This document shows, in pieces, positions 1 through 64,000 of a stretch of 64,000 nt of DNA. The stretch lies in the NCBI RefSeq assembly GCF_900637665.1, contig NZ_LR134386.1:1542501-1606500 (forward strand), in the 5' to 3' direction. A program made the position numbers and the translations under genes. The notes under the pieces were generated by a model. It saw nothing but the letters and a program-made list of their open reading frames with translations, did no database searches and was not told where the DNA came from. The stretch is from Chryseobacterium nakagawai. GTDB lineage: Bacteria; Bacteroidota; Bacteroidia; Flavobacteriales; Weeksellaceae. Positions within the stretch are counted from its first letter, which is position 1. Every line of letters begins with the position of its first letter.

Positions 1-165
1 GAAGGAACATTAACAACATTAAAGTGGCAGAATGGATACGTGATTCAGCACGAAGTAGACTTCGATGCAGTAGACGAAAACAGTATGTATATTACTTTTG
101 TGGTAAGTGCAGAACAGATTGATCTGGGGAACTCTGCTTATCACGGAGCTTGGCCTAGCGCGTAA
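1..165 (+). CDS. TssD/Hcp-like T6SS tube protein, C-terminal end (partial)
   Basis: Frame 1 is open from the window edge to a TAA at 163-165, giving the last 54 residues of a protein that begins outside the window. The segment is a run of alternating strand-like residues (TLKWQNGYVIQHEVDF, then MYITFVVSAEQIDLG) and ends in AYHGAWPSA. This fits the C-terminal beta-barrel of Bacteroidota TssD (Hcp-like) tube subunits. Identity is inferred from that pattern and from the VgrG and effector genes immediately downstream. A terminator follows 30 bp after the stop, so it ends its own transcript. With only 54 residues the family call is moderate. Confidence 0.55.
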   Translation, partial: EGTLTTLKWQNGYVIQHEVDFDAVDENSMYITFVVSAEQIDLGNSAYHGAWPSA

Positions 166-197
166 GAACCTGGTCACTTAAAAAAATCAAGTACATA

Positions 198-237
198 TAA
201 AACAGAATGGTACAATAGATACTGTTCTGTTTTTTTG
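198..237 (+). terminator. Rho-independent terminator after the TssD-like gene
   Basis: AAAACAGAA and TTCTGTTTT arms (9 bp) enclose a loop with a further GTA/TAC pairing, and the right arm runs straight into a T tract ending near 236. Confidence 0.8.
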
Positions 238-414
238 GCTCTTATGAATAAGTCAGAATCCAGAAAAATACTCTTATCAATTTTCTGTAATTGTTAAAAT
301 AAATCGGGTAAAAGTGGATTTTATATTGTAAAAAATTTATAATTTTATAGAAAGGATATTATTTTTTAGATTTTTTTTCTGAAAATAAAAGCCTGTCAAA
401 CACCTTGCATTAAT

Positions 415-2274
415 ATGAATAAAAATACCTCGAATTCCGAAAAGATTTCGGAGAATCATATTCCTGGAATCAACCGTGTGGTGAAGCTGGATATCGTGAT
501 TGAAGGCAAAATACTCAAACATTTCAAACACTTCCGCTTACAGCAGAGTGTAAAGAAACACCATAATTTTGAATTGACATTGGCACATGATACCTTAGAT
601 GGGGTACAAAACCATGATCTGGAAGAAGCTCAGCAGTTTTTAGGAAAACGTTTGACTGTAGTTTTTAAATATAAAGATGTAGAAGGAAGCCCTGAAAGAA
701 CTTTTGTAGGGGTTATTACAAAAGTAGGATTCAGTCAGGAAAATCACAGTCTTGGAAATATTGTCCTGAAAGGATACAGCCCCACCATTCTTTTGGATGC
801 TGCTCCTCATACCCAAAGTTTTGGGGGTGACCAGCCTGTCAATATGGGAATTATTGCTACCGACGTTATAAAACAAGGGATCGAAAACAGTAAATTTGAT
901 GTAAAAGTGAATGCTAAAGCATCTGCTCAGATTCTTTACAGTTCCCAATACAACGAGACCCACTACAATTATCTTTGCAGAATGGCAGAAGCTTATGGTG
1001 AGCAATTCTTTTATGACGGTGAAATCCTTCATTTCGGAAATATGCCGCCTCAAAATAAAGCTGTAGAACTCATCTATGGAAGCAATGTTTCTGATATTAA
1101 TGTAGAAATGAAAGCTGTTCATATCAAACCTCGATTTTATGGATATAACAGCAGTTCCAATACGAAACTTATTTCAGGAGAAACTCCCATTAAACATGTA
1201 GGAAATCTGGCAAAAACAGCCTATCAGAATAACGATAAAATCTTTAAGACTCCATCATTGCAGGTTGCTCCTATAAAGGCAGCCACCGATATGGACGTGG
1301 TGATTTCTCAAACCAGTACTGCCGGAAGCAGGGCGGTTGATGTTTTTACCGTTTCAGGAGGGACTACCATCCCGTTTTTACATCCGGGATGTGTTGCGGA
1401 CATCAAAATGCGGAAAACCGACAGTAATCAAACCTCTTATTTTACCAAACTGATGGTCACAGAAGTGACTCATGAAGTAGATACACTGGGGCGTTATAAA
1501 GGAAGGTTTGAGGCGATCGCTTCAGATACAGGGTATATTCCGACTCCGGATTTTACACTGCCCATTGCAGAACCTCAGATCGCAACAGTTATATCCAATA
1601 CAGATCCGCTGGGGCAGGGAAGAGTTACCGTAAGATTCGATTGGCAGCTGAATGATACTACCAATTTTATACGAATGATGGCTCCCGATGCCGGAGGAAC
1701 AGATCAGATCACTCAAAACAGAGGATATGTAGCCATCCCTGAAGTAGGAGATCAGGTAATGGTAGGTTTTGTACACAATCACCCGGACCGTCCTTTTGTC
1801 ATGGGCGGAATGTTTCATGGTGGTACAGCTATGGGAGGTGGTGTGGATAATCACTTAAAATCCATACAGACAAGAAGTGGAATCCGGGTTTTGATGAATG
1901 ATGCTGAAGGAAGTGTTACCATCATTGATCCTAGTGGAAATAATTATTTCATGGATGGAAAAGGAAATATCATCGTGACAGCTCCAAAGAATATGACATT
2001 CAATGCAGGGGAAAATCTTACCATAAATGTTGGACAGGATATGAAGACCACGGTAGGAAATGATAACGCCATTAATATTACCAATAACCATAAGTTTACT
2101 TCAAGGAATTATAAACAGACCATTAATGAAAATAAAACCATTAATGTAACGGGTGATTTGAAAGAAACTACTTCCACAACCACTCATAAAGCAAAGAATG
2201 GCGACATTTTGTTACAAAGCTCGGGAGTGGCTAAAATGCTAGGGAAGATAGATGCCAAAGTGAATAAAGGATAA
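415..2274 (+). CDS. vgrG: T6SS spike protein VgrG (TssI)
   Basis: 619 residues. VgrG trimers form the spike at the tip of the T6SS tube and carry effectors into target cells. The N-terminal ~380 residues look like the gp27-type hub. The gp5-type OB-fold follows, ending near residues 445-470 in the diagnostic GYVAIPEVGDQVMVGF and HNHPDRPFVMGGMFHGG. The last ~140 residues are short polar repeats (NMTFNAGENLTINVGQDM, then INENKTINVTGDL) typical of the trimeric beta-helix needle. There is no C-terminal enzymatic extension, so effectors must ride as separate proteins. These are probably encoded directly downstream: lipase at 3745 and PAAR-like hydrolase at 6272. The ATG at 415 is preceded by an AT-rich stretch without a Shine-Dalgarno sequence, normal for this phylum. 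Confidence 0.93.
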   Translation: MNKNTSNSEKISENHIPGINRVVKLDIVIEGKILKHFKHFRLQQSVKKHHNFELTLAHDTLDGVQNHDLEEAQQFLGKRLTVVFKYKDVEGSPERTFVGVITKVGFSQENHSLGNIVLKGYSPTILLDAAPHTQSFGGDQPVNMGIIATDVIKQGIENSKFDVKVNAKASAQILYSSQYNETHYNYLCRMAEAYGEQFFYDGEILHFGNMPPQNKAVELIYGSNVSDINVEMKAVHIKPRFYGYNSSSNTKLISGETPIKHVGNLAKTAYQNNDKIFKTPSLQVAPIKAATDMDVVISQTSTAGSRAVDVFTVSGGTTIPFLHPGCVADIKMRKTDSNQTSYFTKLMVTEVTHEVDTLGRYKGRFEAIASDTGYIPTPDFTLPIAEPQIATVISNTDPLGQGRVTVRFDWQLNDTTNFIRMMAPDAGGTDQITQNRGYVAIPEVGDQVMVGFVHNHPDRPFVMGGMFHGGTAMGGGVDNHLKSIQTRSGIRVLMNDAEGSVTIIDPSGNNYFMDGKGNIIVTAPKNMTFNAGENLTINVGQDMKTTVGNDNAINITNNHKFTSRNYKQTINENKTINVTGDLKETTSTTTHKAKNGDILLQSSGVAKMLGKIDAKVNKG

Positions 2275-2278
2275 ATAT

Positions 2279-2578
2279 ATGTTGAAAAAAGGACTTATTG
2301 CTCTGTTCTTATCTGTAGTTTTTGTCATCCTCACTGGTATCATTACATTAAGTGTTATGGATCTTACCGGGTATAGTGACGGTGATTGCGGCTGGTTGGC
2401 TGTATGGCTTTGCGGTGCTTTTCTACCCGTATTGTTTTTTCTGCCATTTATAATAGCAGCTCAGAAGAAGAAAAAAGGGATAGGTGATTTTACATTATTC
2501 GGTATCTATTCAGGGGGTATAGGTTTTATCATCATATCCGTGATCCTGTTAATTATAGTTCCCCGACTATGCTCTTGA
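2279..2578 (+). CDS. Small membrane protein of the T6SS locus, unknown function
   Basis: 99 residues, starting 4 bp after the vgrG stop, so almost certainly co-transcribed. Three hydrophobic segments are visible: about residues 4-26, 36-58 and 74-96. A short KKKKKG loop separates the second and third and favours a cytoplasmic loop there. I recognise no family. Position between vgrG and a lipoprotein/lipase pair suggests accessory membrane immunity or anchoring, but the sequence does not show this. Confidence 0.7.
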   Translation: MLKKGLIALFLSVVFVILTGIITLSVMDLTGYSDGDCGWLAVWLCGAFLPVLFFLPFIIAAQKKKKGIGDFTLFGIYSGGIGFIIISVILLIIVPRLCS

Positions 2579-2651
2579 AAACAGAAATTGTTGTGTAAAA
2601 ATTAATTATGTATGGTAGTGGAGTACATAATTACTTTATAAGATTGTAAGA

Positions 2652-3734
2652 ATGAATAAAATATTAAAATATCTCTTAAGCTTTTTATTTTTTACCCAGA
2701 TGTCGTGTCAGGAAAAAAAAGCTCCTAAAAAAACTGAAACTATGACAAAATATGAATGGACTGAAGGAACTTCTGCTCCTCTGGGATATCCGATGGAAGT
2801 ATATAAAGGAGGGATAGAATGTGAAGGTGGAGAATGGGTAAGTTTAGGCTTTGGGATGATACCTGGAAATGGTGCCTGGGGCTCCATCAATCATGGGATG
2901 GGAAATGGTTTTAAAAGTCTTCCTTCCCGACTGGATTTTGTATGGATATCTTATATGGAAAACCAGTTTTACATGATCGATACTACCATTGATATTGCTA
3001 AAATTAAAGAATACTTCAGTAAAGGGTATGAAACAAAAGTGACGAATGGAAGTGGTGAGACTGAACATTTAAATTATGATGAAATTGGCGTTGGAATGGC
3101 TCCCGGAGGTGTAGTAGTAGTTTGGATAGCCGGCGTCGGAATTCAGAAGGAAGTAGGACGGTATCAGGCTAAAAAAGTAACAATTCCGGAATCAGAAATT
3201 GCCCAGTTGGATAGCCATCAGAACCGTTTCTGGAGGAAAGATTACCTTGATGATGTGTTTAATAATGGTAAGGTTATCCCTGCAGAGGTAAAAGAAAAAA
3301 ATAAAGGAAAAGCTATTCCATTTGGTTTATGGGATACCTATAGAATCCGATACAGCTGGAAACCTGTTTTCGAGCTGCCGGAAAATGCCAAGCTCAATTC
3401 ATTAGTTAATGTTAAGGTATCTACAATTAATGGAGAAAAAGAACAATTTGACACGGCAAAAAACATATTGGCAGTAAATGAACAAAGAGCCATCCCGGTA
3501 AGGATTATGTTTGACTATATAGGAGCGGATCATAAAATGTATGGTGCTCACTGTGACCTGAATGAAAACTCAGGTTTGGAAGCTTTTAAAGCAGTGTTTG
3601 GTGATGATCCTGATTCAACTAAAGCGGACATTATCGTTAAGGTTAATGAGGCTAACAGCTATTTCACAATAAAGCTAAGAGGTGAAAATGGTAAAGAAGC
3701 CTTTATAAAGACTGATAAAGTAGAGGTTTTCTAA
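2652..3734 (+). CDS. DUF2931 family lipoprotein, candidate immunity protein for the adjacent lipase
   Basis: 360 residues. The N-terminus has a hydrophobic signal and a lipobox ending at Cys19 (FFTQMSCQ), so it should be lipidated and held in the periplasm or at the outer membrane. The body has the DUF2931 pattern: YEWTEGTSAPLGYPMEVYKG near the start and a glycine-rich GVGMAPGGVVVVWIAG near residues 145-160. DUF2931 proteins are common beside Bacteroidota T6SS genes. It lies 10 bp before the DUF2235 lipase. Because immunity proteins of Tle-type lipases are usually periplasmic lipoproteins, immunity is a reasonable inference but unproven. The C-terminal third, from about residue 230, could be a separate domain. 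Confidence 0.75.
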   Translation: MNKILKYLLSFLFFTQMSCQEKKAPKKTETMTKYEWTEGTSAPLGYPMEVYKGGIECEGGEWVSLGFGMIPGNGAWGSINHGMGNGFKSLPSRLDFVWISYMENQFYMIDTTIDIAKIKEYFSKGYETKVTNGSGETEHLNYDEIGVGMAPGGVVVVWIAGVGIQKEVGRYQAKKVTIPESEIAQLDSHQNRFWRKDYLDDVFNNGKVIPAEVKEKNKGKAIPFGLWDTYRIRYSWKPVFELPENAKLNSLVNVKVSTINGEKEQFDTAKNILAVNEQRAIPVRIMFDYIGADHKMYGAHCDLNENSGLEAFKAVFGDDPDSTKADIIVKVNEANSYFTIKLRGENGKEAFIKTDKVEVF

Positions 3735-3744
3735 AAACAAAACT

Positions 3745-5577
3745 ATGGGAAAAACTTTTGTATACAACACAGGCAATCCTAAAACTCCTCTAGATGAGCT
3801 GTATCTGGAATTCGGAGTATTCTTTGATGGTACTCTGAATAATTTGAAAAACAGCGAATTAAGGATGGATTACAGGGATGGAAAGAATAAAATGAGCAGT
3901 ACTGATACAGATGATCAGATCAAGGAAAAAGAAAAGGCAATTAAAGAGACAAGAATCTTACAGGAAGAAGAATATGAAAGACTGAAAAAGAAAAAGATGC
4001 TGGATGATAATTCTGAATATCATCAGTATCTTAAATCTAGCCATCAGGGATGGTTGGATAAAAAGGGGGTTGATAATAGTTTTAGTAACGATTATACCAA
4101 TGTCGCCAGAATGTATAAATGTTGCCAACAGACTACCTATGGAGTGTATGTAGAAGGAATCGGAACACTGGATAATAACAGAGATGTAGATGATGGATTT
4201 CAATATGGGTCCGGTAAAACCGGAGTGCGGGGGAAAGTAAGGAAAGGATGTGAAATGACCGCTGACCGCATTAAAAAACTTATTGCTGAGACAAATGGTA
4301 AAGTAAAATTAATGAAAATTACCATTGATACTTTTGGGTTTAGTCGTGGAGCTGCTGCTGCAAGAAATTTTGCTTACGAAATCAATGGAAATAAAAGACC
4401 CAAAGATGTTGAGATCAAAAAATCGAGAAAGATCATAGGATATACTCAGGTTAATTCTCCTTATGGTCCGGCAGCGATTCCTGAATATGGAGATATCTGG
4501 ATAGATAAAGATGATATTGAAATAGATCCGAAATATATCAAAGATGGTAAACTTCCAAAATTTGGTTTTCTGGGATATTATCTTTTAAGTAAAAAAGTTT
4601 TATCTGAGCAACAACTTGAAGACTTAGATCTTGATGTTCGTTTTATCGGGGTATATGATACGGTATCTTCTTATGAAGAATTTGGTGATATGGGAGGGCT
4701 CAGACGTGTAGGATGGGAAGGGATGAAGCATTCTGCTTTAGGACCTAAATACAATTTCGGAGATGATGTAGAGCAGTTACAGCTCAAAAATCCGGGGCCT
4801 TACTTTAAGGCTGTTCATTTTACAGCAGCCAATGAGCACCGGGAAAATTTTTCATTAACGAAGTTTCCGGGAAGTATTGAAAAAGAATTTCCCGGAGTAC
4901 ACTGCGATATTGGTGGTGCTTATGAAAACGGAACAGAGAAAGTGGATGAAATAGAAACTTCCAATCACAAACCCGTATGGTTTCTCAATAAACGCAGACA
5001 ACAACTGATTGATGAATATTGGTTTGATGGTAATCAGATCGAAATCAATAATAGCTTCCTGAATGTCCTTACCTTAGGAGGGGTGTACCGTAAAATAACC
5101 GGAACCCGATTTCTAAGGAAAGAATACAGCTATATCCCTTTGCATTTTATGGAAGAACATGGTGAAAATCTGTACGATCACCAGTTAATGACGAAAACAG
5201 AGACCACTTTTTCCATAGAAAATGATAAATATTTGCCTCATGCAAAAGATCTTTTACATGGCTATGTATTTGAGAATGATGGTAAATGGGATTTCAAATC
5301 TGATGAACAGGTTGAAAAAGAAAAACAAGAGAAAGCATTACAAAGACTGTTACATCCTGAGCCAGTACAGGAACCTGATCCGCAAGAACCTCCTGAAGAA
5401 AAGTTGGATGAAAACGGGAATAAAATGAAAACGACAACATTGGAAGAAGTGACGGTTACCGCTTATCATCCGCAAACATTATTACGGATTATACGTAAGC
5501 AATACCTTCACTGGTCGGCCAACAGAGACTGGATGGGAATGGATCCCAATAATGATTATCAAAGAATAATATATTAA
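3745..5577 (+). CDS. DUF2235 (Tle1-like) T6SS phospholipase effector
   Basis: 610 residues. Proteins with this alpha/beta-hydrolase domain, such as Tle1, hydrolyse membrane phospholipids after T6SS delivery. The domain opens with FGVFFDGT (residues 24-30). It has a nucleophile elbow GFSRGAAAAR with Ser200, a strand FIGVYDT with the likely catalytic Asp305, and candidate catalytic histidines at 358 and 365 (HFTAANEH). A lysine/glutamate-rich helix occupies residues 50-90. Residues from about 515 onward are a proline/glutamate linker and a unique tail (TTLEEVTVTAYHPQ) that may serve loading or toxin specificity. No signal peptide, as expected for a T6SS cargo. It follows the DUF2931 lipoprotein by 10 bp and precedes the next gene by 2 bp. 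Confidence 0.88.
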   Translation: MGKTFVYNTGNPKTPLDELYLEFGVFFDGTLNNLKNSELRMDYRDGKNKMSSTDTDDQIKEKEKAIKETRILQEEEYERLKKKKMLDDNSEYHQYLKSSHQGWLDKKGVDNSFSNDYTNVARMYKCCQQTTYGVYVEGIGTLDNNRDVDDGFQYGSGKTGVRGKVRKGCEMTADRIKKLIAETNGKVKLMKITIDTFGFSRGAAAARNFAYEINGNKRPKDVEIKKSRKIIGYTQVNSPYGPAAIPEYGDIWIDKDDIEIDPKYIKDGKLPKFGFLGYYLLSKKVLSEQQLEDLDLDVRFIGVYDTVSSYEEFGDMGGLRRVGWEGMKHSALGPKYNFGDDVEQLQLKNPGPYFKAVHFTAANEHRENFSLTKFPGSIEKEFPGVHCDIGGAYENGTEKVDEIETSNHKPVWFLNKRRQQLIDEYWFDGNQIEINNSFLNVLTLGGVYRKITGTRFLRKEYSYIPLHFMEEHGENLYDHQLMTKTETTFSIENDKYLPHAKDLLHGYVFENDGKWDFKSDEQVEKEKQEKALQRLLHPEPVQEPDPQEPPEEKLDENGNKMKTTTLEEVTVTAYHPQTLLRIIRKQYLHWSANRDWMGMDPNNDYQRIIY

Positions 5578-5579
5578 AT

Positions 5580-6284
5580 ATGATACCCAATATATTGCAG
5601 AACTTCCATCAGAAAACGTACAGACTGGAAAACATTGTAACCGAACAGAAAAATCCTGCTTACAAAATCACCAAAAGCTATGCCAGGCAGGTTGAGGTCT
5701 ACTACCTTGGAAAAGTAAAGGAAGAATATCGGTTTCAGCTTTTGGTGGTAGAATTTGATTTTTCTGATGATGAAGATGCAATGGGAAAATTTATTAAAAA
5801 AATAAGCTATCTGTTTGATGAAATAGAATGCAGGGTAGATGATGAAGGGAATATTACCGCAATAGATAATTTACTTTTCTTACGGTTAAGATGGGCAAAA
5901 ATTCAGGCACATTTGTCTGAGACGCATAAAGGCGATGCTGTAGACCGCTATTTCAGCCAGATCAGTGATTTGTTGGAGGATGAGACAAAGCTGATCGTCT
6001 TTTTAGGAAGTTATAAAATGTTTGGATTGCTTTTTAATGGCTTATTGAATTCATTTGATACTAAAATGAAAAGAGAATCTTCCGAAGGCTTTACAGAAAT
6101 CATAAATCCTGTAAAAGACGGGAATATATTGGCTTTGAAAATATCTGCCGAAAACCTGGAAGAATCAAACATTGAACAATTCAGAGGGTTGTTTGTCTGG
6201 AAGGAAGATCGATATGAAGAAGGTTTCATAGAAATTAAAAAACAAAATTCTCATTTAAAACATTCATTATTATGGATAGGGTAA
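5580..6284 (+). CDS. Unknown cytoplasmic protein between two T6SS effectors (adaptor or chaperone candidate)
   Basis: 234 residues, no signal peptide or membrane segment, acidic and mixed alpha/beta by eye. I do not recognise the family. It starts 2 bp after the lipase stop and its last 13 bp overlap the start of the PAAR-like/GH19 gene, so translation is probably coupled to both. Genes in this place, between an effector and a PAAR protein, are often loading adaptors that link effector to spike. A cytoplasmic immunity role is less likely for a lipase acting on the periplasmic side. Function is inference from context only. Confidence 0.6.
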   Translation: MIPNILQNFHQKTYRLENIVTEQKNPAYKITKSYARQVEVYYLGKVKEEYRFQLLVVEFDFSDDEDAMGKFIKKISYLFDEIECRVDDEGNITAIDNLLFLRLRWAKIQAHLSETHKGDAVDRYFSQISDLLEDETKLIVFLGSYKMFGLLFNGLLNSFDTKMKRESSEGFTEIINPVKDGNILALKISAENLEESNIEQFRGLFVWKEDRYEEGFIEIKKQNSHLKHSLLWIG

Positions 6285-7630
6285 AGAATGAAGGAGAGGG
6301 AAATACTCCTGAAACTCAGAATCAGGCTCCTGCTCAGGATAATGAGCAACAGAAGGCAGAGAACAGTAAAAAACTGGACGATCAACGTGCAAAAAATGAA
6401 GAGAAGGATAAAACTGAAGAAGGTCTATTGTTGGCTATAGATGGAGCAAAAATTAAATTCAATGCGCATTTGGGAACATTCAAAGTGTTGAATAATGTAC
6501 CGACCACGCAAGACAAACTTACCGGGACTGTAGTAGAAAAACAGATCCCCAATTTTATCTTTGATGATGGCTTTCAGATGATTTCTCTTACAGAGTGGCA
6601 GGATTTTGGAACTGCAAAAGTTCAGGAAAACTATGTGCTGTTAAAAAAATCCACTTTACCGGGAACAGGCAAAATGCCAGGTAACATACCGCCTGAGACA
6701 GGAAAAATAGAATTTGTAACCTCCGGACAGGTCAATGCTCCGGAAAGTATTGATGGAAAAGGGGCACCTGTACCGGATCCGGAGGAAGATAAAAAATGTT
6801 ATTGCGAGAAAGAATTTACAGAAGAAGATATTAAAGGGTTTTATAACTCAAAGAAATTATTTACAGCTAAAAACTGTCCATTGCCAGAGGATAAGAAAAG
6901 CTATACAGAATTCACAAAGGCACTGAATAAAGCCATGAAAGATAATGATATAAACAGTTGTCTTCGTAAGGCTCATTTTCTGGCACAGGTGGAAGCGGAA
7001 ACAGGACTGGATACCACCTTAGAATATGCTGATGGCTGGGATTACGACCCTACCACGCATCTTGAAAATTATAATAAATACCTCTTATTCAAAAAAGATA
7101 AGATAAAATATAAAGAAAATGGTACGGCCCGAATATTGAGAGGTCATAACAGGTATCTTGAATGCTTAAGCCGTGAGAACGATACAAAAGGAGACGGTCC
7201 GAAATATAAGGGAAGAGGATTAATTCAGCTAACATGGAAAGATACTTATAAAGCATATTTTGCAAAGATCAAGAAACCGGACACTCAGGACCCGGATATT
7301 GTAGCCAATGATTTGGAACATGTGTGTAATTCGGCTGCATGGTACTGGAGAGAACGCTCATCATGGGGTGATTTGAATAAATTTGCTGATACCGATGATT
7401 TTATCTCAGCAGCAGTTGGGGTAAATGGAGGATTGACAGGATTTACACATAGAAAGGAAAACCTAAAAAGGATTTTGAAGAATATGAAAGTAAAGGATAA
7501 CTGTAAAAATCAGAAAATAGAAAATCTGGGAGTTTATACTTACGATACAAGTGCCATAAAAGACACCAAGTGGGGGAAAAGAGAAAAAAACAAAAAAGAA
7601 ATACAGGAATATGATGATAAAGAAAATTAA
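6272..7630 (+). CDS. PAAR-like (DUF4280) spike-tip protein fused to a GH19 wall hydrolase
   Basis: 452 residues. A charged, low-complexity N-terminus (residues 1-50) precedes a DUF4280/PAAR-like domain at about 52-165. It starts LLAIDGAKIKFNAHLGTFK and has many short beta stretches, the type that caps VgrG. A CYCEKEF segment near residue 180 leads into a glycoside hydrolase 19/lysozyme-like domain (about 205-430). Residues H235, E241 and E243 lie in HFLAQVEAETG, with YKGRGLIQLTW at 312-322 and VGVNGG further on. GH19 T6SS toxins cut peptidoglycan or chitin-like glycans. The fusion makes this a 'specialised' effector that is part of the spike. It overlaps the next exported gene by 20 bp. Confidence 0.88.
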   Translation: MDRVKNEGEGNTPETQNQAPAQDNEQQKAENSKKLDDQRAKNEEKDKTEEGLLLAIDGAKIKFNAHLGTFKVLNNVPTTQDKLTGTVVEKQIPNFIFDDGFQMISLTEWQDFGTAKVQENYVLLKKSTLPGTGKMPGNIPPETGKIEFVTSGQVNAPESIDGKGAPVPDPEEDKKCYCEKEFTEEDIKGFYNSKKLFTAKNCPLPEDKKSYTEFTKALNKAMKDNDINSCLRKAHFLAQVEAETGLDTTLEYADGWDYDPTTHLENYNKYLLFKKDKIKYKENGTARILRGHNRYLECLSRENDTKGDGPKYKGRGLIQLTWKDTYKAYFAKIKKPDTQDPDIVANDLEHVCNSAAWYWRERSSWGDLNKFADTDDFISAAVGVNGGLTGFTHRKENLKRILKNMKVKDNCKNQKIENLGVYTYDTSAIKDTKWGKREKNKKEIQEYDDKEN

Positions 7631-8090
7631 TATATTAAGTATAGTATTTTTATCTACCTTTTTCTCAGCTCAGGAGGTTGTAGGGGATTTTAATAATGAT
7701 AAAATTGATGACACTCTTATGTATAAATGTTATAAGGTTGGAGAAATTAAGGAGATTAACGAGCCGACCTGTAAAGCGACTTTGGTACTGGGTAAATCAA
7801 AAAAGAATTATAATTTTAATTTAAATTATGTCTCTTCTCCTGTTATCAGTAATTGTGGCCCCGGATGTATTATATTGTATGATGCCTCTGCTGATACAGA
7901 ATATACACAAGAATACACCTATTTCCCTAAATATAACAATTGGATATTAACCAAAGATGAGACGCTCTATAAAGATGAAAACGGGAAAATAGAAAATAAT
8001 CTTCCGAAAAATTTTTTGTTGTCTATTGACAATAAAAAATATCCAATAAAAAAAAATACTAAGGTTTCAAAAAGAAAGGTATCCAAATAA
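7611..8090 (+). CDS. Exported protein, probable immunity protein for the GH19 effector
   Basis: 159 residues. An N-terminal signal peptide ends around FLSTFFSAQ (residue 21), so the mature protein is periplasmic. The mature part begins VGDFNNDKIDDTLMY, an FG-GAP/EF-like acidic repeat seen in integrin-type folds. Cysteines at SNCGPGCII could form a disulfide. It overlaps the effector gene by 20 bp, so the pair is translationally coupled. A periplasmic product is what protection against a wall hydrolase needs. Immunity is inferred from location and position, since no immunity family was recognised. The lysine-rich tail (KKNTKVSKRKVSK) is unusual. Confidence 0.72.
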   Translation: MMIKKINILSIVFLSTFFSAQEVVGDFNNDKIDDTLMYKCYKVGEIKEINEPTCKATLVLGKSKKNYNFNLNYVSSPVISNCGPGCIILYDASADTEYTQEYTYFPKYNNWILTKDETLYKDENGKIENNLPKNFLLSIDNKKYPIKKNTKVSKRKVSK

Positions 8091-8152
8091 TATAAATAGC
8101 TTGATGAAAGAACAGTATTATAAATCCTAAATGTTGCATTCCATGTATCATT

Positions 8153-8532
8153 ATGAATTTTAAAATAAAAATAATACAGTTTTTTATTCTGAGTAGCATT
8201 AGTATTCATGCTCAGGAAATAAAGATTTTAAATAAGACGTTGAAGAATTATATTATTATTCATCAGAAATAACTGACGATAGTACCTTTGTCTCCAAAGA
8301 CAGAACAGAAAATATGTGGCTGGGCAAAAATGTAAGCATAAAAACGGTTAATTACTGGAGTAATGTTCCAATAGAGATTACTGCATATTGTTGCAAAAAA
8401 AATACGTTGATACTCAAACGAACCTTCCTTGGAAATAATATTGTTGGTGATAAAATTTATTTTAGGAAAAATAAGGAGAAATATTACTTTAATGCTCTGA
8501 ATGAGTTTGAACAAAAAGGAGAGCAATGGTAA
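8153..8532 (+). pseudogene. Frameshifted small secreted protein gene (orphan immunity-type remnant)
   Basis: An ATG at 8153 opens a signal peptide (FFILSSISIHAQ) but that frame stops at 8270. The next frame is open from 8236 to the TAA at 8530 and continues in protein-like style: DVEELYYYSSEITDDSTFVS, then WLGKNVSIKTVNYWS and ITAYCCKKNTLIL. Going from frame 2 to frame 1 needs a one-base deletion (or +2) somewhere in 8220-8265, a stretch rich in A and T runs. The rebuilt product would be an exported protein of about 125 residues. It sits directly after the GH19 effector/immunity pair. The frameshift could also be a sequencing error. Confidence 0.65.
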
Positions 8533-8610
8533 TATACAGAAGTAAGAATACAGTTTAGAAAAAAATATTCACTGGGTTAAAAAACAGAGTCAATAAAGCA
8601 TATAAAAACA

Positions 8611-8641
8611 AAATTCCTGAGACATCCTCAGGAATTTTTAT
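8611..8641. terminator. Bidirectional terminator
   Basis: Perfect 11-bp arms AAATTCCTGAG and CTCAGGAATTT with a 5-nt loop. A-rich and T-rich flanks suit both the genes on the left and the minus-strand gene on the right. Confidence 0.85.
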
Positions 8642-8661
8642 ATTTAAATATAATCATTATC

Positions 8662-9144
8662 TCAGAAACGATGAGGTTGTGTTGATTGCTTTACTTTTTT
8701 CCAACGCAGCTTAATGAAAAGAAGATCTATGTGTTCATATAATTTTATAAGCCCAGGGGTACCATGATTATCATGATCATATACTTTTTTAGGTTTTCTT
8801 TTAGAAAAATAAATTTCAAGATCGGTAGAAGGAAAGTCGACATACCCAATGTTTCCATAAGACTTCTTTAGCGTAGTAAAATCCATGTGGGTAATTACTT
8901 CCCAGTCTAGATAGCCCAACGTTGAGGTGTAATCACCATTCATGTTCTTGGGTATATTTCTTCGGGCATTCAGTTCAACTTTACCATTTTTATGAATAAT
9001 GATCGTATAAGTAGGGCAATCCCCAGTCATACAATCATTCTTTTTAATGATGATCTTTTCTACGGAATTATTGGAATTTGTTTTTTTCTGACTGTTGCAG
9101 ACAGTAGCGAGTAAAAGAAAAATAAATGAAACGAAATATTTCAT
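8662..9144 (-). CDS. DUF6438-type exported protein
   Basis: 160 residues with a signal peptide (FIFLLLATVCNSQ); the Cys at 16 could be a lipobox, although NSQ after it is not typical. The mature start has CMTGDCPTYTIIIHKNGKVE, the Cys-x(4)-Cys-P-x-Y pattern of the DUF6438 family of secreted Bacteroidota proteins. Function of the family is not established. It is transcribed opposite to its neighbours as a single gene. The intergenic stretch upstream (9145-9441) carries LytTR-like motifs and serves the kinase gene on the other strand. Confidence 0.7.
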   Translation of the reverse strand: MKYFVSFIFLLLATVCNSQKKTNSNNSVEKIIIKKNDCMTGDCPTYTIIIHKNGKVELNARRNIPKNMNGDYTSTLGYLDWEVITHMDFTTLKKSYGNIGYVDFPSTDLEIYFSKRKPKKVYDHDNHGTPGLIKLYEHIDLLFIKLRWKKVKQSTQPHRF

Positions 9145-9242
9145 ATGGTAATCTGTGTTGGTGTTGAAAATGAGGTTAAAGATACAATAATATGGGGAAG
9201 ATAAAAGAGATGAAAGAATGGGAAAAGATTATTTGAGTGGCC

Positions 9243-9276
9243 ACGAATATCTTTGTATGATAATGGACGAATATTT
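9243..9276 (+). promoter_or_regulatory. Paired ACGAATAT motifs upstream of the sensor kinase
   Basis: ACGAATAT occurs at 9243-9250 and again at 9267-9274 (24-bp step). The same core is found twice more in the 12.17-12.43 kb operators, where the step is 21 bp. Suggests that the LytTR regulator at 11389 also controls its own kinase gene; weaker than the 12-kb sites because the spacing differs. Confidence 0.4.
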
Positions 9277-9441
9277 AAATTAAAGTTTATCTCTAAGCTT
9301 AATTTTAATTTATATATTGCGCTCCGATTTATATAATATGGAAAATACTTAACGAAAATTTAAAGAAAAAAGAAATCGGAGGAGATATAAGCTCCCAAAT
9401 GCTAATTTTTGTGTCCGAAATACAATTCTTTCTTTTATTTT

Positions 9442-11382
9442 ATGTCTAAAACTAAACTAATAACGGTAACCACATTTCTATTTTTAATTTTTTCAAGCTC
9501 TTATGGTCAGGATAGAACTATTGATTCTTTGAAGAAGGTTTTGCAGAATTCGAGAATTCATGATACAACCAAGCTGATGGGGATTGCTACTATCATGGAC
9601 CAAATACCGGCTAATGATAAAAGAGTACAGATCTTGAATGAGATGATGGGAAAATTGGCTTCGAAAAATTTAAAAAGTACAAACTCGCAGGATTTACATG
9701 TAAAATACACCAAATATCAGGCTGCTTATTATTCCAATCTAGCAGGACAATGTACCTTAAAAAGAGATGTAGTAGGAGCTGTGTCTAATATGGATAAAAG
9801 TATGTCATTGTTTAAATCCGTAGGAGCCTATGACGAAATGAATTATCTGATGGTGAATAAAGGGATCTTTTATTCTCATATTAATGATAAGGAAAGAGCT
9901 GTACAGTGTTTGTTTACCGCACTAAGGTATTTTGAGAAAAATCCGGAGGAAAATTCGGATGGAATTTCCTATGTAAATAATACATTGGCAACCCTGTATG
10001 GAGACCAGAAAATGTATGATAAAGCCATTGCTTACTCGAAAAAAACCATTGATTATTTTAATTCCAAGAAAAAGCTGGCTGGAGAAGATGAATACCGGTT
10101 GAGTGAAGCATTGGTCAACTGCGGGACCTTCTACCTATCTTCAAAGAGATATGAAGAAGCTCTCAGTTATTTTAATAAAGCACTTTCTTATTTCAGGAAG
10201 GTGAAAAATGAGGCTTTTACCGGGATATGTCTGGGCAAAATTGCACAGGTAAAAATGGCGGAAGGAAAATACGAGGAAGCCGAATTCTTTCTGAAAGAAG
10301 CTCTTAAAAATAATGATGACGAACTATCAAAAGCCAATACTTATATCAATTTAGGAGATTTATATTACCGGAAAAAAGAACTGAATAAATCAGAATCCTT
10401 TTTGTCAGAAGGCTTTCATATAAGTAAGAAAATCAAGAATTTACAGCTTCAGGAGAACGCTTCAGATTTGCTGCTGAAAGTACTCAAAGAAAATAATAAC
10501 TTCAAGAAAGCGCTGGAAATATATGAATTTCAGGCTAAGTTAAATGATTCCAGTAATATGGAAGCTTCAAAAAATGCATTAGCACAACAACAACTCAAAT
10601 ATAATTTTGAAAAAAAACAATTAAATGCCGAAAAGAAAGCGGCAGTTAAAAACAACTGGCTGATTGCGCTTTCAGGAGTCTTACTATTAGTAGTATTGGG
10701 CGGATATTTTTACTACCGAAATAACAAACAGAAGCAAAAAATTACGGTTCTTGAAAAAGACAGAATAAAACAAAAACTTTTGCTATCTCAAATGAATCCA
10801 CATTTTATTTTCAATTCGATAGATAACATTCAGAGCCTTATTATGAACGGGAAAGAAACTGTTGCGATATCCTATTTGAATAGTTTTTCAAAATTAACAA
10901 GGCAAATTCTGGAAAATTCTAATGAGAATTATATCTCGCTGAAAGAATAAATTGATATGGTTGAAAATTACTTATCCATACAGCAGCTTCTTTATAATAA
11001 TAGGTTTAATTATAGCATCAATATGGTAAATATATCCGATACAGAATCCTATTTTATACCTCCAATGCTCACACAGCCGTTTATAGAAAATGCCATTAAA
11101 CATGGAATTAGAAATAAAGATGAGAAGGGAGTAATTGAAATTGTTTTTTCTTTCGATCAGGAGAAATTAATTTTTAAAATAGCTGATAATGGGTTAGGGT
11201 TTAATGATGAGAAAAAACAGTCTGGGCATAAATCAATGGCTATGAAAATAACCAAAGAAAGATTACTGAACTATACCCAGAATAAAGATTTTGAAGTCAT
11301 CTCAGAAAATAAAGTTGATGCAGAAGGAAACATAAAAGGAGCCAAGATTATATTTGAAATACCCTACATTCACGAAAACTAA
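9442..11382 (+). pseudogene. LytS-type TPR sensor histidine kinase, split by one in-frame stop codon
   Basis: An ATG at 9442 begins a signal peptide ending SSSYGQ; a longer TTG start at 9409 would add residues across a likely promoter. Five or more TPR units fill about residues 30-380, with a transmembrane helix at about 404-423. The His_kinase (PF06580) H-box QMNPHFIFNSIDNIQSLI has His454. At 10948 the codon is TAA where homologues have Glu in the motif that here reads LKE-stop-IDMVENYLSIQQ. Frame is unchanged and the domain resumes at once, with PPMLTQPFIENAIKHG and the ATP-binding lid ADNGLGF. Expected product is 646 residues; the stop gives 502 + 141. The regulator gene follows 6 bp downstream. 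A point nonsense mutation, read-through, split expression from ATG 10957 or a base-call error are all possible. Confidence 0.82.
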
Positions 11383-11388
11383 TACACC

Positions 11389-12144
11389 ATGTTAAGAGCC
11401 ATTGTCATTGATGATAATCAGGAAATCAGAAAGAAAAACTGTACTTTAATTAAAGCCAATTGTCCTAATATTACAATAATCGGACAGGCAGATTCTGTAG
11501 AATCCGGAATTGAAATAATCAGACAGCTATCACCTGATATTGTTTTCCTGGATATTGAAATGCCAGACGGTACCGGTTTCGACTTGCTTCAAAAGCTAAG
11601 TCCCATTACCTTTAAAACAATCTTCATTACAGGGTATGAAGACTTTGCCATAAAAGCCTTCCGCTTTTCCGCTATTGACTATTTATTAAAGCCATTAAAT
11701 GCCGGTGAATTGGTGGAAGCCGTAAAAAAAGCTGAAGAGCTATTGAGTAAAGAAATTTTTGATATAAAACTCAATAATTTATTTGCCAATCTTGAACGTC
11801 CGAAGAATCTTCAGAATTTAATTCTGAAAACTTCAGATAAGATCTATTCCGTTAATATCCAGGATATTGTCAACTGTGAGTCGGATAAAAACTATACTAC
11901 TTTTTACTTTATTAATGCACCTAAACTGGTGGTTTCTACCAATTTAAAAGAATATGAAAGCCTATTGACACCCTTTAATTTCTTTAGAACGCACCAATCG
12001 CATTTAATCAATATGGCCTATTTTGATCACTATATAAAAACAGATGGCGGGAATACCGTTGTGATGAAAAACAAGGTGGCCATTCCGCTTTCGGTACGAA
12101 AAAAAGAAGACTTTCTTCTTTTGCTGCAAAACCTTCAGGTTTAA
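11389..12144 (+). CDS. LytTR-family response regulator
   Basis: 251 residues. The receiver domain (1-120) has the acidic pair at D8/D9, phospho-acceptor Asp55 in VFLDIEMPDG, and Lys101 in LLKPL. A LytTR DNA-binding domain fills about 140-250, with characteristic IVNCESDKNYTTFYF and FFRTHQSHLINMAYF. It follows the broken kinase gene by 6 bp and is its cognate partner. LytTR proteins bind two direct repeats about 21 bp apart. Two such sites lie 30 bp and 250 bp downstream of this gene, pointing to the secreted-protein gene at 12514 as a target. The regulator itself is intact even though its kinase is interrupted. Confidence 0.92.
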   Translation: MLRAIVIDDNQEIRKKNCTLIKANCPNITIIGQADSVESGIEIIRQLSPDIVFLDIEMPDGTGFDLLQKLSPITFKTIFITGYEDFAIKAFRFSAIDYLLKPLNAGELVEAVKKAEELLSKEIFDIKLNNLFANLERPKNLQNLILKTSDKIYSVNIQDIVNCESDKNYTTFYFINAPKLVVSTNLKEYESLLTPFNFFRTHQSHLINMAYFDHYIKTDGGNTVVMKNKVAIPLSVRKKEDFLLLLQNLQV

Positions 12145-12174
12145 TTATTTTGAACAGATTTATTTAAAAAACCA

Positions 12175-12243
12175 ACGAATTTCCTCTCAATTCCGGCAAA
12201 TGTTCATTTGTCGGAATTATCATGATGTTTTATCCTATTATTG
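12175..12243 (+). promoter_or_regulatory. LytTR-type operator/promoter, copy 1
   Basis: ACGAATTTCCTC at 12175 and the degenerate second half GCAAATGTTCATT at 12196 are exactly 21 bp apart, the spacing of LytTR direct repeats. About 27 bp further lies TATTATTG (12236-12243), one mismatch from the phylum's TAnnTTTG element. There is no clear -33 element, as expected for an activator-dependent promoter. No gene follows before the terminator at 12331. Confidence 0.55.
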
Positions 12244-12249
12244 CATTGT

Positions 12250-12368
12250 AAAGATGGAAAAATAACAAGTATAGGATCATAGATCTTTAATTGTAAAGTT
12301 CCTAAGAAAAATACAAAAACTAATAACCTTATCCCAGGCTCTGATTTTACGGAGTTTGGGATTTTTCT
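12250..12368 (+). ncRNA. Candidate ~120-nt small RNA under LytTR control
   Basis: Inferred from promoter copy 1 ending at 12243 and a terminator ending near 12368. The stretch between has no plausible coding frame (an ATG at 12254 stops after three codons). It could instead be the relic of a duplicated promoter region whose gene was lost. No RNA family recognised. Confidence 0.3.
12331..12368 (+). terminator. Rho-independent terminator between the two LytTR-type promoters
   Basis: ATCCCAGGCTC pairs with GAGTTTGGGAT (11 bp with two G-U pairs) around a 10-nt loop, followed by TTTTCTTT. It would end read-through from the regulator operon or a short RNA from promoter copy 1. Confidence 0.75.
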
Positions 12369-12391
12369 TTATAAATAATTTCAGAAGCCGA

Positions 12392-12460
12392 ACGAATTTC
12401 CTCCAAATCCCTACGAATATTCATTCATTAAAATTATGATTTTCTTTTGATTTATCATTG
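12392..12460 (+). promoter_or_regulatory. LytTR-type operator/promoter, copy 2, for the secreted protein gene
   Basis: ACGAATTTCCTC at 12392 and ACGAATATTCATT at 12413 are 21 bp apart, and TATCATTG (12453-12460) lies 27 bp further. The module repeats copy 1 over about 80 bp, including the shared ATTGCATTGTAA just after the promoter element. Transcription would start near 12467, about 47 nt before the ATG at 12514. Confidence 0.6.
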
Positions 12461-12513
12461 CATTGTAATTCTATTAAAGGATAGTTTATCAGTATAATAA
12501 AAAACAATATCAT

Positions 12514-13614
12514 ATGAAAAAACAAACTTTACTGTTTGGGTTGTTGCTATTATCGTTTAGTAATACCAATGCTCAGCTACTCAACAAAATTATGAATGCA
12601 AAAACTCAGGTGTCTCAAGCATCGAAGGTAGTAGAAAAAGGAGCCGAAATTGTCAAAAGAGACAAAAACAAAAAGGGAAGCAGTTCAGCGGGGTTAAAAT
12701 TAGATTGGAGTACTTTCAAGCAGACTCCGGCTGTTACTTTCAACTCCCTTCTTTATGGAACTACTGCAGGAACAATTGATAGCTATACAGCCACTTTTAT
12801 CCCTAATAAAACAGTAGACGGAAGAACGGTAAGTCCAATCACTGATCAGGCAGAATATTTAAAAATTAAGGTATATAAAAATAATCAATACATGAATTAT
12901 TTTGAATATTCCGGGGATCAGGTTTTTGATGATGGTAAGAAAACGAAATTCAATGCACCGAGCAGCCGCTACAAACGTGATGATGAATTTGTGGGAAGAT
13001 CTGAATCGTTTATAACACAATGGGGACCAGGAAATTACAGGTTAGATTTTTATGCCGGTGATAAAATGTTTTATTCATTTGATTTTGAATTGGTTAAGTT
13101 AACGAATAACGACCCTTATGCAGCTATCAATGAAATGTATGTGACGCGTGGTCCATGGAATAATTTTGCCTACATAAATTATGCTGATACAGGAAATCTG
13201 GTGTTTGGATATTATATCACTCACGAAGAGTTTCAGCCCAATCCTGCGAACAATAGAAAAACCAACAAAAGCGTAAAATGGTCTGTAAAAATGTTTAAAG
13301 ACAATAAATTGTATGCGCAGAATTATGGGAATGGTCCAAGTACGGCTCAGGTAGAGCAGGGGAAATGGAACGATGTCTCTTGTGCCTTCAAACTCATTGA
13401 TAAACCTGGTGAAGTTAAATTTTCGAGCCTTACGGACGGTGCTTACAAAATTGAACTTTCAGTAGAAGGAGAAAATAAGCCTAGAGTATACAATTTTACT
13501 GTTAAAGATAAAAGAATCGTTCAGATTCCGGAGCAGGATAGAAGCAAAAATACTGATCCAACCAGATTAATTGAAGGATGGAATGACTTCTTTTGGTTAA
13601 AATTGGAAAAATAA
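12514..13614 (+). CDS. Secreted protein of unknown function, likely LytTR target
   Basis: 366 residues with a clear signal peptide (LLFGLLLLSFSNTNAQ, cleavage near 21). A short helical, lysine-rich section follows (residues 25-55: KVVEKGAEIVKRDKNKKG). The rest is rich in aromatic residues and beta-strand-like (VYKNNQYMNYFEYSG, YRLDFYAGDKMFYSFDFEL), consistent with two beta-sandwich domains. There is no T9SS C-terminal domain and no lipobox. I do not recognise the family. The only functional clue is the LytTR-type operator directly upstream, which ties it to the adjacent two-component system. Confidence 0.72.
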   Translation: MKKQTLLFGLLLLSFSNTNAQLLNKIMNAKTQVSQASKVVEKGAEIVKRDKNKKGSSSAGLKLDWSTFKQTPAVTFNSLLYGTTAGTIDSYTATFIPNKTVDGRTVSPITDQAEYLKIKVYKNNQYMNYFEYSGDQVFDDGKKTKFNAPSSRYKRDDEFVGRSESFITQWGPGNYRLDFYAGDKMFYSFDFELVKLTNNDPYAAINEMYVTRGPWNNFAYINYADTGNLVFGYYITHEEFQPNPANNRKTNKSVKWSVKMFKDNKLYAQNYGNGPSTAQVEQGKWNDVSCAFKLIDKPGEVKFSSLTDGAYKIELSVEGENKPRVYNFTVKDKRIVQIPEQDRSKNTDPTRLIEGWNDFFWLKLEK

Positions 13615-13747
13615 TCACTTTTTCCATTAGTATCTTATGGAGTAAAAGTAACATCAGATAATAAACTCAGAGAATGAGTGCTGACTGCATTTATATGAGT
13701 TATAAAAAATTACATTTGAAAAAGTTCATACAGAATTAAATTAAAAA

Positions 13748-13948
13748 ATGGATACATTATCAATAATAGATATGATATTAATGTTTTTAGTATTTGCAAA
13801 TACAGCTTGGATTGGGATACTTTATGTGTTATCACAAAGCATAGTTGGAGAAACTAAAATTTCAAAGAAGGTAGGAACAACAAATGATAAAACAAATGAA
13901 CGCCTTGAAAAAAGAAAATTAATTTCGAATAAATTATTAAAGAACTGA
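13748..13948 (+). CDS. Small single-pass membrane protein, unknown
   Basis: 66 residues. One hydrophobic helix at about 5-30 (MILMFLVFANTAWIGILYVL) is followed by a charged tail rich in Lys, Glu and Asn. No recognised family. The ATG follows a poly-A stretch typical of start regions here, and a strong terminator (14026) closes the unit. May be a membrane micro-protein; coding status rests on composition and isolation. Confidence 0.45.
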   Translation: MDTLSIIDMILMFLVFANTAWIGILYVLSQSIVGETKISKKVGTTNDKTNERLEKRKLISNKLLKN

Positions 13949-14025
13949 TCTGAGATGAGGAGAATAGGCTGCGTAGGATGACTAATATTTTACACAGTAA
14001 TAAGACATTTTTTAATAAGGTAAAG

Positions 14026-14056
14026 TCCTTCTGAAAATTTTCAGAAGGATTTTTTA
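14026..14056 (+). terminator. Rho-independent terminator
   Basis: Perfect palindrome with arms TCCTTCTGAAAA and TTTTCAGAAGGA, followed by TTTTTT. Confidence 0.9.
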
Positions 14057-14109
14057 TGGATATGGAGTCTTTGGTTTTTATGTGGTTAAACCAGCCATTA
14101 ATATTTTAC

Positions 14110-14117
14110 TATATTTG
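14110..14117 (+). promoter_or_regulatory. TAnnTTTG promoter element (TATATTTG)
   Basis: Exact match to the Bacteroidota -7 consensus, ahead of the small exported protein gene. It overlaps the GTG at 14117, so translation must begin downstream of that codon. Confidence 0.5.
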
Positions 14118-14122
14118 TGTCC

Positions 14123-14494
14123 GTGGAAAGATGGATTATAGGGAAACAAACTGATTTATTGCATTATATAAAAATAGCGGGTCTGTTTTTAATGCTATCC
14201 CTTTTGTTTATTCATAAAGCAGATTATAGTAGATTCTCCACCACGGTTTTAAATATTTTTCAAACCAACTCCAATCAGAAATGTAACAAGATTTATCTTG
14301 AAGAAAATAATAAAACTCCAATAAAATGCAATAGCAATTATTGTTCAAATTTCTCACCCTTTTTTACAGCTTCTTTTCCTTCTTTTGGATTTGAAAAATT
14401 TATAGGTAAAGGAATTGGTGACCGATTCTTTTTGTATGATGATCCGCCCTATTGTTTGTTTTTTAACTCTATCTGGATTCCCCCTAAAATTTAA
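14123..14494 (+). CDS. Small exported/membrane-anchored protein
   Basis: About 123 residues from the GTG at 14123; TTG 14157 or ATG 14192 are alternative starts. The GTG at 14117 lies on a promoter element and is unlikely. One hydrophobic stretch (IAGLFLMLSLLFI) acts as a signal or anchor. The rest has four cysteines (NQKCNK, PIKCNSNYCSNF, PPYCLF) and ends NSIWIPPKI. That SIWxPPK-type ending is seen in small Bacteroidota proteins encoded ahead of metal-transport or TonB-receptor genes; the match is from memory. Followed 150 bp later by a DoxX gene. Confidence 0.5.
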   Translation: MERWIIGKQTDLLHYIKIAGLFLMLSLLFIHKADYSRFSTTVLNIFQTNSNQKCNKIYLEENNKTPIKCNSNYCSNFSPFFTASFPSFGFEKFIGKGIGDRFFLYDDPPYCLFFNSIWIPPKI

Positions 14495-14645
14495 CTTAAT
14501 CGTAAGGTGCAATTAATAAGGATCTTACATTGTAAAATTTTTCCGGACAATACAACAATTATATCATTCAGGATTACATGATTCACTAAGATTCATGGGG
14601 TAAACCTTTGACTATGAATAGGTAATCAAAAAAAGAATTTAAAAA

Positions 14646-15137
14646 ATGAAAAAAATAATATCAAGCTTCGAAAAAAAAAGCAACAACATTTACATTATAT
14701 GCAGGATTTTAATAGGCCTGTTCTTCTTTATTGCAGGATTTAATAAATTGTTTCACCCTATATTTCAGGGGTATATGTTCAATACTATCAGCAGTATAGG
14801 ATTTCCTTTCCCTCAGTTTACTGCCCATTTTACGGCTTTTTGTGAATGTATATTCGGTTTATTCTTAATGCTGGGTTTTTGGACACGAATAAGTTCTGTG
14901 TTTTTAATCATTATCATCCTGGTTGCTTTGTTTACCCACGATCTGAATTCAATTCCTAGGGATCTGAATCCTATTAAACCAGAAACAGGAATGTATGAAA
15001 TGGACCCCTTTACATGGCTGAGTTACTTCCTTTATCTACCTCAGACATTATACCTGATGTTTTTGACTCTATTTCTGTTTCAAGGGTGTACAGGATTGGG
15101 GATTGACACTTTGAGGAAGAAAATTCATAACAAGTAA
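14646..15137 (+). CDS. DoxX family membrane protein
   Basis: 163 residues with four predicted transmembrane helices (about 16-36, 58-78, 85-105 and 128-150). The N-terminal helix has the DoxX-type ICRILIGLFFFIAGFNKLFHP, and helices 2-3 contain CECIFGLFLMLGFWTRISS. DoxX proteins are small quinone/redox-linked or MauE-like membrane proteins of mostly unknown physiology. It stands alone between two intergenic regions and is followed by a terminator-like hairpin at 15153. Confidence 0.8.
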   Translation: MKKIISSFEKKSNNIYIICRILIGLFFFIAGFNKLFHPIFQGYMFNTISSIGFPFPQFTAHFTAFCECIFGLFLMLGFWTRISSVFLIIIILVALFTHDLNSIPRDLNPIKPETGMYEMDPFTWLSYFLYLPQTLYLMFLTLFLFQGCTGLGIDTLRKKIHNK

Positions 15138-15152
15138 GTAAATATTCATTGA

Positions 15153-15184
15153 AAAGAGGCTGTCTCAAAAGGGCAGTCTTTTTT
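15153..15184 (+). terminator. Likely terminator after doxX
   Basis: AAAGA/TCTTT and CTG/CAG pairs with a small bulge around a CAAAAGGG loop, followed by TTTTTT. Confidence 0.5.
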
Positions 15185-15334
15185 ATACCTGTAGTGAATG
15201 CAGCGGCAAAGATTGTTGATAATAGTAAGAAAGGGTTGATTTTATGTTTGAAATTTTGAGACTAAATAAACATAAAGAATTGCAATGCTAGGGCTTAATT
15301 TGTTTTTACAATTATGCATTGCTTAAAAATAATG

Positions 15335-15383
15335 AAAAAGTTATTCTGAAAAAATAAACCATTAAAGTTCAGAATAACTTTTT
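15335..15383. terminator. Bidirectional hairpin terminator
   Basis: Perfect 16-bp arms (AAAAAGTTATTCTGAA and TTCAGAATAACTTTTT) around a 17-nt A-rich loop. It lies at the 3' end of the minus-strand gene at 15424. Confidence 0.75.
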
Positions 15384-15423
15384 AAACTCGCACAATTGCG
15401 GAGGTTCTGTTCTTTTCATAGCT

Positions 15424-15669
15424 TTATTTTTCATCTCTATTCATTCCAAACATGGAATCAATCATTTTATTAGCTACTTCCCAAGCGTCTTTAAAGCTGT
15501 CTATTATTTCATTCCAACCTCCCACAAGGTCGTCTTTGATTAATAGTTCAAACCATCCTTGCTGAGTCGCATCTTCATTGTTTTGTTTTTGCGTCTCAAT
15601 GTAACTTTTGGCATGTTCTACCAAATTACTTTGGTTCAGCTCTTCTTGATTGGTGTTTTCTGAATTCAT
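15424..15669 (-). CDS. Small acidic protein, unknown
   Basis: 81 residues, strongly acidic and predicted helical, with no signal peptide or membrane segment. The N-terminal half is Asn/Gln/Glu-rich and the C-terminal half is amphipathic (WNEIIDSFKDAWEVANKMID). I recognise no family. It is flanked on both sides by intergenic DNA and has its own terminator, supporting a real single-gene unit. Confidence 0.5.
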   Translation of the reverse strand: MNSENTNQEELNQSNLVEHAKSYIETQKQNNEDATQQGWFELLIKDDLVGGWNEIIDSFKDAWEVANKMIDSMFGMNRDEK

Positions 15670-15801
15670 GAGAGTATTATTTTAAAAGTTTATATCAAAG
15701 TTAGGGATATTTTGAAATATTTTTAAAATTATTATGATTAAATAACTAAATCCTACATTGGAAACCGATCCTGAATTTTTGTAAAAACAACTTTAAAAAT
15801 T

Positions 15802-15843
15802 AGACATAAAGTTTGTCGTATAAAGATTGGTTATGTCTTTTTA
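15802..15843. terminator. Hairpin with A-rich and T-rich flanks
   Basis: AGACATAA and TTATGTCT (8 bp) enclose a 21-nt loop; AAAAATT precedes and TTTTTAAG follows. It lies in the 310-bp gap between the minus-strand gene at 15424 and the peptide gene at 15981. The rest of that gap shows nothing I can support apart from presumed promoter DNA. Confidence 0.45.
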
Positions 15844-15980
15844 AGAAATGAATGAAATAAATTATGGTATTTGTAAATAATTTTATTATTGTTGATTTAA
15901 TTTATTAATTTGGGGGTGAAATTAAAGCGGAATCCGAAAAGCTTAGCCAAGAGTAGGAATTAAAACAAAAACTAATTATT

Positions 15981-16160
15981 ATGAAAAATCTAAAAAGAGT
16001 TTCAAGAGAAAACTTAAAAATTGTACAGGGAGGATATACACCAGAATGTGTAGCCAGTATGGAGTCTTTTGGATGTCAGTTAAATCCAGGGCCTGGTTTA
16101 ACATATATGTCTGTTCCGGGCTGCCCCAGCTCCGTTAAAAGATATTGTATATTATTTTAA
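15981..16160 (+). CDS. Double-glycine leader peptide, bacteriocin-like
   Basis: 59 residues, ATG 15981 to TAA 16158. The leader MKNLKRVSRENLKIVQGG matches the Bacteroidota double-glycine leader type (MKNLKKLSREQLK-x-x-x-GG) that peptidase-containing ABC transporters remove at Gly-Gly (residues 17-18). The 41-residue core starts YTPECVASMESFGC and has four cysteines (residues 23, 32, 48 and 56), enough for two disulfides, plus a Pro/Gly-rich middle (LNPGPGLTYMSVPGCP). No transporter, maturase or immunity gene is visible nearby, so export would rely on a system elsewhere. Antimicrobial or signalling roles are both possible. Confidence 0.75.
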   Translation: MKNLKRVSRENLKIVQGGYTPECVASMESFGCQLNPGPGLTYMSVPGCPSSVKRYCILF

Positions 16161-16173
16161 ATTTCTGTTATAA

Positions 16174-16374
16174 AAAAATACAGCTTCTATCGGGACTAGC
16201 AATAATATTATCTGGACAACCTCTGACTTAAGAACTTACAGTAGCGAAGGGAAATTAATTAAGACTTCCGAAGGGAAAGGCAGTTTGGTATTTATAAAGA
16301 ATTTGTCAAATGGAAGCTATTTTGTCAAAAACAGGGTTATTTATAGGGATACTACAGGATTATCAGTGGTTTAA
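16174..16374 (+). pseudogene. C-terminal remnant of a secreted protein
   Basis: Open from just after a TAA at 16171 to the TAA at 16372, with no ATG, GTG or TTG before the conserved-looking part. The translation (NIIWTTSDLRTYSSEGKL, then LVFIKNLSNGSYFVKNRV) resembles the end of T9SS-type C-terminal sorting domains, in which K-x-L-x-x-G-x-Y-F-V is typical. The 5' part of the gene is missing, so this is probably a decayed fragment. Confidence 0.45.
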
Positions 16375-16406
16375 TCAAGCAAACAGAAACATAATCTCAA
16401 AAAACG

Positions 16407-16877
16407 ATGCGAATACAATTAATATTTATGCTGATTTTTTTGCTTTCATGTGCAAAACAACCTGAAAAGAAAATAGAGAATGACAATTGGGAAAAATTAG
16501 AGGTTATCACTCTTTTTCAGAAAATTACAATTGAAAATCATTCTGATAGTTCGGAAGTTGAAAATATTATCTGGAATAAACAGATTTATAATATTCCTCC
16601 AAAATATATTATTGAAGACACTGTAAAAACAAAAATTTATCTTAGCAAAAATGAAAAAGACAGCTTAAAAAGTTGGATTAAATCTTCAATTCTTAAACCC
16701 AAATTTACTGCTTTAAATGCTTCTGATTATGTGGGAAATGTAGAATTAAAATACATTGACAGAAACACCACATTGAGTTGTAAATATTATTCTGTTGGAG
16801 AATGGGATAAAGTATCAGAAAATACAAAAAAAATTTATGACTTATTGAGCAGTAAAACAGAGTTATCCAAACAGTAA
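16407..16877 (+). CDS. Putative lipoprotein, unknown
   Basis: 156 residues. The signal peptide ends in a lipobox FLLSCAKQ (Cys15), so the protein is probably lipidated. The mature part is charged and mixed alpha/beta with no family I recognise. A single gene downstream of a decayed fragment and upstream of a gene-poor stretch; the start ATG follows an A-rich leader. Confidence 0.6.
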   Translation: MRIQLIFMLIFLLSCAKQPEKKIENDNWEKLEVITLFQKITIENHSDSSEVENIIWNKQIYNIPPKYIIEDTVKTKIYLSKNEKDSLKSWIKSSILKPKFTALNASDYVGNVELKYIDRNTTLSCKYYSVGEWDKVSENTKKIYDLLSSKTELSKQ

Positions 16878-17349
16878 AAACCCTTTCAATTCAGAAGAGG
16901 AGAGTTTATACTGTACTACGAGATAATAAAAAGAGAAACTTTGTTTGCTAAGGAGATAGAAAACAAAAGAGTAGGTGACATAGTGGAATATAAAAAATCA
17001 GCTACCCATTTAACCACCCATAAAATCAAAAACCTCTGAAATCTAAGATTTCAGAGGTTTTTTGTACCCATAAACGAAGAGATATCGAAACATTTAGTGG
17101 AAGATTTGGAAAGAATCGTAGAATTAAATAATCCTTTAATGTGACCAAGACTAGCGTATCTTCAAACACTTTTATCAATGATTTGCTACGTTTGAGGCAA
17201 ATTAAACAAGAATTATATTGCAATAGTAAGTCTTTATTTGGCTGTGCTTTTCTCTATATTAATTGAAAATAAAATAGAGGTATTTGGTATGAGAGTTAGA
17301 AAATTTTTGACTTCCAAATAAAAAGTAAATAATTATTGTGATAACAGAT
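16878..17349. other. Gene-poor stretch with a terminator and no supported gene
   Basis: Apart from the hairpin at 17029 this 470-bp stretch holds only short open frames. One (17141-17269, GTG start) reads TKTSVSSNTFINDLLRLRQI and might be an old gene fragment, but nothing identifies it. Confidence 0.4.
17029..17064. terminator. Strong bidirectional terminator
   Basis: Perfect 15-bp arms AAAACCTCTGAAATC and GATTTCAGAGGTTTT with a 3-nt loop, then TT. Confidence 0.85.
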
Positions 17350-18246
17350 TTAATTCAAACTTCTATATTCATTAGGAGTGACACCCGTTCTCTGCTTGAA
17401 AAGTCTGATAAAATGCTGTGGATATTTGAATCCTAATTCATAAGCAATCTGAGCAATAGATTTATCAATGTTGAAAACTCTTTCCTTGGCAACATCAATA
17501 ATTTTATTCTGAATATATTCCTGCGCAGTTTTTCCTGTTTCTTTCTTAATCAGATCTCCAAAATAGTTGGGTGAAAAATGTAATTCATCTGCACAATAAG
17601 CCACAGATGGAAGCCCTACGGTATTAGGTTTCTCAGATGAAAAGTAGTTGTTTAGTAATTCTTCAAATTTTTCTAAAGTACCCTTATTTATATTTTCCCG
17701 CGTAATAAACTGCCTGTCATAAAAGCGGTCACAATGATTAAGAAAAAGCTCAATATTTGATGTGATGACTTTTTTACTGTGTTTATCTACTGGTCGGCTC
17801 AATTCAGATTGAATATCAGCGAACATTTCCAAAACCATTTGCTGCTCTTTTTTAGAGAGGTGTAATGCTTCATTGGTTTGATATCCGAAGAAACCGTATT
17901 CAGAAATACTTTTAGCTAAAGAAGTTCCCTTGATTAAATCCGGATGAAAAACTAATCCGTGTCCCAAAGGCTGATAGATGTCAATTTTATTTTCTACATC
18001 AACAATTTGTCCCGGAGAAACAAAAACCAACGTTCCTTCCTGGTAATCATAAGTTGCCCGACCGTACTTGAGGTCACCGCATTTCACATCTTTTAAAAAA
18101 ATACAGTACAGATTAAAGTACATTTTAGACCCTGTCCTTTTATGCGCTTTTGAAAAATCTATCACACTTACCAAAGGATGAAGTGTCTCGTGTTGATTAA
18201 ATTGATTATAATCATCGACTGTTTCAAAATTGATTGAATTGCTCAT
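17350..18246 (-). CDS. AraC-family transcriptional regulator
   Basis: 298 residues. The N-terminal ~170 residues form the cupin-like sensor part (GTLVFVSPGQIVDV, PLGHGLVFHPDLI). The C-terminal ~100 residues are the double helix-turn-helix, with PNYFGDLIKKETGKTAQEYI and IAQIAYELGFKYPQHFIRLF followed by RTGVTPNEYR. It is divergent from the aldo/keto reductase cluster starting at 18445, which it most likely controls. A TAnnTTTG element for it lies at 18267-18274 on the minus strand. Regulators of this type next to AKR and esterase genes usually respond to reactive or xenobiotic small molecules; the actual inducer is unknown. Confidence 0.9.
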   Translation of the reverse strand: MSNSINFETVDDYNQFNQHETLHPLVSVIDFSKAHKRTGSKMYFNLYCIFLKDVKCGDLKYGRATYDYQEGTLVFVSPGQIVDVENKIDIYQPLGHGLVFHPDLIKGTSLAKSISEYGFFGYQTNEALHLSKKEQQMVLEMFADIQSELSRPVDKHSKKVITSNIELFLNHCDRFYDRQFITRENINKGTLEKFEELLNNYFSSEKPNTVGLPSVAYCADELHFSPNYFGDLIKKETGKTAQEYIQNKIIDVAKERVFNIDKSIAQIAYELGFKYPQHFIRLFKQRTGVTPNEYRSLN

Positions 18247-18266
18247 TACTGTATCATTTTCTAATG

Positions 18267-18274
18267 CAAATCTA
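18267..18274 (-). promoter_or_regulatory. TAnnTTTG element for the araC gene
   Basis: CAAATCTA on the plus strand is TAGATTTG on the minus strand, 20 bp before the start codon. Confidence 0.45.
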
Positions 18275-18321
18275 AAGATAAAAATAACCTCTTTTTTACA
18301 ATCAGACTCAGAACAGTAATA

Positions 18322-18349
18322 TTGGTTATAAATTCCGTAATCTGTCTAC
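18322..18349 (+). promoter_or_regulatory. Shared 28-bp operator, copy 1 (before first reductase)
   Basis: Starts TTGGTTATAAATTCCG and ends TAATCTGTCTAC. It matches 25 of 28 bases of the copy at 22650-22677. It lies in the divergent araC/AKR intergenic region, 95 bp before the 18445 start. Its position and recurrence make it the best candidate for the AraC binding site. Confidence 0.65.
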
Positions 18350-18435
18350 CAATATGCTTATTAATAGGTTGGAAATTTGCAATAACAAGTTGATAAACAA
18401 TATTAACTTCTTTATGAAGCAATAATTTAAATTAA

Positions 18436-19296
<861 letters not shown>

Positions 19297-19327
19297 GTTA
19301 AAATTTAAGCAGTAAAAACATTCTAAA

Positions 19328-21475
<2,148 letters not shown>

Positions 21476-21576
21476 GGATACTAAAATCAATCAAGTGTAA
21501 TATTTTATTCTTAAAAAGAAAACTGTATTCATTTTCTTTTCTAAATTATTGATAATTAACTTTAAAAGAACGAGCA

Positions 21577-22647
21577 ATGACAGATAAAACAATAAAATAT
21601 TTAAGCCTAATCATCTTAATTTTAGTCTCCAATTTTTTTGTTAAGGCACAAAATAAGGTGGCACAAAAACCAATTACTATTGCATCACAAGGCAATTTTT
21701 CAGCCGGTGGATCGGTTATCAAAAGTGAAGGCGTTTTCGATCCTTTAAAACCTTGGAATGTTTCCCAAGGTGGACAAACAAGACACGGAGACCACGCTGA
21801 TGTTTTTTATCAAATTTCTGTAAAACCTAAAAAACTTTCGATGGTTTTCCTGCACGGTTACGGGCAGTCCAGACGAAGCTGGCAGACCACTGCGGATGGA
21901 AGAGAAGGATTTGCCAATCTATTTTTAAGAAACGGTTATAGTGTTTACCTTGTCGATCAGCAAGGTCGTGGAGAAGCTGGGCAGACTACAAAACCAGGAC
22001 AAATTAGCGGGACGCCGGATGATCAGACTTGGTTTACTCAATTTCGAATTGGTTTGTATCCCAAATTCAATGATGGCGTTCAGTTTCCAAAAGACAGCAT
22101 TTCTATGGACCAATTTTTCCGGATGATGACGCCAAATACAGGAAATGTAGATGAAGCAACGATTGTTAATGCAATGTCTTCAGTTATGGATAAATCAGGA
22201 AACGGGATTCTTTTTACCCATTCGGCAGGAGGTTCACCTGGATGGAAAACAGCCATTAAGAATGAAAAAATTAAAGCTGTTGTTGCCTATGAACCCGGAG
22301 GATTTACTTTTCCGGAAGGAGAAGAGCCTGAAGGAAATCGAGGAGGAAAAGGTGTTCCGATGCAAGATTTTATGAAACTGACAAAAATCCCAATCGTAGT
22401 TTATTATGGAGATTATATTCCAACTGAAGAAACTAATGCATCATCTCTAAATTTTTGGAGAAATGTTTTAGCAACAGCAAGACAATGGGCAAAAGTTGTC
22501 AATAGTCACGGTGGTGATGTTACTATTGTCCATCTTCCGGAATTGGGAATCAAAGGAAATACTCATTTTATAATGTCAGATCTGAATAATGTAGAAGTCG
22601 CAGAATTATTATCAAAATGGTTGAAAGAGAAAGGTTTGGATAAGTAA
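21577..22647 (+). CDS. Exported alpha/beta-hydrolase (esterase)
   Basis: 356 residues with a signal peptide ending VKAQ (about residue 25), so periplasmic or secreted. An oxyanion-type MVFLHGYGQSRRSW lies at about 89-102. The nucleophile elbow THSAGGSPG has Ser216; the usual Gly before the His is replaced by Thr. A late His in GNTHFIMSDLNN (about 330) is the likely catalytic histidine. The fold and DQQGRGEAG loop match esterase-like hydrolases found beside carboxymuconolactone-decarboxylase and flavodoxin genes in Gram-negative bacteria. Substrate unknown. Confidence 0.85.
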   Translation: MTDKTIKYLSLIILILVSNFFVKAQNKVAQKPITIASQGNFSAGGSVIKSEGVFDPLKPWNVSQGGQTRHGDHADVFYQISVKPKKLSMVFLHGYGQSRRSWQTTADGREGFANLFLRNGYSVYLVDQQGRGEAGQTTKPGQISGTPDDQTWFTQFRIGLYPKFNDGVQFPKDSISMDQFFRMMTPNTGNVDEATIVNAMSSVMDKSGNGILFTHSAGGSPGWKTAIKNEKIKAVVAYEPGGFTFPEGEEPEGNRGGKGVPMQDFMKLTKIPIVVYYGDYIPTEETNASSLNFWRNVLATARQWAKVVNSHGGDVTIVHLPELGIKGNTHFIMSDLNNVEVAELLSKWLKEKGLDK

Positions 22648-22649
22648 CA

Positions 22650-22677
22650 TTGGTTATGATATCCGTAATCTGTCTAC
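22650..22677 (+). promoter_or_regulatory. Shared 28-bp operator, copy 2 (before flavodoxin gene)
   Basis: Starts TTGGTTATGATATCCG and ends TAATCTGTCTAC, 3 differences from the copy at 18322. It begins 2 bp after the hydrolase stop and ends 48 bp before the flavodoxin ATG, so the cluster probably has a second, co-regulated promoter here. Confidence 0.65.
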
Positions 22678-22725
22678 TGATTTTAAACTGCTCTTTTCTG
22701 AACTTTGTTAAACAATAATTGATAT

Positions 22726-23355
22726 ATGAAAAAGTTGAAAAATTATAGTGTATGGTTTTGTGCAGTACTTCTGTTATTATCATCTTGCTCAAAAGCTCAG
22801 AAATCAATGTCTGAAAAAAAAGAAATGCCGAAAGACAAAAATGTGTTGATTGTCTATTTATCAAGAACAAAAAATACAAAAACAATTGCAGACATCATTC
22901 ATCAAAATGTCGGTGGAACCTTAGTTGAGCTGGAATTACAGAATCCTTATCCCGAAGATTACAAAGAAATTGTAGATCAGGTCGCCAATGAAAACGAAAC
23001 GGATTTTCTGCCTCCGCTTAAAACCAAAATTGAAGATATTGAAAAATATGAAGTGATCTTCTTGGGATTTCCAACCTGGGGAATGCAGTTGCCACCTCCT
23101 ATGAAAAGTTTTTTGAGCCAGAACAATTTTAAAGGGAAAACAATTATCCCATTCAATACCAATGCAGGTTACGGAATCGGAAGCAGTTTTGAAACCGTGA
23201 AAAAATTAGCTCCAGATAGTAAAATATTAGAAGGATTTACCATAAAAGGAGGAATTGAACGTGATGGAATTTTATTCGTAATGGAAGGAAAGAAGAAAGT
23301 TGAAGCGGAAAAGAAAGTGAAAGAATGGCTGACTAAAATCGGAATGACTAAATAG
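22726..23355 (+). CDS. Flavodoxin-family lipoprotein
   Basis: 209 residues. Signal peptide with lipobox LLLLSSCSKAQ (Cys21), then a flavodoxin domain. The FMN phosphate loop is VYLSRTKNTKTIAD (about residues 44-57), followed by IFLGFPTWGMQLPPP and FNTNAGYGIGSS. Flavodoxins are normally cytoplasmic electron carriers or quinone reductases. A lipidated copy facing the periplasm is unusual and recurs in clusters with CMD-like proteins and exported hydrolases. Preceded by the second copy of the 28-bp repeat. Confidence 0.88.
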   Translation: MKKLKNYSVWFCAVLLLLSSCSKAQKSMSEKKEMPKDKNVLIVYLSRTKNTKTIADIIHQNVGGTLVELELQNPYPEDYKEIVDQVANENETDFLPPLKTKIEDIEKYEVIFLGFPTWGMQLPPPMKSFLSQNNFKGKTIIPFNTNAGYGIGSSFETVKKLAPDSKILEGFTIKGGIERDGILFVMEGKKKVEAEKKVKEWLTKIGMTK

Positions 23356-23387
23356 AGTCCTTGAATTAATCTTTAAAAAGTAAAATA

Positions 23388-24128
23388 ATGAAGCAATTGA
23401 AATATTTCATTCTAATCATTCAAATAATAAGTGTATCACTTTTTCCAACTGATATGAAAGCACAACAATTGACAACACAAAGCAATAATCTAAGTGGAAA
23501 AGATAAAAGTACCATTGCCATTTCTTCATTTACGGCACAAGGTAAATTAGAGGAATTAAGAGCAAGTTTAAATAATGGTCTGGATGCAGGATTAACAATC
23601 AATGAAATAAAAGAAATTTTGGTACATACTTATGCTTATTGTGGTTTTCCGAGAAGCATAAGAGGTTTACAGACTTTTATGGAAGTTCTTGATGAAAGAA
23701 AATCCAAAGGAATAAACGATACTATAGGAAAAGAAGCGTCAACTATAGAAAATGATAAAAGTAAATATGAGCGGGGAAAAGAAATTTTGGGGCAACTAAC
23801 ACAAACACCGCAATCCGACAAACTTTCGGGTTATTCAGCCTTTGCACCGATAATGGATACATTTCTAAAGGAACATCTGTTTGCTGATATTTTTGAAAGA
23901 GATGTCTTGACCTATGCTCAAAGAGAATTGGTGACGATTTCCGTAATCAGTGCAATTGGTGATGCCGAGCCAATGCTGCAATCTCATTTAGGTATTTCGT
24001 TAAACGTTGGATGGACACCACAGCAGTTGAATGAATTTGTTACTGTTGTCAGTTCTACTATTAATAAAGAAAAATCAAATGCAGCAAAAATGATTTTGAA
24101 TCAGGTTTTAAAAAACAGATCTAAATAA
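23388..24128 (+). CDS. Carboxymuconolactone-decarboxylase-like (AhpD-fold) exported protein
   Basis: 246 residues with a signal peptide ending MKAQ (about 26). Two CMD-type helical domains are visible. The first (about 50-110) contains LTINEIKEILVHTYAYCGFP with Cys84. The second (about 150-245) has LTYAQRELVTISVISAIGDA and QSHLGISLNVGWTPQQLNEF. The second domain lacks the Cys-x-x-Cys of peroxidase members and keeps the His. Family members are gamma-carboxymuconolactone decarboxylases or alkylhydroperoxidase-type enzymes. Exported versions next to flavodoxin and cupin genes are of unknown role. Starts 32 bp after the flavodoxin stop. Confidence 0.87.
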   Translation: MKQLKYFILIIQIISVSLFPTDMKAQQLTTQSNNLSGKDKSTIAISSFTAQGKLEELRASLNNGLDAGLTINEIKEILVHTYAYCGFPRSIRGLQTFMEVLDERKSKGINDTIGKEASTIENDKSKYERGKEILGQLTQTPQSDKLSGYSAFAPIMDTFLKEHLFADIFERDVLTYAQRELVTISVISAIGDAEPMLQSHLGISLNVGWTPQQLNEFVTVVSSTINKEKSNAAKMILNQVLKNRSK

Positions 24129-24146
24129 TCTGCCAAATATTGAAAT

Positions 24147-25229
24147 ATGAAAAAGATAATAATGTCAATGACTGCATTAATTGTTTTAGCAACAAGCTTT
24201 AATATGAATGCACAAACCCAAAAAACAAAAATGGAAAAAATTGAGGTAATCAAACGTAATAATCCTTTCGGACTGGTTTATGATGATGCAATCACAGAAA
24301 ATGTAAAAGGAAAGGTAAATATCCATCCGGTAAAATATAAATTGAATGGAATTGATATTGCAGCCAATGTCTACACTCCGGCAAATTATGATCCTTCAAA
24401 AAAATATGCAGCAATCACTGTCGCACATCCAAATGGAGGGGTTAAGGAACAGACAGCGGGACTATATGCACAACGCTTAGCAGAAGCGGGTTATATCACC
24501 ATTGCGGCAGATGCATCTTATCAGGGAGCAAGTGGAGGAGAACCCCGTCACACCGATAAACCCGTTTACAGAACAGAAGACATTCACGGAATGGCAGACT
24601 TTATTTCTCAATATCCCGGAGTTGATATTAATCGAATCGGAGCATTCGGTACCTGCGGCGGCGGTGGTTACACATTGAAAGCTACTCAATCGGACAAAAG
24701 ATTTAAGGCTGTCGCTACTTTAAGTATGTTCAATTCTGGAGAAGTAAGACGTAATGGATTTATGAATTCTGGTTTGAATACTATTCAGGAGCGTTTGAAA
24801 CAAGCTTCCGACGCAAGGGCACAGGAAGTAGCGGGTGGTAAAATAATATATTCAGGTGTGGCAAGTATTACCGATGAAGAAATTCAGAAAACAAATACGG
24901 ATCTCTATCGGGAAGGTTATATTTATTATTATCGCACCAATGCTCATCCCAACTCTACTTTTTTATATCCCACCAGCAATTTACTGGATTTAATGACCTG
25001 GGATGCTGCGGACAATATGGATTTGATTAATCAGCCTTTATTGATGATAGCTGGAGGTAAAGCTGACACCAAATATATGACCGATGAAGCTTTTCAGAAA
25101 GCAGTAAATGCAAAAGGGAAAGAACTATTCATCATTGATGGTGCCACGCATATCCAAACGTATTGGAGACCTGAATATGTAGAAAAAGCAGTGAGAAAAC
25201 TGACTGAATTTTTTGGAAAAAATCTATAA
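24147..25229 (+). CDS. Exported dienelactone-hydrolase-like alpha/beta-hydrolase
   Basis: 360 residues with a signal peptide ending FNMNAQ (about 23). Nucleophile elbow GAFGTCGGGGYTL has Cys170 in place of Ser, as in dienelactone hydrolases and the YcjY-like group. A catalytic His is likely in IDGATHIQTYW (about 332), and an Asp lies in IAGGKADTKYM. Substrate unknown. Its place after a CMD-like protein echoes aromatic lactone degradation (lactone decarboxylase plus lactone hydrolase), but both are exported here, so the classical cytoplasmic pathway is not implied. Starts 19 bp after the preceding gene. Confidence 0.87.
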   Translation: MKKIIMSMTALIVLATSFNMNAQTQKTKMEKIEVIKRNNPFGLVYDDAITENVKGKVNIHPVKYKLNGIDIAANVYTPANYDPSKKYAAITVAHPNGGVKEQTAGLYAQRLAEAGYITIAADASYQGASGGEPRHTDKPVYRTEDIHGMADFISQYPGVDINRIGAFGTCGGGGYTLKATQSDKRFKAVATLSMFNSGEVRRNGFMNSGLNTIQERLKQASDARAQEVAGGKIIYSGVASITDEEIQKTNTDLYREGYIYYYRTNAHPNSTFLYPTSNLLDLMTWDAADNMDLINQPLLMIAGGKADTKYMTDEAFQKAVNAKGKELFIIDGATHIQTYWRPEYVEKAVRKLTEFFGKNL

Positions 25230-25240
25230 AAACATGAAAG

Positions 25241-25263
25241 TTCTACCATTCGTTACGGTAGAA
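25241..25263. repeat. Short inverted repeat after the hydrolase gene
   Basis: TTCTACC and GGTAGAA (7 bp) around a 9-nt loop, with no T tract. Could be a weak stop or processing hairpin between the hydrolase and cupin genes. Confidence 0.4.
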
Positions 25264-25316
25264 TAAATTATAACAAGCCATGTATTTATTAAAGAATTAA
25301 GATTAAATATATAAAT

Positions 25317-25778
25317 ATGAAACAAATAGTTACATTACTTTTATCAATATTAATTGTATCAAGCTGTTGTAGTAAATCCACATTGGAAAGAGCAAGGACT
25401 AATATTTTTCCTAAAGGGGGAAAAGTAACCAATAACAATTTTACAGGCAACGTTTGGCTGCAAATGCTGGGACAGGACGAACAGACACTTAATACGGGTG
25501 TAGGCAATGTAACTTTTGAACCTGGAGCGAGAACTAAATGGCATCTTCATCCCGGTGGACAAATTATCCTTGTAACTGATGGGATAGGATATTATCAGGA
25601 AAAAGGGCAGCCGAAAAAGATTTTACATAAAGGAGATGTTATCAAATGTCCTGCAAATGTTGAGCATTGGCACGGTGCTAGTGAAAATTCATATTTCGTT
25701 CAGATTGCAGTCACTGATAATAAGAAGGGTTCGGTCGAATGGTTACAACCTGTGACAGAAGAAGAGTATCATAAGTAA
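25317..25778 (+). CDS. Cupin-domain lipoprotein
   Basis: 153 residues. A lipobox-like IVSSCCSKS (Cys17/18) follows a hydrophobic leader. A single cupin barrel has metal ligands in motif 1, KWHLHPGGQIILVTDGIG, and motif 2, GDVIKCPANVEHWHGA. This cupin type recurs with CMD-like proteins, often as a fusion. It closes the AraC-linked cluster and is lipidated like the flavodoxin, so several cluster products share the periplasmic face. Function could be oxidative or isomerase-type. Confidence 0.85.
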   Translation: MKQIVTLLLSILIVSSCCSKSTLERARTNIFPKGGKVTNNNFTGNVWLQMLGQDEQTLNTGVGNVTFEPGARTKWHLHPGGQIILVTDGIGYYQEKGQPKKILHKGDVIKCPANVEHWHGASENSYFVQIAVTDNKKGSVEWLQPVTEEEYHK

Positions 25779-25833
25779 TGGAAATGGGGAAGATTCTTAA
25801 TAGATAATTATTAACCAATCAAAAATAAATTTT

Positions 25834-25938
25834 ATGAAAAGCAAACCTAAATTATTTTCTGTAGCCATTATAATATTCAATTTGGAAGTTTTTAGTCAAG
25901 TAAAAAGATATATTATTAATAAAATATTTTGCGATTGA
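25834..25938 (+). pseudogene. Signal-peptide stub of a truncated secreted protein gene
   Basis: ATG at 25834 opens MKSKPKLFSVAIIIFNLEVF, then SQ and 12 more residues before TGA at 25936. The start looks like a genuine signal peptide, but the frame then runs into the 3' end of the minus-strand Crp-type gene (overlap 25916-25938). Most likely the 5' end of the next gene of the cluster, cut off by a deletion or rearrangement. Confidence 0.4.
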
Positions 25939-26503
25939 TAACCAGGAGTATTCCTAGATTTTGCAGTTTTTTAATTGTTCTTATAAAAGTTTCCACTCGT
26001 AATCCTGTTAGCGATGCAATTTGCTGTCTGGTGAGAAATACTTGATAAGAATCAGTCGGAGGTTTTGATTTTTTTAAGTAGTTGAATAGATTCGTTATTT
26101 TTTCTGACGGGCTTTCTGATGCAAATCCTTTCATCAGGTAGGTATAATGCATATTTTCTGCGGTATATTTGTATAAATCTAACAGTATTTTGGGATTATC
26201 TTTTAGCATTAAATCAAAGCCCAATCTTTCCAATTTGATTATCCTAGAGTTCTCCATTGCAATGGCACTTACAGAATATGGATGTTTTAAGAACAGGAAA
26301 AGTGCTCCTAGACAATCACCTTGAATAGAAATGTTGTGAATAAATTCACGACCCGCTTTTTTCTCACTGACAATCTTCACAGTTCCTGTTGAAATTTGAA
26401 AATAAGAGACTACGTCATCATTTTCTTTAAATACATATTTTCCCTTTGTAAAATTTACAATTTTAGCTCCATAGTTCATCAAAAGCTCCTCTTTTATCAG
26501 CAT
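25916..26503 (-). CDS. Crp/Fnr-family transcriptional regulator
   Basis: 195 residues from the ATG at 26503; a TTG at 26506 is also in frame. The cyclic-nucleotide-binding-like beta-roll (residues ~15-120) includes FKENDDVVSYFQISTGTVKI. The C-terminal winged helix has FLTRQQIASLTGLRVETFIR. There are no Fnr-type cysteine clusters and the usual cAMP phosphate-binding Arg-Ser pair is not evident, so the effector is unknown. It converges on the cupin cluster and shares its 3' end with a truncated stub. Confidence 0.88.
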   Translation of the reverse strand: MLIKEELLMNYGAKIVNFTKGKYVFKENDDVVSYFQISTGTVKIVSEKKAGREFIHNISIQGDCLGALFLFLKHPYSVSAIAMENSRIIKLERLGFDLMLKDNPKILLDLYKYTAENMHYTYLMKGFASESPSEKITNLFNYLKKSKPPTDSYQVFLTRQQIASLTGLRVETFIRTIKKLQNLGILLVINRKIFY

Positions 26504-26580
26504 CAATTTTTATTTTAATTATTCATATGAAACTATCTTGTGTGCAGTTCCTAATTTATTTACAAGCGTACAAAGCTTTC

Positions 26581-27555
26581 TTATGACCATTTGTCATCGT
26601 GATCATTTCTCTTAAGTTCTCTTTCAACTTCATTAATTTCAGGTAAAGGAAGAAGATAAGTGTCATTAATATATTTTAGAATATTTTTATTTGTTTTATC
26701 ATCTATTTTTCTGATGAAAAGGTCATTGGAGGATTTTAGAGTTTCTATGAAGTTGTCAGCATATTGGTCTTTACTAAAAAAAGTTTTTTCAATGACTGCT
26801 CTTTTATCATCATTCACAATAATATCACTAAAGGCTGTGTTGAGGAGTACTGTCTGGAAAAATGATTCAGCTGGTAAAAGAGTGTGAAGGTAATAATCTT
26901 CAAAATCCATTACCCTTTTATTATTGGTTAAAAATACACAGGTTTCTCTTGTAAGGATAAGCCATTTCCCACCAATATAAGGGATAACTTCCTTCATAAA
27001 TTCTCTTTTATAAATAAATGAAGATATTTTATGGGTTAGCTCTGTAAAATGATTTTGTATCCTTTGCAGTGTATCAGGCCTGTAAAATTTCTGGTCATAA
27101 TAAAAAAGATAATTTCTTCCGTTATTAACGGTAAGGAATTGACGTATAATATTTTGTGACTTGAGTGGGGAGTCTTCACCACTCAGGTTGATAAAATAAT
27201 CCCAGTCATGACTTACATTCAAAAGATATTCCATCGCATTAAGTTCAGCCCGGATCATACTAAATCCTCCGGACACAATATTCATGCTTTCCAAAATATA
27301 CACATTGGGGAAGTGTATTAAATATAATTGTATTTCTTCTGTAAATTCTGCTTTTGCTTTCCGGTCGATATGAATAAGGTAAAACTGATCCCTTGTATAA
27401 ATTTTTTGAAACATTTCTTTAAATGTATCAGGTTTATGATGGATCATAATAAAATAAGCAATCCTCACCTGCAGAGCTGAATGCAGGTCTGTAGTTTGGG
27501 AATGGGGACGAGTTATGTACAATGACTTTTGCATGGGGCTGAAATTTAAAATCAT
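26581..27555 (-). CDS. GT14-family (core-2/I-branching type) beta-1,6-N-acetylglucosaminyltransferase
   Basis: About 324 residues from ATG 27555; ATG 27534 and TTG 27567 are alternatives, and the domain itself starts at RIAYFIMIHHKPDTF. Motifs of the GT14 'branch' family: YLIHIDRKAK, a long WDYFINLSGEDSPLKS, and PAESFFQTVLLNTAF. Family members transfer GlcNAc or xylose to glycans; bacterial copies are probably surface-polysaccharide enzymes. No signal peptide or membrane helix, so cytosolic. Stands alone, next to the Crp-type gene on the same strand (78-bp gap). Confidence 0.87.
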   Translation of the reverse strand: MILNFSPMQKSLYITRPHSQTTDLHSALQVRIAYFIMIHHKPDTFKEMFQKIYTRDQFYLIHIDRKAKAEFTEEIQLYLIHFPNVYILESMNIVSGGFSMIRAELNAMEYLLNVSHDWDYFINLSGEDSPLKSQNIIRQFLTVNNGRNYLFYYDQKFYRPDTLQRIQNHFTELTHKISSFIYKREFMKEVIPYIGGKWLILTRETCVFLTNNKRVMDFEDYYLHTLLPAESFFQTVLLNTAFSDIIVNDDKRAVIEKTFFSKDQYADNFIETLKSSNDLFIRKIDDKTNKNILKYINDTYLLPLPEINEVERELKRNDHDDKWS

Positions 27556-27650
27556 CCGCACAGGCAAACAATTCAGTTTATGTGCGTAAGCTACGAATAT
27601 ATTTTTGATAATCAGTTAATTAAATTTACTGTTGCCTAATTGTTTTGTTG

Positions 27651-27658
27651 TATATTTG
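27651..27658 (+). promoter_or_regulatory. TAnnTTTG promoter element (TATATTTG) for the helicase
   Basis: Exact consensus with TTG at 27632-27634 upstream (16-bp spacing). Start of transcription near 27665 leaves a ~300-nt untranslated leader before the helicase ATG. The rest of the 27568-27968 gap shows no supported gene. Confidence 0.6.
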
Positions 27659-27968
27659 CAATACATTTATAAAACAGGTTTCTGCCTTTGCCATTCTGTA
27701 ATAGTTTAAACTCACCATTTTTTCTTTCAGTTTTTGCTTTTTCAGCCACCCAATTATCAATCGGGTTTCGAATGTGAAAACACTCCATAAGTCTTTTCAT
27801 CCTAGAATGATACGTTATTGCAGGCTCATGAATACTACACAGGTAATTTATCGGAAGTTAAGCAAGTAAAATGATGAAGAAAAAAGATTTTTTATTCATC
27901 ATTATGATACACCAATTCAAATTCTGAAAAGGGAATTTGCTTACAAAATATCGGGAAGACCGAACATT

Positions 27969-29090
27969 ATGATGAGTTTCAAAAATTTAAATTTAATCAA
28001 TCCCATTATCCGTGCTGTAACAGAAGCAGGGTATTCTAAGCCAACTGAAATACAGTATACAGTAATACCCCATATTCTTGCAGGAAAAGATATTATAGGA
28101 TGTGCCCAGACAGGTACAGGAAAAACGGCAGCATTTGCAATGCCTATTCTTCAGTTGTTAAAAAAATATACCCCTGATCATAAAGAGATCAGAACATTAA
28201 TACTTACACCGACCCGGGAATTAGCAATACAGATTGAAGAGAATTTTGCTGTGTACAGCAAATATTTACCTTTATCACAACTCTCTGTTTATGGAGGAGT
28301 CCCAGCGGGCGGACAGCTTGCGGCTCTTAGGAAAAGAGTAGATATTCTGGTGGCTACACCTGGCAGATTGCTGGATTTGGTTAATCAAAGACATATTGAT
28401 CTTTCTAAAATAGAAATATTTGTTTTGGATGAAGCAGACAGAATGCTTGACATGGGGTTTATCAATGATGTCAAAAAAGTTTTAAAGCTGATTCCCCAGA
28501 AAAGGCAGACCTTATTTTTTTCGGCCACAATGCCTTCAGGTATAAGAAAATTTGCGGAAACAATTCTGAATAATCCTGTAGAGGTTACTGTAACTCCGGT
28601 ATCTTCAACCGCACAAACGGTGAAACAATCCGTTTATTTTGTGGAAAAAAGAGATAAGACGGGTTTGTTGATTGATTTATTGCAAAATGAAAATATGAGG
28701 CGTTCACTGGTTTTTACCCGTACTAAGCATATTGCCAATAAGCTGGTACAGCAATTGGAAGGAGTAGGGATTTTTGCTGCAGCGATTCATGGGAACAAAT
28801 CTCAGACCGCAAGACAGAATGCACTTGATGATTTTAAAAGCAGTAACATTAAAGTATTGGTAGCTACAGATATTGCAGCCAGAGGTATTGATATTGATGA
28901 TCTTCCACATGTAGTAAACTATGAGCTTCCCAATATTCCTGAAACGTATGTTCACAGGATCGGAAGAACCGGAAGGGCAGGAACGGAAGGTACCGCTATT
29001 TCATTTTGCGATACCGATGAGCGCTTAGATCTTAAAAATATTCAAAAACTGATAGGATTCACAATGCCGGTCAGATCATTTTATAAATAA
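27969..29090 (+). CDS. DEAD-box RNA helicase (RhlE-like)
   Basis: 373 residues, the minimal helicase core without a long basic tail. All motifs are visible: Q motif KPTEIQYTVIPHILAG, Walker A AQTGTGKTA, PTRELAIQ, GGVPAGGQ, TPGRLLDL, DEAD box VLDEADRMLDMGF, SAT, VFTRTKHIANKL, and HRIGRTGRAG. Unwinds structured RNA, with roles in ribosome assembly or mRNA turnover, often at low temperature. It has a ~300-nt leader and a cold-shock gene 51 bp downstream, which supports a cold-response unit. Two adjacent ATGs at 27969/27972 are possible starts. Confidence 0.95.
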   Translation: MMSFKNLNLINPIIRAVTEAGYSKPTEIQYTVIPHILAGKDIIGCAQTGTGKTAAFAMPILQLLKKYTPDHKEIRTLILTPTRELAIQIEENFAVYSKYLPLSQLSVYGGVPAGGQLAALRKRVDILVATPGRLLDLVNQRHIDLSKIEIFVLDEADRMLDMGFINDVKKVLKLIPQKRQTLFFSATMPSGIRKFAETILNNPVEVTVTPVSSTAQTVKQSVYFVEKRDKTGLLIDLLQNENMRRSLVFTRTKHIANKLVQQLEGVGIFAAAIHGNKSQTARQNALDDFKSSNIKVLVATDIAARGIDIDDLPHVVNYELPNIPETYVHRIGRTGRAGTEGTAISFCDTDERLDLKNIQKLIGFTMPVRSFYK

Positions 29091-29141
29091 AATCTGTAGA
29101 GTTTACAGAAAACAATAAATAATTTTTTAATAATAATTACA

Positions 29142-29336
29142 ATGCAACAAGGCACAGTAAAATTTTTCAATGAAGCAAAAGGCTTCGGATTTATTTCTCC
29201 TACAGACGGGAGTAAAGATATATTTGTACATTCTTCAGGATTAGACACAAGATCAATCCGTGAAAATGATAAAGTCGTTTTCGATGTACAAAAGAGTGAT
29301 AAAGGTTTAAATGCGGTTAATGTAAAACTGGCATAA
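29142..29336 (+). CDS. Cold-shock protein (CspA family)
   Basis: 64 residues, one OB-fold cold-shock domain. RNP1 is KGFGFISPTDG and RNP2 is DIFVHSSG. Nucleic-acid chaperone that melts RNA secondary structure. It follows the DEAD-box helicase by 51 bp, so co-transcription is likely. No extension beyond the domain. Confidence 0.96.
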   Translation: MQQGTVKFFNEAKGFGFISPTDGSKDIFVHSSGLDTRSIRENDKVVFDVQKSDKGLNAVNVKLA

Positions 29337-29492
29337 TTAAACTTTAATATCATCTGTTTGAAATAAATATTATTTTCAATTTCAGTATTATATTTTTATA
29401 TTTTTTTACAATTCAAAGTCCAGTAACCTTTGAAATATTGTTTGAAAGAACATTGATGTAAATCACTTTTTATTTTCCATTATGTTCATTTG

Positions 29493-29518
29493 CCTCTCAC
29501 ATTTTGTGAGAGGTTTTT
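29493..29518 (+). terminator. Rho-independent terminator after the cold-shock gene
   Basis: CCTCTCAC and GTGAGAGG (8 bp) with a 5-nt loop, followed by TTTTT. Confidence 0.85.
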
Positions 29519-29561
29519 CAAGAAAGAATTCCAATCAGTTTAAATAAAAAGACAGACAAAT

Positions 29562-30035
29562 ATGATTATCATTAACAATTTTATTGAGTATAAGGCTTTC
29601 GAAGGACAAATGGTTGGGTTTTCTGACTGGCACACCATAGATCAGAATCAAATCAACAGGTTTGCAGAGGCAACCTTAGATGACCAGTGGATCCATATTA
29701 ATAAAGAAAGAGCTGAAAAAGAAGGCCCGTTCAAATCTACTATTGCTCATGGCTATTTGCTTTTATCGCTGATCCCTTATCTCTGGAAACAAATTGCTGA
29801 GGTGAGAAACGTAAAAATGGAAATCAATTATGGAATTGAGAATCTTAAATTTGGTCAAGCTGTAACTGTAGGTAGTGATGTAAAACTTCAGGCAACTGTA
29901 AAATCTGTCACCGACCTCAGGAGAACCATAAAAGTAGTGGTAGAAGCAAAACTTTTGATAAGAAATCAATCTAAGCCCGCTTATACAGGAGACGTTATTT
30001 TTCTATATCATTTTTTAGAAGAAAATAATAGGTAA
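29562..30035 (+). CDS. MaoC-like (R)-enoyl-CoA hydratase
   Basis: 157 residues, single hot-dog fold. The hydratase motif ATLDDQWIHINKERAE carries the catalytic Asp/His pair and is followed by STIAHGYLLLSLIP, the usual MaoC/NodN substrate-gate segment. It hydrates trans-2-enoyl-CoA to (R)-3-hydroxyacyl-CoA in fatty-acid or PHA metabolism. No partner genes adjacent; stands alone after a terminator. Confidence 0.9.
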   Translation: MIIINNFIEYKAFEGQMVGFSDWHTIDQNQINRFAEATLDDQWIHINKERAEKEGPFKSTIAHGYLLLSLIPYLWKQIAEVRNVKMEINYGIENLKFGQAVTVGSDVKLQATVKSVTDLRRTIKVVVEAKLLIRNQSKPAYTGDVIFLYHFLEENNR

Positions 30036-30100
30036 ACCGTTCGTATTAAATATATACTTACTTATCTGCAAGGAATCTGATTTGTTAAATAACATCCTAA

Positions 30101-30349
30101 TCATTCCAATCTTACGACAAAGTAATGTTCTATCGTTTTTTGGGCTTTTTTACACATTGATAAAAGATCAGTATTGGATGTGTTCTCAAAAGTAAAACTA
30201 TCATGGGCTTTAACAATATACTCGGTTACTATTTCAATATTCATTATATCGAGTTCTATTACATCACTTTTCATCCTATCGTCTTCTTTGAAGAAAGGGA
30301 TTTTACGGAAAATTGAGTTTTTAAAATGAAAAAGGTGTATTATTTTCAT
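30101..30349 (-). CDS. Small protein, unknown
   Basis: 82 residues with no signal peptide or membrane segment. Basic start and helical C-terminus (SMCKKAQKTIEHYFVVRLE). No family recognised. Isolated on the minus strand between the MaoC gene and a cupin gene; coding status is moderate and rests on length and flanking spacing. Confidence 0.4.
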   Translation of the reverse strand: MKIIHLFHFKNSIFRKIPFFKEDDRMKSDVIELDIMNIEIVTEYIVKAHDSFTFENTSNTDLLSMCKKAQKTIEHYFVVRLE

Positions 30350-30496
30350 GACATCAAATAGTATTTAATTTTGGTGATCTTTATTTGTAAAAGAAATAAT
30401 AATGGGATTTTCAGCTTAGATGGTTCAGAGAATTATTTTTGAATTTCAATTTTTTAAAATATCTTTTCTGTTAAAATAGATAAGGTATTTAGATTA

Positions 30497-30832
30497 TTAA
30501 TTATCGCTTCTTATTATTGTTACGATCATCTTAAAGCGTTTATTTCCTTTTATAGAATGAGATTTATGGGCAGGAATAATAATACACTCACCTTCTTCCA
30601 TAAAATAAGTGGCTCCGTCTATAATAATTTCTGCCTTACCTTCAATAATTTGTGCAAATGCGTCAAAAGGAGAAGTTTTTTCAGATAATCCTTCTTTTTC
30701 ATCAAATGCTAAAGCGCTGATATTGCAAGGTAATTTTTCTAATATGGTCTTACTGACTACAGAATTCGATATGTATTCCACAATCTGACTGATAAGATAT
30801 ACTTTTGATTTTTCAACTTCTTGATGTTTCAT
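30497..30832 (-). CDS. Cupin-domain protein
   Basis: About 111 residues from ATG 30832 (GTG 30835 also in frame). Single cupin: SPFDAFAQIIEGKAEIIIDG and GECIIIPAHKSHSIKGNKRF. The first metal-binding His pair is replaced (SPFDAFAQ), so only part of the metal site is present. Small stand-alone cupins of this kind are probable stress or sensor proteins of unknown ligand. Upstream terminator at 30875 isolates it from the CsbD-like gene. Confidence 0.82.
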   Translation of the reverse strand: MKHQEVEKSKVYLISQIVEYISNSVVSKTILEKLPCNISALAFDEKEGLSEKTSPFDAFAQIIEGKAEIIIDGATYFMEEGECIIIPAHKSHSIKGNKRFKMIVTIIRSDN

Positions 30833-30874
30833 CACTGCTTTTTTAAGTATGGAAGATTAGAATCTGTTGTAAAT

Positions 30875-30912
30875 AAAAGGGATAGAACTGTCTGATATTC
30901 CATCCCTTTTTA
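30875..30912 (-). terminator. Terminator of the CsbD-like gene
   Basis: AAAAGGGAT and ATCCCTTTT (9 bp, 18-nt loop), with a T tract on the minus strand. Confidence 0.7.
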
Positions 30913-30972
30913 CAATTAAGTCTTTGATAAATATATTTTTATCAATAGGTTTTAACTGTTCTTGAAAACAAT

Positions 30973-31185
30973 TTATGAAAGATTGATTTCTTTGATAATA
31001 TTGAGAACTTCTTCACGGTTTTTTCTTAATCTATTTCCGATTCTTTCCAGCATCTCCCTTTCTTTCCCTTCTTCAAGCTTCAGGTCGTAGTCCGTTAATG
31101 TTGAAAATTTTTCTTTTAGTTGTTTTGACTGCTCAATCCAGTCTCCAGGAGTTTTGAAAAATTTGTCGTCTTTGTTTTTGTCCAT
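30973..31185 (-). CDS. CsbD-like general stress protein
   Basis: 70 residues, short, charged and helical. The order W-x-x-Q-S-x-x-L-K-x-K-F, then LTDYDLKLEEGKEREMLERI, matches CsbD-like stress proteins common in Flavobacteriia. The lowly folded CsbD family is induced in general stress; biochemical role unknown. Ends in its own terminator. Confidence 0.72.
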   Translation of the reverse strand: MDKNKDDKFFKTPGDWIEQSKQLKEKFSTLTDYDLKLEEGKEREMLERIGNRLRKNREEVLNIIKEINLS

Positions 31186-31650
31186 ATGGTGGATTTTATT
31201 GTAACTTTATTGCTACAGTACAAAGATGGGTGTTTAATAATCTATTGTATTACAGATTGTTTCTTTTATGTTGCACATATCACACTTTCGCAAAATTCCA
31301 GTTTTAATTTTTGAGCATCTGTAAGACGGTTGATCCTAAAAACAATGGTTTTGATGACTATTTATAAAGTAATAGAGATTATTGAGCCTTAGGACATGCT
31401 TGTAAACCTAAAATACTGCTATATAATTCCTAATAAGTTATTAATTAATTGTATCTTGCTGATTAACTACATTGAACTGATGATCCGGACTCTAAGTTCC
31501 GACATATTCACTTTTTTCATTATTTGATATTTCCAGTATATCCTCTCTAGTCTGCTTCAAATCATTTAGAAATTGTTTTTGAAAAAGGGAATATAAACCT
31601 TGTGATTTTCTCCAAAGGACAATTCAATTGTAAAAAATATTATTGTTTTT
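31186..31650. other. Intergenic region upstream of the antiporter gene, no supported gene
   Basis: AT-rich. A short minus-strand frame ending near 31266 reads RINRLTDAQKLKLEFCESVI but has no convincing start and may be a gene remnant. No hairpin with a T tract or clear promoter consensus seen. Confidence 0.4.
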
Positions 31651-32748
31651 ATGAATATAAAAAAATATTTATGGATGTGGACTTTTTTAGTTCCTATTCT
31701 GGCGTGGCTTTCTTATATTGGAAATACTGTTTTTTCTTCAGGGTATTACTCTGTGATTCTTGCTTTATTTTTGATGGGAAGTGTTTTGGCAGCGGTGTAT
31801 CATTCCGAAGTTATTGCCCATCGCTTGGGAGAGCCATTTGGAACCTTGCTTCTGGCATTTGCCATTACGGTCATAGAAGTAGGACTTATTATTTCTATTA
31901 TGATGGGAGCAAAAGGCTTAGAAACCATTACCCTTGCCAGAGATACGGTTTTTGCTGCCGTAATGATAATCCTTACCGGAATCATTGGGAGTTGTATTGT
32001 GATAGGTTCCTTAAGATACAGAGAACAGAGCTTTACATTACAGGGAGTAAGTACGGCACTCATTACGCTTACGTCAGTTATTATTTTTGTGCTTATTCTC
32101 CCCAATTATACGGTGAGTCATCTCGGAGGCGAATATACATCCTTTCAATTGCTTTTTATCGCCTTGATTTCTTTAGGACTTTATCTTGGATTTACTATGA
32201 TTCAAACGTTTAGACATCGAAGCTTTTTCATTTCTCCAGAGAACAAACTGTCCAAAAATCAGCCTGTACAAGATAATCATGAACTGATTTCCCGAAAACA
32301 ATTGTATATCAGTTGTATATTGTTACTATTATCCCTGGGAATAGTTGTTTTACTGGCAAAGCTTCTTTCAAAGGATGTTGAGCATATAGTGGTTTCCGCA
32401 GGTGCCCCAAAATCTCTTGTAGGGATCATTATTGCAGGTATTGTTCTTCTTCCTGAAGGGTTGGCTGCGTTCAGGGCTGCGAAAAGTGATGAGATCCAAA
32501 CCTCATTAAATCTGGCTTTTGGTTCTGCTTTGGCTAGTATTGGGCTGAGTATTCCTGCCATCGCTATCATATCTGTAATAACCGGTATAAGAATGACATT
32601 AGGAATAGATATTAAATCAACAATACTTTTGGGGCTGTCTCTTTTTATTATTACCGTCTCACTGGCAACAGGCAGAACCAATATCATGCAGGGAATTGTA
32701 CTGATCGCTATTTTTTTAATTTACCTTTTTATTACAATAGTTCCATAA
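31651..32748 (+). CDS. chaA: Ca2+/H+ (Na+/H+) antiporter, ChaA type
   Basis: 365 residues with about 11 hydrophobic segments. CaCA-family signature repeats: first GEPFGTLLLAFAITVIEVG (about residues 57-75) with the ion-binding Glu; second VLLPEGLAAFRAAKSDEIQT and LAFGSALASIGLSIP (about 270-310). Exchanges cytoplasmic Ca2+ or Na+ for protons at alkaline or high salt. The start ATG at 31651 follows a TTTTT run without Shine-Dalgarno. Single gene. Confidence 0.9.
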   Translation: MNIKKYLWMWTFLVPILAWLSYIGNTVFSSGYYSVILALFLMGSVLAAVYHSEVIAHRLGEPFGTLLLAFAITVIEVGLIISIMMGAKGLETITLARDTVFAAVMIILTGIIGSCIVIGSLRYREQSFTLQGVSTALITLTSVIIFVLILPNYTVSHLGGEYTSFQLLFIALISLGLYLGFTMIQTFRHRSFFISPENKLSKNQPVQDNHELISRKQLYISCILLLLSLGIVVLLAKLLSKDVEHIVVSAGAPKSLVGIIIAGIVLLPEGLAAFRAAKSDEIQTSLNLAFGSALASIGLSIPAIAIISVITGIRMTLGIDIKSTILLGLSLFIITVSLATGRTNIMQGIVLIAIFLIYLFITIVP

Positions 32749-32789
32749 GCTATTGTGTATTAATATTTAATATGGCGATAATTAAGGGT

Positions 32790-32990
32790 TGTTATTTAGG
32801 AAAACATAGCCTTGCCATGAGATAGCTGACTGTTGATTTCGCTTCCAGATTGAGATTAACATTTTCCCTTCAAGTCTAGCATAATATCCGTTTGTTGCAG
32901 GGTTATAAATAATCTGATGTAAATGATTCTTCCTAAAAACCAAGTAAAAGCATTCCTCTCTTCATTAAGTATTTTTCATTGGAGTTGCTA
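32790..32990 (-). pseudogene. Remnant of an unidentified gene on the minus strand
   Basis: Reverse frame reads HQIIYNPATNGYYARLEGKM, then LISIWKRNQQSAISWQGYVF and a TAA. Reading upstream hits stops and frame changes. Protein-like composition suggests a decayed gene; family not recognised. Confidence 0.3.
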
Positions 32991-33084
32991 CCTTTATTAT
33001 GACAGGATTCTTACAATCTTTAACTTTAATGTTATAAAAAAGTTAGAAAAATATAGTTTAGATCTTAAGATTGTGGCATTTCCT

Positions 33085-33945
33085 TAGGTGAGCAAAGAAG
33101 TAAGATTTCTTCAGGAGCCGAGGAGCTTGGAATCTGCAAATAGAACTTGATCATTTGGAGAAAGCTTCACAGAGAATTTAAACTTACTAAAGGAAAGCAA
33201 ATTTCGTCTGACTCGATAAGGAAAGAGTTATTGAATTTGTAAGGAATTGGAAGAAACAAAGCTAGGACCTGATATTTTAAAAGAAGGTGTAGCAATTTTC
33301 GACTGATTGACGGGTAAGATATAAATTTATAAAGGATCACGCTAATGTGCTTCCTATAGGGGAAGGTGTTCAAGATATTAAAGGTAAGCAGGAGTAAGTA
33401 ATTTCTATCATTGTAAGAAAAGGAAACCTCCTAAACGATTAGAAATAAAAGCCATTTATCTGTTGAGATATTAAGTTTTTATCATTGGAGTCATGTCAGA
33501 TATGGAATTTTGCGAATAGCCAGAGAATTAGAAACAATGGGTATGAGAACCTCACTTCTTTTTGCTACCAAATTGATGTTAGAAAATGACTTGAGAACTA
33601 TTGTAAAGAAAAAATTTAATTGGCTATGCCGAACCCCCTGGCTATATCTTAGAACAGCCATTGATTTGTTTGACAAAAGAATTACAGGATAGTCATTGAT
33701 TGAGGCGATGAAGGCTAAGGACACCGTTATTGATATTACTAGAAGTATAAATTGAAAATGGGATTGCTATGGCAATTCTGTAATAAAGAGTTTTGAAAAA
33801 CTCTTAAAACCAAGCTGGTCTATCAAAATAAATCATAGCAAAAACTCTATGTTTAAATATATAGAAACATTTTGCAATACCCATATAAGGTATTCAGCTT
33901 TAGAAAGTTTAACCATAGAATAGTATTGGAATTTTATCTCAAAAA
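33085..33945 (+). mobile_element. Decayed IS3-family transposase (orfA and orfB remnants)
   Basis: Pieces of both IS3 frames lie in the right order with stops and shifts between them. First an orfA helix-turn-helix, AEELGICK-stop-NLIIWRKLHREFK (33113 on), then the orfA/B junction KIYKFIKDHA. Next come orfB pieces: GILRIARELETMGM (near 33505), WLYLRTAIDLFDKRITG with the first DDE-region (33640 on), and CYGNSVIKSFEKLLKP, YIETFCNTHIRYSALESLTIE with the DDE-Glu/K region (33765-33930). At least five in-frame stops or shifts show it is dead. Terminal inverted repeats were not found. Confidence 0.75.
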
Positions 33946-34062
33946 CCGTTGCAAGCTCATTTTATTGTGTATTTCATAAGTGGTTTTCTTGATTCATCTT
34001 TGTTTAAGTTGAATAAAATAAAAAAAAATAGTTTATTAATATTCATTATTTGTTTTATTTGG

Positions 34063-34070
34063 TATATTTG
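34063..34070 (+). promoter_or_regulatory. TAnnTTTG promoter (TATATTTG) of the carotenoid operon
   Basis: Exact consensus 20 bp before the ATG at 34090; fixes the MarR gene start downstream of the upstream in-frame ATG at 33949. Confidence 0.6.
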
Positions 34071-34089
34071 TATACTAAATATTTTTGAA

Positions 34090-34761
34090 ATGCACTATTC
34101 TATAATAAAAGATATCTTCGGCTTACTTGAAAAATTTGAGTTGGAAAATAAAGATAATATTTATTCTTCTGATATTGAGGGTTTTAAAAAGTGGTTGTGT
34201 GTAAAGGAATCTCCCCAATTAAAAGAGTTGGATGAACCTTATTGGGATGGGAAAGAAAATGGTAGGAGCCCTGAAAGTGTAATTAGTACTTCCTTAGTTC
34301 ATCTTAACAGGTATGCAAAATCATATTCCAAATCGGCAATCAGTGATTCGGGATTTGCGACACAAGAAGACTTTATTTATTTAATAACGCTGAAGACATT
34401 TGGTGAAATGACCAAAATGGAACTGATCAAAAAAAATATTCATGAAAAACCTGCGGGTATATTGATCATTAACCGACTTATCAAGCTCAGGTGGGTAGAA
34501 CAAAAAGAGTCAGAGACGGATAAAAGAAAAAAAGTGATTAACATTACCGATGCCGGCTTAACTTCTCTGGAAAATCAAATGGATAAAATAAGAATGGCTA
34601 CGAATATTGTAGCAGGAGATCTTAAGCATTCAGAAAAAATGGAACTGATACGGATTTTAGATAAACTTGAAAAATTCCATTATCCGATATTTCACCGAAA
34701 TATAGATTCTAAAAAACTGATCGATATTATCAGTACAGAATATTCATTTCTAAAAAACTAA
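34090..34761 (+). CDS. MarR-family regulator heading the carotenoid operon
   Basis: 223 residues from ATG 34090. The frame stays open upstream to 33949, but that part lies beyond the promoter and next to the dead IS3 element. A winged helix fills residues ~90-195: FIYLITLKTFGEMTKMELI, then RLIKLRWVEQKESETDKR and the wing KKVINITDAG. The N-terminal 80 residues are extra and helical. It precedes crtI by 2 bp, so it is the first gene of the pigment operon and probably its repressor. Its ligand is unknown. Confidence 0.85.
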   Translation: MHYSIIKDIFGLLEKFELENKDNIYSSDIEGFKKWLCVKESPQLKELDEPYWDGKENGRSPESVISTSLVHLNRYAKSYSKSAISDSGFATQEDFIYLITLKTFGEMTKMELIKKNIHEKPAGILIINRLIKLRWVEQKESETDKRKKVINITDAGLTSLENQMDKIRMATNIVAGDLKHSEKMELIRILDKLEKFHYPIFHRNIDSKKLIDIISTEYSFLKN

Positions 34762-34763
34762 TC

Positions 34764-36242
34764 ATGAACAAAAAAATAGCCATTATCGGTTCCGGATTTT
34801 CCGGATTATCTGCGGCTTCCTATTTGGCAAAAGATGGAAATGAAGTACATGTGTTTGAGAAAAATAGTGGAGTGGGCGGGAGAGCAAGAAAGTTTAAAAC
34901 TGAAGAAGGCTATGTTTTTGATATGGGACCAAGCTGGTATTGGATGCCTGATATTATAGAATCTTTTTTTGAGGATTTCGGGAAAAAGACATCCGATTTT
35001 TATAACCTGGTACGGTTGGATCCTCAATTTGAAATGGTGTTTTCGGATGGCGTTATGAAGATTCCGGATAGCTATCAGGAAATGATGAGTTTATTTGAAA
35101 GTATTGAACAGGGGGCTGGGAAAAAGCTTCAGGATTTTATGAAGGATGCTCAGGTTAAGTATGAAGTGGGAATGAAGGGCTTTGTCAATAAACCCTGTCA
35201 TTCATGGTTCGAGTTTATTTCACCGAAAATAGCCCAAAGTGCATTAAAACTTGATTTACTGACTAGTTTTAGCAGGTTTGTACGAAAGTATTTTAATCAT
35301 CCTAAGCTTATTGCATTAATGGAATTTCCTGTTATTTTTCTGGGAGCTGCTCCTTCAAAAATTCCTGCTTTGTACAGCCTGATGAACTATGGTGGCTATA
35401 AATTAGGAACATGGTACCCGATGGGTGGTTTTTCAAAAGTAACGGAAGCTATGATGCAGATTGCTATAGAAGAGGGAGTGTATTTCCATTTTAATTCAAA
35501 TGTTGAAAAAATAAACGTGGAAAAAAATAAGGCTCATGCGATACAAGTTAATGGTGAAGAGCGGTTTTTTGATATGATCATTGCTTCTTCCGATTATCAT
35601 CACACTGAAAATAAACTTCTTTCAGAATCTTATAGAAATTACAAACCATCCTATTGGGAAAGAAAAATATTTGCTCCTTCTTGTTTGATTTTTTATGTGG
35701 GAATCAAAGGGAAGGTTTCCAACCTAAAACATCATACGCTTTTCTTTGAGAATGAGCTGGAGCTTCATACTCATGAAATCTATGAAGATAAAAAATGGCC
35801 GACAAAACCCTTGTTTTATGTATGTTGTCCATCCCAAACAGATAAAAGTGTTGCTCCGGAAAATGGTGAAAACCTATTTTTTTTAATGCCCGTAGCGCCC
35901 GGAATAGAAGATTCTGAAGAAATACGGGAAAAATATTTTCGGGAGATGTTAGAAAGATTGGAAAAACATACCACATGTTCAGATTTATTTTCAAGGATAG
36001 AATATAAAAGGAGTTATTGTATCAATGACTTTGTGGAAGATTATAACGCTTATAAAGGCAATGCTTACGGTCTTGCCAATACACTGTCACAAACGGCTGT
36101 ACTAAAACCTTCCATACGAAATAAAAAGATTAAAAATCTACTGTATACGGGGCAGCTTACTGTTCCCGGGCCTGGAGTTCCTCCATCGATTATATCTGGT
36201 AAAATTGTAGCTAACGAAGCCCGTAAAATGAATGAATTATGA
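34764..36242 (+). CDS. crtI: Phytoene desaturase
   Basis: 492 residues, usual length for CrtI. Introduces four double bonds into phytoene to give lycopene. FAD-binding Rossmann motif at the N-terminus: IIGSGFSGLSAASYLAKDG. The C-terminal signature has NLLYTGQLTVPGPGVPPSI, typical of carotenoid desaturases. Between the MarR gene (2 bp) and crtB (4-bp overlap). Membrane-associated flavoprotein. Confidence 0.95.
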   Translation: MNKKIAIIGSGFSGLSAASYLAKDGNEVHVFEKNSGVGGRARKFKTEEGYVFDMGPSWYWMPDIIESFFEDFGKKTSDFYNLVRLDPQFEMVFSDGVMKIPDSYQEMMSLFESIEQGAGKKLQDFMKDAQVKYEVGMKGFVNKPCHSWFEFISPKIAQSALKLDLLTSFSRFVRKYFNHPKLIALMEFPVIFLGAAPSKIPALYSLMNYGGYKLGTWYPMGGFSKVTEAMMQIAIEEGVYFHFNSNVEKINVEKNKAHAIQVNGEERFFDMIIASSDYHHTENKLLSESYRNYKPSYWERKIFAPSCLIFYVGIKGKVSNLKHHTLFFENELELHTHEIYEDKKWPTKPLFYVCCPSQTDKSVAPENGENLFFLMPVAPGIEDSEEIREKYFREMLERLEKHTTCSDLFSRIEYKRSYCINDFVEDYNAYKGNAYGLANTLSQTAVLKPSIRNKKIKNLLYTGQLTVPGPGVPPSIISGKIVANEARKMNEL

Positions 36243-37075
36243 AAAAATTATTTGATGACCTTTCTTATAAAGTGAGCCGTGAGACGACAAAACTTTACAG
36301 TACAAGCTTTTCTTTAGGGATTCTAGCATTATCACCGAAACTGAGAAATCCTATCTATGCAATTTATGGCTATGTACGTCTGGCTGACGAGATTGTAGAT
36401 AGTTTTCATTCCTATGATAAACAGAAGCTGTTGTTACGATATAAAGAAGAAACTTTTCAGGCTCTTGAAGACGGAATTTCATTAAATCCAATCCTACAGT
36501 CTTTTCAGGAAACTGTACATACTTATAAGATCAACTACGATCTTATTCATCAGTTCCTGAAAAGTATGGAAATGGATCTTCATACCATAGATTATAATTC
36601 TGAGTTGTATAAAGAATATATTGTCGGATCCGCAGAGGTCGTAGGGCTTATGTGTCTTCACGTTTTTACAGACGGAGACCGTGAAGAATTCAATCGACTG
36701 AAACCTTATGCAATGATCCTGGGTTCTGCATTTCAGAAAGTTAACTTTCTTCGGGATATGAAAGATGATTATCAGATATTAGGACGTTGTTACTTTCCGA
36801 ATGTAGATATCTCTTATTTTGATAATACCGTAAAATCCCATATTGAAAAGGAAATTGAAGAAGAGTTTCAGATAGCTCTGCAGGGAATTAAGAAATTACC
36901 CAGATCTTCACGGTTCGGTGTTTATTTGGCTTTTCGATATTATATGTCACTTTTTAGGAAAATTAAAAGAACCTCTGCCAGTGAAATAATTAATCAAAGA
37001 ATAAGGATATCTAACGGGATGAAGCTTTCATTAATGATGAGCAGTTACCTTCAGTATAAAACCTCTCTTTTATAA
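36239..37075 (+). CDS. crtB: Phytoene synthase
   Basis: 278 residues. Condenses two geranylgeranyl diphosphates to phytoene. Two Asp-rich, Mg-diphosphate motifs are present: RLADEIVDSF (residues ~43-52) and FLRDMKDDYQ (~170-179). Also the squalene/phytoene synthase signature YCIYGYVR-like AIYGYVRLADE. Overlaps crtI by 4 bp (ATGA-type junction). Confidence 0.95.
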   Translation: MKKLFDDLSYKVSRETTKLYSTSFSLGILALSPKLRNPIYAIYGYVRLADEIVDSFHSYDKQKLLLRYKEETFQALEDGISLNPILQSFQETVHTYKINYDLIHQFLKSMEMDLHTIDYNSELYKEYIVGSAEVVGLMCLHVFTDGDREEFNRLKPYAMILGSAFQKVNFLRDMKDDYQILGRCYFPNVDISYFDNTVKSHIEKEIEEEFQIALQGIKKLPRSSRFGVYLAFRYYMSLFRKIKRTSASEIINQRIRISNGMKLSLMMSSYLQYKTSLL

Positions 37076-37095
37076 ATTCATCTAAATAGCGTATT

Positions 37096-37566
37096 ATGAT
37101 CTATACGATTTACAGAAAACAGCAGCTGAATTGTGGAATAGAAGAAGCGTGGAAGTTTTTTTCCAGTGCTAATAATCTTTCTATTATTACACCGCCTGAT
37201 ATGAACTTTACAGTACTTACCAAAATGGAAAATGATGAAATTTTTGAAGGGATGATCATTGACTATTATGTCTCACCGATACTGGGAATCAAAATGAAAT
37301 GGAAAACAGAGATTACACAGGTAAAATTTGGAAATAGTTTTACTGATTTTCAAAAGGAAGGTCCTTATAAACTATGGAATCATCGCCATGAATTTATAGC
37401 CAATGACAAGGGAGTGTTTATGAAAGATCTGGTAAAGTATGAACTTCCGTTTGGTTTTTTAGGAGATCTCGCCCATAAGTTATTCGTTAGGAAAAAAATT
37501 GAACATATTTTCAACTATAGGTATAATATTCTAGAAGAGCTATTCAATAAAAATACAAAATCATGA
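37096..37566 (+). CDS. SRPBCC-fold (CDI-like) protein of the carotenoid operon
   Basis: 156 residues. START/Bet v1-like ligand-binding fold: FFSSANNLSIITPPDMNFTV at the start and HRHEFIANDKGVFMKDLVKYELPFG-region in the middle. Homologues are routinely annotated 'cell division inhibitor' or SRPBCC family and sit in flavobacterial crt operons. A hydrophobic-ligand role (carotenoid handling) is plausible but not established. Overlaps the hydroxylase gene by 4 bp. Confidence 0.8.
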   Translation: MIYTIYRKQQLNCGIEEAWKFFSSANNLSIITPPDMNFTVLTKMENDEIFEGMIIDYYVSPILGIKMKWKTEITQVKFGNSFTDFQKEGPYKLWNHRHEFIANDKGVFMKDLVKYELPFGFLGDLAHKLFVRKKIEHIFNYRYNILEELFNKNTKS

Positions 37567-38021
37567 ATTTTTTAATCGTAGCAGGCACATTTTTTATCAT
37601 GGAAGGAATGACCTGGCTCATTCATAAATATATTATGCATGGTTTTTTGTGGGGATTACATAAGGATCATCATGATCATAGTGTCTCTGGACCGATGGAG
37701 AAAAATGATTATTTTTTTGTAATTTTTGCTCTCCCTACTATCGGTTTGATGTATTATGGAACTCTGCATAACTTTAACGTATGGTTCTATATTGCGATCG
37801 GTATCGCATTATACGGAATGGCTTATTTTTTTGTTCACGACCTATTTATTCATCAGAGACTGAAAATTCTTCGAAACACAAAAAATCCTTATCTGCTTGC
37901 CATAAGAAGAGCCCATAAACAGCATCATAAACATACCGGAAAAGAAAAAGGAGAGTGCTTCGGTTTTCTTTGGGTTCCTCTTCAGTACTTTAAAATGTAT
38001 TTTAATAAAAATAAAGCCTGA
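37563..38021 (+). CDS. crtZ: Beta-carotene hydroxylase
   Basis: 152 residues, fatty-acid-hydroxylase superfamily, four transmembrane segments. Di-iron His motifs are visible: HKYIMHG and HKDHHDH in the first half, HDLFIHQR and RAHKQHHKH in the second. Hydroxylates the beta-rings of beta-carotene to yield zeaxanthin. With crtI, crtB and the cyclase this completes a zeaxanthin route; no ketolase (CrtW) is seen. Confidence 0.93.
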   Translation: MNFLIVAGTFFIMEGMTWLIHKYIMHGFLWGLHKDHHDHSVSGPMEKNDYFFVIFALPTIGLMYYGTLHNFNVWFYIAIGIALYGMAYFFVHDLFIHQRLKILRNTKNPYLLAIRRAHKQHHKHTGKEKGECFGFLWVPLQYFKMYFNKNKA

Positions 38022-38023
38022 AA

Positions 38024-38716
38024 ATGCAGCAGTACACATATCTTTTGATTAATTTTTTTACGGTAATCATCTGTTTTATTTTTTCATTTCATCCTAAAAT
38101 AAAGTTTAACAGACACTTTACCACCTTTTTTAAAGCTTCGTTCATTGTAGCTTTAGTATTTATAGCTTGGGATATTTGGTTTACCAATAGAGGAGTCTGG
38201 TGGTTCAATGATGATTATCTTTTAGGTCTTCGGATATATAATCTGCCGCTTGAGGAGATCTTGTTTTTTTTATGCATTCCTTTCTCCTGCATTTTCACCT
38301 ATTTCTGTATAGATAAATTTTTTACGTTAGATTGGAATCCTTTGTTAGAAAAAACTTTTGTTTGCATATCAATCCTTTATGCACTTGTACTATCCGTCTA
38401 TTTTTATGATAAGATATATACGGTAATAACTTTTGCTTCCACTGCAGTCAGTATGTTTATTCTGTATTTCATTTTACAATCAAAATGGCTGGGAAAGGCT
38501 TCACTTATTTATCTTTTACTGATGCCTGGCTTTTTTCTCGTAAACGGGATACTAACCGGAACAGGTCTGGACTCTCCGGTGGTTAATTATAATCCGAAGG
38601 ACTTTATAGGGATTAGAGTCCTTACCATTCCCGTTGAAGATTTTGTGTACGGGTATGAAATGATTCTGTGGAATATCTATTTATTTCAGAAATTTAAAAA
38701 AAATGAAGACAATTAA
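38024..38716 (+). CDS. crtY: Lycopene beta-cyclase, fused CrtYc/CrtYd type
   Basis: 230 residues, 7 predicted membrane helices. Two copies of the lycopene-cyclase domain are recognisable: FNDDYLLGLRIYNLPLEEIL (about 60-85) and FIGIRVLTIPVEDFVYGYEM (about 185-210), with the shared P-x-E-(E/D) motif. Archaeal/actinobacterial-type heterodimeric cyclase domains are fused here, as in other Bacteroidota. Converts lycopene to beta-carotene. Overlaps the photolyase gene by 14 bp. Confidence 0.9.
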   Translation: MQQYTYLLINFFTVIICFIFSFHPKIKFNRHFTTFFKASFIVALVFIAWDIWFTNRGVWWFNDDYLLGLRIYNLPLEEILFFLCIPFSCIFTYFCIDKFFTLDWNPLLEKTFVCISILYALVLSVYFYDKIYTVITFASTAVSMFILYFILQSKWLGKASLIYLLLMPGFFLVNGILTGTGLDSPVVNYNPKDFIGIRVLTIPVEDFVYGYEMILWNIYLFQKFKKNEDN

Positions 38717-39983
38717 TATTTTCTGGTTCCGAAGGGATCTCAGGCTTGAAGATAATGCAGGACTGCATCACGCTTTAAAAGCAGGGCAGTCAGTAATGCC
38801 GATTTTTATATTTGATACAGAAATTTTAAATCAGCTTCAGGATAAATCTGATAAGAGAGTAGATTATATTCAGCAGGCGCTCAATGATCTCGATAAGGAA
38901 CTTAAAGCCTATAAAAGCGGTCTTAAGACTTATTATGGAAAACCACTTGACGTTTTTAAAAAACTGATCACTGAGTTTGAGATTGATACTATATTTTGCA
39001 ATAAAGACTATGAACCGTCGGCTATAAAAAGAGATCAACAGGTTGCTGAGCTTCTTCATACAGAAGGAATCGCATTTTCTGACTTTAAAGATCAGGTGAT
39101 TTTTGAAAAAAATGAGATTCTGAAAAGTGACGGATCTCCTTACACCGTGTTTACTCCCTATTCAAAAAAATGGAAAGAAAATCTAAAATCCATTGTGGAG
39201 TATACAATAGACTTCAATAGTTTTGCAAAGCTTAAAGATTCTGTAGATATTCTCAGTCTACAGGATATTGGATTTAAAAAAACAGATTTACACTTCATAA
39301 AACCCTCACTGGATAAGAAAGTCATTGATTCTTATCAAAAATACAGAGATTTTCCTGGGTTGGATCATACCACACACCTCGGCGTTGCTCTTCGGTTTGG
39401 AACGATTTCCATAAGAAAATGTGTGAAGTTTGCCCTTGAGCACAGTGAAACATGGCTTAATGAACTGATATGGCGGGAGTTTTTTATGCAGATCCTGTTT
39501 CATTTTCCTTATGTTGTCACTCATTGTTTTAAGAAGAAATACGAGAATATCCGCTGGAGAAATAATGAAGAAGAATTTAAAGCGTGGTGTGAAGGTAAAA
39601 CAGGCTATCCTATTGTAGATGCAGGTATGCGTGAACTTAACACAACGGGATTCATGCACAACCGAGTGAGAATGATTGTAGCTAGTTTTCTTACCAAACA
39701 CTTGTTGATTGACTGGCGATGGGGGGAAGCGTATTTTGGACAAAAACTCTTAGATTACGACCTTTCTGCCAATAACGGAAACTGGCAATGGGCTGCAGGA
39801 TCTGGCTGTGATGCAGCTCCTTATTTCAGAATCTTTAACCCCGAAGAACAAACCAAAAAATTTGATAAAGATCTTACCTATATAAAAAAATGGCTTGTGG
39901 ATTATGATTATCCAAAACCTTTAGTAGAACACAGATTGGCAAGAGAACGTGCATTGGATACCTATAAGAAAGCCCTGATGTAA
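38703..39983 (+). CDS. phrB: Deoxyribodipyrimidine photolyase (class I CPD type)
   Basis: 426 residues. Light-driven repair of cyclobutane dimers. Opens with FWFRRDLRLEDNAGLHHALK, the antenna-domain start. The FAD-binding half has WLNELIWREFFMQILFHFPY, the signature TGYPIVDAGMRELNTTGFMHNR, and WRWGEAYFGQKLLDYDLSANN with NWQW. The 14-bp overlap with crtY shows operon membership and ties DNA photorepair to pigment synthesis. Confidence 0.94.
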   Translation: MKTINIFWFRRDLRLEDNAGLHHALKAGQSVMPIFIFDTEILNQLQDKSDKRVDYIQQALNDLDKELKAYKSGLKTYYGKPLDVFKKLITEFEIDTIFCNKDYEPSAIKRDQQVAELLHTEGIAFSDFKDQVIFEKNEILKSDGSPYTVFTPYSKKWKENLKSIVEYTIDFNSFAKLKDSVDILSLQDIGFKKTDLHFIKPSLDKKVIDSYQKYRDFPGLDHTTHLGVALRFGTISIRKCVKFALEHSETWLNELIWREFFMQILFHFPYVVTHCFKKKYENIRWRNNEEEFKAWCEGKTGYPIVDAGMRELNTTGFMHNRVRMIVASFLTKHLLIDWRWGEAYFGQKLLDYDLSANNGNWQWAAGSGCDAAPYFRIFNPEEQTKKFDKDLTYIKKWLVDYDYPKPLVEHRLARERALDTYKKALM

Positions 39984-40026
39984 TTAAATACTGTGATAAC
40001 AAAATTGGTAATTAAAATATAATAAA

Positions 40027-41055
40027 TTGAGTAAAAAAGGTATTTTATTGGTGAATCTCGGTTCTCCAAGATCAACTTCAGTACCGGATGTCAGGGAGTA
40101 TCTTGACGAATTTCTGATGGATGAAAGAGTAATTGACTATCGTTGGATCTTTCGCGCTCTCCTGGTCCGCGGAATCATATTAAATACGCGGCCTGCCAAA
40201 TCGGCTGAAGCCTATAAAACGGTATGGACAGATGAGGGATCTCCATTGATTCTTATCACTGAAAAAGTTCAGAAAAAACTTCAGAAATTAATGGAAGTGC
40301 CTGTTGAAATAGGCATGCGGTACGCCCAGCCAAGTATTGAAACAGGTATTCAGAAGTTAGTTGATCTTGGGGTTTCTGAAATTGTCTTATTTCCTCTGTA
40401 TCCACAATACGCTATGAGTACAACAGAATCTGTCATTGAAAAAGCAGAAGAGGTAAGAAAAAAGGAATATCCCAACATCAAAATTAATTATGTGCAGCCT
40501 TTTTATAACAGGGATATGTATATTGAGTGTCTGGCGGAAAAAATAAAAGAAAAACTTCCGGAAAATTTTGATGCTTTACAGTTTTCCTACCATGGGATAC
40601 CTGAAAGACATATTTATAAAACAGACCCTACCAAAACATGTAATCTCAACGACTGTTGCTCTAGGGAAACAAATCCCAGCCATCAATTCTGCTATCGTCA
40701 TCAATGCTTTGAGACGACCAGAAAAGTTATTGAATATTTGAATCTGCCACGAGAAAAGACCATTATCTCTTTTCAGTCAAGATTAGGAAAAGACAAATGG
40801 ATCGAACCTTATACTGATCAAACCTTAGAGATAATTCCGTCAAAAGGCGTTGAAAATCTTGCTGTGGTCTGTCCTGCATTTGTGTCCGACTGTCTCGAAA
40901 CACTTGAAGAAATTTCGGTGGAAGGAAAAGAACAGTTTTTGCATGCGGGAGGAAAAAACTTCCATTATATTCCATGTCTTAATGATGATGATGGATGGAT
41001 AGAGGTGATAAAAACACTTTGTGAAGAAAAACTTAATCAGTTTTATCTCGTTTGA
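40027..41055 (+). CDS. hemH: Ferrochelatase
   Basis: 342 residues. Inserts Fe2+ into protoporphyrin IX. TTG start at 40027, since GILLVNLGSP must lie at the N-terminus. The metal-site His is in QFSYHGIPERH (about 195), and the second-site Glu in VCPAFVSDCLETLEEI (about 280-295). A cysteine cluster TCNLNDCC and HQFCYRHQCFETTRK is present at about 215-240, as in some bacterial [2Fe-2S]-free or metal-binding variants. It lies 43 bp after the photolyase gene, so co-transcription is possible. Confidence 0.94.
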   Translation: MSKKGILLVNLGSPRSTSVPDVREYLDEFLMDERVIDYRWIFRALLVRGIILNTRPAKSAEAYKTVWTDEGSPLILITEKVQKKLQKLMEVPVEIGMRYAQPSIETGIQKLVDLGVSEIVLFPLYPQYAMSTTESVIEKAEEVRKKEYPNIKINYVQPFYNRDMYIECLAEKIKEKLPENFDALQFSYHGIPERHIYKTDPTKTCNLNDCCSRETNPSHQFCYRHQCFETTRKVIEYLNLPREKTIISFQSRLGKDKWIEPYTDQTLEIIPSKGVENLAVVCPAFVSDCLETLEEISVEGKEQFLHAGGKNFHYIPCLNDDDGWIEVIKTLCEEKLNQFYLV

Positions 41056-41104
41056 TTATCGGGTGATTATATTTTACTATCCTCATTGAATCCATATTTT
41101 CAAT

Positions 41105-41785
41105 TTAAAAATTAGCAATACGAACCAATTGTTCAATGTTGATTAATTGTATTTTGCGTCCTTCAATTTTAATAAAATTATCTTGTTTAAAATCATTGAG
41201 AATACGGGCTAAGGTTTCTCTTGCTGTCCCCACCATATTGGCCAGATCAATTCGGGATAGCGTGATAAAAACATTTTCTTTGGACTCGTTAGATGCATAT
41301 TTATCATGAAGGATCAATAAGCTGAGAGCAGCCCGTTCTCTAACGGTTCTGTGTGATAAGACTGCCATGAGATTAGCCATGACACTAAACTCGTGACTAA
41401 GGGATTTTAATAAGAGTCTTGAAAAAACTGGTGACTGATTAAGGATATTTAAGAAATCATCTTTTGAAATAAATGAGATGACAGAATTTTCAAGGGTTAA
41501 TGTGGTATCTCCATAAGTCTCATTACTTAAAATAGCAGAATATCCGAAAAATTCACCCGAACTGTAAATGTAAATGATTTGCTCTCTTCCATCATTGTCT
41601 ACTTTGTACTTCTTTATTTTACCTTCATTTAAATAGTAAATACCGGTGGGCTTTGTGCCGTCTGTAAATATAGCTTCATGATTGCGGTAGTTTTTACTTT
41701 TCATGGCAGTAATGAGTAGGTTTTTATCATACTCAGGAAGCTCGTTAAAAAGATATTGATTATTAAAAATAAATTTTGAAACCAT
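41105..41785 (-). CDS. Crp/Fnr-family transcriptional regulator
   Basis: 226 residues. Sensory beta-roll at ~20-130, including EQIIYIYSSGEFFGYSAIL, and a C-terminal winged HTH (LSRIDLANMVGTARETLARILND). No Cys cluster of the Fnr/oxygen type. It converges on hemH and closes the light-related block. A minus-strand TAnnTTTG element (TACTTTTG) lies at 41890-41897. Confidence 0.9.
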   Translation of the reverse strand: MVSKFIFNNQYLFNELPEYDKNLLITAMKSKNYRNHEAIFTDGTKPTGIYYLNEGKIKKYKVDNDGREQIIYIYSSGEFFGYSAILSNETYGDTTLTLENSVISFISKDDFLNILNQSPVFSRLLLKSLSHEFSVMANLMAVLSHRTVRERAALSLLILHDKYASNESKENVFITLSRIDLANMVGTARETLARILNDFKQDNFIKIEGRKIQLINIEQLVRIANF

Positions 41786-41881
41786 AATTTTTACTTCTTA
41801 AATATTGAAAAAGAACTCAAAATTTAACTTAAATCACATTTTAAGCCTACATAAATCACCAAGTTATCTTTCTAAACGGAT

Positions 41882-41897
41882 TATTTTTGCAAAAGTA
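41882..41897. promoter_or_regulatory. Back-to-back TAnnTTTG elements (divergent promoters)
   Basis: TATTTTTG (41882-41889, plus) directly abuts CAAAAGTA (41890-41897, minus TACTTTTG). The minus element would start the Crp-type gene about 100 nt upstream of its ATG; the plus element points to the gene-poor region before the ICE. Confidence 0.45.
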
Positions 41898-42001
41898 AGA
41901 AAATTGCTCTTGAAATGGGAAAGAAAGTCTTTTTAAGAGATGAACTGAATGTAATGAAGAGAAGTTAGAGATAAATTATTATATAACGAATTTTTAAGTA
42001 T

Positions 42002-42076
42002 ACTGGATAAATAAAAACATGTACTCTTCATATACATATTGATATAGCCAAATTTTTTACCTTTTATTTATCCAGT
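42002..42076. repeat. 15-bp perfect inverted repeat near the ICE boundary
   Basis: ACTGGATAAATAAAA (42002-42016) and TTTTATTTATCCAGT (42062-42076). The right arm is followed by TATTTTTTATTG. It could be a large-loop terminator or an element end. Confidence 0.5.
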
Positions 42077-42424
42077 TATTTTTTATTGAAAAAGATTAAT
42101 ATAGTCCAAAGTGACTAATAAAGAAGAGTTTACAAGAACCGGAAGTGCTATCGGTAACGATTTAGTAATGGTGCTTACTGCACTCGCTTTCATTTGATTA
42201 CCTTGTAAATCATTACTGCAAATCTAATAAAAAAAGGGTAAAGTAACAGCATACTTTACCCCTTTTTCGTTTTTTACCCTCCCTCAAAAAAAGGTATTTA
42301 AAATAAATCTTTCCCAATATGGGGACACTATGTGATAATGCTTTACATATTATTTCCAAGTTTTGGCAAATCAACGAAGATGTAGTTCCGAAACAAATAG
42401 TCCCAATATCTAAACGTCTAAGCT
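42077..42424. other. Intergenic region before the ICE genes, no supported gene
   Basis: A GTG at 42111 opens 28 codons (TNKEEFTRTGSAIGNDLVMV) to a TGA at 42195; a minus-strand frame of 36 codons overlaps it. Neither has a recognisable family, so this may be the tail of a gene lost at the element junction. The terminator at 42236 and the RteC start at 42425 follow. Confidence 0.35.
42236..42268 (+). terminator. Strong terminator at the left edge of the ICE region
   Basis: GGGTAAAGTA and TACTTTACCC (10 bp) with a 6-nt loop, followed by CCTTTTT. Confidence 0.85.
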
Positions 42425-43270
42425 ATGGAAATCGTATTGAACAAAGTATTATCGGAAATTCAGCATCAGGAAGATAAGCTATCTTCTCAAATGATGCAAA
42501 CTGCGGATGAGGCTTATCAAATGACCTTATTCTTAAAGGAGATGCTGTTTTCTATAAAGATGAAAGTCTTACAGACCGGATTTAAGAACGAACAGCAGGA
42601 AATCAATTTTTTTAAGAACATCAAACCGCAGATTTTAGGAAAACTTATTTATTACAATAAAGTATTCCGCATTGAAACTACCTGCCCAGTGAGTACCGGG
42701 AGAATACATCAAAGCTATTTTGAAAACCAACTTAAAATCCTCAAATCCGAATATAAGGAAAGCATATCCAATGAGGATTTTTACAGGTACTATCGTGCAG
42801 GCAGAACTGACCGTGACCACAGTTATTTCAGGCTCGGAAAAATCAATTACCACGATGGTCTGAAAAGTAATGTATTTGAAATTGACCTTAGCTTTTCTAC
42901 TTATTACGATAACAAAGTTGCCCATATTATAGCCAATGAATTACTTTATACTTTTTTACTTACCAAAATAAACCCTGAAAAAAATCCCGATGCCATTTCA
43001 ATAAATGGTGATGGAAACAAAGACATTTCGTGGACGAACTCGCAAAATGCACTGATAGAATTAATTTACGCCTTGTATGCTTCCAAATCTATTGCATACG
43101 GTAAAATAGGCATCAGGAAGTTAGCATTGATTTTCCAAATCCTCTTCCGAACGCCCCTGAACGATATACATCATTCTTTCCACAGAATGAAAACAAGGGC
43201 AGGCTCCCGAACGGTATTTTTAGACCAACTCAAAATTTCCCTCGAAGAATATATGGATAAAGACCTTTAG
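42425..43270 (+). CDS. RteC-family ICE regulator, copy 1
   Basis: 281 residues, full RteC length. In CTnDOT, RteC activates the excision genes. Family pattern: EEINFF-like EQQEINFFKNIKPQILGKLIYY, FYRYYRAGRTDRDHSYFRLG, YDNKVAHIIANELLYTFL, and WTNSQNALIELIYALYASK. Helical DNA-binding C-terminus (IGIRKLALIFQILFRTPL). It precedes the excisionase-like HTH gene at 43521, the same order as rteC-xis in related elements. About 30% alike by eye to the copy at 60896. Confidence 0.9.
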   Translation: MEIVLNKVLSEIQHQEDKLSSQMMQTADEAYQMTLFLKEMLFSIKMKVLQTGFKNEQQEINFFKNIKPQILGKLIYYNKVFRIETTCPVSTGRIHQSYFENQLKILKSEYKESISNEDFYRYYRAGRTDRDHSYFRLGKINYHDGLKSNVFEIDLSFSTYYDNKVAHIIANELLYTFLLTKINPEKNPDAISINGDGNKDISWTNSQNALIELIYALYASKSIAYGKIGIRKLALIFQILFRTPLNDIHHSFHRMKTRAGSRTVFLDQLKISLEEYMDKDL

Positions 43271-43292
43271 CAATATCAGCACAAGGGTTTGG

Positions 43293-43321
43293 AAGCAGTA
43301 CACAAAATGTACTGCTTTTTC
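43293..43321 (+). terminator. Terminator after rteC
   Basis: AAGCAGTAC and GTACTGCTT (9 bp) with a 7-nt loop, then TTTC. Confidence 0.8.
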
Positions 43322-43333
43322 TTTGCCCATATA

Positions 43334-43465
43334 TGCCAATTGGCAAATGTTGGCAAAAGGCTACTACAAAATAACCGAAATACCCTAAAACCCTTATTAA
43401 ACAAGGGTTTTTCTCACTGCAAAAAATTTGAAAAAAAGTGCCAAACCAATGGGTACGTATTGGCA
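43334..43465. repeat. Cluster of TTGGCA/TGCCAA motifs upstream of the excisionase-like gene
   Basis: TGCCAATTGGCA is a perfect 12-bp palindrome at 43334-43345; further TTGGCA at 43350 and 43460, and TGCCAA at 43439. CCAAT...ATTGG also form an inverted pair at 43446-43464. Likely operator array for RteC or for the HTH protein encoded at 43521. Confidence 0.5.
43387..43412 (+). terminator. Hairpin with T tract in the motif cluster
   Basis: AAAACCCTT and AAGGGTTTT (9 bp), 7-nt loop. Placed between the rteC terminator and the HTH gene, it could act as an attenuator. Confidence 0.65.
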
Positions 43466-43520
43466 GACAAACACTGCAACACTTCTGAATTTTGCTATGT
43501 GAACATTAAACAACAGTGCT

Positions 43521-43874
43521 ATGAACATTATAACAGTTGACGAAGAAGTGTGGAAGCACCTCAACGAACGGTTGAAAGCCATTAGCGAATATATCCTCAA
43601 ACTGGAAGATACAAGCTACGATAGCTTATGGCTCAACAACCACGAAGTCTGCCAGTATCTCCACATCAGCGAAAAAACGTTGTGGCGTATGCGCACCAAC
43701 GGGCAGATAGCTTTTTCAAAAATGTACGGGCAGTATTACTATACGATTGGTGCTATCAAGGAAATGCTCAACGCTAACGCCGTGCAGACGACCGATGAAT
43801 ATGTGGAGCAGCTTATGGCGAAAGGCAAAAGCTATATCGAGAAAGGCAGAAAGCTGAAATCAGGTAATCATTAA
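43521..43874 (+). CDS. Helix-turn-helix protein, excisionase-like
   Basis: 117 residues. MerR/Xis-type HTH in the middle: LWLNNHEVCQYLHISEKTLW then RTNGQIAFSKMYGQYYYT. This matches the small DNA-bending excision proteins of Bacteroidota ICEs. Lies after RteC and the TTGGCA motif cluster and 12 bp before a second HTH gene of the same kind. Expected to help the element integrase in excision; the integrase itself is outside the window. Confidence 0.85.
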   Translation: MNIITVDEEVWKHLNERLKAISEYILKLEDTSYDSLWLNNHEVCQYLHISEKTLWRMRTNGQIAFSKMYGQYYYTIGAIKEMLNANAVQTTDEYVEQLMAKGKSYIEKGRKLKSGNH

Positions 43875-43886
43875 AAGCGTACCCGT

Positions 43887-44195
43887 ATGAATATCGACAA
43901 AATGGAATTTGTGGCGTGGATGGAACGCATAATGGACAGGCTGGACATTCTTGGCAACCACATAGACGATTTACAAAAGAAGCGCAACAGCATAGACGGC
44001 GAAGAGTTACTGGATAATCAGGATTTATTGCAAATGCTGAAAATCAGTAACCGTTCCCTGCAACGGTATCGCTCCATAGGTAAGCTCCCTTATTATACCA
44101 TTAGCGGAAAACTGTATTACAAGCTATCCGATGTGCATCAGTTCATCAGGGAAAGTTTTAACCCTCCGTTACCTAAACTGGATGCCAATAAGTGA
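43887..44195 (+). CDS. Helix-turn-helix protein, second excisionase-like
   Basis: 102 residues. Similar architecture to the preceding gene: helical start, then LLDNQDLLQMLKISNRSLQR and YRSIGKLPYYTISGKLYYKL, i.e. an HTH_17-like fold with a C-terminal wing. Paired HTH genes like this sit beside topoisomerase/DUF3945 genes in CTnDOT-like elements. 12 bp after its neighbour. Confidence 0.85.
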   Translation: MNIDKMEFVAWMERIMDRLDILGNHIDDLQKKRNSIDGEELLDNQDLLQMLKISNRSLQRYRSIGKLPYYTISGKLYYKLSDVHQFIRESFNPPLPKLDANK

Positions 44196-44280
44196 CAAAC
44201 GCTGCCTTTGAGTGCCACATAAAGCAAATCAGTGAAGGCTTCCTTTACATTCGACCGTGAAATTTTAAAATTTTCAGACT

Positions 44281-45741
44281 ATGGGCGAAGAAACAACAAC
44301 TAAACAGGAAATGCCCGAACAGCTTTCGGACATATTACTCGTACTGGATAAAGAGAAAATGAAAATCCAGGCAGTAAAAAGTATCGACGAAAACGGGAAA
44401 ATGGAAACCGTTGAACCCACCAAGAAAAACCAAAACCAGTTTATGCGTGTGGACAAAAGCGGCGATTTCTTTTCCAACTTCTTTTCCAATTTTTTCAGCC
44501 AGTTAAAGAACCCTACAAACTTTACTTTCTTCAAAGTGCCTGCTCCGGTTGCTGCTGAAAAAGCAGAGGAGCTGCAAAAGCACATAGATAAGCCCACTCC
44601 ACAGGGCGAAAAAGTGCTGAAAGAACACGAAGTAAAAGCAGAAACCCAACCCGATAAAAAACAAGAAAATCAAAATAATATGGCAACAGCACAAACAACA
44701 ACGGAAGCAAGCGAATACCGCTACAAGCCGGAGCAGATTGATTGGGACACGATGAAGAACCTCGGATTAAGCAAAGAGTATCTTGAAAAAAGAAACCTGC
44801 TCGACCCTTTGCTAAGAGGTTACAAAACCAATGAGCTTTTACCGATAGGTATTAACCTCGGTGGTTCTATCCTCCGCACGGATGCCCGCCTGTCTTTACA
44901 ACAAGGGGAAGACGGCAATGTTATCGTGGCAATACACGGTATTAAAAGAGAACCTAACCTACACTTTGAGTTTTTCGGTCATAAGTTTACGGACGAAGAC
45001 AAGAAAAACCTGCTCGAAACGGGCAATATGGGGCGTGTGGTTAATTTGGTAAATTCCAAAACAGGCGAACTGATGCCCTCCATTATCAGCATTGACAGGC
45101 TAACCAATGATGTGATTGCACTGCGCACGGAGTTTATCAAAATTCCCGATGAAATTAAGGGCGTAAAGCTGAATGACGAACAGAAACAAACTTTAATGGA
45201 GGGCAAACCACTCTATTTAGAGGGTATGATTTCCACTAAGGGAACAGAGTTTTCGGCAACGGTACAATTCAATGCGGACAAACGATATGTTGAGTTCCTG
45301 TTTGACAGAAGCAACAACAATCAGCAAGCGCAAACGAACCAACAGAACGCCCAACAAAACAATCAGCAAAGCCAATCGCAGGAAGCTCCAAGAACTTTCA
45401 GGGGCAAAGAACTGGATGATGAGCAGTACAACAAGTTCAAAGCCGGACAAACCATATACGTTGAACTGAAAGACAAAAAAGACCAACCGTATAAGGGTTA
45501 TATCACGTTCGACAAAGATACCGGAAAGACCAATTTTGAGTTTCCCGGTCAGTACAAAGCACGGGTAGAACCTGCCGAAACTCATAAAACACAAACTGCC
45601 GTCAATTCGGAGGGTAAAACCAACGAAGCGACCAAGAACGCCCAAGAGCCTTTGAAGTCCGGGCAGCAAAGACCGAAAAACGAGAAGCAGCAGGAGCAAC
45701 AGGATAACAAGCCTGAAAAATCCAAAGGCAGAAAAATGTAA
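44281..45741 (+). CDS. DUF3945/DUF4099-type ICE protein
   Basis: 486 residues. Repeated DUF3945-like units are visible: WDTMKNLGLSKEYLEKRNLL and LLPIGINLGGSILRTDARLSL around 150-200, and TPxxx-type PLYLEGMISTKGTEFSATVQ around 310. A shorter third copy is RGKELDDEQYNKFKAGQTIY. The C-terminal 110 residues are rich in Gln, Asn and Lys and probably unstructured. Found next to topoisomerase III in many Bacteroidota ICEs; function unknown, likely DNA processing. GC clearly above the chromosomal genes. Confidence 0.85.
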   Translation: MGEETTTKQEMPEQLSDILLVLDKEKMKIQAVKSIDENGKMETVEPTKKNQNQFMRVDKSGDFFSNFFSNFFSQLKNPTNFTFFKVPAPVAAEKAEELQKHIDKPTPQGEKVLKEHEVKAETQPDKKQENQNNMATAQTTTEASEYRYKPEQIDWDTMKNLGLSKEYLEKRNLLDPLLRGYKTNELLPIGINLGGSILRTDARLSLQQGEDGNVIVAIHGIKREPNLHFEFFGHKFTDEDKKNLLETGNMGRVVNLVNSKTGELMPSIISIDRLTNDVIALRTEFIKIPDEIKGVKLNDEQKQTLMEGKPLYLEGMISTKGTEFSATVQFNADKRYVEFLFDRSNNNQQAQTNQQNAQQNNQQSQSQEAPRTFRGKELDDEQYNKFKAGQTIYVELKDKKDQPYKGYITFDKDTGKTNFEFPGQYKARVEPAETHKTQTAVNSEGKTNEATKNAQEPLKSGQQRPKNEKQQEQQDNKPEKSKGRKM

Positions 45742-45747
45742 TACAGT

Positions 45748-47841
45748 ATGAAAACAATCATTGCAGAAAAACCAAGCGTAGCAAGGGAAATAGCCGGACT
45801 TGTGGGAGCATCCGATAAAAAGGATGGCTACCTGACAGGTAACGGCTATTTTGTTACGTGGGCATTCGGTCATTTAATAGGACTGGGAATGCCCGAAGAT
45901 TACGGCATTTCGGGATTTGATAAAGCATCCCTGCCGATATTGCCCAACCCGTTTTTATTGACCGTCCGCAAGGTCAAAAAAGACAAAGGGTACACCGCCG
46001 ATACTGGCGCATTAAAGCAACTGAAAGTCATTGAGCAGCTTTTTAAGCAAAGCAACAGCATCATCGTTGCTACCGATGCAGGTCGTGAGGGCGAACTCAT
46101 TTTCAGGTACATTTATGAATACCTGAAATGCAACAAACCTTTTGAACGCCTTTGGATAAGTTCGCTTACCGAAAAGGCAATAAAGCAAGGCTTCAACAAC
46201 CTAAAAGACGGGGCAGCATTTGACGGACTGTATCAGGCAGCGCAAGGCAGAAGCCGTGCCGACTGGCTTGTAGGCATCAATGCTACACAGGCATTGAGCA
46301 TTGCCGCAGGCAATGGTATCTATTCCCTTGGAAGAGTGCAAACGCCCACACTGGCTTTGATATGCAAACGTTACCTCGACAATAAGAATTTCACGGTAAA
46401 GAAATACTGGCAGATACAATTAACGCACAACAAAGCCCAGGTTGATTTCAAAAGTATTTCCGCAACCAAATGGGACGAAAAGCAACTTGCCGATGATACC
46501 CTTAAAGCTATTCAGCGTTGCGCAACGGCAACCGTTACCTCGGTAGAAACCAAAAGCGTTACAGAACAGCCGCCATTGCTTTTTGACCTAACTGGCTTAC
46601 AAAAGGAAGCCAACAAAAGGCTGAAATTATCTGCTGAAGCAACGCTCAATATTGCACAAAGCCTGTACGAAAAGAAGTTTATCACGTACCCACGTACCGG
46701 AAGCAAATATATCCCTGAAGATATGTGGGCTGAAATTCCAAACCTTGTGCGGGCTTTGCAAAACCGTGAGGATTGCAAACAAGCCCTTACCAAAATCAAA
46801 TGGGGACGGTTCAACAAACGTATCTTGAATGACCTCCGTGTAACGGACCATCACGGTTTGTTGATTACGGATAAAGTACCGTCTGTACTCAATGCAGACG
46901 AAAACAAGATTTACAATATGATTGCGCTTCGGTTGCTCGAAGCCATATCACAAGCCTGTGTAAAGGAAATAACCAATGTTTCATTACAGGTATTGCATTA
47001 CGATTTTGCGGCAAAAGGCTGTAAAATTCAGGAAGCGGGTTGGCGTTCCATAAAAGGAAGTTTTACCGATGACGGCGAAGAGCCAGTGCAGGAACTACCC
47101 GAACTGCACAAAGGCGACGAACTTGCCATAAAGGAAGCCGCCGTTTTGGAAAAACAGATCAAGCCGCCAGTGCTTTATACCGAAGCCGGGCTTTTGTCGG
47201 CTATGGAAACCGCAGGGAAAGAAATCGAAAACGAGGAAGAGCGCAAAGCCCTCAAAAATATAGGTATCGGAACTCCAGCAACAAGAGCCGCCATTATTGA
47301 AACCCTGTTTACCCGTAATTATATCCAAAGGGATAAACGTTCCTTAGTTCCTACCGAAAAAGGATTGCAAGTGTACGAGTTGGTCAAAGACCGGAAAATT
47401 GCGGATGTGGCAATGACCGCCGAATGGGAATTGGCATTGCAGAAAATCGAAAATAACGAAGCGAATGCCGGAACATTCCAAAAGGAAATGGAAACCTATG
47501 CCAAATCCATTACAGATGAATTACTGCAAACTTCCATCGCAAGCACCAATCAGCCAAAACTGACCTGCCCGAAATGCAAAAGTAAGCAGCTTATTATCCG
47601 TGATAAGATTGTAAAATGCCCTGATGAGGCGTGTAACTGGGTGCAGTTCCGCACGGTCTGCGGTGTACAAATCAGTATTGAAAATGTAACAAGCCTTGTC
47701 AATAAAGGCAAAACCTCTCTTATCAAAGGAATGGAAAGCAAAGCCGGAAAGAAATTCGATGCTTATATCGTGCTGAACGATAAAGCCGAAAGTTCCTTTG
47801 AGTTTGAGAAAAACAAAAGCAGTAAACGAAATGGAAAATAA
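45748..47841 (+). CDS. topB: DNA topoisomerase III (type IA)
   Basis: 697 residues. Toprim domain with IIAEKPSVAREIAGLVGAS and the metal site VATDAGREGELIFRY; active-site Tyr314 in FITYPRTGSKYIP. A four-Cys zinc-binding segment near the C-terminus (CPKCKSKQLIIRDKIVKCPD, then EAC) contacts DNA. ICE-encoded copy, probably resolves intermediates during transfer. Starts 6 bp after DUF3945 and its stop overlaps the next ATG. Confidence 0.95.
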   Translation: MKTIIAEKPSVAREIAGLVGASDKKDGYLTGNGYFVTWAFGHLIGLGMPEDYGISGFDKASLPILPNPFLLTVRKVKKDKGYTADTGALKQLKVIEQLFKQSNSIIVATDAGREGELIFRYIYEYLKCNKPFERLWISSLTEKAIKQGFNNLKDGAAFDGLYQAAQGRSRADWLVGINATQALSIAAGNGIYSLGRVQTPTLALICKRYLDNKNFTVKKYWQIQLTHNKAQVDFKSISATKWDEKQLADDTLKAIQRCATATVTSVETKSVTEQPPLLFDLTGLQKEANKRLKLSAEATLNIAQSLYEKKFITYPRTGSKYIPEDMWAEIPNLVRALQNREDCKQALTKIKWGRFNKRILNDLRVTDHHGLLITDKVPSVLNADENKIYNMIALRLLEAISQACVKEITNVSLQVLHYDFAAKGCKIQEAGWRSIKGSFTDDGEEPVQELPELHKGDELAIKEAAVLEKQIKPPVLYTEAGLLSAMETAGKEIENEEERKALKNIGIGTPATRAAIIETLFTRNYIQRDKRSLVPTEKGLQVYELVKDRKIADVAMTAEWELALQKIENNEANAGTFQKEMETYAKSITDELLQTSIASTNQPKLTCPKCKSKQLIIRDKIVKCPDEACNWVQFRTVCGVQISIENVTSLVNKGKTSLIKGMESKAGKKFDAYIVLNDKAESSFEFEKNKSSKRNGK

Positions 47842-48721
47842 ACCGTCAATCGTACCTAAAGAAATCAGGAGCCTGATTTATACCATCCGGGGCAAACAGG
47901 TAATGTTGGATAGCGACCTCGCTGCTTTATATCAGGTAGAAACAAAGAACCTGAACAAAGCCGTTAAAAGAAATATTGAGCGATTTCCCGTATCATTCTG
48001 CTTTCAACTGACCGAAGAGGAAGTTGAAAACTTGAGGTTCCAATTTGGAACCTCAAGTTTAAGCTACGGCGGCAGACGTTATTTGCCTTATGTTTTTACC
48101 GAACAAGGGGTTGCAATGGCATCTGCCATACTCCGTTCAGATATAGCTGTTAAAATGAGTGTTGAAATAATGGAAGCCTTTGTCGAAATGCGGCGTATGC
48201 TCATTAGCAATGCTTCTTTGTTTCATCGTTTGGATAACATCGAATTAAAGCAACTGGAAGCCGACCAAAAATTTGAAGAAATTTTTAAGGCTTTGGAAAG
48301 CGATAAGCTGCACAGCGAAAAAGGTATTTTCTACAACGGGCAGGTATTTGATGCCTATGCCTTTGTTTCCGATATTATCCGAAGTGCCAAAAGTTCTATT
48401 ATCCTGCTTGATAATTATGTGGATGATACGGTGCTTACCTTACTGGGTAAGCGTAAGACTAATGTAACCGCTACAATCCTTACCAAAGGCATCAGCAATC
48501 AGCTACGGTTAGATTTACAACGCTACAATAGCCAATATCCTCCGGTAGCTATTGAGGTTTTCGCAGATGCCCACGACCGTTTTTTGATAATTGACCATAC
48601 GGAACTCTACCATATAGGGGCATCACTCAAAGACATGGGCAAAAAATGGTTTGCTTTTTCAAGAATGGATATTGAAGTCGGCAGGATGCTTCAGTGCCTT
48701 ACTTCATACCAAAACCTCTGA
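47831..48721 (+). CDS. ORF6N-domain protein with a PLD-like C-terminal half
   Basis: 296 residues from ATG 47831, which overlaps the topoisomerase stop by 11 bp. The frame is open further upstream (to 47798) but inside topB. ORF6N DNA-binding domain at ~5-110: VMLDSDLAALYQVETKNLNK, RRYLPYVFTEQGVAMASAIL. The second half (~165-296) has FVSDIIRSAKSSIILLDNYV and DAHDRFLIID-TELYHIGASLKDMGKKWFAF. This is a phospholipase-D-like layout in which HxK is replaced by HDR. Such ORF6N proteins are common on phage and ICE DNA; role in regulation or defence is open. Confidence 0.85.
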   Translation: MENKPSIVPKEIRSLIYTIRGKQVMLDSDLAALYQVETKNLNKAVKRNIERFPVSFCFQLTEEEVENLRFQFGTSSLSYGGRRYLPYVFTEQGVAMASAILRSDIAVKMSVEIMEAFVEMRRMLISNASLFHRLDNIELKQLEADQKFEEIFKALESDKLHSEKGIFYNGQVFDAYAFVSDIIRSAKSSIILLDNYVDDTVLTLLGKRKTNVTATILTKGISNQLRLDLQRYNSQYPPVAIEVFADAHDRFLIIDHTELYHIGASLKDMGKKWFAFSRMDIEVGRMLQCLTSYQNL

Positions 48722-48744
48722 ATTTTTCCAGTGGTTTTGACATT

Positions 48745-49875
48745 TTAAAATTGAAATAATAAGAAACCTAATAATGCACCTCCTAAAACAATGAATGCGC
48801 TATTGATTTTTTTGAATTTGAAAACGATAATGCCACTAACCAGTGCTATGGTAATTGTTTGCCAATCGGTAATGGTATCTTTGCCCATTATAAAACATAC
48901 TGCTGCTATAATAGAAACCGATGCGACATTTACTGCATCTAAAAAAGTGGATAGCCCTTTAGAATTTCGTAATTTCCTGATTAATGGGTTAAGAAGTGCT
49001 ACAAAAACAAATGAGGGAAGGAAAATGGCAATGGTTGAGATAATTGCTCCTGAAAGCCCATTTATCTGAAATCCAATAAATGTTACCGATGAAAAAACAG
49101 GGCCTGGTGTGAACTGACCTACCGCAATAGCATCCATTAGCTGCTGCCTTGTGAGTAAACCTGTCGTTACCAGTTCCGTATCTAAAAAGGCAAATAAAAC
49201 ATATCCGCTGCCATAAAGTATGGAACCAATTTTAAGGAAAGTCCAAAATAATTTGGCATTGGTAACAGACAAAAATGTAAACGCTGTGATTTGAAGAATG
49301 CCAATCGGCATAACGCTTGGTAAAGTATCAGCTTTTTTGCGCTGAACAGCGTACTGTACAAGAGCGAGCAACCCTGCTCCGAACATTAAATAAATCTCAT
49401 TGATACCCATCAAAGAAGCTATCAATACAGTAACACCAATGAAACTCAAAAACAATGACTTCACAGACTTTTTTGCCAAAGGGTAAACAGCTCCAATGAT
49501 AACAGCAATGATGGCAGGTTTGATGCCGTAGATAAATGGTTGTATTTCGGGTAATTGTCCATACTTGTGATATAGCAAAGCAAATACTCCTGTAACTAAA
49601 ACAGCGGGTAAAATAAAACATAAACCTGCCGTTAGTAATCCTTTCCAGCCACCTTTGTCATAACCGATATGAATAGCCATTTCTGTACTGTTAGGACCCG
49701 GAATAAGATTAGTTGCTCCAAGTAAGTCCAAAAAATGCTGTTCCTTCATCCATTTTCGTTTTATTACCACTTCAACCCGCATCATGGCAATATGGGCTGC
49801 CGGACCTCCAAAACCTATAAAGCCCAATTTGAGAAACAGTTTAGCAATTTCCTTCTGGCTAACTTCATTTTTCAT
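48745..49875 (-). CDS. chrA: Chromate efflux transporter ChrA
   Basis: 376 residues, two CHR domains. Domain 1 starts FLKLGFIGFGGPAAHIAMM (residues ~12-30) and has TNLIPGPNSTEMAIHIG; domain 2 has GYVLFAFLDTELVTTGLLTR and AVGQFTPGPVFSSVTFIG. About 10-11 membrane helices. Exports chromate and gives resistance. Overlaps the DoxX gene by 11 bp and ends the three-gene minus-strand unit. Confidence 0.93.
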   Translation of the reverse strand: MKNEVSQKEIAKLFLKLGFIGFGGPAAHIAMMRVEVVIKRKWMKEQHFLDLLGATNLIPGPNSTEMAIHIGYDKGGWKGLLTAGLCFILPAVLVTGVFALLYHKYGQLPEIQPFIYGIKPAIIAVIIGAVYPLAKKSVKSLFLSFIGVTVLIASLMGINEIYLMFGAGLLALVQYAVQRKKADTLPSVMPIGILQITAFTFLSVTNAKLFWTFLKIGSILYGSGYVLFAFLDTELVTTGLLTRQQLMDAIAVGQFTPGPVFSSVTFIGFQINGLSGAIISTIAIFLPSFVFVALLNPLIRKLRNSKGLSTFLDAVNVASVSIIAAVCFIMGKDTITDWQTITIALVSGIIVFKFKKINSAFIVLGGALLGFLLFQF

Positions 49876-50296
49876 TATTCTTCATCTTATTATCAATAGA
49901 CCAAAAGCCGCCACCTTTTATAAGCAAGAAAATATTACCTAACAACATAGCCCAGTCCGTCCGGCTTCCGTGCATCATTTCCCAGAAACCCTGATTGGCT
50001 AATATATCTGCTTTGGTAGCAGCAATGGCAACAAGCATAATGATGATAAGCGGAATACTGGCCAGCCTTGTAAAAAGCCCGATAAGGATAAGTATTCCAC
50101 AAAGGATTTCGCAAGTACCTACAAAACTTCCCAAAAAGTCAGGTGAGGGCAACCCGATTTTTTCAAAACGACCTGCTCCTAAAGTATCTGGAAATAAAAA
50201 TTTCTGAATGCCTTCAGAAAGAAATACAGCACCGACCATTAACCGAATGATAAGGGTGGTTTTGGAATGGTCTGAATGAATGATTTTTTGAAACAT
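49865..50296 (-). CDS. DoxX family membrane protein of the chromate unit
   Basis: 143 residues, four helices. DoxX motif LIIRLMVGAVFLSEGIQKFL at the start and GTCEILCGILILIGLFTRLA in the middle; both motifs parallel the chromosomal DoxX at 14646. It is 2 bp after the lipoprotein gene and overlaps chrA, so all three are one operon. Probably a redox or quinone-linked accessory of chromate stress handling. Confidence 0.88.
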   Translation of the reverse strand: MFQKIIHSDHSKTTLIIRLMVGAVFLSEGIQKFLFPDTLGAGRFEKIGLPSPDFLGSFVGTCEILCGILILIGLFTRLASIPLIIIMLVAIAATKADILANQGFWEMMHGSRTDWAMLLGNIFLLIKGGGFWSIDNKMKNNEK

Positions 50297-50298
50297 GA

Positions 50299-50787
50299 TT
50301 ATGGTGAGAGTTTGAATTCCTGATTGCTGAACATATTTTTGTTCGGAATTTTTATTTGTATGAATTCGTGCTTTGTTGCACTGTGGCAGTTTGTGCAGGT
50401 ATTTGTAAGAACCATATAGCTATGCTCAAACTGTGGTAAATCCCTATGTTGGATAGCACTTGAAACACTGTCAATAGCCGGAGTAATCATAGATATGGAT
50501 TGACTTTCCGGTCTTGCCGATTGATATTTTTCAATATCCTGCAAAATTTCCCTGATTTCGTTGATTTCAAAATCAGCCAATTCCCAGTTTTCGCTCTTTC
50601 CTGCAAACCAGAGCTTGTTATGATGAACCTGCACACTACTCATAAATTCCCCAAATCCCGGTTTGTAACTATCATCCAATTTGGATTGCAGGTTATCAAT
50701 CTGATTTTGCAAAGCCTTCCGATTGCTATCTTCCTGATTACAGGCAAACAAGATGATGATTGTGAGGAAGACAAATAAGTATTTCAT
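50299..50787 (-). CDS. Lipoprotein with a c-type heme motif
   Basis: 162 residues from ATG 50787 (an upstream GTG-like extension exists to 50820 but lacks a signal). Lipobox IILFACNQ (Cys15), then a long helical region (residues 20-125) like a cytochrome c' bundle, and one heme-binding motif NTCTNCHSATKHEF near 128-135. A lipidated mono-heme protein facing the periplasm. First of the three-gene unit with DoxX and ChrA; electron donor to chromate or peroxide handling is inference. Confidence 0.75.
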   Translation of the reverse strand: MKYLFVFLTIIILFACNQEDSNRKALQNQIDNLQSKLDDSYKPGFGEFMSSVQVHHNKLWFAGKSENWELADFEINEIREILQDIEKYQSARPESQSISMITPAIDSVSSAIQHRDLPQFEHSYMVLTNTCTNCHSATKHEFIQIKIPNKNMFSNQEFKLSP

Positions 50788-50876
50788 GACACATGATTTT
50801 CGATGAATATTACGCATCAAAATTAATACAATGCTTTGTCAATTTTATGGTATATTTGAAAATATCACGGTAGCTT

Positions 50877-51677
50877 TTAAGTATTACGGAATAAAAACGG
50901 GGTAACGCCTGTGTGACGTTTGAAATATTTCACAAAATGGGAAGTGTCGTTAAAATTCAAACTATAAGCGATTTCAGAAACACTGTTGTCTGTATAAATC
51001 AGTTGTCTTTTTGCTTCGCTAATGATGTGCTCGGCAATCACTTCTGCTGCCGACTGATTAAGTGTTTTACGACAAATGGCATTTAGGTTTTGTGGTGTTG
51101 TATGGAGCTTTTCTGCGTAATGGGCAACACTGTTATGTAAGTCGCTTGTCTGGTTTAGTAATTCCCTGAATGATACTATTGTATCATCCGTTTTGTTGGT
51201 CTGAACAGGCAAGGGTTTTGCAGCATCCAATGTTTTCGCAAACAATGCTTTCAATAATCCTTCTAATACAATAAAATTCTTTTCCGTGATAAGCAGTTTG
51301 AATAATGTATCAATACCCTGGATTTCTTTCAAATGAATACAATTAAATCCGCTTAACTTGGATAGAAGATTTTTCAGCCCGCCATCCAACGATTTTTCAA
51401 CAAAGCCTTTCTTTAAAATCAGAACATATCCCTCAGGGACATCAGCAATATCCCAGTGATGAACTTGTTCTTTGCGAACAAAAAATAGTGTTGGTGGTTT
51501 TATTGAAAATGAAGTATGGTCGATGGTATGAAAACCTTTTCCTTTCTGTAGATAAATGATTTCAAAATAACTGCTGTGCTTGTGTGGCTCGGTCTTGCGA
51601 ATTTCTTTTCTGAACGGTGCAATTTTTAATAATGCTGCCGCTTCAATTTTGTTTTTTATGGATATGTTTTTTTTCAA
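50877..51677 (-). CDS. AraC-family regulator of the ICE cargo region
   Basis: 266 residues, TTG start at 51677 (no in-frame ATG before the HTH that would keep the sensor). Cupin-like sensor residues 30-110 (HKHSSYFEIIYLQKGKGFHT, FVRKEQVHHWDI); double HTH at ~165-266 (IAYSLNFNDTSHFVKYFKRH, TGVTPFLFRNT). Reads in the same frame as the ACR3 gene, whose stop lies 33 nt upstream, so translation probably follows re-initiation. Likely regulates the flanking metal genes. Confidence 0.85.
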   Translation of the reverse strand: MKKNISIKNKIEAAALLKIAPFRKEIRKTEPHKHSSYFEIIYLQKGKGFHTIDHTSFSIKPPTLFFVRKEQVHHWDIADVPEGYVLILKKGFVEKSLDGGLKNLLSKLSGFNCIHLKEIQGIDTLFKLLITEKNFIVLEGLLKALFAKTLDAAKPLPVQTNKTDDTIVSFRELLNQTSDLHNSVAHYAEKLHTTPQNLNAICRKTLNQSAAEVIAEHIISEAKRQLIYTDNSVSEIAYSLNFNDTSHFVKYFKRHTGVTPFLFRNT

Positions 51678-51710
51678 TCCGTTGTAAGTATAAAATTGAT
51701 GGTTATAAAA

Positions 51711-52742
51711 TTAGTTATAATATTTTTTGTTCAACCATAAACTTGCCATGACCAAAAGTATCAATATGGGTACTTCTACCAATGGACCAATAACGCCTAC
51801 AAATGCCTGTGGGGAATGAATGCCAAATACTCCTATTGCTACCGCTATTGCCAATTCAAAATTGTTTCCTGTGGCTGTAAAGGCTATTGAGGCATTTTTG
51901 TCGTAAGGAACGTTTAGGGATTTGTTGATAAAGAAGCTGACGAAAAACATCAGTACAAAATAGATGATTAACGGTATGGCAACTTTTACCACATCCATTG
52001 GCAACTCTACTATTTTATCGCCTTTCAGACTAAACATTAATACGATTGTAAAAAGTAAAGCATATAATGTAATGGGCGATATTAGGGGTACAAATTTCCT
52101 GTTATACCATTCTATGCCTTTTGATTTTACCAATGCGTAACGGCTAATAAAACCTGCTAAGAAAGGAATACCTAAGTATATCAATACGCTTTCTGTAACA
52201 TCTTTCATTGATACACTTACGTTAAAGTTCGCTAAGCCTAATTTGTTGGGTAATATGTTGATGAACAGCCAAACTAAGAAACTGTAACTTATTATCTGAA
52301 AAACACTATTTAATGCGACTAACATCGCTGTATATTCTCTGTTTGCTTTAGCTAAATCACTCCATACGATTACCATTGCGATACATCTTGCCAAACCTAT
52401 CAGTATCAAGCCTGTCATATAATCGGGTTCGTTCCGTAAAAACAAAATTGCTAAGCCGAACATCAAAACTGTACCGATAACCCAATTGAGCAATAAGGAT
52501 ATGCCAATTACTTTTTTATCTTTAAATGCTTGGGGCAATAATGTATAATCCACTTTTGCCAATGGCGGGTACATCATCAGTATCAGACCTATTGCCAAAG
52601 GAATGTTTGTCGTGCCTACGGATAGGCTGTCCGTAATTTTTGAGATACCCGGAAAGAAATGTCCCAATCCTATACCTATCGCCATTGCAAGGAATATCCA
52701 TAAGGTTAGGTATCTGTCTAAGAATTTTAGTTTTGGTTGCAT
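51711..52742 (-). CDS. acr3: ACR3-type arsenite efflux permease
   Basis: 343 residues, 10 transmembrane helices. ACR3 pattern: [20 protein letters not shown] at the start, catalytic Cys in [14 protein letters not shown] (TM4), and [20 protein letters not shown] with [11 protein letters not shown] in TM9-TM10. Extrudes As(III) driven by proton motive force. Preceded 7 bp by the GcvH-like gene, so in the same operon as arsR. Confidence 0.94.
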
Positions 52743-52749
52743 TGCTTGG

Positions 52750-53127
52750 CTAATTTGTAAGTTCTTTATATTGGTTTGATGTCAATAATTTTTCTAATTC
52801 GGTAATGTCTTTGATTTCAATTTTAATCAACCAACCATTTCCAAAAGGTTCTGAATTGATTAGTGTTGGTTCTTTTAATAGTTGCTTATTGGTTTCAATT
52901 ATTTTACCCGATACAGGCATAAATAAATCGCTGACTGTTTTAACCGCTTCAACAGAGCCGAATACTTCATCCTGCTGAAAACTATATCCAACGTTTGGTA
53001 AGTCTGCATATACGATTTCGCCCAATTCACTTTGTGCAAATGCTGTGATGCCTATTGTACCTGTGTTGTCCTGTACGCTTATCCACGTATGTTCTTTTGA
53101 ATATTTTAAATCGTTTGGAAATTCCAT
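52750..53127 (-). CDS. GcvH-like lipoyl carrier protein in the arsenic operon
   Basis: 125 residues, complete lipoyl fold: [20 protein letters not shown] at the start and the lipoylation motif [20 protein letters not shown] with Lys63. It is a typical glycine-cleavage H protein by sequence, yet lies among arsenic genes with no gcvT, gcvP or lipoate ligase nearby. Reduced lipoyl groups have vicinal thiols that bind As(III) tightly. A carrier or sink role is plausible; a spare H protein replacing a poisoned one is an alternative. Confidence 0.9.
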
Positions 53128-53144
53128 TTTTCTGATGTTTTAGA

Positions 53145-53918
53145 TTAATAACCTCTCCTTAAATTTTCTGCATATTCGTTTGGCAATGGGCTTTCTTCAA
53201 CTGCTTTTGCTGCTTTTTCAATATCATAATCAAAGCGTATAAATTCTACACTGATACTGTCTTTATCCAATACAGAACTATCTTCATTGATTGTAAGCAT
53301 TATATAACCACCTCTTACATCACTGTCTTTGGGCTTTCCTACCGAACCTATATTTATGGCGTGTCTAAAATGGTTTTGTCCGTCAATACCGGAATTTAAA
53401 ATACGGTGGTATGGCTTGTGTGTATGCCCAAAACACATAATGTCTGCATCAGCTTGTTCCATTATCCTAAGCATACTTTTTTCTTCCCTATCCTCAAATA
53501 AGTATTCGTTTATTTTTCTTGGACTTCCGTGTACTAATAATAAATTGAGCTTATCCTCATTCAATTGAAATTCTACCTTGATATGTGCTGGAAGTGTACG
53601 CAAATAGGCTCTTTCTTCATCTTTCATAATAGAGTTGGTAAATGAAATAGAGATTTTCCCATTGTCTTTTTCTCCGTCTGTTTTGTACGCACATCCGCAA
53701 TCGTTGCTCATACGTCCAATGCCAAAATCATAATTCCCTGCAATCGTTGGTATTTTCCTTTTACGGATTTCGTTTACTACTTCATTTGCCCAAATGTTAT
53801 AGCCTACCAAATCGCCTAAGCAATAAATACTATCGGGGTTTCTTTTTTCTACATCTTCAAAGAATGCTTCTAATGCAGGTAGGTTGGCGTGAATGTCGCT
53901 GAATAATGCAATTTTCAT
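53145..53918 (-). CDS. Metallophosphoesterase (YfcE/MJ0936-like) in the arsenic operon
   Basis: 257 residues, calcineurin-like fold. All five metal motifs seen: LFSDIHANLPAL, YCLGDLVGYN, IAGNYDFGIG (Tyr in place of the common His), LLLVHGSPRK, and CFGHTHKPYH. Hydrolyses phosphodiester or phosphomonoester bonds; substrate unknown. It lies between DUF6428 and the lipoyl protein gene, 17-31 bp from each. No arsenic role is documented that I know of. Confidence 0.9.
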   Translation of the reverse strand: MKIALFSDIHANLPALEAFFEDVEKRNPDSIYCLGDLVGYNIWANEVVNEIRKRKIPTIAGNYDFGIGRMSNDCGCAYKTDGEKDNGKISISFTNSIMKDEERAYLRTLPAHIKVEFQLNEDKLNLLLVHGSPRKINEYLFEDREEKSMLRIMEQADADIMCFGHTHKPYHRILNSGIDGQNHFRHAINIGSVGKPKDSDVRGGYIMLTINEDSSVLDKDSISVEFIRFDYDIEKAAKAVEESPLPNEYAENLRRGY

Positions 53919-53948
53919 TTTTATTGATTTTTTATATGATAGTTTAAT

Positions 53949-54413
53949 TTAACAACATCCCGAATTAGGCGTACAGCAAGCATCTTTTAATTCTACTAAG
54001 TTCACTTTTTGTTTTTCCGCAGGAATGCCGCAGGCATCACTTGCCAGGCAAGTGGTTTGTTTGTTCTTTAATACAAAATGGTTCCCGTTAAAATCCAAAT
54101 CATATTTACCAATCGTTTCGCTTTGGTATTCTACCTCTATCTCGGCATCTTCGATACCCAGTTTTTCTTCAGATAGTTTAATGATGTTTAATAGTTTGGT
54201 TGGCTTTAATCGGTGTTCAAAATCGTTAGCGTTCCATAATTGGAAATTGACAACTTTTTCATTTCTTATAGTTCCGCCACAATCAATGAAGTGTTTTGTA
54301 ATAATGCCTACTTCTGTAACGTGGAAATGCTCCGGTACAAATGCTCCGTTCGCTAATTGAAATTCAACATTATCTAATGCTGGTAAGATTTCTTTGATTT
54401 TTGATAGTTTCAT
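53949..54413 (-). CDS. DUF6428 protein with a cysteine-rich tail
   Basis: 154 residues, no signal peptide. Family-like body (FQLANGAFVPEHFHVTEVGI, then NFQLWNANDFEHRLKPTKLL). The C-terminus carries a cysteine set: TTCLASDACGIP and LKDACCTPNSGCC, six cysteines in 45 residues. DUF6428 genes recur next to ArsR and ACR3 in Bacteroidota. The tail looks suited to bind As(III), so a metallochaperone role for handing arsenite to the efflux pump is inferred. Confidence 0.85.
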   Translation of the reverse strand: MKLSKIKEILPALDNVEFQLANGAFVPEHFHVTEVGIITKHFIDCGGTIRNEKVVNFQLWNANDFEHRLKPTKLLNIIKLSEEKLGIEDAEIEVEYQSETIGKYDLDFNGNHFVLKNKQTTCLASDACGIPAEKQKVNLVELKDACCTPNSGCC

Positions 54414-54470
54414 TGTTTTTTATTTAATTGTTATATTGCTTTATTACGATTGATACATTAAAAAAAATGC

Positions 54471-54800
54471 TTAACAGCATTTATCAACCCCTACATTATC
54501 TACAAAGAACATATTGAGTTCATTTTTTAGCTTGTGCCAAACATTTTCATCAATGCAGTAACATACACTGGTTCCCTCGATACTTCCTTTGATGATGCCA
54601 ATGCTTTTCAGTTCTTTCAAATGTTGTGAAATGGTAGCCTGTGCCAATCCTAATTCTTCCACTAAGTCATTACAAATGCAAGCTTTCTGCTTGATGATGT
54701 ATTGCAGGATAGCTATACGGGCAGGATGAGCCAGTGCCTTTAAAGTGGTTGCCAAGCTGTTTTGCTGTTCTGTAAATATTTCTGTTTTTGTTACGCCCAT
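54471..54800 (-). CDS. arsR: ArsR-family arsenite-responsive repressor
   Basis: 109 residues from ATG 54800; a TTG at 54824 is in frame but overlaps the operator. Winged HTH: LATTLKALAHPARIAILQYI and GLAQATISQHLKELKSIGII. Sensing cysteines ACICNDL (helix region) plus SVCYC and the terminal VDKCC supply several thiols for As(III). First gene of the arsenic operon, with a palindromic site directly upstream. Confidence 0.92.
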   Translation of the reverse strand: MGVTKTEIFTEQQNSLATTLKALAHPARIAILQYIIKQKACICNDLVEELGLAQATISQHLKELKSIGIIKGSIEGTSVCYCIDENVWHKLKNELNMFFVDNVGVDKCC

Positions 54801-54816
54801 CTTATTTGTAATAATA

Positions 54817-54834
54817 TATCGCAATATTACGATA
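54817..54834. promoter_or_regulatory. ArsR operator
   Basis: TATCGCAATATTACGATA: dyad TATCG/CGATA around CAATATTA, centred 25 bp before the arsR ATG. The position fits autorepression of the arsenic operon. Confidence 0.7.
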
Positions 54835-55026
54835 AATATTTAAACCACAAAAGTAGTTTGTGAAAAAACATATAGCCAAGCACCAATTCTGTATAAATAA
54901 TTAGTTCAATCTTCTATTGTAAATAGCCAAATCCTGCCTTTCAAAGCCAAACCCTACAACATTATCAGAGGCATTTGCTCCTGCTTATAATTTTAGGATT
55001 TAAGTAAAATTCTAAATAAAATAAGT

Positions 55027-55464
55027 ATGGATGTACAGCAAAAAGACCTGTCGTATTTCAGATTACGACTACAAGAATTATTAAACAGCAGCTTTCCCGA
55101 AAAGGCACACGACCAAAAATTTATTGACCAACGGTCTTCGTGGGCTGCCAATGCTTATGAGGGTGCTTTCCGTTCGGGAAACGCCGTTGAGCAATGCGAC
55201 GAAATAGCCAACTACATACTTTTTGAGGGCTTGCACTTCTCCAAGTTCGACACGGTTTTCAAAGTGGTATGCAATGAATTTGATACCATAATGGCAGACG
55301 AGGAACTGCGACCGTTCGCCCTGAAAATGTTCCCCGTTTGTGAGCCTGTTTTCGCAGGATATGAATTAACCGATGATTTCGCCAACGGAAATGAGTTTGA
55401 TGTACTCTACACCGAACTGACCGGAACCATCTCAATATGGATTGAGGAAAATGGGCTTCAGTAA
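55027..55464 (+). CDS. DUF1896 family ICE protein
   Basis: 145 residues. DUF1896 signature: [60 protein letters not shown]. Found ahead of the large methylase-helicase gene in CTnDOT-like elements; function unknown. Its 3' end overlaps the start of the next gene by 14 bp (ATG 55451). Confidence 0.9.
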
Positions 55465-58400
55465 AAAGCAACATCTCCAACTGAATATTGATGCCCTGCG
55501 AATTGCTTTTAAACTGGAAAAGGAGAAACGCCAAGCCACCGTAGGCGAAAGACTGCTAATGATGCGATACAGCGGATTTGGCGGTCTTAAATTCGTTCTG
55601 AACCCCGTAGAAAACGAAATAGACATCAATCATTGGAGAAAAACAGAACACGACCTTTTTCCATTAACGCAGGAACTCCACCAATTACTCAAAGAAAATT
55701 CCGAAGACGATAAGCAGTACCGCAGGTATGTGGACAGTATGAAAAGTTCCGTACTGACGGCTTTTTATACCCCGCCAAAGGTTATAGATGCCATTTCATC
55801 CGCCTTGCGGGATAAGGGTCTGCATATTGATAAATTCCTCGAACCCTCCGCAGGTATCGGCTCATTCATCCAATCCTTTTCGGAAAATCAGAAAGCCAGT
55901 GTTACCGCCTATGAAAAAGACTTGCTCACAGGTAAGATTTTAAAGCAGCTTTATCCTGAAAGCAATATCCGTATCAACGGTTTTGAGGAAATTCCCGAAA
56001 GGGAACAAAACAACTATGATATAATCGCCAGTAATATACCGTTCGGCGATACTTCTGTATTTGACCTTTCTTATTCACGCAGCAGAAACAGCGCAAAGGA
56101 ACAGGCTGCCCGAAGCATACACAATTACTTTTTTCTGAAAGGTGCTGATATGCTCCGTGAGGGTGGTTTGTTGGCTTACATCACTTCGCAGGGCATTCTG
56201 AATAGCCCTAAGAACGAACCCATACGCAGGGCGTTGATGCAGGATAATAATTTGGTTTCGGTTGTAAGACTGCCCAACAATCTGTTTACCGAATATGCAG
56301 GTACGGAAGTGGGCAGCGACCTGATTATCCTGCAAAAAAATACGGCAAAACAAAATCTGACCGACAGGGAAGATCTGTTTTGCCAAAGCAAGCCAACCGA
56401 ATACAATACGCCGGGCAATGCGCTCTTTCAGGACGGTACAAGAATTATCCATACCGACCAAAAATTAGATACCGACCCATACGGTCAACCTGCCTTAATC
56501 TATACGCATAAAGACGGTGTTGAGGGTATTGCCAAAGATTTAAAACAAATGCTTTCCGAAGATTTTGGGAACCATCTGAATTTGAATTTATACAAAGGCG
56601 AACGCAATGATGAGCCTATGATACAAATTCCGATTGAACCAAAGGTTACACCTCCGGTCATAGACCCTGCAATCGTTCAGCAAAAACCGCAGCTTATAAC
56701 CACTCCGGTAGTCCATCAGGAAAGCCCACAGGAACTAAAACAACTAAGCATTTTTGACCTGTTTGAAAGTGCGGGTGAGCCTGTAATGGTGCTTGCTCCA
56801 CCTAAAAGAACTACCCAAAACAAAAGGCAAAGTAGTAATAAAAGAAGAGGCACAATAGGTCGTCAACCCGACCTGTTCAGCAGTGCCAGGCAGCAACCTT
56901 ATACACCGCTAAAATCCAATGGTGCTACCAATGGAAAAAGCCAAGTAAACAGCAAAAAACAGGAAGCCATCGGCGACCTGTTTTCACAAATAAACGGCAA
57001 TGGCCAGTCTGATAAGACTGCCATTCCCGTTACCGATATTAACACCGTTCCTGAACCTGCTCCGTATAGCGGCGAACTGCAATTATTCCACCGGAATGAT
57101 TGCCTTGTGGTGGATAACGGTTGGGTCGGCTATTTGCAAGAGGTGGATAAGGAAGACAAAAAAGCTATCTTTCATCCATTGCAATTGCCGTCGGCACAGA
57201 AAGCAAGAGCCGAAGCCTACATAGCCGTAAGGGACAGTTATATCAACCTGTACCAAAAAGAAGCTGAAAAACAGACCGAACACAGGGAAGAACGGGAAAC
57301 CCTGAACCTGCTGTACGATGCCTTTACCAAAAAATACGGCAATCTCAATACTGCCGACAATGCCAAGCTGATAAAAACAGACAGTGCAGGTAAAGAAATC
57401 CCCTATCTGGAGCGTGTCATTGGCGGCATAATCCATAAAGCGGATATTTTCAGCCGTCCGGTCAGTTTCTCTACTACCACGTTAGCAACCGACAATCCCG
57501 AAGAGGCTTTAGCTGCCTCCCTGAACAAATACGGAAATGTGGATTTGGACTTTATGTCCGAAATCAGCAGCCTGCCTGCCGATACCCTGAAAGAAGCCCT
57601 GCACGGGCGGTTGTTCTACAATCCGCTACAACAGGAATATGAAATAGCCGAACGTTGGATTGCAGGCAACGTGGTGGAGAAAGCAGATGAAGTAAGAGCC
57701 TATCTCGAAAACTATCCCGATGATACCGAAGCCAAAGAAAGCCTTACCGCTTTAGAGGAAGCCCGACCAAAACGTATCGAATTTGAGGAACTGGATTTTA
57801 ACCTCGGCGAACGGTGGATACCTACCGGAATTTATGCCCGTTTCGCTTCGCATTTGTTCGATGCGGATGTACTGGTTCATTACTCCGAAAGCTCCGACGA
57901 CTTTTCCGTAAAGTGTCATCAGGGCAATATGCACATTTGGGAAAAATATGCGGTCAAAGCGGAAAGCCGCACGTTTGACGGTATTGCCCTGCTTAAACAC
58001 GCTCTTGTCAATACCACGCCTGATATTACCAAAAAAGTAATGGTTGGCGACCAAGAGGTTAAAGTACGGGATATGGAAGCCATACAAATGGCGAACACCA
58101 AGATTGACGAAATCCGTACCGCCTTTACCGACTGGCTACACGCACAGAACGATGAGTTTAAAAACAGGCTGACCGACCAGTACAACGATACCTTTAATTG
58201 TTTCGTTCGCCCAAACTATGACGGAAGCCATCAGGAATTTCCGGGATTAGACCGCAAGGGAGCAGGCATTGAAGACCTGTATTCAAGTCAAAAGGACACC
58301 GTTTGGATGATAAAGCTGAACAACGGTGCTATCTGCGACCACGAAGTAGGCGCAGGAAAAACGCTGATAATGTGTACCGCAGCGCAGGAAATGAAGCGTT

Positions 58401-60889
58401 TGGGATTAGCCCATAAGCCGATGATTATCGGGCTGAAAGCAAATATACCTGCCATTGCCGAAGACTACCGTAAAGCCTATCCACACGCCAAAATCCTTTA
58501 TCCGGGTATTGATGATTTTACGCCGAAAAAACGCCTGCGGATTTTCGGGGATATTAAAAATAATGATTGGGATTGCGTGATACTTACGCACGACCAGTTC
58601 GGAATGATACCGCAATCGCCCGAAATACAAAAGGAAATCCTCGAAATAGAACTGGACAGCGTAGAGCGCAATCTCGATGCCCTGAAATCGCAGGGCAAGG
58701 AAGTGACAAGGGGAATGCTCGCCGGGGTAATCAAGCGGAAAGAAAATCTTGAAGTAAAGCTGAAAACGCTGCAACACGATATTGAAAACCGTAAGGATGA
58801 TATTGTGGACTTTAAGATGATGGGCATAGACCATTTGTTTGTGGACGAAAGCCACCAGTTCAAAAACCTGATGTTCAACACCCGTCATACACGGGTTGCC
58901 GGACTGGGGAACGTGGACGGCAGCCAAAAGGCACTGAACCTGCTGTTTGCAATCCGCACCATTCAGGAGCGTACCAATGCGGATATGGGTGCAACCTTTC
59001 TTTCGGGTACAACCATCAGCAATTCATTAACGGAATTGTACCTGCTGTTTAAATACCTGCGCCCCCGTGCATTGGAAAAACAGGGTATTCATTCCTTTGA
59101 TGCGTGGGCAGCTATCTATGCACGGAAAACGACCGATTATGAATTTTCGGTAGCTAACAATATTGTAGCAAAAGAGCGTTTCCGCTACTTTATCAAAGTG
59201 CCGGAACTGGCACAGTTCTATTCTGAAATCACGGATTACAGAACGGCTAAGGATATTGGTATTGACCGCCCCACTAAGAACGAGGTATTGTACAACATAC
59301 CGCCAACGCCCGACCAAGAAGCCTTTATCCAAAGCCTGATGCAGTTTGCCAAAACGGGCGATGCTACTTTACTCGGTAGAGAACCATTATCGCAAAGGGA
59401 AGAAAAAGCAAAGATGCTCATTGCGACGGACTATGCCCGTAAGATGTCGCTCGATATGCGTATGGTAAGTGGTATATACGACGACCATCCTGACAACAAG
59501 GCTTCGCATTGTGCGGTAAATATCGCCAAGTATTACAACCAGTTCAACGCACAGAAAGGAACGCAGTTCGTTTTCTCCGATTTGGGAACCTACAAGCCCG
59601 GCGAATGGAACGTGTACTCCGAAATAAAACGCAAACTCGTGGAGGACCACGGCATACCTGCGCACGAAGTAAGGTTTATTCAGGAAGCGAAAAATGATAA
59701 GCAACGTAAGGAACTTATCAACGGAATGAACGAGGGCAAAATCCGTGTACTGTTCGGTTCTACAAGTATGCTCGGAACTGGCGTAAACGCACAGAAAAGA
59801 GCTGTTGCCGTTCATCATTTAGATACACCGTGGCGACCGTCTGACCTTGCCCAAAGGGACGGGCGGGCAATCAGAAAAGGCAATGAGATTGCCAAATTCT
59901 TTGCCGATAATAAAGTTGCTGTGATTATCTATGCAGTTGAAAAATCGTTGGACAGTTACAAATTCAACCTGCTGTATAATAAGCAGCTTTTCATCGACCA
60001 GTTAAAGACTAACAACCTGACCAAAAGAACGATTGACGAGGGAAGTATGGACGAAAAATCGGGAATGAACTTTTCGGAATATGTGGCAATCCTGTCAGGA
60101 AATACAGACCTGTTGGATAAAGCCAAACTGGAAAAACAGATTGCCGGACTGGAAAGCGAAAAGCAGGCGTTCAACCGCTCTAAATCCAGTGCCAAATTTA
60201 AGGTACAGGATTATATGGAAATGTTGCAAAGCACTCAATCCCGTTTGAGCCGGATGAGTACCGACTGGGAAAACTTACAGCAACGCCTGCAAAAGCGTTC
60301 GGACGGTACAATCGAAAACCCTGTGCTGTTAGATGGCTTGCCGCCCAATGCAAATCCGAAACAAATAGGCGCAAAACTGAACGAGATTGCGAACAAAGCC
60401 CCCACGGCAGGCGACTATCGTGAAATAGGCAACCTCTACGGGTTTCAATTATTGGTTAAAACAGAACTTCCAAAGGATAATTCAACACTCGAAAGGGTCA
60501 ATAGATTTTTTATAACTGGCGAGGGCAATATCAAGTACACCTACAATAACGGTCTGATGGCAAAAGACCCCGAAACCGCCGCAATGAATTTTTTAAGGGC
60601 TTTGGAAAAACTTCCGGGCTTTGTGAAGCAGGAGCAGGAGAAAATCGCTGAAATACAAAAAGACCTGCCGATACTTCAGGAAGTGGTTAACGGTACTTGG
60701 GCTAAGGAAAGTCGATTGAGTGAGCTTAAAACGGAACTGGCTGCCGTAGAAAGAAAGATACAGCTATCTATTACGCCGGAAACCAAACAAGATGCTTCGG
60801 AGCAGGCAGAAAAGCAGAATGAAGCCCCAAAGGTGCAGGAAAGCATTATACGGACAAAAGGCGTTCATTCACCTCGTGGCGTATTATAA
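55451..60889 (+). CDS. Giant ICE N6-DNA methylase/SNF2-type helicase fusion
   Basis: 1812 residues from ATG 55451 (a TTG at 55442 is 3 codons upstream). N-terminal adenine-methylase domain: SAM motif [15 protein letters not shown] (~128-142) and catalytic NIPFGD (~195). A linker with Pro/Gln/Lys tracts spans ~400-530. SF2/SNF2 helicase core: [17 protein letters not shown] (~965), [13 protein letters not shown] (~1130), [15 protein letters not shown], and the C-terminal motif [14 protein letters not shown] (~1468). The last ~300 residues are coiled-coil-like. A barbed defence or transfer protein of unknown target, present in most Bacteroidota ICEs of this type. Confidence 0.92.
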
Positions 60890-60895
60890 TAGTCG

Positions 60896-61726
60896 TTACT
60901 TTTCGTCCTTTTCGTCCATTTTTTTTATTAGGGCTTCACAGAGGCTGTCAAGGAATTTGGTTCGGTTTATCTTACGGGCTTTCAGTTCCATAAACGTGTG
61001 GTAAAAATCGCCTAACTCAATATTAAAGGCTTCTTCAAAAGTTTTAGCTATCAATTTTATGTCTGTATTCCCATTGTTAAATACACCGTGGGAGTACAGT
61101 GCATATATGAGTTCCGTCAGTGCCGTTTTACTTGCCGTCCATTTCAATGAATTGTCCGAACCCCTTTTCACATTGATGTTATTGAGCCTGTCTTCCAAAT
61201 AAACTTGTATCAGGTCATTGGCAATAATCTTGGCAACCTTATAATCGTGTGAAGTAGAAAAACGATGGTCTGCTTCAAAATAAAATGTGTCTAACCACAG
61301 CCTTATATCGTGCTTGCCACGCACAAAGAATTTTTCGTCAACGAAAGAATTATTGCTGCGGTAATACTTGTAAAAATCAAGGTTGTTTTCAAAGAACCTT
61401 TTTAGCTTTTTCAGTTCTTTGGTAAAATATTTCTTGGTACGCTTGTTCCCGTAGGGTCTTCTTGTTTCGATTTTATAGATGGCATTGTAGTAGATGAGCT
61501 TTGAAACAATAACAGGTTTCTGATACTTGAAAAAATGGATTTCTTCTTCCATATTCTTAAAGTCATTTTTCAGTACAAAGTCCTTTAAGTCGGCAAGGCT
61601 TTGTATGATATGGTGTATAACGGCTTCAATTCTTTTTATGGGGCAGTCGGTTTCAATCTCCAGTTCCTGGATTGCAGTTTCCAATTTAAGATATGTTTCA
61701 TTGTAAAATTTATCCATTCGCTTCAT
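60896..61726 (-). CDS. RteC-family ICE regulator, copy 2
   Basis: 276 residues. Same family pattern as the copy at 42425: EEEIHFFKYQKPVIVSKLIY, FYKYYRSNNSFVDEKFFVRG, SHDYKVAKIIANDLIQVYL, WTASKTALTELIYALYSHG. Converges on the methylase-helicase gene with 6 bp between stops. The two copies are well diverged, so this is not a recent duplication. It may control the copper cargo or another excision step. Confidence 0.9.
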   Translation of the reverse strand: MKRMDKFYNETYLKLETAIQELEIETDCPIKRIEAVIHHIIQSLADLKDFVLKNDFKNMEEEIHFFKYQKPVIVSKLIYYNAIYKIETRRPYGNKRTKKYFTKELKKLKRFFENNLDFYKYYRSNNSFVDEKFFVRGKHDIRLWLDTFYFEADHRFSTSHDYKVAKIIANDLIQVYLEDRLNNINVKRGSDNSLKWTASKTALTELIYALYSHGVFNNGNTDIKLIAKTFEEAFNIELGDFYHTFMELKARKINRTKFLDSLCEALIKKMDEKDEK

Positions 61727-61865
61727 TTTGATGTAATATATTATTGGTTAATACAGAAAAGCTAACACTGTTCGTATTAGCTTATGATGCAATTACTGCT
61801 TAAAAAAATTCAACCTCTACCGTATTGATGATGGAACGATAGATAGATTTTTGTTGCATACTTTA

Positions 61866-61966
61866 AAGGGTTGTAGTATGATGCAGGTTAGTCTTTGCGA
61901 ATTACACCTGCATCACCTCCTTTTTTTTACCGATATTTTTTTACGGTTATGCAGTTTACAACCCTT
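61866..61966. repeat. Nested inverted-repeat element upstream of rteC copy 2
   Basis: Outer arms AAGGGTTGTA (61866-61875) and TACAACCCTT (61957-61966); inner arms GATGCAGGT (61880-61888) and ACCTGCATC (61906-61914) followed by ACCTCCTTTTTTTT. ACCG...CGGT flanks sit in between. On the minus strand it reads AAGGAGGTGATG, a near-perfect anti-anti-Shine-Dalgarno string, but with only a 3-codon frame. Could be a structured RNA, an attenuator or an element junction. Confidence 0.5.
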
Positions 61967-61978
61967 AGTTATTTAATT

Positions 61979-64000
61979 TTAATAAGTCAATGCCAGCCCC
62001 ACACCAAAGCCCATATCGCTATCATAGTGGGTACGTATACCTATATTCTTATTAATGATATATCTAAGTTCTGCCATATACTCAAAATCTGTGTTGACCA
62101 TAAAGCCGCCTCTTAATCTTTTCGAGATAGGAATATCCTCACGCATCAACGATAGCCTTACAATACCATCGTGATATACCTCTGCCTGAAAATTAACAAG
62201 CATTGGCAAAGTGTACATAACACCTAAGCTAACAGCCCTGCGTGTATCTTTTTCATTCTTTTGCCCGAACAGATTTGTTTCGTGTTCGTCTATCCCCATT
62301 TTACGATAACGCCAGTCAAAGCCAATAAATGGCATGAGCCATTGCATTTTACCGATATATCGCCCCAAGTGGGTTTCAACTTCATAACCGTGCATATCAT
62401 TGTAACCTAAACGCCATTCTGTACCCAAGCTCCATCTTGCGTTTTGGAGCATTGCCTCTCCGTCATTACCATTGGTGGCAAAATCATTCTGCGCCATGAA
62501 ATGGGGCATATTGCTTTCCCTCTGTAATGCTTTATAGGCTTTAGCCTTATCGGGTAAGTATGGGTTTTGGTAGTCGCCTACGGCAAACACCCTGTTCATT
62601 CCCGACATCATGTGATATAAGATATGGCAATGGAAGAACCAGTCGCCGTCCACGTTTGCTGCAAATTCAAGGGTGTCTGTTTCCATCGGCATAATATCAA
62701 TGATATTTTTAAGCGGTGCATTTTCACCTTTGCCGTTCAATACCCTAAAATCAAATCCGTGGAGGTGCATCGGGTGGCGCATCATAGAGTTGTTATGAAT
62801 AGTAATACGCAGTATTTCTCCTTTCTTAACGGGTATTTTATCCGTTTCGGAAAGCACCTTATTGTCCATGCTCCAAACGTAGCGGTTCATATTTCCGGTA
62901 AGGGTAAATTTTACATCTTTTACAGGCGCATCTTTGGGAAGTGTTGTATTGTAGGGAGATTTGAGCATGGCATAGTTTAAGGTAACAATATCTCCCAACG
63001 CATTTGCATTATAACGGTTGGGGTCATTATCCATGTTCATACCATCGTGCTTGCTGTGGTCTGCTTTCTTGCCTGCTTCGCCTGTAATTTCCGGGTACAT
63101 CACTACGTTCATATCCATTTGGTTCAGGCTCATATTCATACCCATATCGTCCAGGTCGCCATTCATCTTCATCATATCGTTCATCATCTTCATCCCCTCA
63201 AAATATTTCAATCGTGGAAGTGGAGAAATAAGCTGCTTGATGCCGTTACCTATAAAGTAGCTTGCCGATTGTGTCCTGTCCTCGGTTGTAGCTAAAAACT
63301 CATACGACAAACCATCGTCAGGAATGGTAACTACTATATCGTATGTTTCGGAAACCGCAATGATTAACCTGTCCACCTCAACGGGTTCCACATCGTTACC
63401 GTCATTTGCCACCACGGTAATCTTACCCCCGGCATAACGCAGCCAGAAATAGGAAGATGCACCACCATTGGATATACGGAGCCGCACCTTATCCCCCGCC
63501 TTTAAGGTTTTACCATCAACCGTTTTTAGCTCCGGCGCATTGCTGCCATTAATAAGGATTTTATCATAATACACATCGCTTACGTCCATTGCCAGCATCC
63601 GTTTCCATTCATTCTTTACTTTTATGCCAAATTTCCCCTCTCTAATAGCTTCAACGTATGATTGCGTAGCCCCTTTTTTGATGGCAGCCCAATCATTGGC
63701 ATTGTGCAACATCCGGTTAATGTTGTTGGGATTATAATTTGTCCATTCGCTTAGGATGATGGGCACAGTGGGCAAATCGTCAATCCCTTTCCTAAAGGTC
63801 TTATCATCCTCACGTTTTTTCATTACAAAATTGCCGTACATTCCTATCTGCTCCTGCAATCCTGAATGGGAATGATACCAGTGCGTACCGTGCTGAATAA
63901 TAGGGAAACGATAGGTATAGGTAGTACCGGGCTTAATCGGCTGTTGTGTAAGATGGGGTACACCGTCCTCTTTATTGGGCAGGAATACGCCGTGCCAGTG
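61979..64000 (-). CDS. copA: Multicopper oxidase fused to a CopB-like beta-barrel (5' end outside window)
   Basis: At least 673 residues; the frame continues past 64000. The codons at the edge already contain HWHGVFLPN, and HGTHWYHSHSG follows, both type-3 copper motifs, so the ATG at 63859 is internal. A methionine-rich copper-binding section (MKMMNDMMKMNGDLDDMGMN) lies in the middle, and the last cupredoxin ends HPMHLHGFDFRV and FHCHILYHMMSGMN (T1 copper). After it, ~190 residues resemble CopB/PcoB: YEVETHLGRYIGKMQWLMPF, NFQAEVYHDGIVRLSLMRED, ending in GVGLALTY with a terminal aromatic as in outer-membrane barrels. Oxidises Cu(I) for resistance; the fusion likely tethers it to the outer membrane. 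Confidence 0.88.
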   Translation of the reverse strand, partial: HWHGVFLPNKEDGVPHLTQQPIKPGTTYTYRFPIIQHGTHWYHSHSGLQEQIGMYGNFVMKKREDDKTFRKGIDDLPTVPIILSEWTNYNPNNINRMLHNANDWAAIKKGATQSYVEAIREGKFGIKVKNEWKRMLAMDVSDVYYDKILINGSNAPELKTVDGKTLKAGDKVRLRISNGGASSYFWLRYAGGKITVVANDGNDVEPVEVDRLIIAVSETYDIVVTIPDDGLSYEFLATTEDRTQSASYFIGNGIKQLISPLPRLKYFEGMKMMNDMMKMNGDLDDMGMNMSLNQMDMNVVMYPEITGEAGKKADHSKHDGMNMDNDPNRYNANALGDIVTLNYAMLKSPYNTTLPKDAPVKDVKFTLTGNMNRYVWSMDNKVLSETDKIPVKKGEILRITIHNNSMMRHPMHLHGFDFRVLNGKGENAPLKNIIDIMPMETDTLEFAANVDGDWFFHCHILYHMMSGMNRVFAVGDYQNPYLPDKAKAYKALQRESNMPHFMAQNDFATNGNDGEAMLQNARWSLGTEWRLGYNDMHGYEVETHLGRYIGKMQWLMPFIGFDWRYRKMGIDEHETNLFGQKNEKDTRRAVSLGVMYTLPMLVNFQAEVYHDGIVRLSLMREDIPISKRLRGGFMVNTDFEYMAELRYIINKNIGIRTHYDSDMGFGVGLALTY

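Follow-up and report, generated by a model that had tools for sequence, protein, structure and literature searches.

A GcvH-like lipoyl protein beside a Car1-type arsenate reductase in an ars operon: a candidate dithiol partner for arsenate reduction

The vulnerability of lipoyl groups to arsenite is textbook knowledge: As(III) is bound by vicinal dithiols, and lipoyl enzymes are among the targets of the poison. ArsD/ArsA-type operons provide the comparison system for small Cys-rich proteins that hand As(III) to a pump. The arsenate reductase Car1 of Rufibacter tibetensis reportedly works with thioredoxin, so that a lipoyl donor should in principle be unnecessary. Cys74 and Cys76 are reported to be essential in this metallophosphoesterase-type enzyme (PMC12124457). 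A precedent for a lipoyl donor comes from a different system, a CxxC-type oxidoreductase of Corynebacterium for which Lpd, SucB and NADH are the preferred reductants (PMC10460364).

The operon described here lies in a 64-kb window of Chryseobacterium nakagawai, the whole stretch of 64,000 nucleotides that was analysed. Its phosphoesterase has in common with R. tibetensis Car1 the metallophosphoesterase scaffold, two cysteines at the same positions (Cys74/Cys76) and an ars operon setting, whereas a lipoyl GcvH beside the reductase is a feature of the window operon. The features are as follows, in window coordinates.

51711-52742, minus strand: acr3, ACR3-family arsenite efflux transporter (TIGR00832, E 1e-130)
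52750-53127, minus strand: putative GcvH-like lipoyl carrier of an ars-specific clade (PF01597, TIGR00527, residues, tree, synteny)
53145-53918, minus strand: arsenate reductase predicted to be of Car1 type, with a calcineurin-like metallophosphoesterase scaffold (PF12850/PF00149; Cys74/Cys76)
53949-54413, minus strand: DUF6428 protein with a Cys-rich tail that may bind As(III) (PF20001, E 7e-67)
54471-54800, minus strand: arsR, ArsR/SmtB-family repressor (PF01022, NF033788)
54818..54833, no strand assigned: near-palindromic operator-like site ATCGCAATATTACGAT, 18-33 bp 5' of the arsR ATG
54848..54855, minus strand: promoter-like -7 element TACTTTTG, read from the sequence; fits TAnnTTTG, the Bacteroidota -7 consensus

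All five genes are on the minus strand in the order operator-arsR-DUF6428-metallophosphoesterase-gcvH-acr3, with intergenic gaps of 57, 30, 17 and 7 bp from arsR towards acr3; the same-strand operon with gaps of 7-57 bp proposed in the initial annotation is thus borne out by the gene coordinates. The arsR operator that it reported is also there, as the near-palindrome upstream of arsR. This site is the sole match in the 64-kb window when up to 2 mismatches are allowed (0.49 expected for that looser pattern). The same 16-mer recurs 5' of arsR in many other ars loci, some of them from other families, though not in every one. The promoter-like -7 element varies among other ars loci. The arsR start was taken as the ATG; the open reading frame list begins further upstream, at a TTG at 54824. 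ArsR would sense As(III) and so derepress the operon.

At the far end, ACR3 scores 435.7 bits against a TIGR00832 cut-off of 282.8, which places it in the ACR3 family, and it would export As(III). The PF20001 match of the DUF6428 protein is full-length, spanning positions 1-155 of 155. The initial annotation gave it six cysteines in 45 residues; six fall in the last 33 residues, with Cys45 in addition. Among 27 aligned sequences Cys45, 122, 128, 147, 153 and 154 are invariant. An AlphaFold2 model has a mean pLDDT of 84, with the Cys tail at low confidence, and gave no confident match in a PDB search for structural relatives; the open-licence PMC literature yielded no publication on DUF6428. 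The tail would probably bind As(III). By the predicted functions of its genes, the operon is a cassette for arsenate reduction and arsenite efflux.

The reduction step falls to the phosphoesterase. It had been consigned to an unknown supporting step, a reading that is not supported: the Cys74/Cys76 signature found in this protein is that of Car1, for which arsenate reduction has been described. Alignment places GNYD together with Cys74-Gly-Cys76 in the window protein, which counts in favour of an electron donor model, and the same signature is present in the other Car1-type proteins of ars loci, with the exception of one metagenome contig (L143, Phe74). Phosphoesterase relatives without the two cysteines mostly retain GNHD. 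The segments SDIH, GDL, GN, VHGS and GHTH, which we take to be metal-site motifs, are aligned in the window protein. By its domain and by Cys74/Cys76 the phosphoesterase is Car1-type, a predicted arsenate reductase that would convert As(V) to As(III) through these two cysteines on a phosphoesterase fold.

The GcvH-like protein has a GCV_H domain (PF01597, E 1.5e-41) and scores above the TIGR00527 cut-off. A residue tally confirms that Lys63 is intact, as claimed at the outset; it is retained in all ars GcvH copies except one remnant, and intact copies have Asp67 as well. Residue 14, whose numbering agrees with the aligned E. coli chain, is Thr in 26 of 28 distinct ars GcvHs, the window copy included, and Glu in 94 of 95 other GcvHs and in 28 of 28 further ones. 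In E. coli simulations Glu14 hydrogen-bonds the aminomethyl nitrogen and, with Glu12, holds the aminomethyl intermediate (PMC7733448). With Thr14, the window GcvH lacks a residue expected of a working glycine cleavage subunit. None of the 28 distinct ars GcvHs has a cysteine, so any thiol chemistry must be that of lipoate, and none has a gcvT match within 1.8 kb. At least one additional GcvH was found in every ars-GcvH genome searched (sets of 20 and 8, partly overlapping). In the tree the intact ars GcvHs, minus those of Dyadobacter, fall on one side of a branch with support 93. The gene is under purifying selection, with a median dN/dS of 0.15, above that of the neighbouring genes. Because Lys63 is kept, cysteine is absent and Thr14 replaces Glu14, the ars GcvH has probably given up its part in glycine cleavage to become a lipoyl carrier devoted to arsenic.

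Which gene does this protein accompany? A scan of 84,980 species left 80 close GcvH relatives, kept among the matches listed. Within that set, ars operons surround 14 of the 80, each with a Car1-family gene upstream (14/14), and the fetched flanks of the other 66 hold no ars genes. The order ArsR-DUF6428-Car1-GcvH-ACR3 is shared with other genomes of the host family and with records from Sphingobacterium and Niabella, so that the arrangement extends beyond one strain. Where the order differs, GcvH stays close to the reductase: ACR3 precedes Car1 in two loci (L153, L154) with GcvH still beside Car1, and in two Dyadobacter loci (L180, L262) ACR3 is further upstream, a second phosphoesterase separates Car1 and GcvH, and GcvH adjoins the Car1-phosphoesterase pair. 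In L152 a small gene, presumably YnfA-like, lies between the two. On synteny, the Car1 reductase has the best claim to be the lipoyl protein's partner. What survives of the earlier interpretation is a lipoyl protein that recurs in ars operons, is lipoylatable by sequence and is distinct from housekeeping GcvH; what does not is a phosphoesterase of unknown role.

The partnership is not obligatory. Among host-family operons, 3 of 21 have a broken gcvH next to a Car1 frame free of stops, and 8 of 29 evaluable ones lack the gene. Outside this family most Car1 operons have no GcvH (present in 1 of 16 in a phylum sample and in 0 of 6 plasmid-collection loci). All 7 host-family loci with another reductase-like gene, PTPC, lack GcvH and none of the 21 GcvH loci has PTPC, a contrast between related loci that counts for a link of GcvH to Car1. 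Neither this pattern nor the loss of Glu14 is universal, because the two Dyadobacter loci combine GcvH with an ordinary ArsC and their GcvHs retain Glu14. Thioredoxin can probably replace lipoyl-GcvH as donor, and therefore gcvH in ars operons is accessory.

The reading that we favour, tentatively, is that lipoyl-GcvH serves Car1 as its own dithiol partner, in a chain that runs from NADH through Lpd and lipoyl-GcvH to Cys74-Cys76. Lys63 would be lipoylated by LipB and LipA, the lipoyl arm would be reduced by dihydrolipoamide dehydrogenase with NADH, and the dihydrolipoyl arm would in turn reduce the Cys74-Cys76 disulfide of Car1, possibly also picking up the nascent As(III). The host genome encodes lipA (full frame), one lipB-like gene and four lpd (lipoamide dehydrogenase) genes. 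Lipoylation, electron transfer to Car1 and As(III) binding by GcvH are all predictions. The broken gcvH copies beside uninterrupted Car1 frames count against this model, as does L143, in which GcvH is intact but Car1 has Phe in place of Cys74. The divergence of GcvH correlates with that of ACR3 (Pearson 0.88, Spearman 0.89) no less closely than with that of Car1 (0.81, 0.85), which also counts against a donor to Car1. No Car1 site separated 20 GcvH-plus from 8 GcvH-minus loci at the thresholds used, and in a Niabella locus (L147) the Car1 and ACR3 frames are broken while GcvH is intact.

Could the dihydrolipoyl arm instead move Car1-released As(III) to ACR3? This main rival to electron donation is unlikely on balance, although it would work with no cysteine in GcvH and is favoured by the slightly better match of divergence to ACR3 and by the place of gcvH between car1 and acr3 in most GcvH loci. 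Against it, GcvH remains by Car1 or the Car1-phosphoesterase pair where ACR3 lies upstream or apart, and the operon already has a Cys-rich carrier candidate in DUF6428. It is improbable that GcvH is an inducible sacrificial sink which absorbs As(III) to protect the lipoyl enzymes of central metabolism. Those enzymes are known arsenite targets; a sink, however, has no need to stay beside Car1 or to lose Glu14, and one gene among enzyme genes would be a poor source of a stoichiometric sink. An arsenite-induced GcvH copy, gcvH3, in Pseudomonas pseudoalcaligenes fits a sink, but its induction is interpreted in that study as folate metabolism (PMC10138600). The prospects are just as poor for an arsenic-tolerant spare GcvH that sustains glycine cleavage, or a lipoyl relay to other enzymes, under arsenic stress: the TIGR00527 score and the Asp67 and Lys63 of intact copies agree with it, but 26 of 28 have lost the aminomethyl-holding Glu14, no gcvT match is nearby (within 1.8 kb of the 28), and every host searched has a second gcvH. 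That gcvH is a hitchhiker caught in a mobile ars cassette, with no arsenic role, would suit its broken and missing copies and its dN/dS above the neighbours', but is very improbable given purifying selection, Lys63 in all but a remnant, Thr14 across a clade that also lies by Car1 where it reaches other families, and the distinct GcvH lineage that adjoins Car1 in Dyadobacter.

If GcvH is the electron donor to Car1, the wider consequence, possible though doubtful, would be lipoate-dependent arsenate reduction: a dedicated operon protein derived from GcvH would pass electrons from NADH, by way of lipoamide dehydrogenase, to an arsenate reductase of phosphatase fold. Cytosolic arsenate reductases would then have a third redox route beside thioredoxin and glutaredoxin, with the dithiol possibly escorting As(III). 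No published case of GcvH within an ars operon was found in the open-licence PMC literature, covered mainly below full-text level. The nearest likeness in a defence pathway is the Lpd/SucB/AhpD-type route of Corynebacterium, in which a lipoyl protein donates electrons to a vicinal-cysteine disulfide; the donor there is SucB, a dihydrolipoamide succinyltransferase, whereas the proposed ars route would use a dedicated operon GcvH (PMC10460364). DUF6428, like the small Cys-rich protein of ArsD/ArsA-type operons, could pass As(III) to the pump, although the window operon has no ArsA and neither sequence profile nor fold comparison links DUF6428 to ArsD.

The closest parallel for GcvH itself is LbpA of Hdr-like sulfur oxidation. 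LbpA is a single GcvH-like lipoyl protein outside glycine cleavage, as the ars GcvH probably is, and its genomic neighbours link it to a sulfur redox system; LbpA clusters mostly encode their own lipoate ligase, whereas the window operon has neither a ligase nor hdr-like genes (PMC6067878). The host LipB-like and Lpd proteins had no match in 71 ars loci. Unlike LbpA, the ars GcvH scores above the TIGR00527 cut-off for true GcvH. A resistance operon seems to have taken over a lipoyl protein and detached it from glycine cleavage, which suggests that lipoic acid, the classic casualty of arsenite, has been drafted into arsenic detoxification, and the Thr14 signature with a Car1 neighbour makes the family easy to find. 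If GcvH feeds Car1 or carries As(III), lipoate would gain a role in arsenic detoxification, beyond central metabolism and alongside sulfur oxidation.

The initial annotation described a five-gene arsenic operon, and this arrangement was confirmed in a host genome of 5.6 Mb held on a single contig. A 16-bp near-palindrome precedes the arsR ATG by 18-33 bp, the sole such site in the window, and the same element is found 5' of arsR in many, though not all, other ars loci. The operon and its surroundings (window coordinates) are:

51711-54800, minus strand: arsR, DUF6428, metallophosphoesterase, gcvH and acr3, separated by 57, 30, 17 and 7 bp
50877-51677: AraC-type regulator, preceding the next group
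48745-50820, adjoining the operon on its strand: chromate-transporter family protein, DoxX protein and CxxCH-containing lipoprotein-like ORF
45748-47841, 55027-60889 and 61979-63859: topoisomerase, DUF1896, N6-methylase/helicase fusion (1815 aa) and multicopper oxidase

The adjoining topoisomerase, DUF1896 and N6-methylase/helicase genes are of kinds associated with conjugative elements, and the operon may be carried on a conjugative-type element bearing metal resistance.

The phosphoesterase had been assigned an unknown supporting step, a description that now gives way to predicted Car1-type arsenate reductase. In one source (PMC12124457), a metallophosphoesterase from the ars operon of an arsenic-methylating Paraclostridium is likened to the arsenate reductase Car1 of Rufibacter tibetensis, whose Cys74 and Cys76 are reported to be essential. 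The window protein has cysteines at exactly positions 74 and 76. Across an alignment of 80 distinct homologues, GNYD followed by Cys-Gly-Cys is common to the ars-linked Car1-type members, and homologues without the cysteines mostly read GNHD. Because both the cysteines and this signature match, the window phosphoesterase is, judged by sequence, Car1-type. Car1 is said to be thioredoxin-coupled, with a Cys74-Cys76 disulfide. In one metagenome contig (L143:3800-4570), Phe replaces the first cysteine, at position 74, beside GcvH and ACR3 that match over their length; this reflects either genuine variation or faulty assembly. Some ars operons have only a relative lacking these cysteines (L035, L239-L241), which in L239-L241 replaces Car1. 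A second, Car1-related phosphoesterase, which reads GNHD or GNHE and lacks Cys-Gly-Cys, often directly follows Car1 in ars operons, at these fetched loci:

L032: 5775-6509
L180: 5240-5989
L262: 6222-6968
L223, L224 and L226

The initial annotation had put forward, as a check, a search of genome collections for gcvH copies alongside acr3 and DUF6428; the pairing counted here is that of Car1 and GcvH. The Weeksellaceae sample of 246 genomes gave 31 Car1-type matches in 29 genomes; in 16 others the sole hit was a 33-36% relative, and no ars genes were seen at eight such loci inspected. L065 and L068 stop within Car1; at the remaining 29 loci the next gene is visible. It is GcvH in 21 of these 29, three of them broken (a stop in L039 and L046, a remnant in L058). 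PTPC, a CTHNSRR-motif gene elsewhere annotated protein-tyrosine-phosphatase, is carried by seven of the eight loci without GcvH and by none of the 21 with it (Fisher 5e-6, the loci being related and hence not an independent test); one copy searched against Pfam had no match at 0.001. GcvH sequences are identical between family genomes and records of Chryseobacterium, Epilithonimonas and Soonwooa.

Outside the family the pairing is sparser. The phylum sample (395 genomes, 23 with a match, 20 loci widened and 19 in the census) has Cys-Gly-Cys Car1 in 16 of 19 loci and GcvH in one of those 16 (L227); plasmid-collection Car1 loci have it in 0/6. In a class sample, likewise of 395 genomes, the window and genome G405 (L227/L266) alone gave GcvH matches exceeding 58% identity, and no Car1 lies within 1.5 kb flanks in the 28 fetched from 47 other matching genomes. 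When the window GcvH was searched against 84,980 species, at least 564 relatives were confirmed and 80 kept: 14 sit in ars operons, and for the other 66 no ars query matched within flanks of up to 6 kb. A Car1-family gene is upstream of GcvH in 14/14, directly adjoining it except in L152, where a small gene that we take to be YnfA-like intervenes, and L180, where the second phosphoesterase does. The order is ACR3, Car1, GcvH in L153 and L154. L145 and L147 each have ACR3 divided between frames; in the latter (L147:3739-7412, Niabella defluvii) Car1 is also frame-broken and GcvH intact, through either decay or sequencing errors. Dyadobacter psychrotolerans has two ars islands with Car1 and GcvH, L180 and L262, as well as a third gcvH apart from them.

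Could this protein simply serve glycine cleavage? By alignment to solved chains (14 matched), its numbering coincides with that of E. coli H-protein. Glu14 is found in all five solved chains shown, in 94/95 other GcvHs and in 28/28 class-sample GcvHs; 26 of 28 distinct ars-linked sequences have Thr14, the exceptions being the remnant (L058/L020) and Dyadobacter L180 (Glu), and the second Dyadobacter copy (L262), outside the 28, also has Glu14. In simulations of the E. coli protein (PMC7733448), Glu-12 and Glu-14 form hydrogen bonds to the aminomethyl nitrogen when the lipoate arm is loaded. The missing Glu14 speaks against a glycine cleavage role, and each ars-GcvH host searched (20 genomes and 8 genomes, some shared) has another GcvH. 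An extra gcvH of the glycine-cleavage type sits in a pckA-gcvH-gcvT group (names from reading of ORFs) at L098/L108, some 66 kb away from the ars gcvH in the window's own genome, and at L110 in genome G082; in L110 the group is followed by a GcvH-like protein of very high divergence and by a methyltransferase-like ORF.

The intact lipoylation Lys63 first noticed in the window protein is borne out in every ars copy but the remnant, which argues for lipoylation. Cysteine is absent from all 28 distinct sequences, so that only the lipoyl group could supply a dithiol. The window's genome encodes one full-frame LipA, one protein judged LipB-like by its motif, and four lipoamide dehydrogenases. Median dN/dS is 0.15 for GcvH, 0.04 for Car1, 0.055 for ACR3 and 0.08 for DUF6428. 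In a 67-row tree, a branch separates the 24 intact non-Dyadobacter ars copies from all other rows (SH-aLRT 93, which falls short of the tool's star); Dyadobacter L180 falls outside, which suggests, short of proof, a second recruitment. A larger, unfinished tree needs three changes.

What would the lipoyl group do? The initial annotation cast it, with DUF6428, as an As(III) carrier to ACR3 or a sink. Carriage by lipoyl-GcvH competes seriously with the favoured reading given below: most often gcvH sits between car1 and acr3, and GcvH divergence tracks that of ACR3 no less closely than that of Car1. For DUF6428, six cysteines are invariant in 27 aligned sequences, some just 29-32% identical to the window's, and its Cys tail is a natural guess for an As(III) binder; the predicted model has good confidence over roughly residues 1-120 and little in the tail, and a fold search against PDB gave no confident match.

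The favoured reading is that lipoyl-GcvH would pass electrons to Car1, because Glu14 is lost, Lys63 is kept, a Car1-family gene is the constant neighbour and Corynebacterium offers a precedent. Thioredoxin as fallback donor would account for GcvH loss in some lineages, and one dithiol could combine donation with carriage. Of the puzzle posed by the operon, the reductase half is already accounted for by Car1; the lipoyl half, within the searchable literature, has the look of a specialised GcvH lineage not yet described. Among known systems, gcvH3, a gcvH copy of Pseudomonas pseudoalcaligenes, is arsenite-induced, and its authors link it to folate metabolism (PMC10138600). The precedent for the donor role is a Corynebacterium AhpD-like protein that Lpd/SucB/NADH reduces at its vicinal-cysteine disulfide; the reported catalytic coefficient exceeds those of the thioredoxin-reductase and mycothiol routes by orders of magnitude (PMC10460364). 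There a lipoyl protein reduces a vicinal-cysteine disulfide, as is proposed for the ars GcvH.
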